DNA of 64,000 bases from Leptolyngbya sp. NIES-2104. GTDB taxonomy: Bacteria; Cyanobacteriota; Cyanobacteriia; Leptolyngbyales; Leptolyngbyaceae. This document shows, one piece after another, positions 1-64,000 of the stretch (the first letter of the stretch is position 1; every line of letters starts with the position of its first letter). Location of the stretch: NCBI RefSeq assembly GCF_001485215.1, contig NZ_BBWW01000001.1, forward strand, positions 4,588,001 to 4,652,000, given 5' to 3'. The notes below the pieces were generated by a model. It was not told the origin of the DNA. It saw only the letters and a program-made list of their open reading frames with translations, and made no database searches. A program made the position numbers and the translations under genes.

Positions 1-1
1 G

Positions 2-295
2 CATTCTCGGCAGCTTGTACAGCAATACTTACCGAATTGTCGCGATCGCTTTGACTTAATCGTCAACGACATGCGAATGGCTCCGGTCGATTCTGCAAAA
101 AATATGATTGCTGCTAGTTCAGTGCTAAAAGAAAATGGGCTTGCAATCATGACGCTGAAACTACCCAGTAAAGGGGTGAAGACTGTGATCGATCGTACGA
201 CCGCGCTACTCGAAAATAACTACGAAGTGATTGGTATCAGAAACCTATTTCACAATCGCCAAGAAGTTACAGTCTCGCTGGCAAAGTCAGAATAA
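2..295 (+). CDS. SAM-dependent methyltransferase, C-terminal part (5' end outside window)
   Basis: The reading frame is open from the first bases of the window, so the gene begins upstream; only the last 97 codons are visible. The visible protein contains FDLIVNDMRMAP followed by MIAASSVLKENGLAIMTLKLP. This matches the strand-4 acidic/N-D motif and strand-5 region of Rossmann-fold methyltransferases of the FtsJ/RlmM type, where an Asp-rich strand end contributes to catalysis. The SAM-binding glycine loop would lie upstream and cannot be checked. Its end overlaps the end of the convergent kinase remnant by 29 bases. An RNA (rRNA) methyltransferase is my best guess from the ND and K motifs; the exact substrate is unknown. 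Confidence 0.6.
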   Translation, partial: HSRQLVQQYLPNCRDRFDLIVNDMRMAPVDSAKNMIAASSVLKENGLAIMTLKLPSKGVKTVIDRTTALLENNYEVIGIRNLFHNRQEVTVSLAKSE

Positions 296-807
296 ACGCG
301 GTTTGCCCTGATTTAGCTTCATCGAGTCTCAAATCGCCTTGATGAGCGCGAACAATCTCACGAGTGAGACTCAATCCTAATCCGATTCCTTCGACCTTGC
401 GAGTTCGAGCCGGATCGCCCCGGTGGAACCGATCGAAAATACGATCGCGATCCTCAACTAGAATCCCTTTAGAAGCATTTGCAACTTTGATCTGAACCAT
501 TAAACCGACTAACCGAGCATCAATCTCAATCCAGCCGTCAGCTAAATTGTATTTGATTGCATTGCTAAAGAGATTTTGTAGAACTTGATGCAGTAAATCT
601 CGATCGCCGTGCACCCACAACCCTGGAACAATATTCGCTTACAATCAGATGTGGTGCAAGTAGATTAATGTCTTCTAGCATTTCGACCAATAGCTTAGAA
701 ACATCTACCTCAACCCGATACAAGCTCATCTGTCCACCATCAGCAAGCGAGAGTAACAAGAGCTTTCGCATAATGCTACCAAGCCGCCGAACCAGAACAG
801 TACACAT
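267..807 (-). pseudogene. Degenerate sensor histidine kinase (frameshifted, N-terminally truncated)
   Basis: Two minus-strand frames together encode the back half of a two-component histidine kinase. The 5' frame (807 to about 640) carries LLLLSLADGGQMSLYRVEVD, which resembles the linker after the dimerisation helices. The 3' frame (620 to 267) carries the ATPase domain: a DRDLLHQVLQNLFSNAIKY N box, then FDRFHRGD and GIGLGLSL. The protein would read continuously across a one- or two-base indel near 625-640. A TGA lies directly before the first ATG, and no phospho-acceptor His motif or sensor region is present. The gene is therefore both truncated and frameshifted. It ends in a convergent overlap with the methyltransferase gene. 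It is very likely non-functional. Confidence 0.75.
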
Positions 808-894
808 TCAGAGGTAGATGATGAGTCTTCATCTTGCTGCTCTCGGCTTGTTCACTCACTTAAATTTAAAACCATGAGCACTCTAAATTGTCTA

Positions 895-1587
895 ATGAGT
901 CGGCGAAATACACTAAAATTTTTTGGATCAACTACGATCGCGCTTCTTGTGGGCTGTCTCCCTAAGAGAACTACCGTTGCACAAAATACCGTGGCACCAT
1001 CTTCGGGCTGTGTTGTACGACCAGAACAAACCGAAGGACCTTACTTTGTCGATGAAAAGCTCAATCGCTCAGATATTCGATCAGATAGCAAAAGTGGCGC
1101 TATCAAAGCGGGAGTTCCCCTTCAGTTAAAACTACGAGTGACACAGGTTAGCGATCGCAGTTGTACCCCGATTCAGGGCGCGATCGTGGATATTTGGCAC
1201 TGTGATGCTACAGGGGCTTACTCGGATGTCAGCGATCGACGCTCCGATACCACCGGACAAAACTTTTTACGCGGCTACCAAACAACAGATAGCAATGGAA
1301 CCGTTGAATTTCTCACCATCTATCCAGGTTGGTATCAAGGTCGAACGGTGCACATCCATTTCAAAGTTCGCAATGCTAATCAAGAGTTCACGTCACAACT
1401 GTACTTTGATGATGTGCTGACCGATCAAGTTCAAGCGCAGTCTCCCTACACAAGCAAAGAACAGCGAACTGTAAGAAACGATCGAGACGGCATTTTTCAA
1501 GATGGGGGTAGTCAATTGCTGCTATCTCCAACGAAAACAAATCAAGGCTACGTTGCAACCTTTGAAATTGGTTTACAGGCAGCTTAA
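895..1587 (+). CDS. Intradiol ring-cleavage dioxygenase family protein, exported
   Basis: The 230-residue product resembles the protocatechuate 3,4-dioxygenase beta subunit and catechol dioxygenase family, non-heme Fe(III) enzymes that cleave catechols between the hydroxyls. Visible family motifs are GPYFVD near the N-terminus, then IVDIWHCDATGAYSDV (first Tyr ligand), and YPGWYQGRTVHIHFKV (second Tyr and the two His ligands), so all four iron ligands appear present. I chose the ATG at 895 rather than the in-frame ATG at 874 because it yields MSRRNTLKFF, a twin-arginine-like signal, followed by a hydrophobic stretch and LVGC, a possible lipobox. An exported, membrane-anchored enzyme is likely. 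Its natural substrate is not evident, and no aromatic catabolism genes are adjacent. Confidence 0.8.
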   Translation: MSRRNTLKFFGSTTIALLVGCLPKRTTVAQNTVAPSSGCVVRPEQTEGPYFVDEKLNRSDIRSDSKSGAIKAGVPLQLKLRVTQVSDRSCTPIQGAIVDIWHCDATGAYSDVSDRRSDTTGQNFLRGYQTTDSNGTVEFLTIYPGWYQGRTVHIHFKVRNANQEFTSQLYFDDVLTDQVQAQSPYTSKEQRTVRNDRDGIFQDGGSQLLLSPTKTNQGYVATFEIGLQAA

Positions 1588-1605
1588 ATCGATCGACTGA
1601 AATCT

Positions 1606-1644
1606 AAAAAGAAACCTCCCAACGCTGACGGGGCGTGGGAGGTT
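1606..1644 (-). terminator. Rho-independent terminator, downstream of rpsD (possibly bidirectional)
   Basis: The arms AACCTCCC (1613-1620) and GGGAGGTT (1637-1644) form a GC-rich stem extended by ACG/CGT with one bulge. Read on the minus strand the stem is followed by TCTTTTT, which fits termination of rpsD. It could also stop the convergent dioxygenase transcript. Confidence 0.7.
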
Positions 1645-1692
1645 GTTTAAGATATTCAATTGCCGCGGTGAATATCGATTTCGGAAAAACTC

Positions 1693-2301
1693 TTATGCCT
1701 GACGTGAGTAGTACTCAACGACTAGCAGTTCATTAATTTGCAGCGCAACCCATTCACGATCGATCACACTATTCACTTTTCCGGTCATCTTGTTCTTATC
1801 GAACTCCAAATGACTCGGTAAGTTGGACAGCCCCGGATATTGCAGATTCGCCTCGACTAACTTGCGAGAACGATCGCGATCGCGCACTGCAACCACATCT
1901 CCCGGACGACAGTTGTAGCTCGGAATGTCCACAACTTTGCCATTGACAGTCACATGACCATGATTCACTAACTGACGAGCACCCGGAATTGTCGGAGCCA
2001 TTCCCAACCGAAACACGGTATTATCTAACCGCATTTCCAACAGTTGGAGCAGTACTTGTCCGGTCGAACCTGCTGCACGACGTGCTTTTCTGACATACCG
2101 AAGCAATTGTTTTTCGCTCACGCCATAGTTGAATCGCAATTTTTGCTTTTCTTCTAGACGTACCGCATATTCTGAGCGTTTTTTGCGGGCTTGTCCGTGT
2201 TGTCCCGGCGGATAAGCACGACGGGCGGATTTGCGGGTGAGTCCGGGCAATTCTCCCAGACGACGGGTGATTCTGAGGCGTGGTCCTCGATATCGCGACA
2301 T
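1693..2301 (-). CDS. rpsD: 30S ribosomal protein S4
   Basis: The 202-residue product has the full S4 architecture. It starts [20 protein letters not shown], has the basic N-terminal region with PPGQHGQ, and carries the S4 RNA-binding domain [19 protein letters not shown] followed by [20 protein letters not shown]4 is a primary 16S rRNA binder that nucleates 30S assembly and affects decoding fidelity. The length matches cyanobacterial S4. The ATG is preceded by GAGGAACG as ribosome-binding site. The gene stands alone, as is common for cyanobacterial rpsD, and has a hairpin terminator downstream. Confidence 0.98.
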
Positions 2302-2440
2302 TGAACGTTCCTCGTTGAACTCGAAGATTTAAACAACTTTTCTAGTATAGTACCTAGTCGGTGAAGCCGATAAGCCGGAATTTATTTTTCTCATAACTTC
2401 TTGGTGTTAAACTCGGATTCACCGGAATTAGAAATGTCGT

Positions 2441-2884
2441 ATGTCTGAACTGAACGATAGCGAAAAAATCGAAATTCTTATTGATCAAGTGGGTCGCATG
2501 ACCGAGAACATCACTGAACTGCGGATGGGAATGCAGGCGAGTGTCATCGATCTAAGAGAGAGTGTTGCTGAACTGCGATCGGGTACGCGGGAGAGTATGG
2601 CTGAACTGCGAGAAGGTGTCGCTGAATTGCGAGAAGGTGTCGCTGAGTTGCGAAGCAGCGTAACTGAACTGCGAGAAGGTGTGGCAGAATTGCGAGAAGG
2701 CATCGCTGAACTGCGGGAAAGCGTCGATCGAGGTTTTGAAGAAGTACGATCGGGTTTTGATGAATTACGATCGCTCGTCACAACCGGATTTTCTGAACTT
2801 AAAGCCGTATCCGAACGGCAAGAACGTAATATTGATCGATTAGTCGGCATCGTTGAAACGCTGATTCAAGCTCGATCGAACTAA
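2441..2884 (+). CDS. Coiled-coil protein with tandem heptad repeats, unknown function
   Basis: A 147-residue protein made almost entirely of amphipathic helix. From about residue 25 it repeats seven-residue units of the type AELREGV/AELRESV at least six times, then continues with longer helical phases (FEEVRSGFDELRSLVTTGFSELK). The strict seven-residue period with Leu and Ala/Val core positions predicts a long parallel coiled coil. No catalytic motif, signal peptide or membrane segment is visible. Similar small cyanobacterial proteins exist without assigned function. It may be an oligomerisation or scaffolding protein; this is inference. Confidence 0.65.
   Translation: MSELNDSEKIEILIDQVGRMTENITELRMGMQASVIDLRESVAELRSGTRESMAELREGVAELREGVAELRSSVTELREGVAELREGIAELRESVDRGFEEVRSGFDELRSLVTTGFSELKAVSERQERNIDRLVGIVETLIQARSN
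2600..2725 (+). repeat. Six tandem 21-bp units encoding heptads
   Basis: Six consecutive 21-bp units begin at 2600, 2621, 2642, 2663, 2684 and 2705, with consensus GCTGAACTGCGAGAAGGTGT plus C. Units one and two differ at a single base, while unit three is the most diverged. A further imperfect unit lies just upstream (about 2567-2599). The array encodes the coiled coil and is a natural slippage site. Confidence 0.85.
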
Positions 2885-3363
2885 CCCTTCAATAACGTCA
2901 CTAAATGCACAAGTTCTGGCAAAATCAACTTCTCTACAGCGAGTTTCACTGCATTAGATGAGCCGGGAAGCGAAAAAATTAACTTACCCGAATACACACC
3001 CGCGATCGCTCTTGATGCCATTGCCCTCGATCCAATTTCGGCATAGCTCAGAGATCTAAAGATCTCTCCAAATCCAGGCAGTGTCTTCTCAAGTAATTGT
3101 TCGATCGCGTCGTAAGTGGTATCTCTCGGTGCGATTCCAGTTCCACCGCTGAGAATAATTGCCTCGACATCAATTTCTAACTGCGATCGAATTTGATCCG
3201 GTTCATCGGGCACGATCGCGTAATGGGCGATCGTATGTCCCGATTGTTCTAAAAGGTGCTGAATCAGTTGCCCGCTGCGATCGGTGTCTCTTGTGCGCGT
3301 GTCGCTGATGGTAATGACAGCACAAGAAACGGAAATTTGTCGATCGTCAGGATGAGGTTGCAC
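2881..3363 (-). CDS. moaB: MoaB/MogA-type molybdenum cofactor biosynthesis protein
   Basis: The 160-residue product belongs to the MoaB/MogA molybdopterin adenylyltransferase family, which handles molybdopterin before metal insertion. Visible motifs are VITISDTRT, the substrate-binding IILSGGTGIAPRD(T), and FRSLSYAEIGSRAMASRA with FSLPGSSNAVKLA near the C-terminus. I place the start at the GTG at 3363. This GTG shares one base with the TAG stop of psb28 (TAGTG), which indicates translational coupling. Starting further upstream would bury the N-terminus inside psb28. Its 3' end overlaps the stop of the convergent coiled-coil gene by four bases. Confidence 0.87.
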   Translation of the reverse strand: MQPHPDDRQISVSCAVITISDTRTRDTDRSGQLIQHLLEQSGHTIAHYAIVPDEPDQIRSQLEIDVEAIILSGGTGIAPRDTTYDAIEQLLEKTLPGFGEIFRSLSYAEIGSRAMASRAIAGVYSGKLIFSLPGSSNAVKLAVEKLILPELVHLVTLLKG

Positions 3364-3698
3364 TAGGACTTTGTAAACCCAAGACCGTTTGATTCTGCGT
3401 AGCGATCCATAAACCGCATAAAGCGATCCCAATCTTCGACCGATTTCATGATGTACAACGCTTCAAGCGCCGCAGGTTGACCATTGATAAATTTGGCTTT
3501 TACTTCGCGAGAGATCAGTTCGCCTTCTTCATCGATCATGTACATTCCAGTGATGCTATCGGTATTTTCAGCTTCTAATGCTTTGGGTTTATCAAAGATA
3601 AAGGTTGCGGTTCCGTTTGTGCCGTCTTTTGAGCGCGTTAGACGAACATCGGGAATCGCTTCTTCGGTAATGCCTCTTGAGAATTGGATTTCAGCCAT
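3363..3698 (-). CDS. psb28: Photosystem II assembly factor Psb28
   Basis: This is a 111-residue protein with the standard Psb28 sequence: IQFSRGI(T)EE at the start, [20 protein letters not shown] in the middle and a C-terminal block containing [22 protein letters not shown]-like residues. Psb28 binds transiently to PSII assembly intermediates around CP47 on the cytoplasmic face and protects immature reaction centres. Length and motifs match the family. It is the first gene of a two-gene unit with moaB through a one-base stop/start overlap, a pairing with no obvious functional reason. Confidence 0.95.
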
Positions 3699-3767
3699 GA
3701 TGTGCGATCGATGAGTGGTTTTTGGATTCGATCTATTCTCCCATCTTTGCTGAACTTAACAAAATTT

Positions 3768-5102
3768 TCAGTCTCGCGATTTGAGTTTTAACCACGATCG
3801 AATTTCTTTCAAGACCCAAGCCTGCTCGAAATCAGTGAGTTCTTCGCCAAACTGATGCAGTCGATATCCGGTGCGATACGGACCGGAAGTAATCGTAATC
3901 AGTCCATTCGCGTCGCGGCGAACTTCTCGGATGTCGCGAGTGATTCCGGTCATGCGGTTACTCATTGCATTGAATCGCTGCGTTTCGACGATGAATTCTC
4001 GGTGATCGAATTTCACGTAAGTCCGCTGAAATCTAGGATTGATAAACATAAAAAAGACGATCAAGCCTAAAATCAAAATCCAGATTGCAGAACTGAGTGC
4101 ATTCATAATCAGCATTATCACGAACATCGGAACCGCGAACATAAGAATTGGTAATGCCACACCTGCCATCATCAGCCCAAGAATTTCTGAGCGAGGGTCA
4201 TCGTCTTGAGCATGTTTAGGAATGACGATTTCTAGACGTTTTTTCGATCGCTGTAATTGAACCCGCGTATTTTTCGGACGTTCAACGGGTGGAAAAGCGA
4301 TCGGAGGTTCTGAATTTAAGCGATCGAGTGCTTCAATTGCAGATTGAAATCGCTGTTCTAAATCAGGGTGAGTGAGCCGATCAATCCAATCTGCCAACGC
4401 TGGAGAGATGGTCACGAGATTACGCCATTGAATGCGGAGTTGTCGCTGGGGTAAATCTGCTGGACACACTCCAGTTAATAAATGAATTAATGATGTGCCC
4501 AACGCATAGAGATCAGAAGCAGGAACCGCCCGCCCGCCAAATTGTTCGATCGGCGTATAGCCATAAGTTCCAACCACCGTAAACGTTGTGCCTTCAACAT
4601 TCGGGCGATCTTGAACGGCTCCGAAATCAACGAGATAGATCTGTTGATCAGCTCCCAAAATTAGATTGCTTGGTTTGATATCTCGGTGCAGAACGGCTGG
4701 ATTGAGACTGTGCAGATCGCGCAAAATCGTTAGGACTTCGATCGCAATTCTTCGCACTTCGGTTTCTGAAAATCGCTTGCCGTCTTGGATTAATTGTTTT
4801 AGCGAAGTTCCGGGAATGTAGTCTTGAACTAAACCGAACCAGAGAATGCGATCGTCGATCGAAAACGAGTCTCGACATTTAGGAATTCGTAGATGATCCA
4901 ACTGTCGTAAGATTTGAGACTCACGCTCGAAGAGTTTGAGATCGTCCCACTGCGATTGTTCTCCGAATGCTAAGAGCTTCAGTACCACAGGTTCAGAGTT
5001 GGCGGAAAGATCGGCAGCAAGCCAAGTTTGTCGTCCGGCTCCGTGACCTAACTTTTCTTTGAGTTGATAGCGATCGTACAGTATTTCACCCGCACTCAGC
5101 AT
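3768..5102 (-). CDS. Membrane-anchored Ser/Thr protein kinase
   Basis: The 444-residue protein has an N-terminal Hanks-type kinase domain (about 10-265). It shows a glycine loop LGHGAGRQTW, the VVLKLL lysine (about K42), the catalytic loop HRDIKPSN (D141), DFGAVQD (D159) and TPIEQFGG in place of the usual APE. After a basic linker (about 280-300) two hydrophobic segments span roughly 308-355, followed by a cytoplasmic-looking C-terminal domain of about 90 residues ending in RSWLKLKSRD. This is a common cyanobacterial layout. All catalytic residues seem intact, so it should be active. Its substrates are unknown. The neighbouring minus-strand histidine kinase may be cotranscribed. Confidence 0.9.
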   Translation of the reverse strand: MLSAGEILYDRYQLKEKLGHGAGRQTWLAADLSANSEPVVLKLLAFGEQSQWDDLKLFERESQILRQLDHLRIPKCRDSFSIDDRILWFGLVQDYIPGTSLKQLIQDGKRFSETEVRRIAIEVLTILRDLHSLNPAVLHRDIKPSNLILGADQQIYLVDFGAVQDRPNVEGTTFTVVGTYGYTPIEQFGGRAVPASDLYALGTSLIHLLTGVCPADLPQRQLRIQWRNLVTISPALADWIDRLTHPDLEQRFQSAIEALDRLNSEPPIAFPPVERPKNTRVQLQRSKKRLEIVIPKHAQDDDPRSEILGLMMAGVALPILMFAVPMFVIMLIMNALSSAIWILILGLIVFFMFINPRFQRTYVKFDHREFIVETQRFNAMSNRMTGITRDIREVRRDANGLITITSGPYRTGYRLHQFGEELTDFEQAWVLKEIRSWLKLKSRD

Positions 5103-5169
5103 CGATTCCAGGCTCCCTAATCGGCTTATAGCGATCTTCGCTCCCGATCATAGCGATTCCATCTTTTCT

Positions 5170-6858
5170 TTAGCTGAAAGTGGGAAGTTTGATCACAAAC
5201 TCAGTCCCCTGTGGCGAAACTTCGTAACAATCAATCGCTCCTTGATGCTGTTCCACAATGGTTTGGTAAGAGATCGCTAATCCCATTCCCGTCCCTTTTC
5301 CGACTGGCTTCGTGGTGAAAAAGGGATCAAAAATCCGCGATCGCACATTGGATGTAATTCCAGTTCCAGTATCTCGAATTCGGACTTCTACTTGGTCGGT
5401 GTGTTGTTGGGTGTGAATCTCGATTGTCCGATGTTCAACGCCTTCGAGTGCCTCGATCGCATTCGTGATCAAATTCATCCACACTTGATTGAGTTGCCCT
5501 GCATAACATTGAATCGGTGCAACAGTGTCATAGTGCTTGGTGACTGTGATCTTTTGCGACTTGATTCGATGCTGTAGCAGTGTGAGCGTTTGCTCAATTC
5601 CTTCATGTAGATCAACCGTTTTCAAATCCGCTTCATCGAGTCGAGAAAACGATCGTAGCGATTGTACGATCGATTGAATCCGAGTAGTTCCGGTTCGCAT
5701 CGAGGCAAAAACACTATCGATATCATTAATTAGGAACGTGAGATCGATTTCGTCGATCGTGTGTTGAATTTCAGCGGCGGGTGACGGGTAGTGTTTCTGA
5801 TAAAGCCGAATTAATCCGATTAGATCTTGCGTGTAAGTATTCGCATAACTCAAGTTTCCATGAATAAAATTGACTGGATTGTTGATTTCGTGAGCAATTC
5901 CAGCAACAAGCTGCCCCAAACCTGACATTTTTTCGCTTTGAATCAGTTGGGTCTGTGTTTGATTTAAGCGCAATAACGTCGTTTCTAGCTCCTGATTTCT
6001 TTGCACCAGTTCTGCGGTTCGCTCGGTCACATGATGTTCTAATTCTTCATTCGCTTGCTCTAGAACTTGTTTCGCACGTTTTAGATCAGTGATGTCGGTG
6101 GCAATTCCTCCAATGCCAAAGGCTCCCAGATCATCGAACAGCGGAAATTTAACCACGATCGAGGTTCGGATTTCGCCGCCACGCGGTTCTAATTCCTCGA
6201 TCTGAATTGGAACGCCTGCCGCTAATGCGGCTCGATCGGCGGTTTGAAATGATTTTGCCGTTTCAGCATCAAACAAATCAAGGTCAGTCTTGCCCAAATC
6301 GCGTTCTCGATCGAAGTTGAATCGCTGAACGAATTCTCGATTCAGTAAAATATAGCTTCCGTTTGTGTTTCTATATTCTTTAACGAAGATACTAGCGTTT
6401 GTATGATCAATAATGTTTTTCAGTAGATCTTGATTCTGCTGCAATTTTGCGACTTGGCTCGACAGAGAATCGATTAATTTCTCGCGTGATTTTCGTAGAT
6501 CCAGTTCAATTTGCTTATGTTTTGTAATATCAACAATAATTCCGCAAAAAGTCGCCTTATTCTGATGAATTTCGGTTAGCTCTGCTGAGATTTGAATCCA
6601 TTTCGAGTCTGATTCGATTCGTCCTTCAAACTGCCAATCAATCGCACGATCGACTGCTTTTTTCAAAGACCAGCGAAAGCGATCCGCATCTCTTGGATCA
6701 ATTCGATCCACGAACGCTTCAAACGTTGAGCCAAAATCGCGATCGCTAATGTAATCAAGCTGGTAATCGCTCTCGATCGCGCTTAACTGGAAAATAACAC
6801 TGGGAACTTTTGCCGCGATCGCTGGAATATCAATTTCTATATTTGGATTAAAATTCAT
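5170..6858 (-). CDS. PAS-domain sensor histidine kinase
   Basis: The 562-residue soluble sensor kinase starts with two PAS/PAC modules (about 1-115 and 145-260; the PAC ends read GIIVDITKHK and GIATDITDLK). A long coiled coil follows (about 262-310), and then the phospho-acceptor region GQLVAGIAHEINNPVNFIHG with His323. The ATPase domain shows the N box LITNAIEAL, the G1 box DTGTGI and the G2 box GKGTGMGLAIS. The HEINNP signature and the absence of membrane helices are typical of cyanobacterial cytoplasmic hybrid-partner kinases. No cognate response regulator lies beside it. The signal sensed by the PAS domains cannot be read from sequence. Confidence 0.92.
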   Translation of the reverse strand: MNFNPNIEIDIPAIAAKVPSVIFQLSAIESDYQLDYISDRDFGSTFEAFVDRIDPRDADRFRWSLKKAVDRAIDWQFEGRIESDSKWIQISAELTEIHQNKATFCGIIVDITKHKQIELDLRKSREKLIDSLSSQVAKLQQNQDLLKNIIDHTNASIFVKEYRNTNGSYILLNREFVQRFNFDRERDLGKTDLDLFDAETAKSFQTADRAALAAGVPIQIEELEPRGGEIRTSIVVKFPLFDDLGAFGIGGIATDITDLKRAKQVLEQANEELEHHVTERTAELVQRNQELETTLLRLNQTQTQLIQSEKMSGLGQLVAGIAHEINNPVNFIHGNLSYANTYTQDLIGLIRLYQKHYPSPAAEIQHTIDEIDLTFLINDIDSVFASMRTGTTRIQSIVQSLRSFSRLDEADLKTVDLHEGIEQTLTLLQHRIKSQKITVTKHYDTVAPIQCYAGQLNQVWMNLITNAIEALEGVEHRTIEIHTQQHTDQVEVRIRDTGTGITSNVRSRIFDPFFTTKPVGKGTGMGLAISYQTIVEQHQGAIDCYEVSPQGTEFVIKLPTFS

Positions 6859-6909
6859 GCGAGACAGGGAACCTTAAAAACACCTCTATCGTTCCCTGAA
6901 AGTTTTGCG

Positions 6910-7407
6910 CTACCACCATTTTCGGGGGTGATTTAGCCAGCGATTTTGCTTTGGTGGCAGTGTAGAAATTCCCCGACCTCTAAGAAATGTCCAAGTTGTT
7001 TCATCCACGATTCCAGTTGATCGTAAGCGCGATCGTTCTTGAAAATCTCGCACCGCTGCTTCGGTTTCTTCATCGAATTGACGGCTGCGACTAATCGTAT
7101 AACCGTGTACTAATAACAAGCCTTGAAGTTCACAGACATCCGCGCCCCAATATCCCAGCTTCAGCGATCGTGTTCCAGGTTGCACCAGAGAAGTCAACGC
7201 CATCCAAGTTTTTTCACCCACCACTCCATCGATTCTCAATCCCTGCTGATGTTGAAAAGCTTTCACGGCAGCTTCAGTATATCGATCGAAGTCTCCGTTC
7301 AGTCTCACCTCAAATCCATGCGCTCGTAAAAGTTCTTGCAATTCCATGACTCTGCCGCCTTGATCCCACGGATAAAGTGTTAATAAATCAGACGGTTCTA
7401 GATTCAT
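6910..7407 (-). CDS. Protein with two peptidoglycan-binding (PGBD-1) repeats
   Basis: A 165-residue protein formed by two copies of the three-helix peptidoglycan-binding domain: RVMELQELLRAHGFEVRLNG followed by YTEAAVKAFQHQQGLRIDGVVGEKTW, and DVCELQGLLLVHGYTISRSR followed by ETEAAVRDFQERSRLRSTGIVDETTW. No hydrolase domain and no obvious signal peptide is visible, so either export is non-classical or the protein acts as a binding module only. It is separately transcribed from or loosely grouped with the upstream histidine kinase. Function beyond glycan binding is unknown. Confidence 0.85.
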   Translation of the reverse strand: MNLEPSDLLTLYPWDQGGRVMELQELLRAHGFEVRLNGDFDRYTEAAVKAFQHQQGLRIDGVVGEKTWMALTSLVQPGTRSLKLGYWGADVCELQGLLLVHGYTISRSRQFDEETEAAVRDFQERSRLRSTGIVDETTWTFLRGRGISTLPPKQNRWLNHPRKWW

Positions 7408-7469
7408 GTCGAGATCCCTTCAGCGCATTGTTTCTAGTATGAATCGAGAAAAACACTTTCGATTGTTTG

Positions 7470-8633
7470 TCATGCAACATTCTTGAGTCGTTGTTGTCGC
7501 CAGAACAATCCAAACCAAGCCGACAGCATCATCGTTAGCCCGATCGCACAAACACCCGTCCATTGTGCCCGATTCCAAGCAGATGTCGCTAAATATGATC
7601 CCAGCGCACCCCCCACAAAGTAAAGCATGATGTACAGCGCATTCAACCGACTATGAAACTCAGCAGGCAATCGATAAATCGTCGCTTGATTAGAAATCTG
7701 CGTAGTCTGCACACCCAAATCTAAAAGGATCACACCCAAAATTAAGCCCAATAGCTGTTTGCCAAAGATCCAGAACACCAAAAACGAAGTCGTTGTCATC
7801 AGAATTCCGAGCTTTACAGTAAAGCCTGGACTCCGACGATCGGCAATTTTTCCCACGATCGGAGCAGCTAATGCGCCCACGACTCCGATTAATCCAAACA
7901 ACCCAGCAATATCACTACCATATTGATACGGCGGCTGAGCTAAGAAGAACACAAGCGTGCTCCAGAATACGCTAAACGCCCCGAATGACATCGCCCCAAT
8001 CCAGGATGAAGCTTGCAGTGTAGGCTCTCGTTTTAGTCGCTCAAACATCGATCGTAACAATGCTGGGTAAGCCATTTTCAAGCTCGACTGATAGCGCGGG
8101 AGTTGTTTAGAAAGCACGATCGCAAGTAAAACCATGACTCCACTGCCGAGCCAGTACATCGCTTGCCAGCCCAGTCGCGCTCCCACAAATCCACTCACCG
8201 TCCGCGCTACCAAAATGCCGATAAACAATCCGCTCATCACCATTCCAACCACTTTTCCACGTTGGGCTGGCTCACACAATTGAGCCGCAAATGGAACCAA
8301 AATCTGAGCCGATACCGCACTGATCCCGATCGCAAAACTCGCCACACTCATCCACACCAAATTCGTCGCCACTGCTGCCAGTAGTGATGAAATCGCACTA
8401 CAAATCGTCATCGTCACGATCAACCGTCGCCGCTCTAATCGATCGCCCAACGGCACAATCAATAAAACCCCGATCGCATATCCCACCTGCGTCAACATCG
8501 GAATCGCGCCCACCTCAGCGGCTGACACTCCAAACTGTTGAGCAATCTTCGCTAAAAGCGGCTGATTGTAATACAAATTTGCGACCGATGCCCCCGACGC
8601 GATCGCCATCATCCAAACCAACGAAGCCCGCAT
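7470..8633 (-). CDS. Major facilitator superfamily transporter
   Basis: This 387-residue protein has about twelve hydrophobic segments in two halves. Between TM2 and TM3 it carries PLGDRLERRRLI, matching the MFS motif A G-x-L-a-D-r-x-G-R-r-x-x-l in shortened form. The start MRASLVWMMAIASGASVANLYYNQPLL resembles the YNQPLL opening of the putative sugar/drug efflux MFS subgroup. It is presumably a proton-coupled exporter in the cytoplasmic membrane. The substrate is not predictable, and no regulator is adjacent. Confidence 0.85.
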   Translation of the reverse strand: MRASLVWMMAIASGASVANLYYNQPLLAKIAQQFGVSAAEVGAIPMLTQVGYAIGVLLIVPLGDRLERRRLIVTMTICSAISSLLAAVATNLVWMSVASFAIGISAVSAQILVPFAAQLCEPAQRGKVVGMVMSGLFIGILVARTVSGFVGARLGWQAMYWLGSGVMVLLAIVLSKQLPRYQSSLKMAYPALLRSMFERLKREPTLQASSWIGAMSFGAFSVFWSTLVFFLAQPPYQYGSDIAGLFGLIGVVGALAAPIVGKIADRRSPGFTVKLGILMTTTSFLVFWIFGKQLLGLILGVILLDLGVQTTQISNQATIYRLPAEFHSRLNALYIMLYFVGGALGSYLATSAWNRAQWTGVCAIGLTMMLSAWFGLFWRQQRLKNVA

Positions 8634-8847
8634 AGTTTCAAACTCCGAACAATGTTGAGGGTTATAGCAGAATTGTGCAGACTGCGCCTGTATCGATCGT
8701 GCAAAAAATTAGTGAACTATCCTGGAGAATGAGAGTCACCCTGTAAAGAATCAGGGGAAAGATCAAAAAACTCGATTGAGTCTAAGCTATCCCCGTTAAA
8801 CTGATTTGTGTCCCGAACCCCTTTGTTTTGCCGAGGAGAATGCGCTC

Positions 8848-10293
8848 ATGGCTCACGCGCCAATGACTATTACAACGATTAATCCGATTCAGTTTGGTAC
8901 CGATGGCTGGCGCGGCGTGATTGCTGCTGATTTTACGTTCGATCGCGTGATGCAAGTTGCCCCGATCGCGGCTCAAGTTTTATCTGAAGTGTATGGTGCA
9001 GAAACCGGAAGCAACACCGTGATCGTGGGCTACGATCGCCGTTTCTTATCCGAAGAATTTGCCCGCACTGCCGCAGAATCGATTCGCAAAATCGGCTTTG
9101 ATATTCTGTTTTCTGAAAGTTTTGCCCCGACTCCCGCCTTTAGTTGGGCAGCGAAGAAACTGAATGCGTTAGGCGCGATCGTCATTACGGCAAGTCACAA
9201 TCCTGGTAACTATTCAGGTTTGAAAGTGAAGAGCGCTCATGGGGGATCAGTTCCACCCGAAGTCACGAAAAAGATCGAAGCACTGCTTGCAAAGAACGAA
9301 CCTACTCCTGAAAAGACACCCGGAACTTTCAGCGTGTTTGATCCCTGGGAAAGTTACTGTGAAGGACTGCGATCGCTCGTCGATACCACTGCAATTAAGA
9401 GCGCGATCGAGCAAGGGAAAATTACGGTTTTCGCAGATGTCATGCACGGTGCAGCCGCAACTGGATTAGCACGATTGATCGGAACTGAGATTCATGAATT
9501 AAACAGCGATCGCGATCCCTTGTTTGAGGGGGGAGCACCGGAGCCGTTACCGAAGTATCTCCCGAAAATTCTGCACACGATCGCGAACTTTGATGGGAAT
9601 AGTCTTGCAGTGGGATTAGTGTTCGATGGGGATGCCGATCGAGTGGGTGCTGTCGATGCGAAAGGCAATTTCCTCAGCTCTCAAATTCTGATCCCGATCC
9701 TGCTCGAACATTTAGTCGGTAAAGGATTTAGCGGCGAATTTGTCAAAACGGTGAGCGGTTCGGATCTGATGCCTTTGGTCGCGAAACTCTACGGATTGCC
9801 TGTGTATGAAACCCCGATCGGGTACAAATACATTGCCGATCGCATGCTCGAAACCAAAGTGTTACTCGGTGGCGAAGAATCGGGCGGAATCGGTTACGGG
9901 CATCACATTCCAGAGCGCGATGCGTTACTGTCTGCCTTGTATGTGCTTGAAACTGTTGTGCAGACGGGAACGGATTTAGGTGAACTGTATCGACGACTGC
10001 AAGAGAAAGCTGGATTTATAGCGGAATACGATCGGATTGATCTTCCGCTTGCCAGTATGGAAGTTCGCGCCAAATTGTTAGAGCAATTGAAAACTCAACC
10101 GCCACAAACGATCGCTGGAAAAGCGGTTGTCAGTTGCCAAACCGATGACGGTTACAAATTCCGATTAGAAGATCAAAGCTGGTTATTAATTCGTTTTAGT
10201 GGAACTGAACCTGTGCTGCGATTGTATTGTGAAGCGGCATCGATCGAGCAAGTTCACCAAACCCTGAATTGGGCGAAGGACTGGGCGAGCTAG
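8848..10293 (+). CDS. Phosphoglucomutase/phosphomannomutase family protein
   Basis: The 481-residue enzyme belongs to the alpha-D-phosphohexomutase superfamily. Visible landmarks are the N-terminal FGTDGWRGVIAADFTF, the active-site phosphoserine loop TASHNPGNYSGLKVKS, the metal-binding loop FDGDADRVGAVD, the sugar-binding GGEESGGIGYGHHIPERDA and the C-terminal phosphate-binding RFSGTEPVLRLYCE. It interconverts hexose 1- and 6-phosphates, probably feeding glycogen or nucleotide-sugar synthesis. I start at the ATG at 8848, which has GAGGAG eight bases upstream; an in-frame TTG at 8806 lacks one. The precise sugar specificity (glucose or mannose) is not certain. Confidence 0.92.
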   Translation: MAHAPMTITTINPIQFGTDGWRGVIAADFTFDRVMQVAPIAAQVLSEVYGAETGSNTVIVGYDRRFLSEEFARTAAESIRKIGFDILFSESFAPTPAFSWAAKKLNALGAIVITASHNPGNYSGLKVKSAHGGSVPPEVTKKIEALLAKNEPTPEKTPGTFSVFDPWESYCEGLRSLVDTTAIKSAIEQGKITVFADVMHGAAATGLARLIGTEIHELNSDRDPLFEGGAPEPLPKYLPKILHTIANFDGNSLAVGLVFDGDADRVGAVDAKGNFLSSQILIPILLEHLVGKGFSGEFVKTVSGSDLMPLVAKLYGLPVYETPIGYKYIADRMLETKVLLGGEESGGIGYGHHIPERDALLSALYVLETVVQTGTDLGELYRRLQEKAGFIAEYDRIDLPLASMEVRAKLLEQLKTQPPQTIAGKAVVSCQTDDGYKFRLEDQSWLLIRFSGTEPVLRLYCEAASIEQVHQTLNWAKDWAS

Positions 10294-10340
10294 CGCGATC
10301 GTAACATCACGAAGACCGTGGGATCGATCTCGAAATCCCC

Positions 10341-10368
10341 GTAGAGACGCGATTAATCGCGTCTCTAC
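10341..10368. repeat. Perfect 28-bp palindrome of the GTAGAGACG dispersed family
   Basis: The half-site GTAGAGACGCGATT is followed immediately by its exact reverse complement, between convergent genes. Two further members lie at 13832-13859 and 46075-46125. Confidence 0.9.
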
Positions 10369-10385
10369 AACGCCATCAAATCAAA

Positions 10386-10757
10386 CTAACCGACTTGAAC
10401 CTGGTTTGTGTCTACCGATGCCGCTCCATTTACGCCGCTGGCAACCTGCACCATCTTGGTCAGAACATCCTGACTCGGAACACTGCCCTTGAGCACCACC
10501 GTTGTTCCCAACTGTGCCACCCACAGCGTATTCACATCATCCAACTGCGGATCTTGGTCGAATGCCAATGCCACACGTTTTGCTAAACCGCTCTGATCAT
10601 ACTGTCCATCCAATCCCACCCGTTCAGGCGGAATTGTGTCACCGACTTGAGCTTCAGGGGGAGCAGATGCCACCGCATTAGGAGCAGGCTGTCCACTCAC
10701 CGCCTGTTCAGGGTTTGCAGGCTTTTCTTGCCCAAAAAGTCTTTGTAACCAACCCAT
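10386..10757 (-). CDS. BON-domain protein
   Basis: The 123-residue protein begins MGWLQRLFGQEK, has a low-complexity Pro/Ala linker (about 14-45), then one BON domain (about 55-123) with GLAKRVALAFDQDPQLDDVN, LWVAQLGTTVVLKGSVPS and VQVASGVNGAASVDTNQVQV. BON domains bind membranes or lipids and often occur in osmotic-shock or envelope proteins. The chosen ATG at 10757 removes a 22-residue upstream extension that shows no family resemblance. No signal peptide is evident. The role is unknown beyond the domain. Confidence 0.85.
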   Translation of the reverse strand: MGWLQRLFGQEKPANPEQAVSGQPAPNAVASAPPEAQVGDTIPPERVGLDGQYDQSGLAKRVALAFDQDPQLDDVNTLWVAQLGTTVVLKGSVPSQDVLTKMVQVASGVNGAASVDTNQVQVG

Positions 10758-10982
10758 AACAATTCTGACTCCAAATATCACTCTACACAGACAATTGAGC
10801 GATCGAGTCTCAAAAATGTCCATCGCTCTAGAGAAGGATTAGACCCTGATCGCATCCGTTTTTCACCTTATCGATAAAATTCTTCGGCTTCAAGATATTT
10901 CAGAAATTCTTTCGTTCCTGGGTGGACAAGACGGAACGATCGTTGCACGATAGAAAGATCAAATGTTACTCAACATACAGCA

Positions 10983-11501
10983 ATGAAGCACACGCTGTCG
11001 GTTTTAGTCGAAGATGAAGCCGGGGTTCTGACTCGGATTGCCGGGTTGTTCGCCCGTCGGGGTTTCAATATCGAAAGTTTGGCGGTGGGACCTGCTGAAC
11101 AAATGGGCGTTTCGCGGATCACGATGGTCGTTCCGGGTGACGATCGCATTATCGAGCAGCTCACGAAGCAACTCTACAAGCTGATTAATGTGATCAAAGT
11201 TCAGGACATTACCGAAGTGCCTTGTGTCGAACGGGAACTGATGTTGCTGAAGGTGAATGCGGGAAGTTCTACGCGATCGGAGATTGTGGAACTGGCGCAG
11301 ATTTTTCGGGCGCGGGTGGTGGATGTTGCTGAGGATTCACTGACGCTGGAAGTGGTGGGCGATCCGGGGAAAATGGTCGCGATCGTTCAGGTGCTGCAAA
11401 AATTCGGACTGCGAGAAATTGCGCGGACGGGTAAGATCGCGCTGAGTCGTGAATCGGGTGTGAATACGGAATTTCTTAAATCGTTAGAAGCGAAAGTTTA
11501 G
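10983..11501 (+). CDS. ilvH: Acetolactate synthase small (regulatory) subunit
   Basis: The 172-residue product matches IlvH/IlvN along its length. The N-terminal ACT domain reads [21 protein letters not shown] and [15 protein letters not shown]. The C-terminal half carries [13 protein letters not shown] and [14 protein letters not shown]. The subunit binds valine and regulates the catalytic acetohydroxyacid synthase in branched-chain amino acid synthesis. The catalytic ilvB gene is not adjacent; leuC of the same supply chain lies 47 kb away. A strong hairpin terminator follows immediately. Confidence 0.97.
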
Positions 11502-11518
11502 AGGGTGACTCTTGGCGG

Positions 11519-11540
11519 AGGGGGTTAACACACCCCCTTT
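11519..11540 (+). terminator. Rho-independent terminator after ilvH
   Basis: AGGGGGT (11519-11525) pairs with ACCCCCT (11532-11538) across a six-base loop and is followed by a short T run, 17 bases after the ilvH stop codon. Confidence 0.75.
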
Positions 11541-11585
11541 GAATGAATCCACGATCGAACACTTTCAAACTCAGTGCAAGATTGA

Positions 11586-12200
11586 TCAATTCTGTGTTGC
11601 AGCAAGCTGATTCTGCACAGGTTTTCTCAACGCCTCAGCGACTAGGTGAATCGATCGCGAATCCGTCACCATCCAAGCATGAAGCGGCACCGGGATTTGG
11701 ATCGATTCGCCCACAGGTAAAACAGAACTTTTTGCAGGTACGATAATGCCGTCGAGCGGTGTCCAAATCGACGTGAAATTAATTCGATCGAGCATTCTCA
11801 CATCTCGATTCAGGTCGTTCAAAAATTCACTGTTCGGGCGCATTTGCACACAGCCTGGACGCTGAGAAAGATAAGCCGCGATCGTGCCATTATGCGGCGC
11901 TGAGATGCTGACGAATCGCTGAACGCGACTGATGCCCTCTAACCGCTGCACATAGTAGCGACTGACTAATCCACCCATACTAAAGCCAACCAAATCGAAG
12001 GGCTGACCCGCAGGTAATGTCAGTTCGATAAAGTCAGCCAACTGTTGGGCTAATTGGTCAAGGTGACAATCGCCATTCGCCGGAAGCAAATCTAATCCGT
12101 ACGTCTGCCATCCCATCCGGTCAAGCTGTCCGGTCATTGTTTTGAACAGCGAAAAGGTATCAGTGATGCCATGAACTAACACAACGGGATTGAGAGGCAT
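11586..12200 (-). CDS. Lipase-like alpha/beta hydrolase
   Basis: This 204-residue alpha/beta hydrolase starts MPLNPVVLVHGITDTFSLF, where HG is the oxyanion-hole region. It has the nucleophile elbow LVGFSMGGLVSRYY (Ser), an Asp in the WTPLDGIIVPAKSS region and a late His in PLHAWMVTD or HLVAEAL. The HG and GFSMGG motifs are those of triacylglycerol-lipase-like or PGAP1-like esterases. I start at the ATG at 12200; a GTG at 12254 would add 18 residues of no family resemblance. There is no signal peptide, so it is probably cytoplasmic or membrane-associated. The substrate is unknown. Confidence 0.8.
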   Translation of the reverse strand: MPLNPVVLVHGITDTFSLFKTMTGQLDRMGWQTYGLDLLPANGDCHLDQLAQQLADFIELTLPAGQPFDLVGFSMGGLVSRYYVQRLEGISRVQRFVSISAPHNGTIAAYLSQRPGCVQMRPNSEFLNDLNRDVRMLDRINFTSIWTPLDGIIVPAKSSVLPVGESIQIPVPLHAWMVTDSRSIHLVAEALRKPVQNQLAATQN

Positions 12201-12281
12201 AGGAGCAGAGAAAAAACTTTCCTCTAAGCTACTGTCTTTTGCGCGAATTGGCACAGCGAAACAGACAGCCGATCGAATGTC

Positions 12282-12716
12282 CTATTCGGCAATTTCGTCT
12301 TGCGATCGCTCTGTTCCATTGCGGCGTTTTGATTTCGGAATCGATTCAGGATCGCGAACCGAGGGCGGCTCTTTCAAAATGGCAATCAAACCTGAAAATC
12401 CTGTTTCTAAATTGGTACTATTGAGCAACTGAACCACCGAAGTTGAGCCAATCTCTTCGATCAGCGCAATGATTTCTGCTTTCATGCGATTTTCGAGTTC
12501 TGCCCGAAACTTTTCTGCTACCTCTGATCGTCCAGATTCTACTAGGAATCGTTCAGCCGGAGTTGAAATTTGTTCGAGTACGATCGCAAGTTTTTCATCG
12601 AAAAATTGACAGGTTACTTTTTCAGGACGCTGCCCAGTTCGCTCTCGATAAAGCGCCTGAAGTCTTTGTCCAATCGTGCGTTCAATCTGTCCACGGGTTG
12701 GATTGTCATTTGTCAT
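12282..12716 (-). CDS. DUF2294-like protein
   Basis: A 144-residue protein with a compact domain: PTRGQIERTIGQRLQALYRERTG, RPEKVTCQFFDEKLAIVLEQ and a following helix with ERFLVESGRSEVAEKFRAELE. This arrangement matches, as far as I can recall, the DUF2294 (Na-translocating-decarboxylase-like) family common in cyanobacteria and Firmicutes. The C-terminal 30 residues are charged and probably disordered. I prefer the ATG at 12716 over 12734 because family members begin just before the PTRGQ block. It lies upstream of, and is codirectional with, the lipase-like gene. Molecular function is unknown. Confidence 0.65.
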   Translation of the reverse strand: MTNDNPTRGQIERTIGQRLQALYRERTGQRPEKVTCQFFDEKLAIVLEQISTPAERFLVESGRSEVAEKFRAELENRMKAEIIALIEEIGSTSVVQLLNSTNLETGFSGLIAILKEPPSVRDPESIPKSKRRNGTERSQDEIAE

Positions 12717-12883
12717 GTTAATCGATGAATCCATTAAAATTTAGTTAAATGATTTTCGGAAAAGAATTTAATCTAATGTCAGAGTAAAAACTTTGAACCT
12801 GTTTCTCCTCTATCGACAGAAAGGATTTTGAGGTAGGGCGATGAGTACGATGACCCGTTATTTCTGCAAGTTGAGAGTGTTTT

Positions 12884-13807
12884 ATGTTGATTCGATCGTG
12901 GTTGAAAGTTGGTTTAATCTCTAGTGGATTGTGGTTTGTAGCTCCTGCGATTTTGCCGATTCAAGCCGCACCGTTTCAAGTCGCTCAAGCCCCAAAACAA
13001 ACGGCTGAGTCTCAGGTGAATCAAGGGTTAGTTTTCATTCAGCAAGGCAAGCTCAACGAAGCGATCGCGGCTTTTCGTCAAGCCATTCGGATCAATCCGA
13101 AGTTAGCGGCGGCTCACTACAATCTCGGTTTAGCGCTTCGACAAGCCGGGCAATTACAGCCATCTGCGGATGCGTTCTATCAAGCCACGAAAGCCGATCC
13201 GAATTTTGCCTTAGCATATGCGAATTTGGGTGCGGCACTGTTAGAAGGCGGTAACGCTAAACAGGCGCGGGACTATCTGACACGAGCGATCGAGCTTGAT
13301 CCACGTTCAGGAGTTGCACAGTACAATCTCGGTTTGGTACTGATGCAGGAAAAGAACTATGGTGGAGCCGCTCAAGCGTTTCAGAAAGCTGCAAATCTGA
13401 GCGCGAATGCACCAGAACCATTGTTTCAATTAGGGCAGGCTTATCAGCAGCAAAGAAAACCCAAGGAAGCGATCGCAGCCTTTCAACAAGCAATCCAGCG
13501 AAATCCGAACTATGTGGAAGCGCATTATAGTTTGGGGTTGATGGAATACTATCAAGACAATCTCGATCGAGCGTTGAATGCCTTTCGTCGATCGACTCAA
13601 ATCAATCCAAAGTTTGCAAATGGTTATTACGCAGCGGGTTTGGCATTTGTGCGACAAGGGAAAACTGCCGATGCAGAACGGGTATTGAAATATGCCAAGG
13701 ATCTGTTCGCGGCGCAAGGAAATTCCGCTTGGGCGCAGAAAACCGAACAGCAATTGCAGCAGATTGAACGGATTGGACAAAGACAACTGCGATCGCCGTT
13801 ACGGTGA
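12884..13807 (+). CDS. Secreted tetratricopeptide-repeat protein
   Basis: The 307-residue protein starts with a signal peptide (MLIRSWLKVGLISSGLWFVAP, ending near IQAAPFQVA). About seven consecutive TPR units follow from roughly residue 45 to 280, for example EAIAAFRQAIRINPKLAAAH and QARDYLTRAIELDPRSGVAQ. The unit period is 34 residues with the expected Gly/Ala/Pro positions. TPR arrays mediate protein-protein contacts; export places this one in the periplasm or outer envelope. No catalytic domain is present. The partner is unknown. Confidence 0.88.
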   Translation: MLIRSWLKVGLISSGLWFVAPAILPIQAAPFQVAQAPKQTAESQVNQGLVFIQQGKLNEAIAAFRQAIRINPKLAAAHYNLGLALRQAGQLQPSADAFYQATKADPNFALAYANLGAALLEGGNAKQARDYLTRAIELDPRSGVAQYNLGLVLMQEKNYGGAAQAFQKAANLSANAPEPLFQLGQAYQQQRKPKEAIAAFQQAIQRNPNYVEAHYSLGLMEYYQDNLDRALNAFRRSTQINPKFANGYYAAGLAFVRQGKTADAERVLKYAKDLFAAQGNSAWAQKTEQQLQQIERIGQRQLRSPLR

Positions 13808-13831
13808 TGGTTGATCGATCGCGGAAATGGT

Positions 13832-13859
13832 GTAGAGACGCGATTAATTGCGTCTCTAC
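13832..13859. repeat. 28-bp palindrome, second member of the GTAGAGACG family
   Basis: Arms GTAGAGACGC and GCGTCTCTAC flank GATTAATT. It differs from the copy at 10341 by a single base. It lies 24 bases after the TPR gene. Confidence 0.9.
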
Positions 13860-13906
13860 GGGAGAAATCGAACATTACCCAAATCGTCGGAATTACACTG
13901 AATCAT

Positions 13907-13961
13907 TGTGGGGTGGGCATCCTGCCCGCCACCGGGGGTCAGGCAAGATGCCAGCCCCACA
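13907..13961. repeat. Imperfect inverted repeat (GTGGGG...CCCCAC element)
   Basis: GTGGGGTGGGCATCCTGCC (13908-13926) is matched, with a few substitutions, by the reverse complement of 13942-13960. The element sits between the convergent TPR and glucokinase genes, 48 bases from the previous palindrome. It resembles dispersed GC-rich palindromes seen widely in cyanobacterial intergenic DNA. Confidence 0.8.
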
Positions 13962-13977
13962 GTTATTGCAACCGGAA

Positions 13978-15027
13978 TTACAATCGCGATGCCCGCAACG
14001 CCGCCCCAATTAATCCCACCTGCGGATTTAACACAATCTGAACAGGCACCCGTTCCATCAACGATCGCATTCTTCCTTTCAGCGCAAACGCCCTGAGAAA
14101 ACTACCTTCTTCCATCAGCGGCAAAATCTTCGCAGCAATGCCACCTGCAATATACAACCCACCATACGGCAGCAATTTCAGCGCTAAATTTCCGGCTTCT
14201 GTCCCGTACGCTTCCACAAAGAGCGCCATCGTTTGCTGAGACAATCGATCGCGATTCTCCAATGCTGCCTGAGAAATCACAGCAGCAGGATCAGCCGTCT
14301 TTTCACTCTTCCCGATTTCCGATTCCCAAACGTTCATCAGTTGAGCAATCTCTGGAGACTCCGGCGCAAAATTGCGATCGCGCAAAAACTGATAAATTGC
14401 CACAATGCCTTGCCCAGAAACCACTCGCTCGGCTGAAATTCGCTCTATGTTCAGCTTTTCTAGAAGATAATGCGACAGTTGAAACTCTAATTCGGTTCTA
14501 GCAGCAAAATCAACGTGTCCGCCTTCAGAACCATACACCTGATACTCTTTGCCGTTGTGAATCAGATAACCTTGTCCTAATCCGGTTCCCGCTCCAATTA
14601 CCGCGATCGGGGCATTCTTTTCCGGCTTGCCTGCCTGCAATGTGTGAAGATCCGATTCTTCTAGCGCTAAGATGCCGTATCCGATCGCTTCAAAGTCATT
14701 AATCAGCGAAACTTGCGAAATCGATAACTGTTCCGATAAGCGATCAGTTTCCAATGTCCAGCCGATATTCGTCACTTTACTGGTATTGTTTACGACTGGA
14801 CCTGCAATCCCAAAGCAAGCTTTTTCTGGTTGAAACGTCTTTCCCGTTTCCGCCTGAGCTTCCTTGAGAAACGTCTTCACCATCGGCACCAGATCTGGAA
14901 ATTCATGGCTCGAATACCGCTTTTCAAATAGACTACTCCGAGCCGTTTCTGTGTGATCAGCATCCGCTTCGACCAATCGTAAAATCGTTTTCGTCCCGCC
15001 AATATCTCCAGCCAGTAATTGCGACAT
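13978..15027 (-). CDS. glk: Glucokinase
   Basis: The 349-residue enzyme has the ASKHA-fold glucokinase layout: the phosphate loop LLAGDIGGTKTILRL, the substrate region CFGIAGPV followed by LINDFEAIGYG, the adenosine motif VIGAGTGLGQGYL, the catalytic-site EGGHVDFAAR, and the C-terminal LYIAGGIAAKILP. It phosphorylates glucose with ATP, feeding glycolysis and glycogen turnover. The length suits the bacterial Glk (GlcK) family. GGAGGATAAAGG directly precedes the ATG, a strong ribosome-binding site. Confidence 0.95.
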   Translation of the reverse strand: MSQLLAGDIGGTKTILRLVEADADHTETARSSLFEKRYSSHEFPDLVPMVKTFLKEAQAETGKTFQPEKACFGIAGPVVNNTSKVTNIGWTLETDRLSEQLSISQVSLINDFEAIGYGILALEESDLHTLQAGKPEKNAPIAVIGAGTGLGQGYLIHNGKEYQVYGSEGGHVDFAARTELEFQLSHYLLEKLNIERISAERVVSGQGIVAIYQFLRDRNFAPESPEIAQLMNVWESEIGKSEKTADPAAVISQAALENRDRLSQQTMALFVEAYGTEAGNLALKLLPYGGLYIAGGIAAKILPLMEEGSFLRAFALKGRMRSLMERVPVQIVLNPQVGLIGAALRASRL

Positions 15028-15105
15028 CCTTTATCCTCCGAATTCTTAGCTAATCTACTCGCCATCCCAATACAATTGCAATTGGAGCATAGATAGATAA
15101 AACCG

Positions 15106-15750
15106 ATGGCTATTTCTTCGATCGCAGATCTCAGAAAGGATTACACCAAAGAAACCCTCAACGAATCTGAGGTTGATCCGAATCCGTTTGTACAGTTTCG
15201 GCGCTGGTTCGATCAAGCGGTGAATGCAGAACTCCCCGAACCGAACGCGATGACGGTAGCAACCGCTTCTAAAGATGGCATTCCGGCTGCACGAATTGTT
15301 TTACTCAAAGCGCTAGACGATCGCGGTTTTACCTTTTTCACCAACTACAACAGCGCGAAAGGCAAAGAACTCGAAGCCAATCCCCAAGCAGCATTAGTGT
15401 TTCTCTGGACAGAACTTGAACGCCAAGTCCGGATCGTTGGCACCGTCGAAAAAATCACATCTGAAGAATCGGATGGGTACTTCTTCAGCCGCCCTCACAA
15501 TAGTCGCTTAGGGGCTTGGGCATCGAATCAGAGCGAAGTGATTCCGAACCGCGATGTATTAGAGCAAAATCTAGCGGCGTTGAAACTTGAGTATGAGAAT
15601 CAAGAAGTACCGCGACCGTCGCACTGGGGAGGATTTCGGGTGATTCCGCGTGAGATTGAATTTTGGCAAGGTCGATCAAGTCGATTACACGATCGATTAC
15701 GCTACCGATTTCAAAATGGTGCTTGGATCATCGATCGACTTTCCCCGTAG
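15106..15750 (+). CDS. pdxH: Pyridoxamine 5'-phosphate oxidase
   Basis: The 214-residue protein matches PdxH across its length. It has the substrate-binding start ADLRKDYTKETLNESEV and DPFVQFRRWFDQAVNA-like segment, the FMN-binding ARIVLLKALDDRGFTFFTNY, RQVRIVGTVEK, and the C-terminal PSHWGGFRVIP and WQGRSSRLHDRLRY motifs. It oxidises pyridoxine or pyridoxamine phosphate to pyridoxal phosphate with FMN and oxygen. It is transcribed divergently from glk. The downstream Uma2 gene follows by 11 bases and may be cotranscribed. Confidence 0.96.
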   Translation: MAISSIADLRKDYTKETLNESEVDPNPFVQFRRWFDQAVNAELPEPNAMTVATASKDGIPAARIVLLKALDDRGFTFFTNYNSAKGKELEANPQAALVFLWTELERQVRIVGTVEKITSEESDGYFFSRPHNSRLGAWASNQSEVIPNRDVLEQNLAALKLEYENQEVPRPSHWGGFRVIPREIEFWQGRSSRLHDRLRYRFQNGAWIIDRLSP

Positions 15751-15761
15751 GAGGTAACACA

Positions 15762-16349
15762 ATGGAACTGACACTGCCCCTCAAGATGAATCTGGAGCAC
15801 GTCCATCTGACCGATGAGCAATTTTTTCAGCTCTGCATGGACAATCCCGAATTGGTTCTCGAACGTAACGCTAAAGGAGTCTTAATTGTCATGTCACCTG
15901 TTGGAGGAGGAAGTGGAAAGCGAGAGGCAGACTACATCACAGATTTAAATATTTGGAATCGTCGAACGAATCTTGGGGAAGTGTTCAGTTCTTCAACATT
16001 GTTTAAGTTACCAAATGGAGGCGATCGCTCTCCCGACGCGGCTTGGGTTGAACGGTCTCGATGGCGATCGCTCAGTTCCGAACAGCGTCAGAAATTTCCA
16101 CCGATTGCGCCTGATTTTGTGATTGAACTGCGCTCCCGAACCGATAAACTCACTGACCTCCAGGAAAAAATGGAGGAATATCTAGTAAGTGGGGTTCGTT
16201 TGGGTTGGTTATTCAATCCGCAAGATCAACAAGTCGAAATCTATCGACAAGGACAAGCAAAAGAAGTCCGATCGCTACCCACATTTCTGTCCGGCGAATC
16301 CGTTTTACCTGGGTTTGAATTGCAGGTTGATTTGTTTACAGACGATTGA
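15762..16349 (+). CDS. Uma2 family (DUF820) endonuclease-like protein
   Basis: The 195-residue protein belongs to the cyanobacteria-rich Uma2 family, which has a PD-(D/E)xK nuclease fold. Recognisable segments are MSPVGGGSGKREADY, SSSTLFKLPNGGDRSPDAAWV, FPPIAPDFVIELRSRTDKL, MEEYLVSGVRLGWLFNP and VEIYRQGQ. The acidic SPDAAW and the ELRSRTDKL (E..K/R) positions correspond to the putative active site. The ATG at 15762 has GGAGG upstream, so an upstream start inside pdxH is unlikely. Biological roles of Uma2 proteins are largely unestablished. A second Uma2 gene lies at 23065. Confidence 0.88.
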   Translation: MELTLPLKMNLEHVHLTDEQFFQLCMDNPELVLERNAKGVLIVMSPVGGGSGKREADYITDLNIWNRRTNLGEVFSSSTLFKLPNGGDRSPDAAWVERSRWRSLSSEQRQKFPPIAPDFVIELRSRTDKLTDLQEKMEEYLVSGVRLGWLFNPQDQQVEIYRQGQAKEVRSLPTFLSGESVLPGFELQVDLFTDD

Positions 16350-16396
16350 TTTTTGAATTCACGATTCGTTATCTTTGAGAGCAACGTTTGTCCTGG

Positions 16397-16789
16397 ATGC
16401 CAAAGATGTCGATCGATCTTCTCGTCTTCAGTGTGACCGTTGATCCGACTGCGATCGCGGGTGCGTGTCTTTGGGCATTGGCGCTGTATCTGGGTTTTTC
16501 ACCGATTAGCGACTGGACGATCGAGCAACTGAGCCGCTGGTTTAATTTTGCTGAACGATCGCTGTATTCGTCGATCGAGGAATTTGAAAGAACGCGATCG
16601 GCAAGAGAATCTCAAAACGCTTTCTACGCCTCGATTTTGAGCATCTTCCCATTTCTGGGTGTGGGAGCCGTGTGCAATTTTGGAGTCGAACTCGGTTTGG
16701 GGAGAAGTTGGGCGATTAGTATGGGAGTGCTTGCCTGTATTGGGTGCGGCGTGTATGAATTAGGTCGCCGCGACGGGCAGAACTCTTAA
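16397..16789 (+). CDS. Small membrane protein, unknown
   Basis: A 130-residue protein with two to three hydrophobic segments: about 9-32 (LVFSVTVDPTAIAGACLWAL), about 75-95 (FYASILSIFPFLGVGAVCNF) and about 100-118 (AISMGVLACIGCGVYEL). A charged amphipathic stretch around SSIEEFERTRSARESQ lies between them. I do not recognise the family. Candidate ATG starts are 16397 and 16406. It lies in line with the following DUF3352-like gene, 61 bases apart, and may share its promoter. Confidence 0.55.
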   Translation: MPKMSIDLLVFSVTVDPTAIAGACLWALALYLGFSPISDWTIEQLSRWFNFAERSLYSSIEEFERTRSARESQNAFYASILSIFPFLGVGAVCNFGVELGLGRSWAISMGVLACIGCGVYELGRRDGQNS

Positions 16790-16850
16790 CTTAAGATCGT
16801 CAAGGCGGCGAGAGTCCGGGATAATGTTTCTGGAGAGTACCCCCTTGATT

Positions 16851-18470
16851 ATGAAGTTTCGCTCGTTTCTCAACATTGTTGCTGCGATCGCTGGTGTCTT
16901 ATTCGTGGTCGCCACGATCGGGTTTAGCTGGGTTTTTTCTCAGAGTCCACTCGGTTTGCTCAAAGGTAGCCCGAAAAGTACACCGACCGCTGCCATGTTT
17001 GTTCCAAAGCAAGCTCCAGTGATGGCTTCATTGTTGGTGAATCCCGATCGATTAGAGAGTTTGCGGCAAGTCGTGGCAAAACCGGGCGATCGAGCCGCTA
17101 CCCGTCAGGAATTTGAGCAATTTACTCAAGGCGTTTTAGGCAGTTCGGAATTGAATTATCGCCGGGATGTGCAGCCGTGGTTGGGCGATGAAATAACCGC
17201 AGCCGTAACGACGTTGGATATCGATCGAGAAGAATCGAACGGGAAAGAGGCAGGATATTTGCTGGCATTAGCAACAAAAGACACGGAGCGATCGAGAGAA
17301 TTTCTCCAAGTGTTTTGGCAAAAACGCGCCATTACGGGAACCGATTTAGCTTTTGAAGATTACAAAGGCACCAAGATTATCTACGGTAAGGTTGAATCGG
17401 ATTCTGTCCCGATCACGGTTGCGAGTGCGATCGTGGGTCGCCAATATGTGCTGTTTGCCAATAGTCCGAAGGTACTCCGAAACGCGATTAACAACGTACA
17501 AGCAGCGGAACTCAATTTAGAAAATTCGAGTGATTATCAAACTGCGATCGCATCGCTCGATCAAGGACGAATCGGAGTGATTTTCGCCAATCTTCCAGCA
17601 TTGGCAGAATTGAACGGGAAAGAAATTACGGATACCGCTTCGAGTGCAGCGATCGCGCTTGGTTTAGATCGCAAAGGTTTAATTGCAGAAACCGCGATTA
17701 TCCGAGCAGGAACCGACGCGAATTTATCAAAACAATCTCTAGAGGCGCTGAAGTATATTCCGGCGGTTACACCGATTTCTGCATCAGGTGTGAATCTCGA
17801 TCGCTTGTGGTCGGGTTTATCGAGTGATGGAACGATCTCGAAATGGGTCAATTCCCCGATCGAATCGCTCGGCAAACGTTGGAATCTCAACTTGCCACAA
17901 GACATTTTTAATTGGGTGAAAGGTGAGTATGCACTAGCGCTCATTCCCGGCAATACATTGGATTGGGTATTTGTGGCAGATAAAACCGCAGATCCGGGAG
18001 CAGAAAGCGCGATCGCTCATCTCGACGAACTCGGCAAAGCACAGGGCATCACCGCTGGAATCATTCAGATTGGCGATCAGCCTGTTTCTGTGTGGACAAA
18101 ACTTGATTCAGCCAATGCGGACAAGAAAATCGATGCGGAAGTGGTTGGCGTGCATACCACGATCGGGAAATACGAAATTTTCACGACTTCCATGGATACG
18201 ATGAAAGCGGTGCTGAATGCGAAGAAGGATGTCCTGGCGAATAGTAAATCGTTTGAAAGTGCGATCGCAGCGTTACAAAAAGAAAATGCTGGATATTTGT
18301 ATCTGGATTGGAAGACGGCGCAACCGATTTTAGAGAAGCAATACCCGATTTTGAAAGTCGCAGAATTGGCAGGAGAACCAATTTTTGAGCATTTGAGATT
18401 GCTGACGATTAGCAATTATGGCAATCGATCTGGAGTTCAACGCGGCGGTGTTTTTGTGCGATTGAGTTAG
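16851..18470 (+). CDS. DUF3352-like exported/anchored protein
   Basis: A 539-residue protein. The N-terminus (MKFRSFLNIVAAIAGVLFVV through GFSWVFSQSP) is a signal anchor. The remainder alternates beta-rich segments such as TAAMFVPKQAPVMASLLVNP, QPWLGDEITAAVTTLDIDRE, YVLFANSPKVLRNAINN, EYALALIPGNTLDWVFVAD and NAGYLYLDWKTAQPILEKQ. This matches what I recall of the cyanobacterial DUF3352 family of large periplasmic proteins of unknown role. An upstream ATG at 16824 is possible. No catalytic motif is visible. Confidence 0.75.
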   Translation: MKFRSFLNIVAAIAGVLFVVATIGFSWVFSQSPLGLLKGSPKSTPTAAMFVPKQAPVMASLLVNPDRLESLRQVVAKPGDRAATRQEFEQFTQGVLGSSELNYRRDVQPWLGDEITAAVTTLDIDREESNGKEAGYLLALATKDTERSREFLQVFWQKRAITGTDLAFEDYKGTKIIYGKVESDSVPITVASAIVGRQYVLFANSPKVLRNAINNVQAAELNLENSSDYQTAIASLDQGRIGVIFANLPALAELNGKEITDTASSAAIALGLDRKGLIAETAIIRAGTDANLSKQSLEALKYIPAVTPISASGVNLDRLWSGLSSDGTISKWVNSPIESLGKRWNLNLPQDIFNWVKGEYALALIPGNTLDWVFVADKTADPGAESAIAHLDELGKAQGITAGIIQIGDQPVSVWTKLDSANADKKIDAEVVGVHTTIGKYEIFTTSMDTMKAVLNAKKDVLANSKSFESAIAALQKENAGYLYLDWKTAQPILEKQYPILKVAELAGEPIFEHLRLLTISNYGNRSGVQRGGVFVRLS

Positions 18471-18516
18471 TTCGATCGTGATAGATAATTGTGTGCGCTG
18501 CGTTGCTTGGTGTTTC

Positions 18517-18621
18517 GCCCCCTAAATCCCCCATTCTGGGGGACTTTGAAGTAGAAAAATCTCTTTAACTTTGGGAAACTTTCACACTCAAAGTCCCTCA
18601 CTTGTGGGGGATTTAGGGGGC
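18517..18621. mobile_element. MITE-like palindromic element, about 105 bp
   Basis: The left arm begins GCCCCCTAAATCCCCCA at 18517. The right arm is its near-exact reverse complement ending GGGGGATTTAGGGGGC at 18621. The arms are about 33 bp each (sharing GGGGGACTTTGA-like inner ends) around a central spacer of roughly 38 bp. Weaker inverted similarity continues outside (GTTGCTTG and CAAACAAC). It has no coding capacity and lies between the DUF3352-like gene and the ferredoxin gene. This fits a non-autonomous miniature inverted-repeat element, or a strong bidirectional hairpin. Confidence 0.75.
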
Positions 18622-18734
18622 AGAAGCTGCAAACAACGAAGCGAAAAAATTCAACACAATCCAAACAAGCGAAGCAGAAACCCCGATCGAGATTTCTGCT
18701 TCGCTTCAATACAGAAACTTTTCTGTCAGAAAAC

Positions 18735-19034
18735 CTAGTACAGGTCTTCCTCTTGGTGAGTCAAGATCGTGCAGTCCGAAGTGGGATAAGCCACACAGGT
18801 CAGCACATAACCTGCTTGGATTTGATCATCATCCAAGAAAGACTGGTCAGATTGATCGACAGTTCCTTCGGTGATCTTGCCAGCACAAGTCGAGCAAGCA
18901 CCCGCACGACAGGAGTAAGGCAGATCCAGACCTTGCTCTTCAGCCGCATCTAAAATGTACTCATCATCGGGAACATCGATCGTGGTGTTCAGCCCTTCAG
19001 CTTCGTTGATTAACGTGACCTTAAAAGTAGGCAT
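18735..19034 (-). CDS. petF: [2Fe-2S] plant-type ferredoxin
   Basis: The 99-residue protein is a complete cyanobacterial ferredoxin. It has [21 protein letters not shown] at the start, the cluster ligands in [15 protein letters not shown] (three Cys) and the fourth Cys in [15 protein letters not shown], and ends THQEEDLY. It carries electrons from photosystem I to FNR, nitrogen and sulfur assimilation enzymes and thioredoxin reductase. Length and ligand spacing are canonical for PetF1. It is transcribed alone, with a MITE-like palindrome downstream. An inverted ACTTAAG/CTTAAGT pair lies upstream near 19087-19122; its role is unclear. Confidence 0.96.
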
Positions 19035-19280
19035 TCGGTGATCCTCTCTAGTAATAGCAGCGGCAGGATTGCCGGAAAATTTGGGACTTAAGTTTTCTCA
19101 ATCAGTCTTGAGTCCCTTAAGTTCTTTTCAATTCTGATACTACGGGAAAACTCAACCGTTAAACCCGCCATTTGACCGGATCGGTGAACGCGATTCCTAA
19201 TAAATCACCATCATTTAATCTACTTATACTTATAGGACGATCGATTGGAGACAATCGAGGGTTACAATCCGTTACCCCGA

Positions 19281-20240
19281 TTATTTGTAATAGCTGAGCG
19301 TTGCAAATCTATCGGTAGCATCGATCAAGGCAGTGAGAATTCCCGTTTCCATCATCGAGTGCCCCGCATCCGGAACGATAATGAATTCCGCATCAGGAAG
19401 TGCTTTATGCAAGTCCCAAGCCGAAGTCATCGGACAAACGACATCGTATCGCCCCTGAACAATTACCGTTGGAATGTGCCGAATGCGATCGCAGTTTCTC
19501 AACAGTTGATCATCGGTTTCAAAAAAGCCCCGATTCATAAAGTAGTGACACTCAATTCGTGCAAACGCATCCGCGAATTCATCTTGGGAAAACTTGCTTT
19601 GCAAATCTGGATCGACGATTAATCGGCTAGTACTGCCTTCCCAAACTGACCAAGCTTTTGCAGCGATCGCTCTTATTTCCGCATCGTCACTGGTCAATCT
19701 TCGATAGTAAGCTGACACTAAATCATCGCGTTCTTCAACGGGAATCGGTGCTAAATACTGCTCCCAAGCATCCGGGAAAATCCAGCTTGCTCCTTCTTGA
19801 TAAAACCAGAGAATTTCTTTGCGTCGTAATAGGAAGATGCCGCGCAGAACGAGTCCTAAACAGCGATCGGGATGGGTTTGACTATACGAGAGCGATAAAG
19901 TGCTGCCCCAACTCCCTCCGAAGACGACCCAGCGATCGATTTGGAGATGCGATCGTAATTTCTCAGTATCACTCACTAAATCCCAGGTTGTGTTCTCTCT
20001 AAGTTCAGCATGGGGTGTACTTTTCCCGGCTCCGCGCTGATCGAAGAGAATAATCCGCCATTTTTCAGGATCGAAATACTGTCGGTAGGTTGTAATCGTA
20101 CCGCCACCGGGTCCACCATGCAGAAAGACAACAGGCTGACCGTTTGGATTGCCGCTTTGCTCATAGTAGATCGTGTGCAAATCGGAGACGGGGAGCATTC
20201 CAGATTGGTAGGGTTCGATCGCAGGATAAAGATGACGCAT
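19281..20240 (-). CDS. pip: Proline iminopeptidase
   Basis: The 319-residue alpha/beta hydrolase carries the S33 family signatures: VVFLHGGPGGGT (oxyanion hole), ILFDQRGAGKSTPHAE, the nucleophile elbow VVFGGSWGSTLSLSYSQTHP (Ser), an acid in QGRYDVVCP and the His in DAGHSMME. It removes N-terminal proline from peptides. The start MRHLYPAIEPYQSGMLPVSD and the length match Pip. It is cytoplasmic, with no signal peptide. There is no functional link to the neighbouring ferredoxin or menaquinone genes. Confidence 0.95.
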   Translation of the reverse strand: MRHLYPAIEPYQSGMLPVSDLHTIYYEQSGNPNGQPVVFLHGGPGGGTITTYRQYFDPEKWRIILFDQRGAGKSTPHAELRENTTWDLVSDTEKLRSHLQIDRWVVFGGSWGSTLSLSYSQTHPDRCLGLVLRGIFLLRRKEILWFYQEGASWIFPDAWEQYLAPIPVEERDDLVSAYYRRLTSDDAEIRAIAAKAWSVWEGSTSRLIVDPDLQSKFSQDEFADAFARIECHYFMNRGFFETDDQLLRNCDRIRHIPTVIVQGRYDVVCPMTSAWDLHKALPDAEFIIVPDAGHSMMETGILTALIDATDRFATLSYYK

Positions 20241-20299
20241 GAGAAGAGATGGGCTAACTAACTGTAGACCATGATAGTTTCCTGCAAGTCTTAGCTTCT

Positions 20300-20518
20300 A
20301 TGCGCTCTAAAATTCCGGTTGGATTTTTGTTTTTGACCAGTATTGTGTTTATTGGATTTGGCGATCAGGTTTTGCCGCCTGAGATTGGGCGGTATAGTTT
20401 TCAGGTGCGAAGCTCGATCGATCAATGGTTGGTGAATGCGGTTCCGAATTGGCAACCGAAGACGAATCCGTATCGGAGAACCGAGGACGCGATTCAGGAC
20501 ACGAAACAATCGAAGTGA
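20300..20518 (+). CDS. Small membrane-anchored hypothetical protein
   Basis: A 72-residue protein with an N-terminal hydrophobic helix (IPVGFLFLTSIVFIGFGDQV) followed by a polar tail containing VNAVPNWQPKTNPYRRTEDA. The PEIG, SIDQ and WQPKTNP features look conserved among short cyanobacterial proteins, from memory. It is divergent from pip and convergent with menB, whose stop codon is four bases from its own. Function is unknown; a single-span membrane protein is the only safe prediction. Confidence 0.6.
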   Translation: MRSKIPVGFLFLTSIVFIGFGDQVLPPEIGRYSFQVRSSIDQWLVNAVPNWQPKTNPYRRTEDAIQDTKQSK

Positions 20519-20522
20519 ACGA

Positions 20523-21356
20523 TCACGGCAACCAGGGATATTTGCGAAAATCAGGCTTGCGTTTTTCCAAAAATGCCTGTTTGCCCTCAGACCCTTCCTC
20601 GGTCATGTAATACAGCATCGTGGCATTTCCAGCGAGTTCCTGTAGTCCAACCTGTCCATCACAATCAGCATTCAATGCCGCTTTGAGACAGCGAATCGCG
20701 ATCGGGCTTTTCTCTAAAATTTCTTGCGCCCACTGAATGCCTTCTGCTTCGAGTTGATCCACGGGCACAACGGTATTCACCAGTCCCATCTCTAAGGCTT
20801 CCTGAGCGTTGTACTGACGGCAGAGATACCAAATCTCACGCGCTTTCTTTTGTCCCACAATCCGCGCCATATAACTCGCACCAAATCCACCATCGAAGCT
20901 GCCGACTTTCGGTCCGGTTTGTCCAAAAATTGCATTATCCGCCGCGATCGTCAAATCACACAGTAAATGCAAGACATGACCACCCCCGATCGCATATCCC
21001 GCCACCAGCGCAATAATCGCTTTCGGCATTGATCGGATGAATCGCTGCAAATCCAATACATTTAATCTAGGAACGCCTGCTTCATCGACGTATCCAGCGT
21101 GACCCCGAACACTTTGATCGCCTCCAGAGCAGAACGCATATTTTCCATCGGTATGAGGTCCGGCACCTGTGAATAGCACAACTCCGATGCGGCTATCTTC
21201 CCGCGCATTTGCGAACGCATCATAGAGTTCTACGATCGTTTTCGGGCGAAAGGCATTCCGCTTGTGGGGACGATTGATCGTGATTTTAGCGATGCCATCG
21301 GCTTTGTGATAAAGAATATCTTCGTAGTCTTTAACGCTCGTCCAGTCTGTTGTCAT
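20523..21356 (-). CDS. menB: 1,4-dihydroxy-2-naphthoyl-CoA synthase
   Basis: The 277-residue crotonase-fold enzyme starts [20 protein letters not shown] and carries the MenB signatures [56 protein letters not shown] and [20 protein letters not shown]. It closes the naphthoquinone ring of phylloquinone, the photosystem I A1 acceptor. The ATG overlaps the menD TGA as ATGA, so translation is coupled. It is the last gene of the menF-uma2-menD-menB unit. Confidence 0.96.
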
Positions 21357-23068
21357 AGTGAATTTGCAAAGTGTTTTAAGTTCGTTTTTCGCCAGTTGGC
21401 ATCTGAGATGCGATCGGTCTTCAATTCCAGCACTCGGATGCCCTGATCGGGAAGTAAGTGAATGCGATTGCGTAATTGCTCCCAAGTTTCGATGATTTCA
21501 TGTTTGACCTCGTATGTTTGACAAAGTTTGGCAAAATCAATGTTTTGCGGAGTGGCGAAGAATTCTTCAAACGGCGGATCGAAAGGCGCGATCGGTAACA
21601 TACCAAAAATTCCGCCACCGTTGTTATTAATCAGAACGATGGTGAGATGTCCTTGAAAATGCGATCGAATCAAGAATCCATTCGTGTCATGTAACAGCGC
21701 TAAATCTCCGGTCAACATCACCGCTTTCTGATGATGCGCGATTCCTAAAGCGGTTGAAAGTGTGCCATCAATTCCATTTGCACCGCGATTAAAAAACGGT
21801 CGAATGTTCAAATCATTCGGTTTCCAGAAATACTCGGCATCGCGCACAGGCATACTGCTAGAGATGAATAGCGGCGTTTCAGGCGGCAGGAATTGCGACA
21901 ATATCCAAGCCGTTTTGCCTTCAAACAATGCGGTTTCTTGGATAAAAGCTTGATCGATCGTCTGTCGCATATTCGATTCTGCATTGAGCCAATCTTTGAG
22001 AAAGTCAGACGGCAGCAGTGTGAGAAATGAATCGATCGATTCAACTGCGATCGGAATATGCACGGTTTTGCCATGAATCGGATCAAGACTGCGATCGCTT
22101 GGATCGATCACAAATTGCAGCGGTTGAGTCGCATCCAACCACAAGCGAACTTCTTTACTGGTCGGCATTTCTCCGATTCGCAAAACAATCTCCGGCGCAA
22201 GTTTCTTAGCAAGCTCTTTGTTTCTTAAAATCGTGTCATAGGTTGAAATCAAATAAGGATTGAGACTGGCATAATTTCGCAGAGGAGAAAGGGCTTCCGC
22301 TAGAACGGGTAAAGAGAGCGATCGAGATAATTGCGCGATCGCTTCACAATATCGTTTCGGATCTTTCGGCTGTGCAACTCCTGCAATGATGACTCCTCGA
22401 CGATCCTCAAATGAGGAGAATAATCGACTCACGGCAAGCTGTTGATCAATCGCCCAACCGGATACACCGAAATGCTCAAAGAAATCGTCCGGCAACTGAT
22501 CGGGCATTCCCGATTGTTCGATCGGAGCTAACGGCTCCCGAAAGGGAAGATTCAAATGCACAACTCCTGGAATCGGATATTGTGTCTGCTGCATTGCGTT
22601 CATCATTGTCTGGCGCAAATATCGCAGCATTGATAATTCCGTTGAAGGAATCGCAATTTCACTGTAGAAATTCACATACGAGCCGAATAGTTTTTGTTGA
22701 TCGATCGCTTGTCCCGCATTGCAATTTCTCAGTTCCGGTGGACGATCTGCGGTCAGAATTAACAACGACACTCGACTCTCACGCGCTTCCACCACGGCAG
22801 GAAAAAAATTTGCGCCCGCTGATCCAGACGTGCAAACTAAAACCACAGGATTATGAGTTCTTCGGGCAATTCCGAGCGCAAAAAAGGAAGCTGATCGCTC
22901 ATCTAAAACGGGAATCGCTTCGATCTGAGGATGACGCGCAAAGGCAACCGTCAACGGAGTCGATCGAGAACCGGGACACACGATCGCCGTTCTCAATCCC
23001 GATCGTGCTAATGTCTCAACCAGCACCGAAGCCCAAAGCGTATTCACATTGCGAAAATCTAAATTCAT
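21353..23068 (-). CDS. menD: SEPHCHC synthase (MenD)
   Basis: The 571-residue ThDP enzyme opens with [20 protein letters not shown] followed by [18 protein letters not shown] and [14 protein letters not shown]. The thiamine diphosphate region reads [13 protein letters not shown] followed by [17 protein letters not shown]. MenD adds the succinic semialdehyde unit from 2-oxoglutarate to isochorismate in phylloquinone synthesis. The length is standard. Its start codon overlaps the preceding uma2 stop (ATGA), and its stop overlaps the menB start in the same way. Confidence 0.96.
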
Positions 23069-23736
23069 TGCAGCGATTGAACAAACATTTGATGTTCAGG
23101 AGATTGAATTCCTGCCTGAACGGTTTCTAAAACTGCAATCATGTCGCCGTTTAGGATAGCAGCGACATTTAGCCACAATCCTGGAAAAACTTGCGATCGA
23201 ATGATGCCCGTTTCATCCAGTGATAGAGTTTGATATTCGCCCTCTACAAGTTGAAACCAATCTAAACGACGCTCATAAGATTGCCAGATAATATATTCCT
23301 GCACACCATTACGGCGGTAGACTCGTTTTTTTGTTCCTGTATCGATCGCAACGCTACTCGCGGCAACTTCAATCACTAGCTCAGGAGCGCCCGTCAAATA
23401 ATCATCACTATCAATTATCACGCGCCCACCCCGATTTTGCTCAAGAAACAACACGAGATCTGGCTGTGGTTCGTTGTCTAAATCTAAGCGAACTGTCGGA
23501 TTATCACCGAGCCGAACTCCAGGCGTAAATGCTTTGTAAATCGATAACACCGCATTCAGATTACTATGAGGTTCCGCATGAGATTCAAAGCGTAACGCTG
23601 CTGCCACGTAAACCACTCCTTCGATCAATTCAGCTTTTTTAATGTGAGGTGAGGCAGTATATCGACGCTCAAACTCTGGACGAGATAAACGATCGCCGTT
23701 CTCCAAAGGTGGAATTTTGCTCAAAAAAGTGTTCAT
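23065..23736 (-). CDS. Uma2 family endonuclease-like protein inside the men operon
   Basis: This 223-residue Uma2/DUF820 protein shows RLSRPEFERRYTASPHIKKA, ELIEGVVYVAAALRFE, VRLGDNPTVRLDLDNEPQPD, the acidic PQPDLVLF and PELVIEVAASSVAIDTGTKK positions of the putative PD-(D/E)xK site, VYRRNGVQEYIIW and LPG-type VFPGLWLN. It sits between menF and menD and overlaps both by four bases (ATGA at each junction). It is thus cotranslated with phylloquinone synthesis genes. There is no known reason for such a pairing. It may be a hitchhiking insertion or may have a real link. Confidence 0.88.
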   Translation of the reverse strand: MNTFLSKIPPLENGDRLSRPEFERRYTASPHIKKAELIEGVVYVAAALRFESHAEPHSNLNAVLSIYKAFTPGVRLGDNPTVRLDLDNEPQPDLVLFLEQNRGGRVIIDSDDYLTGAPELVIEVAASSVAIDTGTKKRVYRRNGVQEYIIWQSYERRLDWFQLVEGEYQTLSLDETGIIRSQVFPGLWLNVAAILNGDMIAVLETVQAGIQSPEHQMFVQSLQ

Positions 23737-25130
23737 ACGATGGCATTCAGTAAAGCTTTCAGTTTGAGTTGAACTTCAGCGAATTCCTTCTCTGGATCTG
23801 ATCCTGACACAATTCCCGCGCCTGCGAAGAGTCGAGCACGATTTCCTTGCAGAATTGCCGATCGTATTCCTACCGCAAATTCGCCGTTCCCTTGAGCGTC
23901 GATCCACCCAATCGGAGCCGCATACCACGATCGCTCAAACGCTTCAAACGATCGCAGATGTTCACAGGCGATCAATTTTGGGGCACCCGCAACCGCAGGA
24001 GTCGGATGAAGTTCTGCAACCGCATCGAGTAGATGTAAATTCGATTTGATTGTGGCTCGAATGGGAGTTTGTAAGTGCTGAATATTTGGAAGTTGTAGCA
24101 GTCTGGGCGGTGAAAACTGCGGCGTTAAGTTCAGATTTCTTAAGTGTTGAGCGATCGAATCCACGACGACTTGATGTTCGTGTTTTTCTTTCTGACCGTT
24201 GAGCAAAGTTGCTGCAAGTCGAGCATCTTCGGAGCGGGTTTTGCCACGGGGAACTGATCCCGCTAAGGCTTCGGTGAATAAGCGATCGTGTTGGATTTTG
24301 ACAAGTCTTTCTGGACTCGCACCGATAAAGGTCGCATTTTTGCCATTACTCGCAGAGAAAACATAACAGTTGGGATAGCGCGATCGTAGATTGCTCAATG
24401 ATGAAACGAGATTAAACGGTAACGGTGAGGTGACATCTAACGCATCCGCTAAAACGATTTTATTAAAATGCTGCTGTTGAATGAGTTTTAATGCTGCGGT
24501 GACAGATTTTTGATAATGACCGGAATGTGAAACGGATTGCTGTTTGAAAAAAGGTTTTGGGGAATCGATTGCTAAGCGAATCACATTGTGTTTAATCGAT
24601 CGAATTTTCTGAACTGTTCTTAAAGTCTCGTTTACTGCGGTTTTTAGATCGGTGTCATTTAAGATTTTTAAGTTTGCGACGATCGTCGATCGATTCTCAA
24701 TTCGAGAAATTTGCCACGATGGAAGAAAGGCACGAGCAGCGGGAAATTGCGAATCGGTTGTGCGATCGAAAAAAGCAAAGTTGCAAAAAAAATGCGCTCC
24801 AGAGAAGTCAGTATCGCGTCCAAGGTGATGAGTTTTAGCGAGTGCGGTTTCAATCGATTGTTTGAGATCGACAAAGCGATCGCGACCTTCAGCCTGAAAT
24901 TCTAATGCCGTATCAAATGCTAAAACCGCTTGATCGTTTTCAAAATAGAAATGTGTTTGATTCGGTTTGACCAATGCTTCTAGAACGGCTAGAAGATCGA
25001 TCGCTTCAACAGGGATTGAAATGCTGGCGATACAGTAATCGATTGATTGAGAGATAGATTGTTTACACCTGAGAAGAAATTGGTAGAGTTCTTGAGAATC
25101 AAGCTGTGACTGAAGCTGAATCGCAGGCAT
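23733..25130 (-). CDS. menF: Isochorismate synthase
   Basis: The 465-residue chorismate-binding enzyme shows HFNKIVLADALDVTSPLPF, FSASNGKNATFIGASPERLV, the conserved EALAGSVPRGKTRSEDARLA, LHPTPAVAGAPK and PIGWIDAQGNGEFAVGIRSA followed by LFAGAGIVSGSDPEKEFAE. It converts chorismate to isochorismate, the first committed step to phylloquinone. I use the ATG at 25130 (MPAIQLQSQL); upstream in-frame starts add eight residues of no similarity. It is the first gene of the men unit, and its stop overlaps the uma2 start by four bases. Confidence 0.93.
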   Translation of the reverse strand: MPAIQLQSQLDSQELYQFLLRCKQSISQSIDYCIASISIPVEAIDLLAVLEALVKPNQTHFYFENDQAVLAFDTALEFQAEGRDRFVDLKQSIETALAKTHHLGRDTDFSGAHFFCNFAFFDRTTDSQFPAARAFLPSWQISRIENRSTIVANLKILNDTDLKTAVNETLRTVQKIRSIKHNVIRLAIDSPKPFFKQQSVSHSGHYQKSVTAALKLIQQQHFNKIVLADALDVTSPLPFNLVSSLSNLRSRYPNCYVFSASNGKNATFIGASPERLVKIQHDRLFTEALAGSVPRGKTRSEDARLAATLLNGQKEKHEHQVVVDSIAQHLRNLNLTPQFSPPRLLQLPNIQHLQTPIRATIKSNLHLLDAVAELHPTPAVAGAPKLIACEHLRSFEAFERSWYAAPIGWIDAQGNGEFAVGIRSAILQGNRARLFAGAGIVSGSDPEKEFAEVQLKLKALLNAIV

Positions 25131-25232
25131 AACAATCGTCCCAAACATCGGCAATCATTAGCCGATCTTAAATCACGGAGTGATCTACCCTTTGTAATTT
25201 GTAATGAAGTGAAGCAATTTTCGCCCAGTTCA

Positions 25233-26609
25233 TTACGAATTATGAATTAGCTCAGGAATGATTGCCCGATCGCCTACCACCCTCAACCGAAACACATCCG
25301 GCGGCACAAACGTAATTCCTCGACGGGCAGGACGCACCGATCGATCGAGATTCGTTTCAAATTCATACCAAGACAGCACCGTTGCCAAAACCAACTTCAT
25401 TTCAAACAACGACAACGCCATGCCGACACAACTCCGACTGCCACCCCCAAACGGCAAATATTCATAAGCCGAAAACTTTCGCTCTAAAAAGCGATCGGGA
25501 TTAAAACAATCCGCCTGCTCATACGTTTTCGCCCGTCGATGCGCCAGATAAATACACGGAATCAAAATCGTTCCCGGCTCATACGTAAAGCCCTCAATCT
25601 CGATCGTTCTTTTCACCTTACGCGGTTGAGAAATCAACGCGATCGGATAAACCCGCAACGCTTCCTTACATACCGCCGTCAAATACGGAGCCTGCGACAA
25701 TGCCACCGGATCGGGATTCTCACCCAACTGATCCAATTCTTGCCGTAAGCGATCGAGCGATTCCGGATGCCGATGCAACCAATAAAACGCCCAAGTCAGC
25801 CCCGATGCGGTCGTTTCATGTCCGAGCAACAACAGCGTCATCAATTGATCATGTAATTCCTGATCGCTCATTGATTCGCCTTGTTCGTCTCGCGCCATCA
25901 TCAGCACCGAGAGAATATCCGTTCGATTCTGCAACGATTGAGAACGTCGATCGCTAATTTCCGCATAGATCAACGCATCGATCTGTGCCATCTGCTCTAA
26001 AAACTGTCCCCAAGGACTCCAACGCCCCAAATTTTGCTGAAGCATCGGGAAAAAGAATTGCGTTGAATACAGCGGCGAAGTAATTGCTTCTAACAATTCC
26101 GCTAACAATTGCTTTAATCGCTCGTATCTCACACCCGGAACTAACCCAAACACCACTTGGAGAATCACTTGCAGCGAAATTTCTGACATTTCTGCACGAA
26201 CTGCGATCGCATCTCCGACTTTCCAATCAATCATTCGTTTCTGCGTCAACTGACAAATCAAATGCCCTTGACTGTGCAACTGTTCGCGATGCAGTGCAGG
26301 CATCAATAACTGTCGCTGTCTCTGATGTCGCGCTCCTTCCTGCATAATCAGCGATTGATTACCGACCAAGGGACGAAACACATGAGTCACTTTGCCAAAC
26401 TCAAACGCATCAGCCAGCGTCGTAAACACCGCTTGAATCGCATCTGGATTACTGAGAAATACCACTGGGGGGGATTTTAGCCCCAGCACTCGTGTCGTGA
26501 AGGTATCTCCATATTGCGCCGCAGCCCGATCGAAAAACGAGATCGGGTCAGCCACAAGCGACAGAGTTTGAACAAGAGCAGGCGATCGCAATCCGGGCGG
26601 TAACATCAT
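25233..26609 (-). CDS. Cytochrome P450, CYP110-like
   Basis: The 458-residue P450 opens MMLPPGLRSPALVQTLSLVA, resembling the proline-rich start of cyanobacterial CYP110 proteins. The I helix has LLLGHETTASGLTWAFY, the K helix has KEALRVYPIALISQPRK, and the heme loop is YLPFGGGSRSCVGMALSLFE with the axial Cys. All catalytic elements are intact. CYP110 enzymes are associated with fatty acid or terpenoid hydroxylation. The ATG at 26609 is preferred over a TTG at 26624. No redox partner gene adjoins it; the ferredoxin at 18735 is a candidate donor by inference. Confidence 0.92.
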   Translation of the reverse strand: MMLPPGLRSPALVQTLSLVADPISFFDRAAAQYGDTFTTRVLGLKSPPVVFLSNPDAIQAVFTTLADAFEFGKVTHVFRPLVGNQSLIMQEGARHQRQRQLLMPALHREQLHSQGHLICQLTQKRMIDWKVGDAIAVRAEMSEISLQVILQVVFGLVPGVRYERLKQLLAELLEAITSPLYSTQFFFPMLQQNLGRWSPWGQFLEQMAQIDALIYAEISDRRSQSLQNRTDILSVLMMARDEQGESMSDQELHDQLMTLLLLGHETTASGLTWAFYWLHRHPESLDRLRQELDQLGENPDPVALSQAPYLTAVCKEALRVYPIALISQPRKVKRTIEIEGFTYEPGTILIPCIYLAHRRAKTYEQADCFNPDRFLERKFSAYEYLPFGGGSRSCVGMALSLFEMKLVLATVLSWYEFETNLDRSVRPARRGITFVPPDVFRLRVVGDRAIIPELIHNS

Positions 26610-26692
26610 TCCAATTTTCGGCAATACACGCTGTTTCTAGTGTAGAGAATTCAGATTTTCCAACGTTGGAAATTTCAAATTCTTCAAACGAT

Positions 26693-27340
26693 CTACAGCA
26701 CCAAATGATGGTGCATCGCAAACCGCACTAATTCAGCCCGATTGCTCGTCTCAGTTTTCCGCAGCAAACTACTCACATGCTTCTCCACGGTGCGCGAACT
26801 CAGATGAAGTCGATCGCCAATTTGAATATTTGACAGTCCATCACTCAAGAGCGCTAATACTTCTTTTTCGCGATCGGTAAATGTAATCTTCAGATCAGAA
26901 CTCGGTCTTTCCCGTTCTGCCTCTGAAGTTTCAAACTCTTGTCTCGATCGCCAACTCGCGCCGATCATTTGACTACGATCGAGCAAGTTCCGCACAATCG
27001 CCCCCAATTCCGGCAATTCAAACGGTTTCGCTAAATAAACATCACAGCCAAGCTGATAGCCACGAACGCGATCGTCCGTATCCGTGCGTCCAGTTAGAAA
27101 CACGATCGGCAACAATCGCAATGCAGGTTTTCGCCGGACTTGACGAACCAATTCGTAACCATCCATTAACGGCATCGAAACATCGGTCACGAGCAAATGA
27201 GGCTGATACGTTTCGAGGAGTGCGATCGCATCTTTGCCATTTTCAGCCGAAACCACAGAATAACCCGAACATTCTAGATAGTCACTGATCGACAAGCGGG
27301 TTCCTAAATCATCTTCAGCAACGAGAATCGTGAGGGGCAT
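26693..27340 (-). CDS. NarL/FixJ-type response regulator
   Basis: The 215-residue regulator has an N-terminal receiver domain (about 1-120) with acidic pair AEDD, phospho-acceptor Asp in LLVTDVSMPLMDGYE, Thr in VFLTGRTD and Lys in YLAKPFELPE. It also has a C-terminal LuxR-type helix-turn-helix (about 150-215) with LTDREKEVLALLSDGLSNIQ and RTVEKHVSSLLRKTETSNRA. It is a DNA-binding two-component regulator. No histidine kinase is adjacent. Its target may include the neighbouring P450 gene, but this is inference from position only. Confidence 0.93.
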   Translation of the reverse strand: MPLTILVAEDDLGTRLSISDYLECSGYSVVSAENGKDAIALLETYQPHLLVTDVSMPLMDGYELVRQVRRKPALRLLPIVFLTGRTDTDDRVRGYQLGCDVYLAKPFELPELGAIVRNLLDRSQMIGASWRSRQEFETSEAERERPSSDLKITFTDREKEVLALLSDGLSNIQIGDRLHLSSRTVEKHVSSLLRKTETSNRAELVRFAMHHHLVL

Positions 27341-27403
27341 GGAACACAAGTGAACGGTGATATGCCAATTATCAGTGGCATAGTCAGAACAAAAAACAGT
27401 TTA

Positions 27404-27841
27404 CTAAGCAAGGCTTGAATGATAAAGCTTTTGAAGTTGAAGCGCCTTACTCATATCGTACGGGATTAGTCGGCGCAGTGGGCGATAGTCTCGATCCATA
27501 GGAGCACTATGCCGCAGAACTGCATTGACCAAAACACAAGGCGAACCGCTGAGATTGATTGCACCGTGGGGCACTCCGGGCGGAATTTTCACCACTTACG
27601 GTTGCAATTCGCTTAACGGAATGTATTGATACTTACGATTTTGCAACACAACTAAAATGAAACTGCCCCGCACCACAAGTAATTGATCGGTTTGCGTCCG
27701 GTGAACAAATAAATCATCGATCGTGCCTGCGGGAATATTCACCAACATTGTTTCATGGCTCGATTGCGGTGTGTAAAACTCTGCCATGCCGCCTTTAATC
27801 GATTCAAGCGGAAAAATTTCAACTTGCGTTTTTAAGCTCAT
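27404..27841 (-). pseudogene. Cupin protein gene interrupted by an in-frame TAA
   Basis: A single frame of 145 codons reads as one cupin-fold protein apart from a TAA at 27598-27596. The first part starts MSLKTQVEIFPLESIKGGM and contains VNIPAGTIDDLFVHRTQTDQ and LVVRGSFILVVL. After the stop the frame continues directly with VVKIPPGVPHGAINLSG and LRHSAPMDRDYRPLRRL, the second cupin motif. A single C-to-T change from CAA would explain the stop. Related cupins resemble the FdtA/WxcM epimerase-like group. The damage looks recent, since no other lesion is visible. Readthrough or restart at the adjacent GTG pair is possible but unproven. Confidence 0.8.
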
Positions 27842-27964
27842 GACCGACCTCCGTCGCTTTTCTTCAGTTTAAGCAACGAAATTTTTAATTTTTGTACTTA
27901 CTATCAAAAAAGCGCACGTTTTATGGTAAAGCGAATTCTCTGAAAATGAATTTAATCAATACGC

Positions 27965-27993
27965 TTGACTTCTAGCCGTTAGCACATTAATAC
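27965..27993 (+). promoter_or_regulatory. Sigma-70-type promoter of the envelope operon
   Basis: TTGACT (27965-27970) and TAATAC (27988-27993) are separated by 17 bases, close to TTGACA/TATAAT spacing, 50 bases upstream of the first gene of the four-gene operon. Confidence 0.55.
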
Positions 27994-27999
27994 TATTTA

Positions 28000-28015
28000 T
28001 AGTACTATCGTACTA
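28000..28015. promoter_or_regulatory. Inverted repeat near the predicted transcription start (candidate operator)
   Basis: TAGTAC and GTACTA are separated by TATC, starting seven bases after the predicted -10 box, where a repressor dimer would block transcription. Function is inferred from position and symmetry only. Confidence 0.35.
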
Positions 28016-28042
28016 GAGATTCACTTGCCCTAAGGAGCCGCG

Positions 28043-28834
28043 ATGACAGAAGTGAAAACAGAAAGCCAATCCACCCGGATCATGCAAACCCAACCGACCG
28101 TCAAACGGCAGACCACAAAGTCGATCGCTGATCCAACGCGCACCAGTGAATCGATCCCAACGAGTGACGAGTCTACCACCGAAGCGCCCCCCACCAAAAA
28201 ACGCCGCACAACGAAAACTGAAAAACCCCCCACCGCAAAACGGCAAGCAACGAATAAAACGCCAAATCAATCCGCTTCCACCCGCGTCAAACTCACTTGG
28301 GAAGCAACCCCCTCAATTGAAGCTGTTCTGATTCAATTTAACGAGCAATTAAACGCAACTTGGGCAGCGATCGACGATCTCAAAGCCACCGTCGAGAAAA
28401 TGCAGGAACAGGACGGAACGCGATCGACTTCCTCGAATGTGCAATTGCCGCTTGAACGTCCCGCACAACCGCCCGTTAGACCGCCTCAGCCCTCGATTCC
28501 CACCTTCCGCCCCACAACACAGATTCCGGTCGGTCGGACTCGTCGCCGTAAATCCATGCAGCGCGTCATACAGCGATTGTTAAAACTCCCCGATCAGAAT
28601 TCTGGAATTGCGATCGATGCTGCTCTTTGGGTGTTCGCCGCAGCAGGATTGCGAGTCGGTTTGAGCTATCTTGTGACCTTGCTCCCGATTCTGAAATTTC
28701 CGGTAATTCTGTTGATGTTCGTTCCCGCATTACTTGCAGCTTATGCAGCACTGTTTATTCCTCAAGCCAATCGGATTGGAATCTACCGATTGTTACTGGT
28801 GACATTGGGATTGTTCGTTGGAGGAAAACTATGA
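28043..28834 (+). CDS. Envelope operon gene 1: disordered N-terminus plus membrane C-terminus
   Basis: A 263-residue protein I do not recognise. Residues 1-85 are low-complexity, rich in Thr, Lys, Pro and Ser, with repeated TKKRRTTKTEKPPTAKRQ-type tracts. Residues about 88-130 form a helical, possibly coiled-coil region (VKLTWEATPSIEAVLIQFNE). A Pro-rich linker (about 140-165) and the basic TRRRKSMQR follow, then two or three hydrophobic segments (about 190-263). The orientation suggests a cytoplasmic disordered tail attached to a membrane anchor. Its stop overlaps the next start as ATGA. It is preceded by AAGGAG and a good promoter. Confidence 0.65.
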   Translation: MTEVKTESQSTRIMQTQPTVKRQTTKSIADPTRTSESIPTSDESTTEAPPTKKRRTTKTEKPPTAKRQATNKTPNQSASTRVKLTWEATPSIEAVLIQFNEQLNATWAAIDDLKATVEKMQEQDGTRSTSSNVQLPLERPAQPPVRPPQPSIPTFRPTTQIPVGRTRRRKSMQRVIQRLLKLPDQNSGIAIDAALWVFAAAGLRVGLSYLVTLLPILKFPVILLMFVPALLAAYAALFIPQANRIGIYRLLLVTLGLFVGGKL

Positions 28835-29226
28835 TCGAAAAACTCAACTCCAATCAGTTACTCGCGGGAGTTGCAGGAATTTTAGCGCTCGGAATCTTTT
28901 TTCAAGCAATGGGACTACCCTCGTTTGGAAGTAAGGAAGCAGCTTTGGAATGTCAGGGAGCGGTGCGATCGCAACAATCGACTTCCAAAGACGACCTCGC
29001 CCGACTGATTCAGATTGACACCGGAAACTCAAAAGAAGCCATTCGCAAACTGCTTAAAGAGCCGTACTGTGTCCTACCCTCGATCTCTGTGCGAACGGGA
29101 GCACCGACCGATCGCGAAGTGTACCGAGTTGCCTCTGATGCCCTAGAGAAAGCCACCTCCCAAACCTATCTCGTTGTTTCGTATGAAGGCAATCAATACC
29201 AGGGCTACCGCTTCTGGATTCGCTAA
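28831..29226 (+). CDS. Envelope operon gene 2: single-span periplasmic protein
   Basis: A 131-residue protein beginning MIEKLNSNQLLAGVAG, with a hydrophobic anchor at about 9-29. A periplasmic region follows with two Cys (ALECQG and EPYCVLP) that could form a disulfide, and it ends SYEGNQYQGYRFWIR. I do not recognise the family. The ATG at 28831 overlaps the previous TGA, and its ribosome-binding site GGAGG lies inside gene 1. The gene's 3' end overlaps the start of gene 3 by 44 bases. It is probably co-produced with its neighbours. Confidence 0.65.
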   Translation: MIEKLNSNQLLAGVAGILALGIFFQAMGLPSFGSKEAALECQGAVRSQQSTSKDDLARLIQIDTGNSKEAIRKLLKEPYCVLPSISVRTGAPTDREVYRVASDALEKATSQTYLVVSYEGNQYQGYRFWIR

Positions 29227-29656
29227 GTTCGCAGGGGTTCTACTCCTGATGTCCGGTTGTTCTGCGGCAAAACCCGCTGAGAACACCATTCCAGAACCCA
29301 AACTTTACCAAAGTTGGCAACTCAAACCCGGAGACGACATTGCTGGAGCAAAAGTGATCGGAGGACTCGGAGATATTTCGATCGCGCTGAACGGCAAATC
29401 CGTTTATGCTCCATCCGATGGGAATACGTACATTGATAAACGCGGCTGTGTGTACTTTTCTGGTGCAGATACGCCCGCTTATCTATTTCGCCTCTGTGGA
29501 CTCGAAAAACCCAAGCTTGGAGCATTGAGCGAGGGAGACAAAATTGCGACTGGACAAATGCTGCAATTTGCGACTTTGCTCAAACAAGCCGACAACAGTT
29601 GGGCACTCGTCGAACCTGATAAAAGCCTCTTGCAACGCACCCTAAAGCCACGATGA
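29183..29656 (+). CDS. Envelope operon gene 3: lipoprotein with hybrid-barrel-like domain
   Basis: A 157-residue product. The N-terminus MKAINTRATASGFAKFAG, then VLLLMSGC, is a lipoprotein signal with the lipobox Cys at about residue 27. The mature part reads KPGDDIAGAKVIGGLGDISI and SVYAPSDGNTYID, then LSEGDKIATGQMLQFAT. This alternation of 'APSDG' and 'G..I..GQ.L' phrases is reminiscent of barrel-sandwich or M23-like duplicated hybrid folds, but no metal-binding HxH is present. The function is unknown. Its TGA overlaps the next ATG (ATGA). Confidence 0.65.
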   Translation: MKAINTRATASGFAKFAGVLLLMSGCSAAKPAENTIPEPKLYQSWQLKPGDDIAGAKVIGGLGDISIALNGKSVYAPSDGNTYIDKRGCVYFSGADTPAYLFRLCGLEKPKLGALSEGDKIATGQMLQFATLLKQADNSWALVEPDKSLLQRTLKPR

Positions 29657-30525
29657 AAAAGATTGTTTCCCTGATGATGAGCGTGATTGTTCTCACGTTA
29701 TCTGGAGCAAGATCAACGCAAGCTCAAGGATTACTCAATTTCAACCCAAAAGCCTCTCAATCTGCACCGAAGCTATCTAAGGCTCAACCTGCACCGATCG
29801 CACAAAAAGCAACTAATAAACCCGCGATCACGTTCCAAGTTCCTGAAAATGATCCGGTTGCAGTTACTCCGGTTCAGCCAGTGTTTCGACCCGTTGAGAA
29901 TGACGATCGCTTAGTCGCTATGGCTCCCGATGAACTATTCGACGGCGGTTCCAATTCTCTCGTTGCTAGAGCAGTTGGAAGTGCTGAAGGAACTCGCACA
30001 CCGGATGGCAACAAAACTTGGGCGTACTATGGACACACCGATCCGGGAAATGGGGTCTGGAATATGGGCAGCTTTTCTTATCAGCATGGGGCAGGTTCGC
30101 CAGATGAAGCCGATCGTCGTCAACTCAGCCGATTACGCGGACAGTACAACATGATCGAACAATCGGCGCGTTCTGTCGGACTGCGGCTCGGATTAGAAGA
30201 ACAATTAAACGGAATCGATCTAGCAAATCAGGCTCCCCTTGCAGCATTAGAGCGAGGCGGATATGTCGATCGATTAAGAGAAGCTTATGCCCAAGGATTA
30301 CGCGGTTCCGAAGCGGTTCTACAAGCGCGGACTTACTCGTATATCAACCCCCGCACCAATCAATGGGATGCTCCTGGACTGGGAAATAATTTTCATAGCA
30401 TCAGTCGCGATCAGGCGCGGCGGCAGAATGCGATCTATGATGCGATTCAGAATCATCAGCAGCAAATTGCTCGATCGCGATCACAAGATAATTCTAAACT
30501 CAGCCAGATTCCTGAGAATCCTTAA
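29653..30525 (+). CDS. Envelope operon gene 4: secreted protein, possible muramidase-like
   Basis: The 290-residue product has a signal peptide (MKKIVSLMMSVIVLTLSGAR, cleavage near TQAQG) and a variable Pro/Ala linker (about 26-95). A compact domain follows with VARAVGSAEGTRTPDGNKTW, YYGHTDPGNGVWNMGSFSYQ, QLNGIDLANQAPLAALERGG and ARTYSYINPRTNQWDAPGLG. The early Glu in GSAEGT followed by GHTDPGN recalls the Glu-plus-glycine-loop arrangement of lysozyme-like folds. I infer, without proof, a glycan hydrolase or binding role. It ends the four-gene operon. Confidence 0.65.
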   Translation: MKKIVSLMMSVIVLTLSGARSTQAQGLLNFNPKASQSAPKLSKAQPAPIAQKATNKPAITFQVPENDPVAVTPVQPVFRPVENDDRLVAMAPDELFDGGSNSLVARAVGSAEGTRTPDGNKTWAYYGHTDPGNGVWNMGSFSYQHGAGSPDEADRRQLSRLRGQYNMIEQSARSVGLRLGLEEQLNGIDLANQAPLAALERGGYVDRLREAYAQGLRGSEAVLQARTYSYINPRTNQWDAPGLGNNFHSISRDQARRQNAIYDAIQNHQQQIARSRSQDNSKLSQIPENP

Positions 30526-30612
30526 ATTAAAGGCAAGAGTTTTTCAAATCAAAAAATCCGGAGGCACACTGAAGATATCAACCCAATCTTCACTACACCA
30601 AGGGATAAGGTT

Positions 30613-30849
30613 ATGACTCAAGCAAAAGAAGGGATCACGATCGAACAACGCCTTGACGAATTGGTTAATCAAGCTCATTCAGCCTGTGGCGAAAACGGCA
30701 TGATGTCCGGTGAATGTGCCACCGCTTGGGATGCGGTCGAAGAAGTTCAAGCTGAGATTGCCCATCGTCGATCGGATGTGAAAAGTACGCTTAACGTCTA
30801 CTGCGATGAGAATCCGGATGCGGCTGAATGTCGCATTTATGACGTTTAG
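30613..30849 (+). CDS. cp12: CP12 Calvin cycle regulator
   Basis: The 78-residue protein has the full CP12 layout: an N-terminal Cys pair (HSACGENGMMSGECATAWDA) separated by eight residues, the AWDAVEEVQAEIAHRR helix, and the C-terminal pair in YCDENPDAAECRIYDV. Oxidised CP12 forms disulfides and ties GAPDH to phosphoribulokinase, switching off carbon fixation in the dark. All four cysteines are present. The start is preceded by AAGGGATAAGG. A hairpin terminator about 200 bases downstream leaves a long 3' untranslated region. Confidence 0.96.
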   Translation: MTQAKEGITIEQRLDELVNQAHSACGENGMMSGECATAWDAVEEVQAEIAHRRSDVKSTLNVYCDENPDAAECRIYDV

Positions 30850-31045
30850 ACGATCGTTGTTTCGATGCTAAATCTCCTCCAATTGGGTGAATCAACTGGG
30901 CGAGGTTATGCAAATTCCGCCTTTTTACAATGAAAGCATCCGAAACGAAAGAAGCAAGTCAAAGCGCCTTGGAACTCTCCATCTAAGCGCAAATTAACCT
31001 CTCTGAAGCAGAAAAGCGACGCTTTAGCAATTGCATACACCTCTC

Positions 31046-31076
31046 AAGCAGCGATCGACGATCGCTGCTTTTTTCT
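31046..31076 (+). terminator. Strong Rho-independent terminator
   Basis: AAGCAGCGATCG (31046-31057) and its exact reverse complement (31059-31070) are followed by TTTTTT. The stem incorporates a HIP1-like CGATCG core. It lies about 200 bases beyond cp12 and 48 bases before the next gene. Confidence 0.85.
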
Positions 31077-31123
31077 TTGTAGTTCCAATGGGCACACTAA
31101 GCGAGTGTGTTTATTCCCCGATC

Positions 31124-31894
31124 ATGACCCATCCTCTACACCCGGACTCGATCGAGAATATCCTACAAAAACTGCCACCCGAAGCGAAATCCTGGGCGGA
31201 AAGCTTACCTTGGAATCATCGCCGCTACGTTTTATCGCTCTGTCACTTACTGTGTGCTGCCACTCCAGAAGTCAGAGCCGAATTTTTAGACGAATACACC
31301 GCGAATGGACTAATTTCTAAACTCGTCGAAAATGAAGAAATTCGTCAGAAAGTCACACTCAACTTAGACCGATTTCAGATTAAAACCGAACTCACCGAAA
31401 CGGCTCTCAGAAACTACATTCGTCAGTTCTATATCCATTCCGCTCAAGATTCGAGAATTAAACCAGACTTAATTCTCGAATCGGCATTGCGAGTTGTCGC
31501 TAGCACCGAGGAACGCAATCATATCTACAATTACATTCTCGGTTTTGAACTGATCAAACTTCTATTTCGGATGAGTTGGCTCCAGCATGAACGCCTGTAT
31601 CGACTGCAACGCAATCAAGAAGAATTTATTGCGCTCTACCTGAAACCGATTCAACAAACCCATCGACTAAATCAAATCATTGTGCCGAGGGATGAAAATC
31701 TGTTCTTCGCGCGTCGAGATTATTTTGTGCAACTGCCAGAGATTTCAGACAAGAAATTAACCGAGCTGGCGATCGCAACTTTCACCACGGACATTATTAG
31801 TAATTTCGGCTTTTCTGTGATTCGACATCCGGACGCGATCGTGTACGATCCCGACTATATTTTTCAGGTTGATATGGAAGCAGCATTTGATTGA
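31124..31894 (+). CDS. Conserved hypothetical protein
   Basis: A 256-residue, mostly helical soluble protein starting MTHPLHPDSIENILQKLPPE. Features include WNHRRYVLSLCHLLCAATPE, LDEYTANGLISKL, FYIHSAQDSRIKPDLILES, ERNHIYNYILGFELIKLLFR and a C-terminal DIISNFGFSVIRHPDAIVYD. I recognise no catalytic motif or domain. The ATG at 31124 follows the terminator, which excludes an upstream start within the hairpin. Its dense hydrophobic and charged pattern suggests an ordered globular protein; the function is unknown. Confidence 0.7.
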   Translation: MTHPLHPDSIENILQKLPPEAKSWAESLPWNHRRYVLSLCHLLCAATPEVRAEFLDEYTANGLISKLVENEEIRQKVTLNLDRFQIKTELTETALRNYIRQFYIHSAQDSRIKPDLILESALRVVASTEERNHIYNYILGFELIKLLFRMSWLQHERLYRLQRNQEEFIALYLKPIQQTHRLNQIIVPRDENLFFARRDYFVQLPEISDKKLTELAIATFTTDIISNFGFSVIRHPDAIVYDPDYIFQVDMEAAFD

Positions 31895-31945
31895 GATTTG
31901 ACGATCGCATTTGAGCCGAACTAGGCTAAAATCATCCAAGTGCCT

Positions 31946-32030
31946 GGAGAGGTGGCAGAGTGGTCGATCGCGTTCGACTTGAAATCGAATGAACCGAAAG
32001 GTTCCGTGGGTTCGAATCCCACCCTCTCCG
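31946..32030 (+). tRNA. trnS-UGA: tRNA-Ser (anticodon UGA)
   Basis: The 85-base class II tRNA has acceptor arms GGAGAGG and CCTCTCC with discriminator G. The anticodon stem TTCGA/TCGAA encloses loop CTTGAAA (anticodon TGA). A long variable arm GAACC-GAAA-GGTTC is present, as is a T arm GTGGG-TTCGAAT-CCCAC. The extended variable arm identifies the serine tRNA. No CCA is encoded. Confidence 0.96.
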
Positions 32031-32033
32031 TTC

Positions 32034-33386
32034 TTATAGCCGAGCTTCGATTAGCGCCTGTCCAGTCAAGCTGAATGGGCGAACTTCGGTAATTTTGACT
32101 TTGACTAATTTTCCGCGCAGTTCGTCGATCGAGCCTGCAAAAAAGGTCAATCGATTGCCGCGTGTCCGTCCCATGACCTGAGTCGGATTCTTCGGGTTTT
32201 GCGCCTCGACCAAGACTTCCTCAATTCGTCCTGCATAGCGTTGAGAACGTTCGGCTGCCATTTGCGACACTAATCGATTGAAGCGCTGTAATCGATCGGC
32301 TTTCACTTCCTCAGATAACTGATTCTCCCAAATTGCGGCAGGGGTTCCCGGACGTGGAGAATAAGCGGCAGTATTGATCAAATCAAAACCAATGTCTTCC
32401 ACGAGTTTTAGCGTATTTTGGAATTGCTCTTCAGTTTCGCCGGGAAATCCAACGATCGCATCGGCACTAATCGACGCATCGGGCATATATTCGCGAATCG
32501 TATCGATAATTCGACGATACCGCTCGTGCGTATAGCCGCGAGACATTGCCCTTAGCACTTCATTATCACCCGACTGAAATGGAATATGAAAATGCTCACA
32601 GACCTTCGGCAACTCAGCACAAGCGCGAATTAATCGTTCGGTGAAATAACGCGGATGGCTTGTCGCGAAACGAATGCGATCGATGCCTTCCACATCGTGC
32701 ACAAAGTAGAGCAAATCCGTGAACGTGTGCAGGTGTCGCCCTTCTGGAGTTGCACCCGGTAAATCGCGTCCATACGCATCAATGTTCTGACCGAGCAACG
32801 TAATTTCCTTGTAACCCTGAGCGGCTAACGATTCAATTTCTGCCCGAATCGCTTCAGGGGTGCGAGACTGTTCCACGCCGCGCACACTCGGAACCACGCA
32901 GTATGTGCAGCGTTCATTGCAGCCGTAGATCACATTCACCCACGCGGTGACTTCACTATCGCGTCTTGGTTTCGTAATATCTTCGACAATGTGAATCGGA
33001 TCGGTTGCAACGACCTGATTTCCGTTAAACACTTGTTCGAGCAAATCTTCGAGCTGATTCGCGTATTGCGGACCCATAACTAGATCGAGTTCCGGGACGC
33101 GACGTAAAAGGCTCTCTCCTTCCTGTTGCGCGACACAGCCAGCAATCACGATCGTAATATCAGGATTTTCTTGTTTGCGTTGCGCTTGCCGTCCTAGATA
33201 CGAATAAACTTTCTGCTCCGCATTATCGCGAATCGTGCAGGTATTGTAGAGAATTAAATCAGCTTCATTCGGTTCTTCTGACCATTCAAAGCCCATTGTT
33301 TCTAAAATTCCAGCCATGCGTTCGGAGTCTGCTTTGTTCATTTGGCAGCCGAATGTCGTGATGTGATAGCGACGAGAAGCAGTCAT
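32034..33386 (-). CDS. miaB: tRNA-2-methylthio-N6-dimethylallyladenosine synthase
   Basis: The 450-residue methylthiotransferase has the N-terminal cluster region ([41 protein letters not shown]), which gives the three Cys of the second Fe-S cluster. It also has the radical SAM motif [16 protein letters not shown] and a C-terminal TRAM domain. MiaB methylthiolates adenosine 37 of tRNAs reading U-starting codons. The serine tRNA(UGA), a potential substrate class, lies immediately beyond its 3' end. The ATG at 33386 is chosen over an upstream TTG. All catalytic cysteines are present. Confidence 0.96.
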
Positions 33387-33453
33387 GGGCGACAAGAGGG
33401 AATAAACTCAGACCCTCATTCTAGATTGATTCTGTAAGATTTGTAGCGAATTG

Positions 33454-33491
33454 AAAAAAGAGCGATCGTACTTAATTAGGTCGATCGCTCT
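33454..33491 (-). terminator. Rho-independent terminator after the PEP-CTERM-like gene
   Basis: AGAGCGATCG (33459-33468) pairs with CGATCGCTCT (33482-33491). On the minus strand it is followed by TTTTT, downstream of the gene ending at 33514. It also contains HIP1-like cores. Confidence 0.8.
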
Positions 33492-33513
33492 CCTCAACTC
33501 TTCAGCCTGTCGT

Positions 33514-34281
33514 CTAGGCTTCAGCCGTACTTTTCGCTTTGTTTCTGGCGCGTCTCACGCCACCGATAATTCCCGACACGATTAGCCCAGGAATCGGCGT
33601 GAATGCAAATGGAACTGGAGTGATCTCAGTGGCATCGATCCTGAAAGCGTTTCTAAGACCATTACCCTCGCCCCAATTCAAAGAGCCATTACCCGTGAAT
33701 TTGTATCCCTGAGATGACCATCCTGAGCCGTTTAACGCAGTCGGCAGATCGCCAGGAAGGGCATTCCCGTTTGCATCTTCGAGTGCAACACCGTCTTGAT
33801 CGACTGGACCATTTTCAAACCAGTTGTAAGTACCGCCACTCAGATACAGCCAGTAGGTTGTGTTGGGTGACAATGTGGTAGTAGCCGTGGGAGTGAAAAT
33901 GAAGTTCCGCCGTCCTCCATTTCCGGGCAGGGCAGTTGTACGAGACAGCGAAACCACAGTCGTTCCAGGATCGCCATTGTTGTTAGAGCGAAGTTCGACG
34001 ATCGGAACATCTCCCAAATCAAGGCTGACTAATCCTAACGTGACGGTGTTGAGAGTCCATTCTCGACTATTGGTGGTAAAGCCTACAGCTTTTCGCTGTG
34101 GAGAGGACTGTCCAGTATTTGGATCAACGTTGCTATCGTTAATCACAGTAGAGTTGGTATTAGTAATCGGAAGAATGTTGTTGCCAAACACCGCTAGTGC
34201 ATGAGCTGGGATCGCCCAACCCATAGAAACGATCGCTGCTCCCGTCGCACCCAAAGGCAAGAGACTTGTTTTATGTTTCAT
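33514..34281 (-). CDS. Exported protein with PEP-CTERM-like sorting tail
   Basis: The 255-residue protein has a signal peptide (KHKTSLLPLGATGAAIVSMG to IPAHA) and a beta-rich body with GFTTNSREWTLNTVTLGLVS, VELRSNNNGDPGTTVVSLSR and TTTLSPNTTYWLYLSGGTYN, a choice-of-anchor or jelly-roll-like pattern. The C-terminus reads VPFAFTPIPGLIVSGIIGG then VRRARNKAK: a proline-containing motif, a hydrophobic helix and a basic end. This is the layout of the cyanobacterial PEP-CTERM/exosortase-dependent anchors. The protein is predicted to be surface-attached or secreted. The start at 34281 yields the best signal peptide. Confidence 0.75.
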   Translation of the reverse strand: MKHKTSLLPLGATGAAIVSMGWAIPAHALAVFGNNILPITNTNSTVINDSNVDPNTGQSSPQRKAVGFTTNSREWTLNTVTLGLVSLDLGDVPIVELRSNNNGDPGTTVVSLSRTTALPGNGGRRNFIFTPTATTTLSPNTTYWLYLSGGTYNWFENGPVDQDGVALEDANGNALPGDLPTALNGSGWSSQGYKFTGNGSLNWGEGNGLRNAFRIDATEITPVPFAFTPIPGLIVSGIIGGVRRARNKAKSTAEA

Positions 34282-34377
34282 CGTTGAATTACAGAGAGTT
34301 TGCCTGAATCGTACTGTCAAAAACTGAGGCGGTAGCTCGAAAAAATGCTTAATTCGATCGCGAAATTTACCCAGATC

Positions 34378-34416
34378 CTCGTGAAATTACGATCCTTGAT
34401 CCGCAAAATTCACGAG
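34378..34416. repeat. Inverted repeat upstream of the channel gene
   Basis: CTCGTGAA (34378-34385) and TTCACGAG (34409-34416) flank 23 bases, between the divergent promoters of the exported protein and the channel homologue. This could be an operator or an RNA hairpin; function is not shown. Confidence 0.4.
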
Positions 34417-34462
34417 GCGTTTTGGGCAACCTGGCATTCGTAGTCGAATTCCTTATGAATCT

Positions 34463-35491
34463 ATGTTGGCTCCAACCTTCAAGCTCAGACTGAAACAATT
34501 CTCGATCGTCATTTTGTTCATCTTCCTGTTCTGGTGCAGTCAGATGACGGATGCCTTGGCTGCTCAACCCAAAACCTGTCGCATGGGCACATACATCACC
34601 GCACTCCGTGACCTAGAACCTGCCACAAAAGCGTTTGGAGCAGATTTTTGGCTCTGGAGCGTGTGCCCATCCAAAGACTTAGATCCAATCAAAAACATCG
34701 AATTTGTCAACGCAGTCAAAATCGAAAAAATGTACAACAGCGTTACCGAGCGCAAAGACAAAACCGGAAATTTTCAAGCGCAAGATAAAGTGTATTGGAC
34801 ACAGGAAAAAATCAAAGCCACACTCGCGCATCCTTGGGACGTGCGAAACTATCCCTTCGATCGACATACGCTAAAAATTCAACTCGAAGAATCTACCTTT
34901 GATACGTCTGCTTTCGTGTATGCACCTGACCTTAAAAATTCTCGTTATCGGAACAAAATGCGGGTCGAAGGCTGGCGAATCACAGACTTTCAGATCACTC
35001 CAAAAACAAGCCTGTATGAATCGACTTTTGGTGATCCAGAGCTAACGACCGGAAGAAGTGAATACACTGGCATGGACATTGAGATCAAAATTCAGCGCTA
35101 CAAAGTCATTACGTTTCTCAAAGTCACAGCGGGTGTTTATGCAGCCGCATTGATTACTTTGCTGTCGTTCTATTTTACGGACAGTGGATTCCTTAGTTCG
35201 CGAATCGGTTTACTGAGTACAGCAATGTTTGCCACGCTTGTGAATATCCGAGGCATGGAAAATATTTTGGGGCGAACTGAGCAATTGACCTTAGTTGATA
35301 AAATTCACATTACGACTCTTATGTATATCTTTTGTGCGGTTGCAGCCTCGATTTATTCTCATTGGCTAGTCGAGAGAAAACGCGCCGAGCAAGCATTAAA
35401 GTTCGATCGACGATTGTGCTTCCCGCTCTTTACCATCTCTTTCGCGATCGCCAACGGCTTACTGATTTTTCAAGCGATTCTTAGGGGTTAG
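34463..35491 (+). CDS. Prokaryotic pentameric ligand-gated ion channel homologue
   Basis: A 342-residue protein with a signal peptide (about 1-34) and an extracellular domain (about 35-212). Four membrane segments follow: M1 (about 214-238), M2 (about 245-267), M3 (about 278-302) and M4 (about 318-340). The ligand-binding-domain signature is VYWTQEKIKATLAHPWDVRN then YPFDRHTLKIQLEES, the 'x-Y-P-F-D-x-Q' loop typical of Cys-loop/GLIC-type channels. As in other bacterial members the Cys pair of the eukaryotic Cys loop is absent from this position. Ligand and ion are unknown. Topology and the YPFD motif give the assignment; the fold should be confirmed by structure prediction. Confidence 0.75.
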   Translation: MLAPTFKLRLKQFSIVILFIFLFWCSQMTDALAAQPKTCRMGTYITALRDLEPATKAFGADFWLWSVCPSKDLDPIKNIEFVNAVKIEKMYNSVTERKDKTGNFQAQDKVYWTQEKIKATLAHPWDVRNYPFDRHTLKIQLEESTFDTSAFVYAPDLKNSRYRNKMRVEGWRITDFQITPKTSLYESTFGDPELTTGRSEYTGMDIEIKIQRYKVITFLKVTAGVYAAALITLLSFYFTDSGFLSSRIGLLSTAMFATLVNIRGMENILGRTEQLTLVDKIHITTLMYIFCAVAASIYSHWLVERKRAEQALKFDRRLCFPLFTISFAIANGLLIFQAILRG

Positions 35492-37244
35492 TTTGTTGCA
35501 GCGATCGAATTGCGTTTGCTGCTTCTTGTTGCGCTTTTGGATTGTTCTGCTGTTGATAAAGCCGTTCCGCTACTCGATAATCTTTGAGCGCTGAGGATTT
35601 ATCGCCTCGTCTGGCTGCCAGATTTGCTCGATTAAAATACGCATCTGCCAGCGCTGGATCGAGCCGGATTGCCTCGTTATAGTCAGAAAATGCCGCATTT
35701 ACATTGCCATTGTTCGCGTATTCGATGCCGCGATTGTAGTAGAGATTGGCGGCGCGATTGGCGGGAGTCGGGCTGAGATTGATTGCATTCGTGTAGGCTT
35801 CGATCGCTGCATTACGATTTCCCGATTGTGCTCTCTGAGTGCCTTCATTAAACCAGCCTTCTGCACTGGCGATCTGAGGACGCGATCCCGGAAAAGGCTG
35901 GAACAATGCCCAAAGCACCGCACCAAATAAAGCTAACACCGCTAAGCTTGCTAATCCTAACCGGACAAGTTCCGGCGAAATGTTGCGCTCTTGCAAAAAT
36001 CGAGAAGCCGGATCATTAGCAGGTTCAACTTCTTCATCGGGCGATCGCAGTAATCGCCGCTCACGGAGAAACTGAGTCAGTCGATTCCCACCCGAACTTT
36101 CAAGCGGTGTGTCGCTTTCCACGGTTGCCTCAACTGGAATCGCGACAGGTTCTTCAGTTACAGGTTGAGTCACAGCAGGTTCAGCCACAAATGTCACAGC
36201 CGGAATCGGTTCAGTCGCAAACGGATTCGCGGGCAGTTCAAATTCTTGGCGAAGCTGTAATAACTCAGCTTGGGTATTGTCGCTGAGTGGAGATTCCCGC
36301 TGACTGACTTCTTCGCGAATGCGATCGAATTGTCGCTGTTTTTCCTGCATCAATCGATGCGGCAACATCGCATCTTCTCGAATCGCACTGGCAACCGCTT
36401 GTGGAATGCCTTCTTTGACCTGACGCGCTTGCAGAATGTTGTGACCGACGATCGAAATTTCTCCCTGACTTGCAAGCGCGATCGCTTGTCTACGAAATTC
36501 GAGATAAGGCGCATACACAATCACCATCGCATAGCCGTCTCCTTTGCTGTGAAGCGTGGGAGACAGTGCAGGATGTGTGTATTCCAGATGTTTATCAATG
36601 TACGAATGCAGTTCGCTGACGTTAACGGTTCCATCGAGCGGCTGATTCGCGCCACCATCCGCCATTCCAGTTTCTAAAGCATCAAGTAGAAATTGCGTGT
36701 ATGTAGAATACCGTTTGGATTTGTGTTCGATCGAATAATCGATCAAGGTCGGTGAAGTTAGTAATGCCCGACGAACGCTGCTGAAATCTTGTGCGATCGC
36801 TTGAAAGTCCTGATCTGAAATCATTCCTTTCGCAAATGTGCCTGTGAAACAACAGTCGAGAACGACGACTTCTTGATGCGATCGACAAGCTTCGAGTTCA
36901 GATTTTAATTCAGAAAGTGAGTAACCCGTAAGTTCTAAATTGGCTCGAATCGTATCGCGACAAGGGAAAAAGAGTTGTCCTTGGTCATTTAGGATGGCGT
37001 GACCAGAAATGTAAATTAGTGCGGTTTCTTCTGGATCGCGCAGAGTGCAAAAAGTCTCGATCGTTTCTCGAACTTGTCTGAGGGTCGGATTTGCCAGCAT
37101 CATGACATCATCCGTTCGACTGGCACCGATGTCTGGACGACGAAGCAGTTCTTGAAGGGCTTCGACATCGTGAGTGGTAGCAGACAGAGCAGAAATACTG
37201 GAATCATCAAATTGTCCCAGGTTAATCAATAGTGCTTCTGTCAT
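35481..37244 (-). CDS. Caspase-like (C14, orthocaspase) protein with membrane span and TPRs
   Basis: The 587-residue protein carries an N-terminal caspase p20-like domain (about 1-235) with the His motif ALIYISGHAILNDQGQLFF and the Cys motif EVVVLDCCFTGTFAKGM. A low-complexity linker rich in Glu/Pro/Thr/Val follows, then a transmembrane helix (about 428-450, LGLASLAVLALFGAVLWALF) and about three TPRs (about 460-575). The His-Cys dyad suggests an active orthocaspase with Arg/Lys preference. It overlaps the channel gene by 11 bases tail to tail. Its first 100 bases and upstream region are duplicated at 38191. Confidence 0.85.
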   Translation of the reverse strand: MTEALLINLGQFDDSSISALSATTHDVEALQELLRRPDIGASRTDDVMMLANPTLRQVRETIETFCTLRDPEETALIYISGHAILNDQGQLFFPCRDTIRANLELTGYSLSELKSELEACRSHQEVVVLDCCFTGTFAKGMISDQDFQAIAQDFSSVRRALLTSPTLIDYSIEHKSKRYSTYTQFLLDALETGMADGGANQPLDGTVNVSELHSYIDKHLEYTHPALSPTLHSKGDGYAMVIVYAPYLEFRRQAIALASQGEISIVGHNILQARQVKEGIPQAVASAIREDAMLPHRLMQEKQRQFDRIREEVSQRESPLSDNTQAELLQLRQEFELPANPFATEPIPAVTFVAEPAVTQPVTEEPVAIPVEATVESDTPLESSGGNRLTQFLRERRLLRSPDEEVEPANDPASRFLQERNISPELVRLGLASLAVLALFGAVLWALFQPFPGSRPQIASAEGWFNEGTQRAQSGNRNAAIEAYTNAINLSPTPANRAANLYYNRGIEYANNGNVNAAFSDYNEAIRLDPALADAYFNRANLAARRGDKSSALKDYRVAERLYQQQNNPKAQQEAANAIRSLQQTNP

Positions 37245-37455
37245 GTCAGTTCCCCGATTTGCAATTCAAGTGCTTCTTCCAGCGATTGTACAGAATTTTA
37301 TCGGATTGAAAAGTGAATTGATGTGAGCGGACTGATAAAGTGAATCGCGATCGTTTTCTCCACCGCGAACTCCTCGACTACTTTATCCAGTTGCGCGTTT
37401 AGCTTGGCACATCGTCTCGCCGTTATCATAAGAATAAAACTACAAACAAGTTACT

Positions 37456-37671
37456 ATGTTACAAACAGAAATTCTGAAAAGCCTGCAACAACTACCTGAG
37501 CCGCTTCAGCAAGAAGTGTTGCACTACGTCGAATTTCTCAAGGCTCGATATGCTCAAACCCCTTCAGAAGAAAAGCCTAAAAAACGGGGTGCACTTGGCT
37601 CATGGAAAGGCAAAATCATCATGTCAGACGATTTTGATGCTCCGCTAGAAGATTTCAGAGACTACATGTAA
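37456..37671 (+). CDS. DUF2281-type antitoxin, copy A
   Basis: A 71-residue acidic/basic small protein starting MLQTEILKSLQQLPEPLQQE. A helical N-terminal part (YVEFLKARYAQ) is followed by a Lys/Arg linker and the C-terminal GKIIMSDDFDAPLEDF motif, typical of DUF2281/VapB-like antitoxins that pair with PIN toxins. The gene is followed after 14 bases by the PIN gene. It should bind and neutralise the neighbouring toxin through its C-terminus and may repress the operon; these are family-level inferences. Confidence 0.85.
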   Translation: MLQTEILKSLQQLPEPLQQEVLHYVEFLKARYAQTPSEEKPKKRGALGSWKGKIIMSDDFDAPLEDFRDYM

Positions 37672-37685
37672 GACCACACCAGACG

Positions 37686-38072
37686 ATGAACTTATTGCTT
37701 GATACCCATACCTTCCTGTGGTATTTGCAGAATGATCGAAACTTGAGTCGCACAGTCGCAGAAATTCTTGAATCTACTGAAAACACGCTTCATGTCAGCA
37801 TCGTCAGCCTGTGGGAGATTGCGATAAAACTTGGACTCGGCAAGCTAGATCTGCAATCTTCCTTCGATGATTTGCGAAATTCATTAGATGAGTTTCAGAT
37901 TGAAATCTTACCCATTCAATTTGAGGATATTCAGCAGTATCTTAACCTTCCACTTCATCACCGCGATCCGTTTGATCGAATGCTCATCGCTCAAGCCGTC
38001 AAACATTCCCTTGTCCTCGTCAGCCGAGACACAATCTTAGATGCCTATCCGATTCAGCGGCTCTGGAGTTAG
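37686..38072 (+). CDS. vapC: PIN-domain ribonuclease toxin, copy A
   Basis: A 128-residue PIN toxin with the acidic active-site positions in MNLLLDTHTFLWYL (Asp), VSIVSLWEIAIKLG (Glu), HHRDPFDRMLIAQA (Asp) and LVLVSRDTILDAYP (Asp). These four acidic residues coordinate Mg2+ or Mn2+ for RNA cleavage in VapC enzymes. The TAG stop overlaps by three bases the convergent stop of the adjacent bioB fragment. The C-terminal 40 residues are nearly identical to copy B, while the first 80 are only about half identical. Confidence 0.87.
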   Translation: MNLLLDTHTFLWYLQNDRNLSRTVAEILESTENTLHVSIVSLWEIAIKLGLGKLDLQSSFDDLRNSLDEFQIEILPIQFEDIQQYLNLPLHHRDPFDRMLIAQAVKHSLVLVSRDTILDAYPIQRLWS

Positions 38073-38290
38073 AGCGGTTTCGGAATCATCCCCAACCGAT
38101 CGATAATCAGTTCTTCATCGTGCGATCGCTCTGGATTCGGAGCCGTTAGCAGTTTCGCACCCGTAAAGATCGAATTCGCACCCGCAAGGAGCAGTTCTTG
38201 AAGGGCTTCAACATCGTGAGTGGTAGCAGACAGGGCAGGAATGCTGGAATCATCAAATTGTCCCAGGTTAATTAATAGTGCTTCTGTCAT
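38069..38290 (-). pseudogene. Chimeric caspase-N::BioB-C reading frame at the duplication junction
   Basis: A 73-codon frame whose first 33 or 34 residues (MTEALLINLGQFDDSSIPAL and on) are the start of the caspase-like protein. The remaining 39 (AGANSIFTGAKLLTAPNPER and on) are the end of biotin synthase. The fusion point lies near 38190, and the frame remains open through it. It retains the caspase gene's start codon and upstream DNA, so it could be expressed, but it has neither catalytic domain. It is best regarded as a by-product of tandem duplication. Confidence 0.9.
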
Positions 38291-38498
38291 GTCAGTTCCC
38301 CGATTTGCAATTCAAGTGCTTCTTCCAGCGACTGTACAGAATTTTATCGGATTGAAAAGTGAATTGATGTGAGCGGACTGATAAAGTAAATCGCGATCGA
38401 TTTCTCCACCGCGAACTCCCCGACTACTTCGCCCAGTTGCGCGTTTAGCGTGTCTCATCGCCACGCCGTTATTATGAAAATAGAATTAGAGGAAGATT

Positions 38499-38717
38499 AT
38501 GTTGAAAACAGAAATTCTAGAGCGACTTGAAAAACTGCCGGAATCGCTTCAACAGGAAATCATCCACTACATTGAATTCTTGAGCGATCGATATGCCGAA
38601 AAAACCGATGAAGCGATCGCTCCGCAGAAAAAGCGAAAAGCAGGACTGCTGAAAGGCAAAATCATCATGTCAGATGACTTCGATGCTCCTCCAGAAGACA
38701 TGAAAGATTATATGTAA
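38499..38717 (+). CDS. DUF2281-type antitoxin, copy B
   Basis: A 72-residue paralogue of the antitoxin at 37456, starting MLKTEILERLEKLPESLQQE. It conserves the LLKGKIIMSDDFDAPPEDMK tail but differs in the middle (EKTDEAIAPQKKRKAG). The conserved SDDFDAP block likely contacts the PIN active site. Twelve bases separate it from its own PIN toxin. Amino acid identity to copy A is about 60%, well below that of the surrounding DNA. Confidence 0.85.
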   Translation: MLKTEILERLEKLPESLQQEIIHYIEFLSDRYAEKTDEAIAPQKKRKAGLLKGKIIMSDDFDAPPEDMKDYM

Positions 38718-38729
38718 GGTTAATTTTGA

Positions 38730-39107
38730 ATGCTACTTGATACGCATACACTACTCTGGTTTCTCAGCGACGATGAGAATTTGCCTTTCTCCGTCAAACA
38801 GCAAATTGAGGCTACAGATACCGTTTTTGCCAGCATTGTTTCTCTCTGGGAAATCGCTATCAAACTCAGCATCAACAAACTGACTTTACGCACTCCTTTC
38901 GAGTCTCTCGATTCAGATATTGCTGCATCAGGAATCACAATTTTCCCGATCGTTTTTCAAGATACAGCTATCTATCGTTCTCTTCCACTCCATCACCGCG
39001 ATCCGTTTGATCGAATGCTCGTCGCCCAAGCCATCAGACATTCCATCGTCCTCGTCAGCCGAGACACTATCTTAGATGCCTATCCGATTCAGCGGCTCTG
39101 GAGTTAA
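38730..39107 (+). CDS. vapC: PIN-domain ribonuclease toxin, copy B
   Basis: The 125-residue PIN toxin starts MLLDTHTLLWFLSDDENLPF and retains the acidic residues in LLDTHT, IVSLWEIAIKL, LHHRDPFDRMLVAQAI and VLVSRDTILDAYP. It appears catalytically competent. Compared with copy A it has a two-residue shorter start and about 50% identity over the first 80 residues. Its C-terminal 40 residues differ at only a few positions. Its TAA stop overlaps the stop of intact bioB by three bases. Confidence 0.87.
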   Translation: MLLDTHTLLWFLSDDENLPFSVKQQIEATDTVFASIVSLWEIAIKLSINKLTLRTPFESLDSDIAASGITIFPIVFQDTAIYRSLPLHHRDPFDRMLVAQAIRHSIVLVSRDTILDAYPIQRLWS

Positions 39108-40054
39108 AGCGGTTTTGGAATCATCCCCAACCGATCGATAATCAGTTCCTCATCGTGCGATCGCTCTGGATTCGGAGCCGTTAGCAGTTTCGCACCCGTA
39201 AAGATCGAATTCGCGCCCGCAAAGAAACACATCGCTTGCAGTTCATCGCTCATCTCGGTTCGACCGGCGGACAAGCGCACCATTGCAGACGGAAAGAGAA
39301 TTCGAGTCGTGGCAATCATGCGGACAAGGGCAATTCCATCGATCGGTTTTGCAGTCTCTAAGGGTGTTCCATCGATCGGAATGAGCGCATTGATTGGAAT
39401 CGATTCGGGGGGCGGATCAAAAGTGGTCAGGGTTTCGAGGAGCGATAAGCGATCGTCGATCGTTTCTCCTAATCCGACAATGCCACCACAGCACACCGAA
39501 ATTCCCGCATCGCTTACCGCTCGAATCGTTTCAAGTCGATCTTGATACGTCCGAGTGCTGATAATTTTGCTGTAGTACTCCTCAGACGTATCGAGATTGT
39601 GATTGTACGCAGTCAATCCTGCCTCTTTTAATTGCTGTGCCTGATGAGGTTTCAGCATTCCAAGTGTGCAACAGACTTCTAAATCTAAAGCCGCAACTTG
39701 CCGCACCATTTCCAAAACGCGATCGAACTGTGACCCGTCTCGCACTTCTCGCCAAGCTGCTCCCATACAGAACCGCGTCGATCCGCCTGCCTTTGCTGCC
39801 TTCGCTTCTTCTAACACGGCATCGATCTGCATCAATGGTTCCGGCTTTAGTCCCGTATTGTGATGCATACTCTGAGCGCAATAGCCGCAATCTTCAGGAC
39901 AAGCCCCGCTCTTGATATTGCCCAACGTGCAGAACTGAACGGCTCTGGGATCGTGATGCTCTCGGTGAACCCGCTGCGCCTCAAATAACAAATCCGGAAA
40001 CGGCTGATGATAAATTTGGGCGATGCGATCACGAGAAGAAACAGCAGCAATCAT
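39104..40054 (-). CDS. bioB: Biotin synthase
   Basis: The 316-residue radical SAM enzyme has the cluster motif SGACPEDCGYCAQSMHHN. It also has TRFCMGAAWREVRDGSQFDR, LDTSEEYYSKIISTRTYQDR, VCCGGIVGLGETIDDRLSLL and the C-terminal FFAGANSIFTGAKLLTAPNP. These give the three SAM-cluster Cys and the Cys/Arg ligands of the second cluster. It inserts sulfur into dethiobiotin. The ATG at 40054 (MIAAVSSRDR) is preferred. The 3' end is the parent of the fragment in the upstream duplication. bioY is divergent from it, a logical partner. Confidence 0.96.
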   Translation of the reverse strand: MIAAVSSRDRIAQIYHQPFPDLLFEAQRVHREHHDPRAVQFCTLGNIKSGACPEDCGYCAQSMHHNTGLKPEPLMQIDAVLEEAKAAKAGGSTRFCMGAAWREVRDGSQFDRVLEMVRQVAALDLEVCCTLGMLKPHQAQQLKEAGLTAYNHNLDTSEEYYSKIISTRTYQDRLETIRAVSDAGISVCCGGIVGLGETIDDRLSLLETLTTFDPPPESIPINALIPIDGTPLETAKPIDGIALVRMIATTRILFPSAMVRLSAGRTEMSDELQAMCFFAGANSIFTGAKLLTAPNPERSHDEELIIDRLGMIPKPL

Positions 40055-40147
40055 AAGATTCAGCCAAAGCACGATTCTTTATCATCATCGATTCTGACCT
40101 GAGATACAATCTCCACTGCCCCGAATTCTTAAAGTGGCGATCGTTCC

Positions 40148-40789
40148 ATGTACAATTCCATGACTATGACCCGTACCCCTTTACGCCGCTCACCTGCGCG
40201 ATCGCGTCGATTTCGGATTACGCTCACTGACTTACTGTGGGCGCTGATTGGGCTGATGTTAACGATCGGGGGAACGTTGTTACGGGCTTCGATAGCGGGT
40301 GTGTCTTGGAATTCGCCATCGGTTCCCCTCTATTTTCTCGGTGTGAGTTACCAGATTGGGGCGGTGTTGCTGATTGGGTGCTTGGGTGGAAAGAATGCGG
40401 CTGTGATGTCACAGATCGCTTATCTGGCGTTGGGACTGGCAGGGTTTCCGGTGTTTTCTCAGGGTGGCGGAATTCAGTATTTGAGCGCACCGAGTTTTGG
40501 GTATTTGCTGGGATTTGTTCCGGGGGCTTGGGTGTGTGGACTTTTGGCATTTAAAGCGCCGCCTCGATTGGAATCATTGGCGTTTAGCGGATTCTGTGGC
40601 TTGATTGTGATTCATGCGATCGGCATTCTTTACTTAATCCTCGGCTCGATGTTGCAGTGGATCAAATTAGAAGGATCTCTTTGGCAGGCATTTCTCACGT
40701 ATTCGATCAATTTATTGCCGGGACAATTGGCGGTCACTTGTGCGATCGCAGTTCTCGCTTTCCTACTACGGCGCATGATGTTTTACTAA
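40148..40789 (+). CDS. bioY: Biotin transporter BioY
   Basis: The 213-residue protein has a basic N-terminus and about six membrane helices. Family features are VPLYFLGVSYQIGAVLLIGC, MSQIAYLALGLAGFPVFSQG, GGIQYLSAPSFGYLLGFVPG and a GLIVIHAIGILYLIL helix. The GFPVFSQGGG and P-S-F-G-Y-L-L-G-F phrases are diagnostic of the BioY S component of energy-coupling-factor transporters. It is divergent from bioB, with 93 bases between starts, so synthesis and uptake of biotin may be coregulated. Confidence 0.93.
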   Translation: MYNSMTMTRTPLRRSPARSRRFRITLTDLLWALIGLMLTIGGTLLRASIAGVSWNSPSVPLYFLGVSYQIGAVLLIGCLGGKNAAVMSQIAYLALGLAGFPVFSQGGGIQYLSAPSFGYLLGFVPGAWVCGLLAFKAPPRLESLAFSGFCGLIVIHAIGILYLILGSMLQWIKLEGSLWQAFLTYSINLLPGQLAVTCAIAVLAFLLRRMMFY

Positions 40790-40838
40790 GCGCGTCGATT
40801 TTCTGTGAGAATTGGGATCTTACTCTCGCCATCACATC

Positions 40839-41357
40839 ATGCTGAAAAATCGCTTTTTCTGGATTGCCGCGATCGTGGGACTGATTCTCGATCGCGTGAC
40901 CAAGCTAATCGTGGTGAAAACGATGGCGTTGACGATTCCGCCTCAAGAAATTCGCGTGATTCCCGGCGTGTTGCACTGGGTTTATGTCGTGAATGACGGA
41001 GCGGCGTTTGGGATTTTGTCGGGCAGTCCGGTGCTGAGATGGTTATCGCTGATTGCAAGTGTGGCGCTGATGGCTTGGGCGTGGTTTGGACGACGCATGG
41101 CGCGATGGGAACAGTGGGGCTATGGACTGATTTTGAGCGGGGCACTGGGGAATGGAATCGATCGCTTCGTTTTGGGGCATGTGGTCGATTTTATTAAAGT
41201 TCCGTTCGTTTACGTGCCTTATCCGAATCCGTTTCCGCGCTTTGTGTGGATTCAGTTTCCGATTTTTAACTTAGCCGACATCTTTATCAATCTCGGTATT
41301 ATTTGCTTATTGATTGGAATTTATCGCACCCCTGATCCACAAAAAAATCCTAACTAA
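40839..41357 (+). CDS. lspA: Lipoprotein signal peptidase
   Basis: The 172-residue four-helix protein starts MLKNRFFWIAAIVGLILDRV and carries the A8 family motifs NDGAAFGILSG, GNGIDRFVLGHVVDFIKV (first catalytic Asp) and FPIFNLADIFINLGI (second catalytic Asp). It cleaves prolipoprotein signals in the membrane. The usual 'NxGAAF' is NDGAAF, intact. The ATG at 40839 is chosen because upstream codons lie outside the family. It may share a transcript with bioY, 49 bases upstream. Confidence 0.93.
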   Translation: MLKNRFFWIAAIVGLILDRVTKLIVVKTMALTIPPQEIRVIPGVLHWVYVVNDGAAFGILSGSPVLRWLSLIASVALMAWAWFGRRMARWEQWGYGLILSGALGNGIDRFVLGHVVDFIKVPFVYVPYPNPFPRFVWIQFPIFNLADIFINLGIICLLIGIYRTPDPQKNPN

Positions 41358-41551
41358 ATCCGTAATATCCACAGGGATCTAATAAACTTTCCGTGAATTC
41401 TTCCCGGTTGACGAAGCGAACTCGGAGAAAACAGAGTAGTTGTCAGTAATCACAATGAATCTCGCGATCGCGATTGCCCGGTTGGAATTGACAACTTAGG
41501 GTATGCTGATTCGCGAGATCAAACGCCACCTCGCGCCAGGTTGAACCCAGC

Positions 41552-42940
41552 ATGACGACTAATCGATTTCTCAAACAAGCTATGCGCGTTTCGCGATCGT
41601 ACTCGCTGCGCGTTTCGCGATCGTATTCGCGTCATCTTCCGCATCGAGCCGGTCACTGGTTTAAGTGGCTTTCTCCGGGTCTGCTGGTGAAACGCTGGAT
41701 GTTTATCAGCGTGAGCGGAGTCCTGATGGTGCTTTTGGGGATCGCAATCTGGAGCCGATTGACTCCAGTGTTCTACATCATGCAGTTTTCTGGCGATTTG
41801 CTGGAACTCATGACGCGATTGATTCCAAATTACATCAGCGGTCCTTTGGTGCTGATTGCGGGGTTGCTGCTCGTGTTCTGGGGGCAAAAACGCACATTTG
41901 GATCGATTACCGAAGTGCTGATGAGCGATCGAGATGAAGAACTGGTCGATGTGCTGCTCAGTCATCGGAAGCTAAATCGCGGTGCCAAAATTGTAACGAT
42001 CGGCGGCGGAACGGGATTATCAACGCTGTTGCGGGGATTAAAGACGTTTAGCGCGAATATTACCGCGATCGTGACAGTTGCGGATGATGGTGGTTCATCG
42101 GGACGATTGCGGCGTGAAATTGGCGTGTTGCCTCCCGGAGATATTCGCAATTGTATCGCGGCTCTAGCAGACGAGGAAAAGCTATTAACCGAACTGTTTC
42201 AATACCGATTCAAAGCGGGTGATGGACTGGTTGGGCACAGTTTCGGAAATTTGTTTCTCACGGTGCTAAGTGACATTACTGGCGATTTTGAACGAGCGAT
42301 CGCAGCGAGTTCTAAAGTGTTAGCAATTCGCGGTCAAGTCTTACCTGCAACACTCAGCGATGTGAAACTCTGGGCGGAACTCGCAGACGGGCGATACATC
42401 GAAGGCGAATCGAATATTACCGAGGCGCGAGGGAAGATCGTCAAAATGGGCTGTAAGCCTGCAAATCCGCCTGCATTGCCGAAAGCGCTAGATGCGATCG
42501 AGGAAGCTGATTACATTGTGATTGGACCCGGAAGCTTATACACGAGCGTCATTCCGAATTTATTAGTGCCAGAAATTGCGGATGCGATCGCGGCTCGACA
42601 AGTCCCCTGCATTTACGTGTGCAATATCATGACGCAACCGGGAGAAACCGACGGGTATTCGGTGGCGGATCATATTCGGGCTATCGATCGAGCGTGTGGA
42701 CGGCGCTTGTTTGATTCGGTATTGGTGCAAAAAACGTCTCCTTCTGCCAAAGCGCTCTTGCGGTATGCTCAGGAACAATCTCACCCAGTCGATTTGGATG
42801 CGGATGCGGTGGCACAATTGGAACGGCAGGTGATTCGCGCCAACATCATGATCGAGGATGCGGAAACGGGCTATGTGCGCCATGATTCGCGGAAATTGGC
42901 GCGGGTGATTTTCCGCTGGTACGAACGAGCGCGACAATGA
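41552..42940 (+). CDS. yvcK: YvcK/CofD-like protein (gluconeogenesis factor)
   Basis: The 462-residue cyanobacterial form has an N-terminal extension with two membrane helices (about 47-70 and 93-112). The YvcK domain follows: [78 protein letters not shown] and [15 protein letters not shown]. The family binds UDP-sugars and affects cell-wall synthesis and carbon-source switching. The extension is usual for cyanobacteria. Residues about 12-27 are a duplicated RVSRSYS unit. Confidence 0.9.
41585..41632 (+). repeat. 24-bp direct repeat inside yvcK
   Basis: CGCGTTTCGCGATCGTACTC plus GCTG (41585-41608) is repeated with two or three changes at 41609-41632. It encodes RVSRSYSL and RVSRSYSR in the cytoplasmic N-terminal tail; each unit contains a CGCGATCG core. 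Confidence 0.85.
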
Positions 42941-42979
42941 GCTTGAATAGAATAGGATTGTGAATTAAGGGCAAAACCC

Positions 42980-43237
42980 ATGACGTTTCACCTCGAACTG
43001 CCGTCAGACCTAGAGCATGAACTTTGTGAAGAAGCCTCTCGATTGAACTTGCCCCTGAATGAGTACATTCTGCGGGTTCTGAGCACAAGACCAGACTCGG
43101 AAAGTTTGCCGAAATCAGGGGCAGAACTGGTGCAATATTGGCAGCAGGCAGGCGTGATTGCTTCGCGTCCAGAGATTAACGATAGTCAATTTTATGCCCG
43201 AAAGCTTAGACAGCAAGCAGAGACACGAGAGCGGTAA
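42980..43237 (+). CDS. Antitoxin of a VapBC-type module
   Basis: An 85-residue protein beginning MTFHLELPSDLEHELCEEAS, a likely ribbon-helix-helix or helix-rich DNA-binding segment (LNLPLNEYILRVLSTRPD), followed by a tail with LVQYWQQAGVIASRPEINDS expected to bind the toxin. It is unrelated in sequence to the two DUF2281 antitoxins. It lies 39 bases after yvcK and four bases before its PIN toxin. Assignment rests on pairing and size. Confidence 0.75.
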   Translation: MTFHLELPSDLEHELCEEASRLNLPLNEYILRVLSTRPDSESLPKSGAELVQYWQQAGVIASRPEINDSQFYARKLRQQAETRER

Positions 43238-43240
43238 AAG

Positions 43241-43621
43241 ATGTATTTGGTCGATACGGATATTTTGATTGATATTCAACGAGGGCATCAACCCGCGATC
43301 GATTGGTTTAAGCAGTTACAAGAACTTCCTAGCATTCCTGGTTACGTGGTGATGGAACTGATTCAGGATGCTCAAAATATGCAGCGAGTTCGGAGCGTCC
43401 TAAAACTGGTAGCTCCTTTGTCGATCGTGTGGGCGACTGAAATGGATTGCGCTCGTGTTTTATCAGACTTCACGACTTATCACTTGTCGAACGGGTTAGG
43501 GCTACTTGATGCGCTGATTGCCGCTTGTGCTGTCGGTCGAGATGCTAAACTCTGCACATTTAATCTCAAGCATTATCAAGTGATTCCAGGTTTGGTCACA
43601 GAGCAACCTTATTCACGTTAG
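43241..43621 (+). CDS. vapC: PIN-domain toxin (VapC-like)
   Basis: A 126-residue PIN protein with MYLVDTDILIDIQRGHQP (first Asp), GYVVMELIQDAQNMQ (Glu), SNGLGLLDALIAACAVGRDA (Asp) and a C-terminal LCTFNLKHYQVIPGL (often N/D). The DTD start and the LLDALIAA box are typical VapC features. It is the third PIN module in the window, with a different antitoxin type. Only three bases separate it from tsaE, so it probably shares the transcript of this essential gene. Confidence 0.86.
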   Translation: MYLVDTDILIDIQRGHQPAIDWFKQLQELPSIPGYVVMELIQDAQNMQRVRSVLKLVAPLSIVWATEMDCARVLSDFTTYHLSNGLGLLDALIAACAVGRDAKLCTFNLKHYQVIPGLVTEQPYSR

Positions 43622-43624
43622 CCT

Positions 43625-44083
43625 ATGACAACGATCGACTTAAAATCCGCCAACGATACGCGATCGCTCGGTCGCCAATTCGGTCAACAGTTACCCGCCG
43701 GAACTGTCCTATTACTCTACGGCGATTTGGGCAGCGGTAAAACTTCATTCGTTCAGGCGTTAGGGGAAGGCTTGGGAATTAAAGACTCGATCGAAAGCCC
43801 CACATTCACCCTAATTAACGAATATCTCACCGGACGAGTGCCGCTCTATCACTTCGATTTGTACCGATTAGAACCGCAGCAAACCGCAACGCTTTACCCA
43901 GAAATTTACTGGGAAGGAATCGAAGTTGAACCGGGAATTTGTGCGATCGAATGGGCGGAACGATTGGCATACAAACCGGATTCTTACCTCGAAATTTCAC
44001 TTAGCTATCAAGACACCGGACGAAAGGCAGAAATTCGCTCGATCGGGTCTGCGAGGATTCCGAATTTAGAGATCCACACCTAG
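43625..44083 (+). CDS. tsaE: tRNA threonylcarbamoyladenosine biosynthesis ATPase TsaE
   Basis: The 152-residue protein carries the Walker A LLLYGDLGSGKTSFVQALGE, SPTFTLINEYLTGRVPLYHF with DLYRLE, and the IEWAERL motif of the P-loop TsaE family. With TsaB, TsaC and TsaD it makes N6-threonylcarbamoyladenosine at A37 of ANN-decoding tRNAs, an essential modification. The length fits. It follows the toxin gene immediately and precedes ndbB by 35 bases in the same direction. Confidence 0.94.
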   Translation: MTTIDLKSANDTRSLGRQFGQQLPAGTVLLLYGDLGSGKTSFVQALGEGLGIKDSIESPTFTLINEYLTGRVPLYHFDLYRLEPQQTATLYPEIYWEGIEVEPGICAIEWAERLAYKPDSYLEISLSYQDTGRKAEIRSIGSARIPNLEIHT

Positions 44084-44118
44084 AATGAAGAGAGTTGCCC
44101 AATCGAAGCGCTCGTCTT

Positions 44119-45321
44119 ATGTCTCACACTCCTGCAAAAATTTGTATTCTCGGTGGTGGTTTTGGAGGTCTCTACACTGCACTCCGATTACACAATCTGC
44201 CTTGGACAAAGACCGAGAAACCAGAAATTACGCTCGTGGATTCCCGCGATCGCTTTGTCTTTTCCCCTTTACTCTACGAATTGGTCACAGGCGAACTGCA
44301 ATCCTGGGAAGTCGCGCCACCATACGAAGAGCTACTCGAAGGCACGTCGATTCGATTCCGTCAGTCGGCGGTGACGGAAATCAATCTCGAAACGAAACAG
44401 GTGCGGATCGAAGATGGCGGACTGCTCGATTACGATCGCTTAGTGCTCGCAATGGGCGGCGAAACTCCGATGGACATGGTTCCGGGTGCGGCAGAATTCG
44501 CGATTCCATTTAGAACAATTCAAGATGCCTATCGATTAGAAGATCGCCTGAGACAGTTAGAAAATTCAGATGCTGATAAAATTCGGATTGCGATCGTCGG
44601 TGCTGGGTATAGCGGTGTTGAACTTGCTTGCAAATTGGCAGATAAATTAGGCAATCGCGGACGAATTCGATTGATCGAACTGTCGGATCAAATTCTGCGA
44701 TCGTCTTCTCCCCATAATCGAGAAGCAGCCACGAAAGCCCTCGAAGCTCGTGGAATCTGGACGGATTTAGAAACATCCGTCGAGGAAATCACCGCTGATA
44801 GTATTTCGCTGCTTTACAAAGGCGTGGTAGATACGATTCCGGTTGATTTAGTCCTTTGGACGATCGGCACTCGCATCCATGAAGTCGTGAAGAATCTGCC
44901 CCTCAAACAGAATCCACGCGGTCAAATTATCGTAACCCCAACTCTGCAAGTGGTGGATCATCCTGAGATTTTCGCGATCGGGGATTTAGCCGACTGCAAA
45001 GATGCCGACAATCAGCAAGTTCCATCGACCGCACAAGCCGCATTCCAGCAAGCCGATTACACCGGATGGAATCTTTGGGCATCGCTGAGCGATCGACCCC
45101 TCTTGCCCTTCCGCTATCAATATCTTGGCGAAATGATGACATTGGGCATCAATGAAGCCACCTTGACCGGATTGGGCATTCAATTAGAGGGAACTGCTGC
45201 CCATCTGGTTCGCCGTTTAGCCTACCTGAATCGAATGCCGACCTTGAGACACCAATTACGAGTGGGATTTAACTGGATTACTCGCCCGATCGTTACCGCA
45301 TTAACTCAAAACCAGGAATAA
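44119..45321 (+). CDS. ndbB: NdbB-like type II NAD(P)H dehydrogenase (demethylphylloquinone reductase)
   Basis: The 400-residue flavoprotein begins MSHTPAKICILGGGFGGLYT (FAD dinucleotide fold), with PLLYELVTGELQSWEVAPPY, a second nucleotide fold IAIVGAGYSGVELACKL, VDLVLWTIGTR and the FAD-binding FAIGDLADCKDADNQQVPST. The overall sequence closely follows the cyanobacterial NdbB group (Synechocystis Slr1743), which reduces demethylphylloquinone before the last methylation of phylloquinone. The start at 44119 gives the expected short lead. It thus links to the men operon in this window. Confidence 0.85.
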   Translation: MSHTPAKICILGGGFGGLYTALRLHNLPWTKTEKPEITLVDSRDRFVFSPLLYELVTGELQSWEVAPPYEELLEGTSIRFRQSAVTEINLETKQVRIEDGGLLDYDRLVLAMGGETPMDMVPGAAEFAIPFRTIQDAYRLEDRLRQLENSDADKIRIAIVGAGYSGVELACKLADKLGNRGRIRLIELSDQILRSSSPHNREAATKALEARGIWTDLETSVEEITADSISLLYKGVVDTIPVDLVLWTIGTRIHEVVKNLPLKQNPRGQIIVTPTLQVVDHPEIFAIGDLADCKDADNQQVPSTAQAAFQQADYTGWNLWASLSDRPLLPFRYQYLGEMMTLGINEATLTGLGIQLEGTAAHLVRRLAYLNRMPTLRHQLRVGFNWITRPIVTALTQNQE

Positions 45322-45363
45322 TAATCGGTGTGTATTCCTTGTTGAGTTTGAGATTGTAAAGTC

Positions 45364-46005
45364 ATGAAGCGTCCCCATGTCGTATTTTTTGATGCGGTTG
45401 GTACATTGTTTGGGGTGCGAGGTAGTGTGGGTCAAGTTTATCGGGAGATTGCCCAACAGCACGGCGTGGAAGTCGATGCAGGAGTAATCGATCGAGCCTT
45501 TTACGAAGCCTTCAAAGCCTCGCCGCCCTGTACGTTTCCGGGTGTTGATGTGTTAGAAATTCCCCAGCTTGAACAGCAGTGGTGGAATACGATCGCGCAA
45601 CAAACCTTCGATCGGGCTGAGGTTCTCGACAAGTTCGAGGATTTTTCCAGCTTTTTCTCGGATTTGTATTTCCACTTTGAAACCGCTAAGCCCTGGATGA
45701 TTTATCCAGACACGTTGCCAACCCTGCAAAAACTCAGAAGTCTCAATATTCCGCTCGGCATTCTCTCGAATTTCGATTCGCGATTGTACAAAGTGCTCAG
45801 AGCGTTAGATTTGGCGGATTATTTCGATTCAGTCACGATTTCGACTGAGGCGGGAGTGGCGAAACCTGATCCGAAAATTTTCTCGATCGCGCTTGCGAAA
45901 CATCAATGTGATCCTGAAAATGCGTGGCACATTGGCGATAGTTTGCAGGAAGATTACGAGGCGGCGAATGCAGCGGGATTAAGGGGGGTTTTGCTTGATC
46001 GATAA
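45364..46005 (+). CDS. HAD-IA family hydrolase
   Basis: The 213-residue phosphatase-like protein has motif I VVFFDAVGTLFGVRG (nucleophile Asp; the usual DxDGT is DAVGT, so the second Asp is replaced by Val), motif II ILSNFDSRL, motif III around EAGVAKPDPKIF (Lys) and motif IV HIGDSLQEDYEAANAAGL. The Asp-to-Val change at the general acid position is typical of the REG-2-like HDHD3 subgroup and may reduce phosphatase activity. The substrate is unknown. It follows ndbB by 42 bases in the same direction. Confidence 0.87.
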   Translation: MKRPHVVFFDAVGTLFGVRGSVGQVYREIAQQHGVEVDAGVIDRAFYEAFKASPPCTFPGVDVLEIPQLEQQWWNTIAQQTFDRAEVLDKFEDFSSFFSDLYFHFETAKPWMIYPDTLPTLQKLRSLNIPLGILSNFDSRLYKVLRALDLADYFDSVTISTEAGVAKPDPKIFSIALAKHQCDPENAWHIGDSLQEDYEAANAAGLRGVLLDR

Positions 46006-46074
46006 ACGGATTTCGATCGTGTGGGCACGATTTGGAAAAGTCCAATACGATTAATTCTGCGTTTACCCGACGAC

Positions 46075-46125
46075 GTAGAGACGCGAACACCAAAGGTGCA
46101 GCGAAGCTCCTAATCGCGTCTCTAC
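46075..46125. repeat. Third GTAGAGACG-family repeat, with an altered centre
   Basis: GTAGAGACGCGA (46075-46086) and TCGCGTCTCTAC (46114-46125) are exact inverted arms separated by 27 bases. In the copies at 10341 and 13832 the arms are essentially contiguous. It lies between convergent HAD and fabI genes. Confidence 0.88.
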
Positions 46126-46160
46126 CCGGATTTCGGGGATTACCCCACCGATTTCGCACA

Positions 46161-46958
46161 TTATTCCGCCGGTTTTGATCCCGTCATCCCCATAATTTCG
46201 TAACCCGCATCCACGTAAATCACCTGTCCCGTAATCCCGCTCGACAAATCACTGCACAAAAATGCCGCCGCATTCCCGACCTCAATCTGCGTCACGGTCC
46301 GACGCAACGGCGCAACTTCTTCGACGTGGTGAATCATATCGAGAATGCCACCCACCGCAGACGAAGCCAACGTCCGAATTGGACCCGCTGAAATTGCATT
46401 CACTCGAACATTGTTTTGACCGAGTTCCGAAGCAAGATAGCGCACATTCATTTCCAAAGCTGCTTTCGCGATTCCCATCACGTTGTAGTTCGGAATCACT
46501 TTCACGCCACCTAAATACGTCAAAGTCACGATACTACCGCCCTCAGTCATCAACGGTTTCGCGGCTCCTGCCAACTGAATCAGCGAATACGCACTAATAT
46601 CCAGTGCAGTTTCAAAGCCCTTCCGAGACGTTTTAGAAAAATCACCCGATAAATCGTCTTTATTCGCAAACGCCAAACAGTGAATCAAAATATCAATCTT
46701 GCCCCACTTGTCCCGCACTGTATTAAATGCGTCCTCAATCTGAGCATCATCTTGCACATTCAGCGGCAGAAACAAGCTCGGATTCAACGGCTCCGTGAGT
46801 TCTGCGACTTTCTTTTCTGCTTTGCCTTTCTCGTCGGGTAGATACGTAATGCCAATATTTGCGCCTGCTTTGTGGAGCTGTTGAGCGATGCCCCATGCGA
46901 TCGATCGATTGTTCGCGATTCCCGTTACAAGTGCATTTTTTCCAGTCAGGTCTAGCAT
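46161..46958 (-). CDS. fabI: Enoyl-[acyl-carrier-protein] reductase (NADH)
   Basis: The 265-residue protein is a FabI-type reductase: NALVTGIANNRSIAWGIAQQ, LPLNVQDDAQIEDAFNTVRD, HCLAFANKDDLSGDFSKTSR, DISAYSLIQLAGAAKPLMTE, the Tyr-x6-Lys catalytic pair in SIVTLTYLGGVKVIPNYNVM GIAKAALE, and SAGPIRTLASSAVGG. It performs the last reduction in each fatty acid elongation round. The start MLDLTGKNALVTG fits. It stands alone between convergent and codirectional unrelated genes. Confidence 0.96.
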   Translation of the reverse strand: MLDLTGKNALVTGIANNRSIAWGIAQQLHKAGANIGITYLPDEKGKAEKKVAELTEPLNPSLFLPLNVQDDAQIEDAFNTVRDKWGKIDILIHCLAFANKDDLSGDFSKTSRKGFETALDISAYSLIQLAGAAKPLMTEGGSIVTLTYLGGVKVIPNYNVMGIAKAALEMNVRYLASELGQNNVRVNAISAGPIRTLASSAVGGILDMIHHVEEVAPLRRTVTQIEVGNAAAFLCSDLSSGITGQVIYVDAGYEIMGMTGSKPAE

Positions 46959-47016
46959 GGTTCTTCTACCGTGGTAAGCATTTATGAGGATAGCAGCAAA
47001 GGGATCGCCCCAAACG

Positions 47017-47048
47017 AAAACTCCGACCTCATCAGAGAAGCCGGAGTT
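47017..47048 (-). terminator. Rho-independent terminator after the ChaB-like gene
   Basis: On the minus strand AACTCCG pairs with CGGAGTT around a GC-rich loop and is followed by TTTCG, 22 bases beyond the stop of the gene ending at 47070. Confidence 0.7.
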
Positions 47049-47069
47049 CTGATTCTTTAGTAGTCTAAA

Positions 47070-47471
47070 TTAGCTTGCGCTACCACCGACACCCGATCCA
47101 ATGGTGCGATCGTCAGGCTGACCTTTGCGATGCCAGCTTCCATCTTGACTCCGGGCAAATCCTTGCTTGATGCTATTCCATGCCACTTTGATTGCAGCTT
47201 CACGGCTCAAACCATCTTTCTGAGAATTCTTAAATGCAGTCAAGAACACCTGATCCGAGCCGTCTAAAAGCTGATCGGTCACTTCAGCAGGCAGTTTTTC
47301 ATTCTGTTCGTCAACATCATCCCGCTTGTCTGCAATTTGATCGGGAGTCGATTTTGAGGTAGATAAGTTTGCTTGCTGTTCAGGAGTCTGAACAGCATTA
47401 ACGGCTTCAAGCTGGTTATCTTCAGCGCTGATTTGAGGATTTGATTGGGTTCTTTCGCTTCCGGTTGGCAT
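47070..47471 (-). CDS. ChaB-like protein
   Basis: The 133-residue protein has a disordered acidic N-terminus (about 1-55, rich in Gln, Asn, Ser, Asp) and a helical C-terminal domain with KLPAEVTDQLLDGSDQVFLT, FKNSQKDGLSREAAIKVAWN and SIKQGFARSQDGSWHRKGQ. This matches the ChaB fold (KLP.. start, A..A...AW..I/VK pattern and a terminal G-x-W). ChaB is named for a putative regulator of the ChaA cation antiporter, but its role is unclear. No chaA is present here. Confidence 0.75.
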   Translation of the reverse strand: MPTGSERTQSNPQISAEDNQLEAVNAVQTPEQQANLSTSKSTPDQIADKRDDVDEQNEKLPAEVTDQLLDGSDQVFLTAFKNSQKDGLSREAAIKVAWNSIKQGFARSQDGSWHRKGQPDDRTIGSGVGGSAS

Positions 47472-47590
47472 AATGAATAACTCCTAGAATATTAAATCTG
47501 GAATCATCCTATGGGGATCAGCTTGCTCACACATCTTTCAAAAGAAGGTTTGTCTTAGCAAGGATCTCTATCCGGATGGGGAGTTGATTT

Positions 47591-48394
47591 CTACGGATTG
47601 CAGTAGGGACAGTACATTGGATCAGCTTTCTGTTCAGAAATTTTCTCTTGTGCAAACCCGCACTTTGAACAGCGATCGACAGACACTAAAATCAAATCCG
47701 TCGGACTCCCACACCAGCTACAGGGCAATCCCCGTTTCACTTCTGCTACGGTAAATCCAGGCGTTCCACACTCCGGACAGCAGTGTTTCAACTTCTTTAT
47801 TAAATCTAGAGTAGCTTTCGCGATCGCTTTCATTCGCGTTGGATTGTTCATCGCTCTCATATCCGTTTCGAGGTGAACTTTTCCACTCGAAACCGCTGCT
47901 TTTAACTGATCAAAATCTCCAATTCCTTTCAAAATCTTTTCTTGATCAATCACTACTAATTTGTGCTCTGGAAATCCTATTTTCATTGCAAATTGATAAG
48001 CCTCATCGTAATTAGAAACAGTGCGATGATTGAAATTTGTTTCGGTTGAAATCGATTCTCCAACAATTTCTAAATCATTCAATGTATCAATTAAGATCAC
48101 GATTTCGCGATTACAAGGCAGCATCGGAAACGAAGGATGCGGGGCGAAACTGCCTTCAGACGCGATCGCTAAATCTCCCCCGACCCGTTCAAGTGCCGCG
48201 AATGCCTTTTTTCTTGCAGCCTCTAATTGATCACCCGATCGAGCGATTTCTCGTGTAAATGTGCCAAAGCGATCGGTATTGAAATCTGTTGGAACTTGAA
48301 CTTTCAAACCGAATTCCGATTCGAGAATGGGCGCGATCGCTTCCTCCTTGCGGTGCATTGTTGCCAGTACAGCAACTCGATCGTTGAACATCAT
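47591..48394 (-). CDS. Hypothetical protein with C-terminal zinc ribbons (DUF6671-like)
   Basis: A 267-residue protein starting MMFNDRVAVLATMHRKEEAI, containing IASEGSFAPHPSFPMLPCNR and VHLETDMRAMNNPTRMKAIA. The C-terminal 65 residues have four Cys pairs (CCPECG, CSWCG, CSKCG, CPYCN), predicted to bind two zinc ions. I recall similar bacterial proteins as DUF6671; I am not certain. The conserved GSFAPHP and ETDMRAMNNPTR blocks look like an active-site pocket, function unknown. ATG at 48394 or 48391. Confidence 0.65.
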   Translation of the reverse strand: MMFNDRVAVLATMHRKEEAIAPILESEFGLKVQVPTDFNTDRFGTFTREIARSGDQLEAARKKAFAALERVGGDLAIASEGSFAPHPSFPMLPCNREIVILIDTLNDLEIVGESISTETNFNHRTVSNYDEAYQFAMKIGFPEHKLVVIDQEKILKGIGDFDQLKAAVSSGKVHLETDMRAMNNPTRMKAIAKATLDLIKKLKHCCPECGTPGFTVAEVKRGLPCSWCGSPTDLILVSVDRCSKCGFAQEKISEQKADPMYCPYCNP

Positions 48395-48636
48395 CAAAAC
48401 GCTCCTGACAGTCCATTCTCATTTTGCGGTCAAATCGCATCACAGAACTTCAGAATCACAGATCCGGTTCATCGCAAATTGGGTTATGATGATGCTTCTG
48501 AATACTTAATGCGTCTAAATAGATCGTTGCGAATGAAAAACGCCAGCGATCGGAAGGTGTCGGCTGCACATTAAAGTTGTGTGCGTTGCATCGAAAGGAG
48601 GCAAATTTTAACGGAGACAACTGGGAAACGTTTAGC

Positions 48637-49647
48637 ATGGTCAATCAGAACACTTTGGACGTTGGTTTTACCCACGAGGATTTCGCGGCTCTGCTGGATA
48701 AGTACGACTATCACTTCAGTCCAGGAGATGTCGTCGCCGGAACCGTGTTTAGCTTAGAGCCAAGAGGCGCATTGATTGACATCGGTGCGAAAACGGCGGC
48801 ATATATTCCGATTCAGGAAATGTCGATCAATCGCATTGATGCCCCAGAAGAGGTGCTGCAATCAAACGAAACACGCGAATTTTTCATCCTGGCGGATGAG
48901 AATGAAGATGGGCAGTTGACCCTCTCGATTCGCCGCATTGAATATATGCGGGCATGGGAACGGGTTCGCCAACTCCAGGCGGAAGATGCCACGGTACGAT
49001 CGCTCGTGTTTGCGACAAATCGTGGTGGTGCGCTGGTTCGGATTGAGGGCTTACGTGGATTTATTCCCGGTTCTCACATCAGCACTCGTAAACCCAAAGA
49101 AGAATTAGTCGGTGAAGAGTTGCCTTTGAAGTTCCTAGAAGTGGACGAAGAGCGTAACCGTCTCGTTCTCAGCCATCGTCGGGCACTGGTTGAACGCAAG
49201 ATGAACCGTTTGGAAGTGGGCGAAGTCGTGATCGGAACGGTTCGCGGAATCAAGCCTTACGGTGCGTTTATCGATATCGGCGGTGTCAGCGGTCTGTTGC
49301 ACATTTCCGAAATTTCGCACGACCACATCGATACGCCTCACAGTGTATTTAATGTGAATGACGAAGTGAAAGTCATGATCATTGACCTCGATGCGGAGCG
49401 CGGGCGGATTTCGCTTTCGACCAAGCAGCTTGAACCAGAACCGGGTGACATGGTGAAGAACCCGCAAGTGGTTTATGACAAGGCTGAAGAGATGGCAGCG
49501 AAGTACCGCGAGAACATGAAGCAACAGGCTCAAGGTGCTGCAATTCCTGCGATCGAGATTCCGGTAGCGGTTGAAGATGCGCCTGTCGCGACCGAAGAAG
49601 TTGAAGCAATTCCAGAAGCGATTCCAGAAGCGATCGAAGCTGAATAG
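48637..49647 (+). CDS. rpsA: 30S ribosomal protein S1
   Basis: The 336-residue product contains three S1 domains (about 30-100, 115-180, 195-265). The first reads GDVVAGTVFSLEPRGALIDI and the third GEVVIGTVRGIKPYGAFIDI with GVSGLLHISEISHDHIDTPH. An acidic Glu/Ala/Pro-rich tail (about 300-336) follows. This is the short cyanobacterial S1 (Rps1A type), which binds mRNA on the 30S. I use the ATG at 48637, MVNQNTLDVGFTHEDFAALL. A strong terminator follows directly. Confidence 0.95.
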   Translation: MVNQNTLDVGFTHEDFAALLDKYDYHFSPGDVVAGTVFSLEPRGALIDIGAKTAAYIPIQEMSINRIDAPEEVLQSNETREFFILADENEDGQLTLSIRRIEYMRAWERVRQLQAEDATVRSLVFATNRGGALVRIEGLRGFIPGSHISTRKPKEELVGEELPLKFLEVDEERNRLVLSHRRALVERKMNRLEVGEVVIGTVRGIKPYGAFIDIGGVSGLLHISEISHDHIDTPHSVFNVNDEVKVMIIDLDAERGRISLSTKQLEPEPGDMVKNPQVVYDKAEEMAAKYRENMKQQAQGAAIPAIEIPVAVEDAPVATEEVEAIPEAIPEAIEAE

Positions 49648-49673
49648 TTTCGATTCGTAATTAACACAATCAC

Positions 49674-49697
49674 AGAGGGAGCAATCCCTCTTTTTTA
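49674..49697 (+). terminator. Rho-independent terminator after rpsA
   Basis: AGAGGGA (49674-49680) and TCCCTCT (49685-49691) enclose a GCAA loop and are followed by TTTTTTA. The following HAD gene starts only six bases later. Confidence 0.9.
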
Positions 49698-49702
49698 TTG
49701 GT

Positions 49703-50398
49703 ATGGTGACTATTGTTTGTAATGGCGTTCAGTTTGAAAATATCGAGGCTGTCATTTTCGATAAAGATGGCACACTGGCAAATTCTCACCAATATCTCTG
49801 GCATTTGGCAGAAAAACGGGCGGAATTGATTGATGCAATCGTGCCTGGTCTAAAATCCAAAATTCTAGCGACCTTTGAATGTGGTAATCCAGCCGGATTA
49901 ATGGCGATCGGAACACGAGAAGACGATGAGATTGCGATCGCATCTCTTCTGAACCGTGCCGATGCGCGATCAATTGTTCAATCCGCATTTCAACAAGCCG
50001 ATCAACAATTACCCCGCAAAGCAACATTGACTCCGCTATATCCTGAAATCGTTGAATTACTACAATCTTTGAATTCCTTGAAGCTTGGAATTCTCTCTAG
50101 TGATATTGAACCGAATATTAGAGATTTTCTTGAGGAATATCAACTATCGGCTTACTTTCAAGGAATGATTGGCGCACAGCCAGGAATCAGTAAGCCGAAC
50201 CCGAAATTATTGTTTTTGATTTGCAAAGTCTTGAATGTTGAGCCTGAGGCGGCGCTAGTGATCGGAGACACGATCGCAGATACGACATTAACGCCTCGAT
50301 CAATTGGCGTGACTTGGGGCGGAAATACGATCGCGCAATTAATCGGAGCAGGCGCGATCGCACATTATCCCTCTGATATTCGACTAAGCCACACGTGA
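49703..50398 (+). CDS. HAD family hydrolase
   Basis: The 231-residue protein has motif I AVIFDKDGTLANSHQYLW (nucleophile Asp and general acid Asp), motif II LGILSSDIEP, the GISKPNPKLLFLICKVLNVE Lys region and motif IV ALVIGDTIADTTL. All four catalytic motifs are intact, so a phosphatase is likely. The substrate is not evident. It lies directly after the rpsA terminator and convergently overlaps the response regulator gene by 15 bases. Confidence 0.87.
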   Translation: MVTIVCNGVQFENIEAVIFDKDGTLANSHQYLWHLAEKRAELIDAIVPGLKSKILATFECGNPAGLMAIGTREDDEIAIASLLNRADARSIVQSAFQQADQQLPRKATLTPLYPEIVELLQSLNSLKLGILSSDIEPNIRDFLEEYQLSAYFQGMIGAQPGISKPNPKLLFLICKVLNVEPEAALVIGDTIADTTLTPRSIGVTWGGNTIAQLIGAGAIAHYPSDIRLSHT

Positions 50399-50773
50399 GT
50401 GCGACTGTGTGTAGTTCGCCACTTTGTCCAGTAGCTCATCAAAATCGATCGGCTTGCGGATCAAATCATTTGCACCTACTTCACGGTAGGGCTTCTGGAA
50501 AAATTCATCGTGTGCAGTTAGAAGCACGATCGGCATTGACGCAAATTTTTCATGCTGGCGAACTTGGCGCGTCACTTCGTAGCCATTCAATCCCGGCATC
50601 ATGATATCGAGCAAAAGAATATCGGGATTAATTTGTTCCAGTCTATCTAAGGCAGCCTTGCCGCTCTGTGCAGTTTCGACGATATAGCCCTCAGACTCTA
50701 GAACCGTCTGGAGCAGAACTAGATTATCTGCGATGTCATCTACGACAAGAATTCGATGATTGTTCAACAGCAT
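50384..50773 (-). CDS. CheY-like single-domain response regulator
   Basis: The 129-residue stand-alone receiver has the acidic pair RILVVDDIADNLVLLQ, the phospho-acceptor DILLLDIMMPGLNGYEVTRQ, the Thr in IVLLTAHDE and the Lys in LIRKPIDFDELL. No output domain is attached. It probably relays phosphate to a partner or controls motility or a hybrid kinase. No kinase lies nearby. The ATG at 50773 is preferred to an upstream start. Confidence 0.92.
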   Translation of the reverse strand: MLLNNHRILVVDDIADNLVLLQTVLESEGYIVETAQSGKAALDRLEQINPDILLLDIMMPGLNGYEVTRQVRQHEKFASMPIVLLTAHDEFFQKPYREVGANDLIRKPIDFDELLDKVANYTQSHSRVA

Positions 50774-51135
50774 GATCAAGGGTTTTGTTAAAACGGCTTT
50801 GGGCAAACACGGTTAGAGCGCTTAGTCTACCAGGATACTCTTTCGTACGGAGTCGATCGCTCTAACTCTAGGTAGATTGTGATGAATCGATTCACAGTGA
50901 TTAAGTCATGAAGCGATCGAAGTTTCCTCCGTAATTGGCGCAGGAAACTTCGGGGTTTTCGCAGAAAGATAGCTCCGGAATAGTCGATCGAATCTTTAGA
51001 CCGCGCCAATTTACGGAAACTTCTATAAAGAATTCATGAAGATCACCGTACACTGACTCAGAATCGTTCGATTTTTCCTGAAATCTCCGGGGAAATGCGT
51101 ACAGGCTAGATGTCCCTCCATCGGCTGAATTCTTC
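50774..51135. other. Intergenic region with inverted-repeat cluster upstream of the M23 peptidase
   Basis: This 362-base gap holds no convincing gene. CGAAGTTTCCT (near 50919) and AGGAAACTTCG (near 50942) form an 11-bp perfect stem. A third GGAAACTTC lies near 51015. The sequence GAAGTTTCC through TAATTGGCGC (50920-50942) recurs in inverted orientation at 51003-51023. It could be a regulatory hairpin array or terminator-like structure between divergent genes. I found no match to the ydaO-type riboswitch consensus I know. Confidence 0.5.
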
Positions 51136-52710
51136 ATGTTAGAACTCATCCCTTCGCTGTTTGCTCAACAGCAACTGAAGCAACCAGCAGTCCCGGTACA
51201 ATCGATCGAGCAATCTGCAACTCAAACCCCGACTTCTGTTGTAACTCCAACCTCTGCGATCGCGACTCCGGAATCCGTGTTCGTTTCGATTCCCGCAACC
51301 CCTACCCCCGCTCCAGTCCCTACCCCCAGCACCGTGACCCCGATTACGTCAAAACTTTCTCTTCCCCAAGTTCCTCAAAAACCAGTTCCCGTCACGCCCC
51401 AAACTGTCACGACTCCACAGCCTGTAGAATCGTCAGTTGTCACCGAATCGAAACCCGTCACCAATTCCATAAAGAAACCCGTCACAGTCAATCGAACAAC
51501 TCCCGTAAAACTCACTGAGCGATCGCGTCCTGTTCCTTCAGTGACCCCGACGAAGAAACCAGCCGTTCAGACCGTCCCCAAAATCGAAGCAGCAGGCATC
51601 GAGATCCCCGTCCCAAAACCCGCCACCCAAGCCGCTCCAAAAACTCCGACGACAGCCATTGAAATCCCGGTGCCCAAACCTCCGATTCAAGCGGCTCCGA
51701 CCACTCCCAGCCAGGCACAAAAACAGCTTTTAGAACAACGTCTTGCCGACATCGTATCGAGAGATCGAGAAGCAAAACAAGCTCAACAGCGTGATACCTT
51801 AGTCGCTCGTGCCTACAGTCTTGCCACTCAGCGACGATTTGCCCAAGCGAGAAAACTGCTTCAAGATCCAAGCATTTCAGCCGAGATGCGCGATCAGATT
51901 TTGAGCAATATCAATTCGCTTGAATCTGCAAGTCGCACAGTCGGTGTAACTCCGATCAAAGAACCTGTTAAAAAACCTGCTCGTCCAACTGTTGCAGCCC
52001 GAAAACCTTCTACCAAAGTTGCAAGAGCGCCTCAAACTTCTCCACGACAACAGGCAATTACAATTCAAGTTCCGAGAGCGATTCAATCTCTACCGATTCA
52101 ACGTCGATCGCCGATTCCAAATTCGACTTCTCCGATCGCATCCGACGATTCCACAGGTCAATATATCGATCAACTCGTCACCCCTCCAAAAAATCTCCAA
52201 GCCTTCAACCGCAACTTACCGCAAACCACAGCGAAAGGTCAGATTGTCTACCCCTTACCCGAACCTGTCCCCGTCACCTCTGGATTCGGTTGGCGGCGGC
52301 ATCCAGTGACCGGGGTTCGACGATTCCATGCAGGAGTCGATTTAGGAGCCGCACAAGGAACCCCTGTAATTGCATCGCGTGGGGGGAAAGTCACCGTTGC
52401 CGATCGCATGGGCGGTTATGGATTAGCGATCGTCATGCAGCAACCTAACGGCAAGCAAGACACCCTCTACGCTCACCTGTCTCAAATCTATGTTCGTCCA
52501 GGCGAGAAGATTCAACCTGGAATGATCATTGGACGGGTGGGAAGTACTGGACTTTCAACCGGACCGCATTTGCATTATGAAGCGCGCCAAATGACAAATT
52601 CGGGCTGGACTGCTGTGAATCCAGGAGCACAGATCGAAGCAGCACGAGCGAGACTCGTACAAGCTCGACAGCAAGAAGAGCGATCGACCTCGACGGGTCA
52701 AGGAGGTTAA
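51136..52710 (+). CDS. M23 family metallopeptidase with long Pro/Thr-rich linker
   Basis: The 524-residue protein has a Pro/Thr/Val/Ser-rich region (about 15-190), a helical stretch (about 195-260), a basic linker and a C-terminal LytM domain (about 375-500). The LytM domain reads VTSGFGWRRHPVTGVRRFHA then GVDLGAAQGTPVIASRGGKV, TLYAHLSQIYVRPGEKIQPG and STGPHLHYEARQ. The Zn ligands (H and D in FHAGVDL, and HLH) are present, so it should cut peptidoglycan cross-links. No standard signal peptide precedes the linker from this ATG. In-frame upstream codons run back only to a TGA at 51079. Confidence 0.87.
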   Translation: MLELIPSLFAQQQLKQPAVPVQSIEQSATQTPTSVVTPTSAIATPESVFVSIPATPTPAPVPTPSTVTPITSKLSLPQVPQKPVPVTPQTVTTPQPVESSVVTESKPVTNSIKKPVTVNRTTPVKLTERSRPVPSVTPTKKPAVQTVPKIEAAGIEIPVPKPATQAAPKTPTTAIEIPVPKPPIQAAPTTPSQAQKQLLEQRLADIVSRDREAKQAQQRDTLVARAYSLATQRRFAQARKLLQDPSISAEMRDQILSNINSLESASRTVGVTPIKEPVKKPARPTVAARKPSTKVARAPQTSPRQQAITIQVPRAIQSLPIQRRSPIPNSTSPIASDDSTGQYIDQLVTPPKNLQAFNRNLPQTTAKGQIVYPLPEPVPVTSGFGWRRHPVTGVRRFHAGVDLGAAQGTPVIASRGGKVTVADRMGGYGLAIVMQQPNGKQDTLYAHLSQIYVRPGEKIQPGMIIGRVGSTGLSTGPHLHYEARQMTNSGWTAVNPGAQIEAARARLVQARQQEERSTSTGQGG

Positions 52711-52864
52711 GGCTGCATCTGTGAAAAGTTCGATTGTCATTCTGTCAATAGCAAGAGTCAAATCTTGACCCCATAGAGATAGGAAAACTTTCGGTGCAGT
52801 TTCTAGTATGAAGGAACGTTAATCAAAAACGTGTTGGAGCTACTACTAATTCGGAGTACATACC

Positions 52865-53071
52865 ATGCAAACTCGAAACAGCACTGACTTACCTCCTGTT
52901 GCTACTGAATACAACGGTAAAGACCGCAACGCATTTCTATTTGGTTGGAATCCTCAAGCAGAACTTTGGAACGGTCGCTTGGCGATGATCGGCTTCTTGG
53001 CATATCTGCTGTGGGATTTGGCTGGATTTAGCGTGTTGCGCGATGTCCTACACTTAATCAGCTATCGATAA
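52865..53071 (+). CDS. High-light-inducible chlorophyll a/b-binding-like protein (Hlip)
   Basis: The 68-residue single-helix protein shows the chlorophyll-binding motif: FGWNPQAELWNGRLAMIGFL then AYLLWDLAGFSV, the ExxxxNxR(L/A)AM signature of the LHC superfamily. Hlips dissipate excess excitation and assist chlorophyll and PSII assembly under high light. The N-terminal 25 residues are polar. The gene is monocistronic with a strong terminator. Regulation by high light or nutrient stress is family knowledge. Confidence 0.94.
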   Translation: MQTRNSTDLPPVATEYNGKDRNAFLFGWNPQAELWNGRLAMIGFLAYLLWDLAGFSVLRDVLHLISYR

Positions 53072-53088
53072 ATCTCGAACCTAATTGT

Positions 53089-53126
53089 TAAAAAGCTCCT
53101 GATGTTGGCTCATCAGGAGCTTTTTA
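53089..53126 (+). terminator. Rho-independent terminator after the Hlip gene
   Basis: TAAAAAGCTCCTGATG pairs with CATCAGGAGCTTTTTA around a short loop (53089-53126), 18 bases after the stop codon. It is symmetric and could act in both directions. Confidence 0.92.
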
Positions 53127-53288
53127 CTGTCATCAATCCAAAGATAGAGATGTACGAACTGAAGCATGGAAGCGTAATTAACTTTCATCTACAACAATTC
53201 ATAGAACTTGCTCCATTTTAAGGATAAAAAAGAAACGCAGCACGTACAATATTAGTGAATTGTTGGCTTAACAAGTCTGAGAACGCAA

Positions 53289-53606
53289 ATGGTGAACAGA
53301 AAATCCAATGCGGCAGTCAAGGTAAAAACAACGATGCTCGATCAAGCAGCATCATTGTTAGATGATCTGCCTGAAAAACCGGAAGCAACGGTTTCACTTC
53401 GACAAGCGATCGAACTTTTACAAGATGACCTTAGAAGTTCGCTCGATAAAGGCTACGGATACGAAGAGCTTGCAGGTGTGCTTGCAGAACAGGGAATAGA
53501 GATAAGTCCTTCGACGTTGAAGCGCTATTTGGCACTGAGTCAGAAAGAATCGGGTCGCCCTCGCAGAAGACGCACCCGACGAACGAAACCAGAAGATGAA
53601 GAGTGA
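53289..53606 (+). CDS. Small helix-turn-helix-like protein
   Basis: A 105-residue protein with an N-terminal basic part and the region SLRQAIELLQDDLRSSLDKG then YGYEELAGVLAEQGIEISPSTLKRYL, an apparent helix-turn-helix that resembles 'GYSYEEIAELLxxxGIxISPSTLKRYL' DNA-binding modules. The tail is Arg/Lys-rich and acidic at the end (RPRRRRTRRTKPEDEE). Such proteins often occur on cyanobacterial plasmids and chromosomes. I infer DNA binding. The gene is monocistronic, with a terminator directly downstream. Confidence 0.7.
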   Translation: MVNRKSNAAVKVKTTMLDQAASLLDDLPEKPEATVSLRQAIELLQDDLRSSLDKGYGYEELAGVLAEQGIEISPSTLKRYLALSQKESGRPRRRRTRRTKPEDEE

Positions 53607-53611
53607 AAATC

Positions 53612-53647
53612 AAAAGACCACAGAAATTATTAAACTGTGGTCTTTTT
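53612..53647 (+). terminator. Rho-independent terminator
   Basis: GACCACAG (53616-53623) and CTGTGGTC (53635-53642) flank an A/T-rich loop and are followed by TTTTTG. AAAA precedes it, so it may act bidirectionally. Confidence 0.88.
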
Positions 53648-53675
53648 GTTGTTATTGAAGGTTTGATCGCTTCGT

Positions 53676-53737
53676 TGCAATTCCGCCCCGGAATGGAATT
53701 CGGGGCTAATAGTGCGAAGTCCACTGAAGGGGACTGA
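53676..53737. repeat. Dispersed-type repeat with two adjacent hairpins
   Basis: GCCCCG (53685) pairs with CGGGGC (ending 53706) around GAATGGAATT. A second hairpin pairs AGTCC (53718-53722) with GGACT (53731-53735). This composite is familiar from cyanobacterial intergenic repeats. It lies just before the end of queE. Confidence 0.6.
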
Positions 53738-53749
53738 AGAACGATCGCT

Positions 53750-54358
53750 TTATTGAACACCCAACAATTTGTGAGTTTGTAAACTGATTCGCCATTCTGG
53801 ATGTCGTTTGACATACTCGAAAATTAAATTCAAGCTTTCCTTGTGACTCCATTCGGGCTGTAAATAGCGAATCACACGATCGCTAACTTTCTCAGATTCT
53901 CGCTCCGCCCATTCAAGGTCTTTCGCTTCAGAAATGACGATTTTCAACTCATCAGCATGAGCATAAACACTTTCATGCGGTGGCTTGGATTGTTTCGGGG
54001 AGAGCGTTACCCAATCGAACTCACCACTAAACGGATGTGCACCGGATGTTTCTAAGTGCAATCGTTGTTTGGCTTGGTGAAGTGCTCTAGTTAATTCTGT
54101 GAGGTCGTGCATCAGAGGTTCGCCTCCCGTGATGACCACGATCGCACTCTTTGCCGCCGTTGCACTCTGAACTAATTGCGCGATCGACTGTTGCGGATGA
54201 CGTTTCGCGCTCCAAGATTCCTTGGTATCACAAAACCAGCACCCGACATCACACAGCGCCAATCGGATGAAAAACGCACTCGTTCCCGTCCAAGCACCTT
54301 CACCCTGAACAGAATGAAACGTTTCGACGATCGGAAATGTTTTTTCAATCATCCTCAT
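53750..54358 (-). CDS. queE: 7-carboxy-7-deazaguanine synthase
   Basis: The 202-residue radical SAM enzyme starts MRMIEKTFPIVETFHSVQGE and has FFIRLALCDVGCWFCDTKES, which gives the CxxxCxxC cluster motif, IVVITGGEPLMHDLTEL and LHLETSGAHPF. It rearranges carboxytetrahydropterin into the deazaguanine core of queuosine. The start (ATG at 54358, or 54352) lies within the end of queD, so the two are translationally coupled. It is a short-form QueE. Confidence 0.94.
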   Translation of the reverse strand: MRMIEKTFPIVETFHSVQGEGAWTGTSAFFIRLALCDVGCWFCDTKESWSAKRHPQQSIAQLVQSATAAKSAIVVITGGEPLMHDLTELTRALHQAKQRLHLETSGAHPFSGEFDWVTLSPKQSKPPHESVYAHADELKIVISEAKDLEWAERESEKVSDRVIRYLQPEWSHKESLNLIFEYVKRHPEWRISLQTHKLLGVQ

Positions 54359-54734
54359 ACTCCGCCCACGAATTCGGAGTTTCAGAGACAGCAACTTTTA
54401 ATTTGATATCAGCGGGAAGCTCTTTCTTGGTTTTGTCATAGATATATTTGGCGATCATTTCTGCGGTCGTTTCGTATCCTTCTGGCAGCACTTCGTTTAA
54501 CACACAGTGATCGAGTCCGCCTTTGAACACATCTTTTTTTGCCCATCGCAACGTTCTAAAATCCGCAACCATCACTGGATGTGGGCAATATTCGGACGCA
54601 TGAAGCTGAGGCGCGATCGCGCTAATTTTCACCGTGTAGGTATGTCCGTGCATCCGACCACAAGGACCGTTATAATCGCGAATCCAATGCGCCGCACTGA
54701 AGGTAAATTCTGTTGATAAAGTCCACTTAGGCAT
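54345..54734 (-). CDS. queD: 6-carboxytetrahydropterin synthase
   Basis: The 129-residue tunnelling-fold enzyme begins MPKWTLSTEFTFSAAHWIRD, with zinc ligands in the AAHW and CGRMHGHTYTVKIS motifs. The active-site Cys is in NGPCGRMHG. The body includes VMVADFRTLRWAKKDVFKGG, LDHCVLNEVLPEG and the Glu in AVSETPNSWAEY. It converts dihydroneopterin triphosphate to carboxytetrahydropterin, the substrate of QueE. The 3' end overlaps queE by about 14 bases. The later queuosine genes queC and queF are absent here. Confidence 0.95.
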   Translation of the reverse strand: MPKWTLSTEFTFSAAHWIRDYNGPCGRMHGHTYTVKISAIAPQLHASEYCPHPVMVADFRTLRWAKKDVFKGGLDHCVLNEVLPEGYETTAEMIAKYIYDKTKKELPADIKLKVAVSETPNSWAEYEDD

Positions 54735-54817
54735 AAGGCTGGATCAAATCGTTGCTCATCTATCCTAGAAGATCGCGATCGCGAAAGATTTATTAAACCA
54801 CGATCGCGCTTGTAAAT

Positions 54818-56137
54818 TTACTCTTCAGACCGAGTGAGCGACCCTTTCATAAAGATATTTCGCAGCACAATCAACAACAATCCAACCGCCATAAATGCCA
54901 GTCCTAACTGCTTGCTCTCATTCGAGGCAAAGCCAATCAAACCGATGTTCAGCAACAATGCCAAAGCGGGAACAAACCCTGGAACTCGAAATCCTGAAGA
55001 TTGAGGAGCTTGCCGTTTGATCACGAGCAGCGAAACATTCACCAAACAGAACATGACTAGAATCAAGGTTGCGGTCGCTCCAGCTAACAGTTGAATCGTG
55101 CCTGAGACGGCAAGCGCGATCGCGAGTGGAACAATCACGAAAAAGGTGCGATACGGTGTCGATCGTTCTGGATGCAATCGACTAAACCAAGCAGGCAACA
55201 GTCCTTCCCGCGACATGCCATAAATCAATCGCGATGCTGTGACGAAGTTTAATAGCGCGGTATTAAGCACTGCGAATGCTGCAATGATCGTGAAGGTAAT
55301 CGGTGGAATCGCAGGCTGAGCGCGACGAACCACATCGAGCAAGGGAGCTTTTGAAGCTGCCAACGTCACCGGATCGAGAACTTGAACAGAGAGCCAGGAA
55401 ACGAGAATGTAAACGACTCCCGCGATCGAGAGTGCAAGTACGATCGCTCTTGGCACATTGCGTTCTGGATTTTGCACTTCTTCTGCCACATTCACCACAT
55501 CCTCAAAGCCAATAAAGGCATAGAACGCGAGTGCTGCTCCTTGAATCACTGCAACCCATCCGACTTCTTGCGGTGTTGGAGTGACAGGAGCCGTTGCCAC
55601 ATTTCCACCGAGTAGGAAAAGCGATGTTACCAGAATGACGATAATCAGCCCCGAAACTTCGAGTGTGGTACACAGCACGTTCAAAGCTGAAGATTCTTTC
55701 ATTCCTCGAAAATTTACAAACGTCAGACCTGCAAACAACGCGAGAACGATTAGCCATTCAGGAAGCCCCGGAGCCACCGCAAGCACATATCCGGCAAAGG
55801 CTCTAGAGATCGTCGCCATCGAAATAACGCAGGTGCAAAACATCAACCAGCCCACCAGCGTCGAAAGCCAATCGTTGCGAAAGGCTCGATGCACAAAGTA
55901 AGCGACACCTCCACTTTTCGGGAATCGACTTCCCATCTCGGCATAGCTCAACGCCGTAAAAGCAGCTACAACCATCGCCACTACAAACGAAGCCCAGACT
56001 AAACTTCCAGAGATTCCAGCAATCCGACCCACGACTGCATAAATTCCCGCCCCTAGAATGTCGCCCACACCATAGATCACGAGCGTGGGTAATCCAAAAA
56101 CGCGCTTGAGTGAATCCGCTTCTGCATTCGGTTCCAT
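54818..56137 (-). CDS. APC family amino acid permease
   Basis: The 439-residue protein has twelve predicted membrane helices. The APC signature regions are GVGDILGAGIYAVVGRIAGI in TM1, AMVVAAFTALSYAEMGSRFP at TM2, and GFEDVVNVAEEVQNPERNVP between TM6 and TM7. The unwound TM1 GAGIY motif binds the amino group of the substrate. The substrate is probably a small neutral or cationic amino acid, but no clear clue exists. Transcription is separate from the glycosyltransferase genes. Confidence 0.9.
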   Translation of the reverse strand: MEPNAEADSLKRVFGLPTLVIYGVGDILGAGIYAVVGRIAGISGSLVWASFVVAMVVAAFTALSYAEMGSRFPKSGGVAYFVHRAFRNDWLSTLVGWLMFCTCVISMATISRAFAGYVLAVAPGLPEWLIVLALFAGLTFVNFRGMKESSALNVLCTTLEVSGLIIVILVTSLFLLGGNVATAPVTPTPQEVGWVAVIQGAALAFYAFIGFEDVVNVAEEVQNPERNVPRAIVLALSIAGVVYILVSWLSVQVLDPVTLAASKAPLLDVVRRAQPAIPPITFTIIAAFAVLNTALLNFVTASRLIYGMSREGLLPAWFSRLHPERSTPYRTFFVIVPLAIALAVSGTIQLLAGATATLILVMFCLVNVSLLVIKRQAPQSSGFRVPGFVPALALLLNIGLIGFASNESKQLGLAFMAVGLLLIVLRNIFMKGSLTRSEE

Positions 56138-56246
56138 AAGCCTGCTTGCACCTATACTTTCCGTCAGTATAGAGGGTACAAATAGACCCTCTTGTTGAAT
56201 TACTTACAAAGCTTTAGGTAACACAGATGCAAATTGATCCGCCTAA

Positions 56247-57191
56247 TCATGCCTTGATTTTTCGCATTGTCTGAAAGAGTATTTGTCTCAACGATTTTGG
56301 CACCAGAGAAAGTGTAAGTCCAATATAGGCTTTCGTCACCGAGGCAGACTGACCGAGCCGCACTAATTCCCGTCCGCGCTCTGTTTCCCCAATTTCAATT
56401 AATCTCAGTCCAAGCAACAATTGTGTTTCAGCAAGGCGCGATCGACGAATTTCTTCCAGTCCCGACGTAAACCGGAAATTCTCTAAATAGCTCAGCTTGT
56501 CTTTCAAGTAGGGAATGGCTCGATCGAGTCCTTGCTGCTCTGGATGTACCCGATATTCCATCAATCGCTGTGGAAGGTAATAGCCTTGTTTTCCAGCTAG
56601 TATTAATCGCACAAATAAATCATTGTCTTCACAGTTCTGAATATTTGGGCGCATATAATCAACGTCCTGTAACGCCTGCATTCTAAATAGCGTTGCACCG
56701 ATTTGAAAACTCTGTTTTACAAATACTGTTTCTAAGAGTGCTGGAGGAATTCCTTCTGATAGTTCAGTTCTGCCCCATTTTTGCGAATTCTTTTCGGTGA
56801 ATTCAAGATCTCGCTGATTGTCGGAATCGATGATCCAATGATCCGTTCCAACAAAGTTGATCGCTGAATTTTGATCAAGAATTTCGCTGGTTTTCTCTAG
56901 AAATTCTGGAGCTAAGCGATCGTCATCATCGAATTTGATGAAATACGTTCCGGTCGCGGCTTCATAGCCCGATCGCATATTGTTACTTTTACCAACATTG
57001 CGAGGATGACGAATGTATTGAACACGCGGATCAGTGTAGCGTTCCATCAGTTGCGGAGTTCCATCTTGAGAGCCATCATCGCAGATAATCAGTTCCCAAT
57101 CTGAAATCGTTTGAGCGAAAACACTGTCGATCGCGAACGGCAAAAAGTGGGCGCGATTATACGTAGGGATACAGACACTAATTTTGGGCAT
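56247..57191 (-). CDS. Family 2 glycosyltransferase
   Basis: The 314-residue GT-A enzyme begins MPKISVCIPTYNRAHFLPFA, with IICDDGSQDGTPQLMERY, the DxD-type KFDDDDRLAPEFLEK, RHPRNVGKSNNMRSGY and a later FVRLILAGKQGYYLPQRLM. The catalytic acidic region is intact. The donor and acceptor are unknown; it probably builds a surface polysaccharide or glycolipid. It is divergent from the next glycosyltransferase, with only 44 bases between starts. Confidence 0.9.
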   Translation of the reverse strand: MPKISVCIPTYNRAHFLPFAIDSVFAQTISDWELIICDDGSQDGTPQLMERYTDPRVQYIRHPRNVGKSNNMRSGYEAATGTYFIKFDDDDRLAPEFLEKTSEILDQNSAINFVGTDHWIIDSDNQRDLEFTEKNSQKWGRTELSEGIPPALLETVFVKQSFQIGATLFRMQALQDVDYMRPNIQNCEDNDLFVRLILAGKQGYYLPQRLMEYRVHPEQQGLDRAIPYLKDKLSYLENFRFTSGLEEIRRSRLAETQLLLGLRLIEIGETERGRELVRLGQSASVTKAYIGLTLSLVPKSLRQILFQTMRKIKA

Positions 57192-57235
57192 ACCGAGAGC
57201 AGATTAGTTTCCCTCAATATCGACACGATCGAGCC

Positions 57236-58420
57236 ATGAATATCCTCATGTTGTCTACAACGTTCCCTTATCCCCCAACCAAAGGCGGAACACAGGTTCG
57301 GACATTTCACTTACTGAAGTATCTCAATCAAGCTCACAATGTTACGGTTCTCACTCAGCGAAGTGCAGATGTGAGTGATGCTGAGATTAAAGCACTACGG
57401 GAATTCACAGGCGAATTAGTCGTATTTGAGAAAGCGCCTCAAGCTTCAAGTAAGCTACAACGATTTGCAGAGTTTCTCATCAAAGGAACGCCGCCGAGTG
57501 TGCGATCGAACTTTTCCCCAGCAATGCAAGCTTGGATTGATCAACACATTGAGAAATTTGATGTCATCACTTGTGAACATTCAGTGAATGAAATCTATGT
57601 GCGCCCGGAGTTTCAACAGAAAAAGATCGTGAATGTTCATAGCTCGGTGTATGGCTCTTGTAAGAATCAATTACAGACGGGAACTTCTGAGAATCAATTA
57701 CGCGATCGTATCAATCTTCCACTTCTAAAACGCTACGAGAAACGCTACTGTCAGAAATTCACAAACATTGTAGTTACAACTGATGACGATCGCGCTCAAT
57801 TACAAGCGTTTAATCCGACTGCTGAAATTGATGTGATTCCAAACGGTGTCGATTTTGCAGCATTTCCTTATCGCACCAATGATCTAGGTGGTCATCATCT
57901 GATCTTCATTGGTGCAATGGATAACTTAGCGAACATTGATGCAGCAAAGTTTTTGAGCTTAGAAATTCTGCCGCAACTTGAGGCAATTTATCCCGATGTC
58001 ACACTGTCGCTTGTGGGCGCACGTCCGACCGCAGAAATTCAACAATTAGGCAAAAAGAACATCACTGTAACTGGGCAAGTTGAATCGATCGCGGATTATT
58101 TACATCAAGCGACCGTTTGCGTGATTCCGATGCGAACCGGATACGGAATCAAAAATAAAACACTCGAAGCAATGGCAGCAGGAATACCGATCGTGTCAAG
58201 CGATCGAGGTTTAGAAGGTTTGCAATCCGAGCATCGCGCACTTCGAGCGAATTCAATCAATGAATATGTTGCAGCGATTTCGTGGTTGTTTGAAGATGGG
58301 AATTTACGATCGCAACTTTCGCAAAATGCGCGATCGCTCGTCGAAACTGAATACACTTGGGAACGGGCAGGGCGGCAATATTTACAGGTTTTGGAGAGAT
58401 CCTCACAAGTCGAGATTTGA
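57236..58420 (+). CDS. Family 4 glycosyltransferase
   Basis: The 394-residue GT-B enzyme starts MNILMLSTTFPYPPTKGGTQ, with VDVIPNGVDFAAFPY-like IDVIPNGVDFAAFPYRT, HLIFIGAMDNLANIDAAKFL, VTGQVESIADYLHQATVCVI and the nucleotide-binding GIKNKTLEAMAAGIPIVSSD. These are retaining GT4 motifs with Glu positions in the EAMA loop. It acts on an unknown acceptor. It is divergently paired with the family 2 enzyme at 56247, suggesting a joint envelope glycan role. Confidence 0.9.
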   Translation: MNILMLSTTFPYPPTKGGTQVRTFHLLKYLNQAHNVTVLTQRSADVSDAEIKALREFTGELVVFEKAPQASSKLQRFAEFLIKGTPPSVRSNFSPAMQAWIDQHIEKFDVITCEHSVNEIYVRPEFQQKKIVNVHSSVYGSCKNQLQTGTSENQLRDRINLPLLKRYEKRYCQKFTNIVVTTDDDRAQLQAFNPTAEIDVIPNGVDFAAFPYRTNDLGGHHLIFIGAMDNLANIDAAKFLSLEILPQLEAIYPDVTLSLVGARPTAEIQQLGKKNITVTGQVESIADYLHQATVCVIPMRTGYGIKNKTLEAMAAGIPIVSSDRGLEGLQSEHRALRANSINEYVAAISWLFEDGNLRSQLSQNARSLVETEYTWERAGRQYLQVLERSSQVEI

Positions 58421-58470
58421 CGCGGTAAGATAAGTCTTTGCTTGTATACGCCACCACAATAAAAATTGCC

Positions 58471-59874
58471 ATGAGTACCGGGACATTGTTCGATAAAGTC
58501 TGGGATTTGCACACCGTCGGGGTTCTGCCATCGGGACAAACTCAACTATTCATCGGGCTACATCTCATTCACGAAGTCACCAGCCCGCAAGCGTTTTCAA
58601 TGTTGCGAGAACGCGGACTAACAGTTCTGTTTCCCGAAAGAACCGTTGCCACCGTCGATCACATCATTCCGACTGACAATCTCGCTCGTCCTTTTCTCGA
58701 CTCAATGGCAGAAGAAATGCTCCAAGAGCTTGAGAAAAACACATCATCGAACAATATTCGCTTTTATCCGGTGGGTTCCGGTAGCCAGGGAATTGTTCAC
58801 GTCATTGCACCCGAACAAGGATGGACTCAGCCCGGAATGACGATCGCGTGTGGAGACAGTCACACTTCAACACATGGCGCATTCGGCGCGATCGCATTCG
58901 GCATCGGAACCAGCCAAGTCCGCGATGTGCTTGCTTCTCAAACTCTGGCACTTTCAAAACTGAAAGTCAGAAAAATCGAAGTGAATGGCAATCTCAACCC
59001 TGGCGTATACGCAAAAGATGTCATCCTCCACATCATTCGCAAACTTGGTGTAAAGGGCGGTGTTGGATACGCCTACGAATTCGCTGGAACAACCTTTGAA
59101 CAAATGAGCATGGAAGAACGGATGACCGTTTGTAATATGTCGATCGAAGGTGGTGCCCGTTGCGGATACGTCAATCCTGATCAAATCACCTACGATTATT
59201 TGCAAGGTCGCGATTTTGCTCCAAAAGGCGAAGAATGGGAAAAAGCGATCGACTGGTGGAATAGCCTTCGCAGTGATGCTGATGCTGTTTACGATGACGT
59301 GATCGTTTTCGATGCGGCTGATATTGCTCCCACTGTGACTTGGGGTATTACTCCAGGACAGGGAATCGGTGTTAACGAAACGGTTCCAACTCCGGACGTA
59401 ATGCCAGAAGATGAACAAGCGATCGCACTCGAAGCCTATCAATACATGGATTTGCAACCGGGCAAACCATTGCAGGGAACGAAGATCGATGTGTGCTTTA
59501 TCGGAAGCTGTACGAATGGGCGAATTTCTGACCTGAGAGAAGCAGCACGAGTGGCTCAAGGGCGACGAGTTGCAGACGGCGTGAAAGCGTTTGTCGTGCC
59601 GGGATCAGAGCGGGTAAAATCCCAAGCGGAACAGGAAGGACTCGATCGTATTTTCACAGAAGCCGGATTCGAGTGGCGCGAACCGGGTTGCTCGATGTGT
59701 TTGGCAATGAATCCAGACAAGCTACAAGGTCGGCAAATCAGCGCATCTTCATCGAATCGCAACTTCAAAGGACGGCAGGGATCGTCTTCGGGTCGTACTT
59801 TGTTGATGAGTCCGGCGATGGTGGCAGCGGCAGCAATCACCGGGAAGGTGACAGATGTGCGTGAATTGATCTGA
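58471..59874 (+). CDS. leuC: 3-isopropylmalate dehydratase large subunit
   Basis: The 467-residue aconitase-family protein shows [20 protein letters not shown], the [20 protein letters not shown] substrate motif, [20 protein letters not shown] (first cluster Cys) and the two further cluster ligands in [13 protein letters not shown]. It isomerises isopropylmalate in leucine synthesis with LeuD. The ATG at 58471 gives the family start [12 protein letters not shown] small orphan gene begins with its own ATG sharing a base with the leuC TGA. Confidence 0.95.
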
Positions 59875-60053
59875 TGGAAAGCGATCGCGACTGGCAACAA
59901 GATCAACTGTTGAGCAGTGGCGAGATTGCTAAACTAAAGCAATCAGAAATCGATGTTCATGAACTCAAAGGCGGACGAGGCGCTAGTAAGCTCGACCTTT
60001 ACAAAGATAAAGATGGCAATATCTATATCTTTGTAAAGGTGGAAGCGGTGTAG
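59874..60053 (+). CDS. Orphan polymorphic-toxin-type domain (type 33-like), 59 aa
   Basis: A 59-residue frame starts with the A shared by the leuC TGA (TGATG). It reads GEIAKLKQSEIDVHELKGGR then GASKLDLYKDKDGNIYIFVK. This phrase closely resembles the C-terminal toxin module I recall as polymorphic toxin type 33, normally found at the end of large secreted proteins. Here it stands alone with no leader, so delivery outside the cell is not obvious. The following gene is a plausible immunity partner. Confidence 0.6.
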   Translation: MESDRDWQQDQLLSSGEIAKLKQSEIDVHELKGGRGASKLDLYKDKDGNIYIFVKVEAV

Positions 60054-60113
60054 GAGAGCCAACAGGTCTAAACATCAATGATTTCTGATTGCTTTATGGT
60101 TGGAGCAAATGAG

Positions 60114-60518
60114 ATGAATGCTGAAGTGTATGCAGAATTCAGTTTAACGGGAATCAACTTGAATCCTGAAGAGGTGACATCGAAAATCGGAATTCAACCG
60201 ACCAAAACATGGTTAAAAGATGAGCTAATCTCACCGAAAGCAAAGATCCGTTATCAGCAGAATGGGTGGAAATTACGATCGCATTTAGACACTTCCGACG
60301 ATTTAGAGGAGCATTTCCGAGTTGTTCTAGATCAACTTAAACAAGGCTGGCAACCTTTAGTAGAAATGTGTTCGGTCTATGATGCCGAATTTTGCGGTGT
60401 AGTTTATACATCTGGCGATCGTCCTACGATCCACTTTGATAAAGAGATTCTCAAAGCTGTTCTACAACTGAATGCAGAAATTGATGTTGATCTCTATGTT
60501 CTGCCACTTGAGTCATGA
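60114..60518 (+). CDS. DUF4279-like protein, candidate immunity protein
   Basis: A 134-residue protein starting MNAEVYAEFSLTGINLNPEE, with VTSKIGIQPTKTWLKDELIS, GWKLRSHLDTSDDLEEHFRV and SGDRPTIHFDKEILKAVLQL. The 'F.L.G..L.PEE...IGI.PT..W' pattern matches my recollection of DUF4279, frequent in polymorphic toxin loci as an immunity-like protein. It begins 60 bases after the toxin-like gene. Its stop overlaps the next start as ATGA. It may neutralise the upstream toxin domain. Confidence 0.6.
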   Translation: MNAEVYAEFSLTGINLNPEEVTSKIGIQPTKTWLKDELISPKAKIRYQQNGWKLRSHLDTSDDLEEHFRVVLDQLKQGWQPLVEMCSVYDAEFCGVVYTSGDRPTIHFDKEILKAVLQLNAEIDVDLYVLPLES

Positions 60519-61300
60519 GCTACAAACAGCAAATCACTGATTTTTACAACGCTAGAACGAATTACGATAATGATGTAACTCGGAATCGAGCGATCGCACT
60601 TTTCGACTATGCCAGCCCACAGATCGGACAATCCGTTTTAGATGTTGCAACGGGGACGGGAAATATTGCGATCGGAGCCGCGAAAAGAGTCGGCGCAAAT
60701 GGTTCTGTGATTGGAATCGATATCGCTACAGAATTACTCAAGATTGCTCGACAAAAAGCACAGAATTTATCCAATGTTCAGTGGATTGAAGTCGCTGTCG
60801 AAGAATATCAGCCTTCAATTCAGTTCGACGCGATTTATTGTTCTTTTGCGATCGTCCTTTTCTCCAACATTCCCGCAATTCTAAGCAACTGGTGTCGCTC
60901 TCTCAACCCCAGTGGATTCATTGCTTTTACTTGCTCGTCTGAAGATTCTTATTTTGCATTGTCGATCGTCGAAGCCTGTGCAAAACATGGTGTTATCCTT
61001 CCGAATTTGCATGAACTATTAGGAACACCGGAGCGAATTCAGCAGGTATTAACTCAAGCAAATTTCACTCAAATTGAAATTTATCCGCGTCAACTCGGAA
61101 CTTATATGACATTGGAAAAAGCTCAGAGCCGTTGGAATGGAAGATTTTGGCTGCATCAAGAGAATCCATTGTTAGAGCTAGAACCGGAGAAGATTCAGCA
61201 GATCAAAGCGAGTTACGATGCAGCGATCGCGCAATTGGAAAGCGATCGAGGAGTCTGGCACGAAGAACTCATTTATTATGTTGTCGCTCGAAAGATTTAG
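60515..61300 (+). CDS. Class I SAM-dependent methyltransferase
   Basis: The 261-residue protein has motif I VLDVATGTGNIAIGAAKRVG, a following IGIDIATELLKIARQKAQ (ribose-binding Asp), motif II AIYCSFAIVLFSNIPA and a C-terminal helical region ending YYVVARKI. This pattern is a UbiE-like methyltransferase fold of the Methyltransf_11/25 kind. The acceptor is unknown. ATGA coupling to the DUF4279-like gene suggests they share a transcript. It is convergent with the RelE-type toxin gene. Confidence 0.85.
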   Translation: MSYKQQITDFYNARTNYDNDVTRNRAIALFDYASPQIGQSVLDVATGTGNIAIGAAKRVGANGSVIGIDIATELLKIARQKAQNLSNVQWIEVAVEEYQPSIQFDAIYCSFAIVLFSNIPAILSNWCRSLNPSGFIAFTCSSEDSYFALSIVEACAKHGVILPNLHELLGTPERIQQVLTQANFTQIEIYPRQLGTYMTLEKAQSRWNGRFWLHQENPLLELEPEKIQQIKASYDAAIAQLESDRGVWHEELIYYVVARKI

Positions 61301-61581
61301 TACACTTCATCGTGAGAACCAATATCGATGAGTACGATCGCTTCTTCTGTTTCTTCGTCCAATTGCTCAAATTTGAACACAATGCGACAGTCATATTCGA
61401 CTGAGCAAGCCCACAAACCTTTTAGTTCACCCTGAAGTTTGTGAGTTTTGAGTGAGGGTGTGAAGGGATCGGTTTCTAAGAGCGATAGGACCTCAGTGAC
61501 TTTCGATCGAAGATCAGGACGATTTTTTCCACGTTTTTTCAGAGCGCGACGAAAGCTTTCATCAAACAGTAAAGTTCTCAT
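61297..61581 (-). CDS. RelE/YafQ-type mRNA interferase toxin
   Basis: The 94-residue protein starts MRTLLFDESFRRALKKRGKN and contains PFTPSLKTHKLQGELKGLWA and CRIVFKFEQL, then IDIGSHDEVY. The compact RelE/ParE fold with basic KTHKLQGEL and late GSHDEVY motifs is typical of YafQ-like ribosome-dependent endonucleases. The ATG overlaps the antitoxin stop (ATGA). The 3' end overlaps the convergent methyltransferase by four bases. Confidence 0.88.
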   Translation of the reverse strand: MRTLLFDESFRRALKKRGKNRPDLRSKVTEVLSLLETDPFTPSLKTHKLQGELKGLWACSVEYDCRIVFKFEQLDEETEEAIVLIDIGSHDEVY

Positions 61582-61802
61582 TCCTCATCCCCGAAGATGT
61601 CTGCCATGATTTCGGCAGCCGTCCCGCGTTTGGCAGTTCCATTTCTGACAGCTTCCAGGGTCTTTTCTGCATTTTGAGCAATCTCCTGACGGCGTTTGAG
61701 GATTCGACGCTTTTGAATCAAATCGATCAACACATCTTGTTCCTCTTCTGAAAGGTCTTCAACCAATTCGACCACGGTTTGAAAGGAAATCGCTTGACTC
61801 AT
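61578..61802 (-). CDS. Antitoxin of the RelE-type module
   Basis: The 74-residue protein starts MSQAISFQTVVELVEDLSEE, has a helix-rich middle (QKRRILKRRQEIAQNAEKTL) and ends GTAAEIMADIFGDEE. The late, partly disordered tail is the usual toxin-wrapping region. It precedes the toxin with an ATGA overlap, so both proteins are co-produced. It probably also represses its own promoter. Sequence identity to known antitoxin families is modest; the assignment rests on linkage. Confidence 0.82.
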   Translation of the reverse strand: MSQAISFQTVVELVEDLSEEEQDVLIDLIQKRRILKRRQEIAQNAEKTLEAVRNGTAKRGTAAEIMADIFGDEE

Positions 61803-61913
61803 TGGAATAGTTTGTTGAATGTCGTTGACTCGATTATACGAAGTCGCTTCATTGATGTTTCGCGCCGAATTCCTTTCCAGGGTAAAACAGCAACGAACGA
61901 TATAAGGATCTTC

Positions 61914-64000
61914 TTAAGCCGATCGCTCAATCCATTCATCAATCTCCGAAAAATCATTACAGCCTGTCACTTCCATCAGCGTTTGCAGCATGGAGAGGTC
62001 TTGTTTTTCCCATTCCGCCAAGATTGAATTGCGATCGTCTTCCGGTGGAAAGTATTTGTAAATCCGCAATCCGCCGCGTCGTCCATCAGGAGCCACCGCA
62101 CGACCTGTACAGGTGAGTTTGACTCCGATTTTGCCAAGTAGGGTTTGAACAATAGCGATCGGGGCGAGCTTCTCGGTCACAGTGAAGTTAAACAACGCTT
62201 TCATATCGTCACGGCATTCTAAGGCAGTCGTGGCAACGAATTGAACGAGATCATCAGTCGCGAGAATTCTTTCGCCAGGTTTGAGGAATTCGGGGATTTT
62301 TAGCGATCGTAATGCCTCAACTTGAGCCGTTAAGAGCTTCACGTCCTGAATCGAGATCTTTCCATCTCCTCGTTCTAGATGATCTTCAAGTTCCTGCATG
62401 TCGTGTAGGCGAACGTATTCAGGATTGCGTGTTAGATAGTAATACAAGCGCAGTTGGGTATGCCAGCCATCATCATCTTTAAGTTTTATCTCTGGTGTAA
62501 TCGTTTCTACGTTGTATTTCTGTTTTAGTTCGTGTTTACGTTTGCTGTAACGTTTCTGGATCGTTTGGTTTGCTTGTTCTTTGAGTTCGTAGTATTCTTC
62601 AGGTGTAATTTCGGGAGAATCGGAAACCGCGATCGCTTCAGCCGTTTGGTTCCGAGTCCGAATCGCGGAAATCACTTGAGCAATGCGATCGCAGACTTTC
62701 AGATCGTGCCGCGCTTCTAAGAACTCAAATCCTGAAACCGTTAGAACGCCAGATTTTAGATTGTCGATCGTTTGTTCGGTGATCGGCAACTGTCCAAACA
62801 TTTTGGTTAAATCATCGGTCACTAAGGTGACAGAATGCCCTTCGAGTAACAATCCATTCCGAAATTCACGACGATATCGCCAGAGAGACGCATTCACTCG
62901 TGCCGCCATTTTTGCCCAGGTGCGAAGTGCGATCGGATTACTCTGCTCATCCAAATCGAAATCGATATCTTTTAGTAGTGCAATGTTGTACTGAACTGAT
63001 TTCTTCACCGATTGCGCCACATCTCGATAGTTACAGCTTCCGTTGCCGATTTTTCCAGGTCCAAAGTGTGCTGCCCAGACATAGCGGGGAATCGGTTCGC
63101 GGACTCGTGCTAGAGCTTGCCGGGATTCAGAATCGGGAGTCACACCTTGAAAGATTCCGAACACGCCTTTGAAATGATTGCGAATGTCGATCGATACTCC
63201 AGTTCCGATCGTCGGTGTCGCTAAAACAATATCGTAATCACCAACGACATCATTGATTTTTTCAGCGATATGATAGGCAGCGTGATCAGGATCAGAAACA
63301 GTTTCGCTATCAATTCTGAGAATGCGTTTATCAGAAAATTGTAGCTTGAGATAAGTTTCTAGATTCTTGGAACTCCAACGCCCGCGCACTTTTTGAGAAT
63401 CGAGACAAACAAAGATCGCCCCAGTTTGCAAGACCGATTCCATTCGATCGATTAACGGTGCAGGGTTCTTCGTGTCGTACAGCGAAACATCCCAAGCAAT
63501 CTCAGGTTTCCACTCATTCACGACAACCCAAGGAGTGACCGGAGTTTCTGCCAATCCGCGCAGATAATCAATACTGACATCAGACAAATCCGCGTCTTGT
63601 GCAATCACTAAGCCGCCCGTTTCGAGAACAGTTTCAATCAATTCGCGCAGTGTTTCCAAAATTCTGACGCGCTGATAATAGCAAGTTGCACTATTCAAAG
63701 CGTGCCATAACACTTGTTCGACTTCATCGAGAATGACGATCGCGCCTTCCCATTCTGCCGGATTAAACCGCGCCTTGGAATTCGGATGCAGCGAATCAAT
63801 ACACAGTCCATAGCTATCTGGATTCTCGGAATTGAGCGCGTCAGTGATCCAATCAATTCCGATACTTTGGCAGATTGCTTTACCGAGTTGGATTCGATGC
63901 GTGATCACGAGAATTTTACGATCGCACTCTTTAATCAATCCTTGGAGCGCCGTCGTTTTTCCAGTTCCTTTTGCACTTTTAATACAAGCTAAACCGGATT
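61914..64000 (-). CDS. CyRepA1-like plasmid replication helicase, N-terminus outside window
   Basis: The frame is open to the window edge. The N-terminal segment visible is SGLACIKSAKGTGKTTALQG (Walker A), then Walker B AIVILDEVEQVLWHALNSAT, LATPTIGTGVSIDIRNHFKG and QALARVREPI (motif VI-like Arg finger). This is the superfamily-2-like helicase arrangement of the CyRepA1 replication proteins described for small cyanobacterial plasmids. More than 690 residues are visible. The presumed N-terminal primase/DUF3854-like domain would be upstream. Its occurrence beside chromosomal genes suggests a plasmid-derived or integrated element. Confidence 0.75.
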   Translation of the reverse strand, partial: SGLACIKSAKGTGKTTALQGLIKECDRKILVITHRIQLGKAICQSIGIDWITDALNSENPDSYGLCIDSLHPNSKARFNPAEWEGAIVILDEVEQVLWHALNSATCYYQRVRILETLRELIETVLETGGLVIAQDADLSDVSIDYLRGLAETPVTPWVVVNEWKPEIAWDVSLYDTKNPAPLIDRMESVLQTGAIFVCLDSQKVRGRWSSKNLETYLKLQFSDKRILRIDSETVSDPDHAAYHIAEKINDVVGDYDIVLATPTIGTGVSIDIRNHFKGVFGIFQGVTPDSESRQALARVREPIPRYVWAAHFGPGKIGNGSCNYRDVAQSVKKSVQYNIALLKDIDFDLDEQSNPIALRTWAKMAARVNASLWRYRREFRNGLLLEGHSVTLVTDDLTKMFGQLPITEQTIDNLKSGVLTVSGFEFLEARHDLKVCDRIAQVISAIRTRNQTAEAIAVSDSPEITPEEYYELKEQANQTIQKRYSKRKHELKQKYNVETITPEIKLKDDDGWHTQLRLYYYLTRNPEYVRLHDMQELEDHLERGDGKISIQDVKLLTAQVEALRSLKIPEFLKPGERILATDDLVQFVATTALECRDDMKALFNFTVTEKLAPIAIVQTLLGKIGVKLTCTGRAVAPDGRRGGLRIYKYFPPEDDRNSILAEWEKQDLSMLQTLMEVTGCNDFSEIDEWIERSA

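Follow-up and report, generated by a model that had tools for sequence, protein, structure and literature searches.

The Operon and Its Conservation

The window analyzed here is a 64,000-nt stretch of contig NZ_BBWW01000001.1 from Leptolyngbya sp. NIES-2104, and all coordinates are positions within it. Four genes, g1 to g4, lie behind a promoter and an inverted repeat:

27965-27993, + strand: sigma-70-type promoter, with TTGACT at 27965-27970, a 17-base spacer, and TAATAC at 27988-27993
28000-28015, + strand: inverted repeat TAGTAC-TATC-GTACTA, directly after the -10 element; includes the LexA-type box AGTACTATCGTACT at 28001-28014
28043-28834, + strand: g1, 263 aa; N-terminus disordered or coiled, C-terminus conserved with three hydrophobic segments
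28831-29226, + strand: g2, 131 aa; single N-terminal hydrophobic segment; Cys41 and Cys80 conserved
29183-29656, + strand: g3, 157 aa from the ATG at 29183; lipobox Cys26; Cys89 and Cys105 conserved; predicted LytM/M23 fold
29653-30525, + strand: g4, 290 aa; signal-like N-terminus; predicted lysozyme-type fold; Glu112 invariant

These coordinates agree with the four overlapping genes (28043-30525) described in a first-pass annotation, the junctions being ATGA at 28831-28834 (g1/g2), 44 shared bases at 29183-29226 (g2/g3), and ATGA again at 29653-29656 (g3/g4). Comparison with two relatives (NG86) gave dN of 0.08-0.18 against dS of 0.72-1.11, which indicates purifying selection on all four genes; for g3 of L111, the initial codons used are not equivalent to those of the window. 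Profile searches of the four window proteins against Pfam, PHROGs, and NCBIfam returned zero significant family matches, so the operon stays unassigned, as had been claimed. Each of the four genes occurs in 38-44 of the genomes of 58 relatives, and the order g1-g2-g3-g4 is kept in 52 of 80 named loci, with a g2-g3 fusion in one locus (L093). A clear match to a secretion or transfer system was thus absent, as was any restriction of the gene order to this genome.

The three C-terminal hydrophobic segments of g1 are in line with the membrane C-terminus proposed for the first protein. The second had been called a single-span periplasmic protein; its one N-terminal hydrophobic segment is in line with the single span. 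A single trans-envelope complex of the four proteins, and their production in fixed proportions, are conjectures of that annotation. Scattered matches of alignment members, those of g1 to Lebercilin (2 of 24 members, best 0.00035) and ECM29 (one member, 0.00036) and those of g2 to POLR3C_WHD (14 of 42 members, best 0.0098), were taken as chance or coiled coil. An initial g2 profile drew in g3 sequences, probably via the fused ORF, and was replaced.

A LexA-Type Box at the Promoter

The TTGACT-N17-TAATAC promoter of the first-pass annotation was located at 27965-27993 and is kept across eight same-genus rows (the window and seven loci), with TAATAC in all eight and TTGACT in seven, the remaining row having TTGACA. 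The TAGTAC/GTACTA repeat, earlier put forward as a candidate operator, is also conserved: both arms are kept in seven same-genus rows around a four-base loop that differs (TATC, GAAG, CTGC, GAAA), and the row of L062 ends before the second arm owing to the chosen gene start. Judged by sequence, this operator fits the cyanobacterial LexA box, an assignment that is new here. The box is given in the text of PMC3091678 as RGTACNNNDGTWCB, AGTACWNWTGTACT, and the consensus of the operon sites, AGTACA(C/T)TTGTACT, fits it.

The box is enriched in front of the operon. Among the 70 testable loci out of 80 (10 were dropped for having fewer than 200 bases upstream or no + strand gene), RGTACNNNDGTWCB is found exactly in 35 upstream regions and with at most one mismatch in 60, where the remainder of the same loci predicts 0.0014 and 0.062 per region. 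Control regions upstream of other mechanical ORFs of at least 150 aa in these loci gave 2 exact boxes and 14 with at most one mismatch in 302. Sorted by first gene, the box at this looser setting precedes g1 in 48 of 52 loci, g2 in 7 of 12, and g4 in 5 of 6. A blind palindrome scan placed TAGTA-N6-TACTA (25 of 70, 0.07 expected) and AGTAC-N4-GTACT (23 of 70, 0.03 expected) at its top ranks. Ten of the 70 upstream regions lack a box even when one mismatch is allowed; it lies slightly farther up in two of the ten, and another two carry a two-mismatch palindrome. In the whole genome, AGTACNNNNGTACT was counted in 5 places and a backward control pattern in 3, and this sequence therefore marks no large regulon. 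Boxes sought near the plasmid, phage, and viral-contig copies of the genes are not consistently close.

Three LexA-family genes lie above the cut-off in this genome (C1:4750229, C1:3899960, and C3:139593). In the best-scoring one (L228), the Ala-Gly cleavage pair is replaced by Ala-Thr; the paralogue L229 retains Ala-Gly, and the promoter of L229 itself carries AGTACACTTGTTCT. Among relatives, 26 of 29 lexA upstream regions match the looser RRTACNNNDGTWCB exactly, a count with no control set (29 were read out of 31 given; L288 was not given). Contrary to expectation, the box is mostly missing at recA, with 5 of 23 upstream regions within one mismatch and one of these exact (28 of 30 loci were supplied and 23 of them read; the gene starts assigned to L255 and L256 look doubtful). 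Nor does LexA act as an SOS regulator in every cyanobacterium, a further point against the module proposed below: in Synechocystis it is described as governing carbon assimilation and motility and not DNA repair (PMC5101192).

The scarcity of boxes at recA is compatible with a different regulator reading the same palindrome, the operon then being unrelated to LexA. So are the less symmetrical boxes of the main lexA genes in this genus, GATACAARTGTTCT, and the absence of the operon from the accessible parts of LexA studies, among them a prediction of LexA regulons in 26 lexA-bearing genomes, which gives the same box as the operon's (PMC3091678). We consider such a regulator improbable, since the consensus of the operon sites equals the LexA consensus as published and the L229 promoter has AGTACACTTGTTCT. 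NtcA sites are spaced as GTA-N8-TAC, and NtcA was set aside as the reader of the palindrome because the arm gap is six here, not eight.

Predicted Folds of g4 and g3

The Glu/GHTDPGN region noted in the fourth protein is real. All 58 aligned members have Glu112, His128, Asp130, and Asn137 (the folding alignment combined the window protein with 57 of 89 matched ORFs). The signal-like hydrophobic N-terminal segment of g4 is in line with the secretion that had been claimed, and the structure prediction that had been proposed as a check yielded a lysozyme-type fold near the GH24 muramidases. In this model (pLDDT 85), helix 103-112 ends at Glu112, the putative catalytic residue. GH24-type chains lead the fold matches. 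The first nine Foldseek rows are by title muramidases, endolysins, or peptidoglycan hydrolases, with every Foldseek E-value, for g4 as for g3, above 0.001, and the highest Z in the fold comparison, 8.9, went to P22 lysozyme. Although g4 thus shares its predicted fold with the GH24 phage lysozymes, it does not match their sequence family and has its own conserved block, E-x12-Y-x2-H-x-D-P-G-N: PF00959 is absent from the Pfam matches of the 58 members at E up to 1, the g4 profile against a six-genome GH24 set was an empty comparison, and phmmer and hmmsearch found no matches among PDB sequences. If the model is right, g4 adds an unnamed family to the lysozyme fold. EncFtn-like matches in 6 of 58 members (best 0.0083) were taken as chance or coiled coil.

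The third protein had been read as a lipoprotein, and that reading can be refined to a lipoprotein with a predicted degenerate LytM domain. Lipobox Cys26 is aligned in 55 of 56 members, the lipobox pattern is found in 44 of 56, and no hydrophobic segment rises above threshold. The best Foldseek match of the AF2 model (pLDDT 86; 55 of 67 matched ORFs plus the window protein in the folding alignment) is the LytM domain of DipM (E 1.9e-3), and the VIA rows with Z 8.0-10.3 are LytM/M23 domains by title, including DipM (Z 9.7) and a chain of the AmiB-EnvC LytM entry (Z 9.6). The g3 profile also matches M23 at E 1.2e-5, the M23 profile comprising 8 of 10 M23 matches from the same genome and five plasmid or phage domains. 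The model has the beta-rich fold of the M23/LytM group, and the zinc motifs of that group, HxxxD and HxH, appear to be missing: the alignment has no invariant or near-invariant His column, the HLHF of M23 aligns with LQFA in g3, and a motif search that took no account of position picked up HxxxD in 8 of 56 members and HxH in 2. The predicted g3 domain is of LytM/M23 type, lacks conserved zinc-ligand motifs, and falls near DipM and EnvC. As a degenerate LytM domain that is exported or lipid-anchored, it would have the makeup of an inactive LytM regulator and would add a lipoprotein branch to these proteins. For g3, phmmer and hmmsearch against PDB sequences gave eight matches to designed repeat proteins and two others at E > 1, all taken as artefact.

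PrgK and DipM are described as proteins whose inactive LytM domains control a muramidase or other autolysins, and DipM as stimulating a lytic transglycosylase and an amidase. NlpD, grouped with DipM and EnvC, is an inactive LytM regulator of murein hydrolases. On the model, g3 shares with DipM and EnvC an exported LytM fold without catalytic zinc motifs, and both are among its best fold matches. It differs from all three in being one small lipid-anchored domain encoded in the same operon as its presumed enzyme, an operon that has no amidase and is preceded by a LexA-type box. PrgK of pCF10, whose LytM domain is row 3 of the g3 Foldseek search, likewise pairs a degenerate LytM domain with a muramidase, and its LytM and CHAP domains are reported to lower muramidase activity on E. 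faecalis walls and not on V. cholerae walls. However, PrgK is a single polypeptide and belongs to a Gram-positive transfer system, whereas g3 and g4 are separate, lie on a cyanobacterial chromosome, and have no transfer gene recognized around them by BLAST clustering of the neighbors.

Relatives on Phages and Plasmids

True M23 matches are found in 2 of 58 g4 members (best 1.6e-28). In PHROGs, 49 families were matched by g4 members, and among the matches listed (25 of 49) peptidase and endolysin families lead, matching two members that are most likely the same M23-bearing members from viral contigs. Relatives of g4 also occur in two phage records, one beside amidase and M23 genes and one within a LysM protein, and in ten viral contigs that possibly include host DNA. 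Taken with the overlapping four-gene arrangement, the hydrophobic profile, and the lipoprotein, these records raise the idea of a domesticated phage-type lysis cassette under LexA, in which g1 would be holin-like, g2 and g3 a spanin-like pair, and g4 an exported endolysin. Such a cassette would be one form of the LexA-controlled module that we favor, and it is a doubtful one. Neither g1 nor g2 has a significant phage or Pfam family. No phage neighborhood was recognized among neighbors compared by BLAST clustering alone. The g4 tree puts several plasmid and phage sequences on long branches and does not tell whether the gene came from a phage; its L197 row was trimmed wrongly and has a branch of 6.3, and no conclusion draws on it. 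Holin or spanin families gave no significant match to g1 to g3 of the window in Pfam, PHROGs, and NCBIfam, but such families are short and could easily have escaped these searches. The predicted LytM fold of g3 is also unlike spanins; we know of no spanin with that fold.

On plasmids, the relatives of g4 have M23 adjoining, near, or fused, the fusion being on a Leptolyngbya BL0902 plasmid. A like module with an M23 peptidase on cyanobacterial plasmids might mean that the operon is a wall-opening relic of plasmid transfer or still takes part in it. A precedent is PrgK, which acts in pCF10 conjugation and has a degenerate LytM domain and a muramidase, and distant g2 relatives on other replicons lie near ORFs of 1466-2146 aa. 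Since PLSDB types 10 of 10 matched plasmid records as non-mobilizable and the neighbors of the chromosomal operon vary (in 41 regions compared by BLAST clustering alone, so that transfer genes may lie among them), we regard a role in transfer as highly improbable.

A Candidate LexA-Controlled Murein-Cutting Module

The four-gene set, which is common to many filamentous cyanobacteria, appears to build a wall-cutting envelope machine. Our preferred reading, to which we give a probability of roughly 0.55, is a murein-cutting envelope module under LexA control, its muramidase being guided by an inactive LytM lipoprotein. LexA, which in many bacteria controls DNA-damage genes, or a LexA paralogue would occupy the box at the expected transcription start and keep the operon off; its release, possibly on damage, would let the four proteins be made together. 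With g1 and g2 anchored in the inner membrane, the inactive LytM domain of g3 may dock onto the enzyme and control it in the manner of DipM and EnvC, and g4, as an exported muramidase, would cut glycan strands. The M23-g4 fusion and the gene order are indirect hints that g3 may bind and control g4. No published account of the operon was found in the accessible portions of the open-licence literature on cyanobacterial muramidases, LytM, and LexA/SOS.

The ways in which filamentous cyanobacteria open or kill individual cells, and the targets of their LexA, are only partly known, and the operon is a concrete candidate for linking a stress regulator to wall cutting. As to its use, we lean tentatively toward a wall-opening role in damaged or stressed cells, through lysis or filament breakage, and place wall remodelling while division is held only slightly behind it. 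A more specific and speculative version, which we think unlikely, is a self-opening triggered by LexA, whereby a damaged cell cuts its own wall and dies as a sacrificial (necridial) cell, breaking the filament. If true, it would explain at the molecular level how multicellular bacteria carry out programmed cell sacrifice, with a device put together from wall-cutting parts that phages and plasmids carry as well.

The same machinery might instead serve the septum without killing, the muramidase trimming septal murein in a ChiZ-like device during held division or as a partner of the septal nanopores; the mechanism overlaps with the preferred module and the use differs. Precedents exist for both variants. 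ChiZ (Rv2719c) of mycobacteria is described as a damage-induced wall hydrolase that restrains division (PMC3989709). With YneA and SosA, it stands for damage-induced wall-acting or division-stopping proteins. These are likened by description and not by sequence, and they are single proteins, in contrast to a four-gene set with a lysozyme-type enzyme. In Anabaena, the LytM factor Alr3353 is reported to interact with the amidase AmiC1 and to affect septal nanopores (PMC6463045), a cyanobacterial pairing of LytM factor and murein hydrolase like that proposed for g3 and g4. The enzyme of that pair is an amidase, whereas g4 is predicted to be of lysozyme type. We know of no LexA control of the Alr3353-AmiC1 pair. 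Long conservation of the operon across many genomes would suit a septal role, as would the phylum survey, in which 8 of the 9 genomes with g3 also have HetR, compared with 57 of 244 overall. We nevertheless hold this use to be somewhat unlikely: no amidase or division gene was recognized within the operon, and g3 turned up in just 8 of the 57 genomes with HetR (at most 14 candidates per genome were scored), so it is no general part of filament septa.

Operon organization and conservation

The operon lies in a 6.4-Mb genome, judged cyanobacterial from its relatives, within the window G000:C1:4588001-4652000. The four overlapping, co-oriented genes of the first-pass annotation were recovered on the + strand with junctions of ATGA, 44 bases and ATGA, and its promoter (TTGACT-N17-TAATAC) and inverted repeat both stand 5′ of g1-g4 as it had proposed. 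The features, with the character of the g1-g4 products as predicted, are as follows.

27404-27841, - strand: gene of 145 codons with an in-frame TAA
28000-28015: inverted repeat containing the LexA-type palindrome 28001-28014
28043-28834, + strand: g1, disordered/coiled protein with a membrane C-terminus
28831-29226, + strand: g2, protein with one span
29183-29656, + strand: g3, lipoprotein
29653-30525, + strand: g4, secreted protein
30613-30849, + strand: CP12 gene (Pfam CP12, E 8.4e-27), starting 87 bases past the operon

In L064 and L065, two regions from the same genus, a CP12 relative likewise neighbors the operon. The minus-strand gene, which we take to be cupin-like, is split by its TAA at codon 82 into pieces of 81 and 63 aa; the products of eight relatives measure 145-155 aa.

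This is a real, conserved and unnamed operon. Among 58 relatives, g4 and g3 each occur in 44 genomes, g2 in 43 and g1 in 38, and dN/dS indicates purifying selection on all four genes. Gene order was compared around the best 80 of 196 relatives of g4 from named genomes, for which the genera in record titles are mostly such as Leptolyngbya, Nodosilinea, Phormidesmis, Myxacorys and Oculatella, the remaining titles reading just "cyanobacterium". The order g1-g2-g3-g4 is conserved in 52 of these 80 loci, some of which are cut by contig ends; the others hold g2-g3-g4 (11), g4 alone (8), g1-g2-g4 (4), g2-g4 (2), g3-g4 (2) or g1-g2-g3 (1). With up to 14 candidates scored per genome, g3 is rare across the phylum (9 of 244 genomes). 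HetR is found in 57 of the 244, including 8 of the 9 that bear g3.

A LexA-type operator

The operon operator is a LexA-type box, at which LexA may bind. PMC3091678 gives the published cyanobacterial LexA box as RGTACNNNDGTWCB and a later consensus as AGTACWNWTGTACT. The window site matches RGTACNNNDGTWCB exactly on the - strand (AGTACGATAGTACT), and the identical string recurs in locus L111 with 0 mismatches. Enough upstream DNA was present at 70 of the 80 loci for a scan from -300 to +60 bases around the first gene start; 35 carry an exact box and 60 a box with at most one mismatch, counts that come from related loci, two per genome in some cases, and are not independent events. The remainder of the same loci predicts 0.0014 exact and 0.062 near-exact (at most one mismatch) sites per region, and 302 other mechanical ORF upstreams from these loci gave 2 and 14, respectively. 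A search blind to LexA, covering all 5-base palindromes with gaps of 0-12, ranked the box motif first. The consensus of the 60 sites is AGTACA(C/T)TTGTACT, and near-exact boxes precede g1 in 48/52 loci, g2 in 7/12 and g4 in 5/6, according to which gene comes first. Within the genus the palindrome arms are constant and the loop varies. Genome-wide, AGTACNNNNGTACT occurs in five places including the operon site, and the backward control pattern in three.

Candidates for the binding regulator are three LexA-family genes in the genome (L228, L229 and L230), one of them on contig C3. L228, the best-scoring, carries GATACAAATGTTCT and GATACAAGTGTTCT in the promoter, and its protein has no Ala-Gly cleavage pair. 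The promoter of L229, which ranks second, contains AGTACACTTGTTCT, and its protein retains both Ala-Gly and the Ser motif, so of these two L229 would be the likelier damage-responsive regulator. Only 5 of 23 recA upstream regions of the group (among L231-L258) carry the box with at most one mismatch, one of them exactly; unlike most recA genes, the lexA genes of the same group do carry the box form. The scarcity at recA counts against a simple SOS story, as does Synechocystis LexA, which does not control DNA repair according to PMC5101192.

Predicted wall-acting proteins

Modeling predicts g3 to be an inactive LytM lipoprotein. Its AF2 model (pLDDT 86, 56 sequences) has the DipM LytM domain as top Foldseek match (E 1.9e-3, probability 1.00), and LytM/M23 domains head its VIA list, the best reaching Z 10.3 across 99 residues; DipM scores Z 9.7 and the entry of AmiB-bound EnvC LytM Z 9.6. 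The g3 profile matches the M23-domain profile at E 1.2e-5, placing M23 HLHF opposite g3 LQFA; control comparisons of unrelated pairs gave no matches. The g3 alignment has no conserved His column, and none of its 56 members scores better than E 0.25 against Pfam M23. All of them have Cys89 and Cys105, and 55 have the lipid Cys26.

The muramidase-like character first read into the fourth protein agrees with structure prediction, which gives g4, predicted to be exported, a lysozyme-type fold (pLDDT 85, low confidence before residue ~90). Muramidases, endolysins and peptidoglycan hydrolases fill Foldseek rows 1-9 (E 0.09-0.53), with no match under E 0.001. P22 lysozyme tops the VIA list (136 residues, Z 8.9), and further phage lysozymes, MltE/MltF and GH46 enzymes rank next. 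Glu112, at the end of helix 103-112, is kept in 58/58 members, as are H128, D130, N137 and further residues. By sequence, g4 does not belong to GH24.

Relatives of g4 on mobile DNA bring it together with M23-type proteins. Two proteins at or near g4 relatives are these.

L105 7795-9168: M23 + DUF2927 (Pfam) protein of L. boryana plasmid1, two small genes 5′ of a g4 relative
L102 2200-5172: g4 domain within a 990-aa annotated LysM protein, uncultured Krakvirus

On Nostoc sp. C052 plasmid pC052_F, a g4 relative overlaps the 3′ end of an annotated M23 peptidase gene, whose product scores E 1.3e-4 against Pfam M23, weaker than the curated cut-off. A single protein of Leptolyngbya sp. BL0902 joins an M23 domain (E 4.7e-13) to a g4 domain, and Pfam M23 is found in 2 of 58 aligned g4 members. 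Three proteins scanned on a Calothrix plasmid with a g4 relative gave no M23 match. Two phage records have g4 relatives, one adjoining amidase and M23 genes; of ten viral contigs with such relatives, three (L195, L196 and L197) hold M23-like strings by motif. These neighbors and fusions support joint working of M23-type and g4 parts, although contact between g3 and g4 is not thereby proved. In one genome (L093), g2 and g3 are fused.

Proposed mechanism and use

We propose that LexA would silence the operon and that its relief would lead to production of all four proteins. In the periplasm g3 may control g4, by analogy either with DipM, which stimulates autolysins, or with PrgK, whose LytM and CHAP parts damp its own muramidase, and g1 and g2 would link this action to the inner membrane. 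That a near-perfect palindrome covers the expected transcription start suggests tight repression, which would suit a harmful product. The use we favor is wall opening in damaged cells; filamentous cyanobacteria are described as freeing filament pieces via dead cells (necridia), and LexA, SOS and endolysin all go unmentioned in one review on the topic. Nearly as likely is wall remodeling during a division block, for which the damage-induced wall hydrolase ChiZ offers a precedent by analogy. With either use, the parts are of known kinds, and their combination and control were not found described in the literature searched.

Elsewhere in the genus, on different replicons or contigs, distant g2 relatives (L081-L085) lie among small unknown genes, and some of these regions also hold ORFs of 1466-2146 aa.
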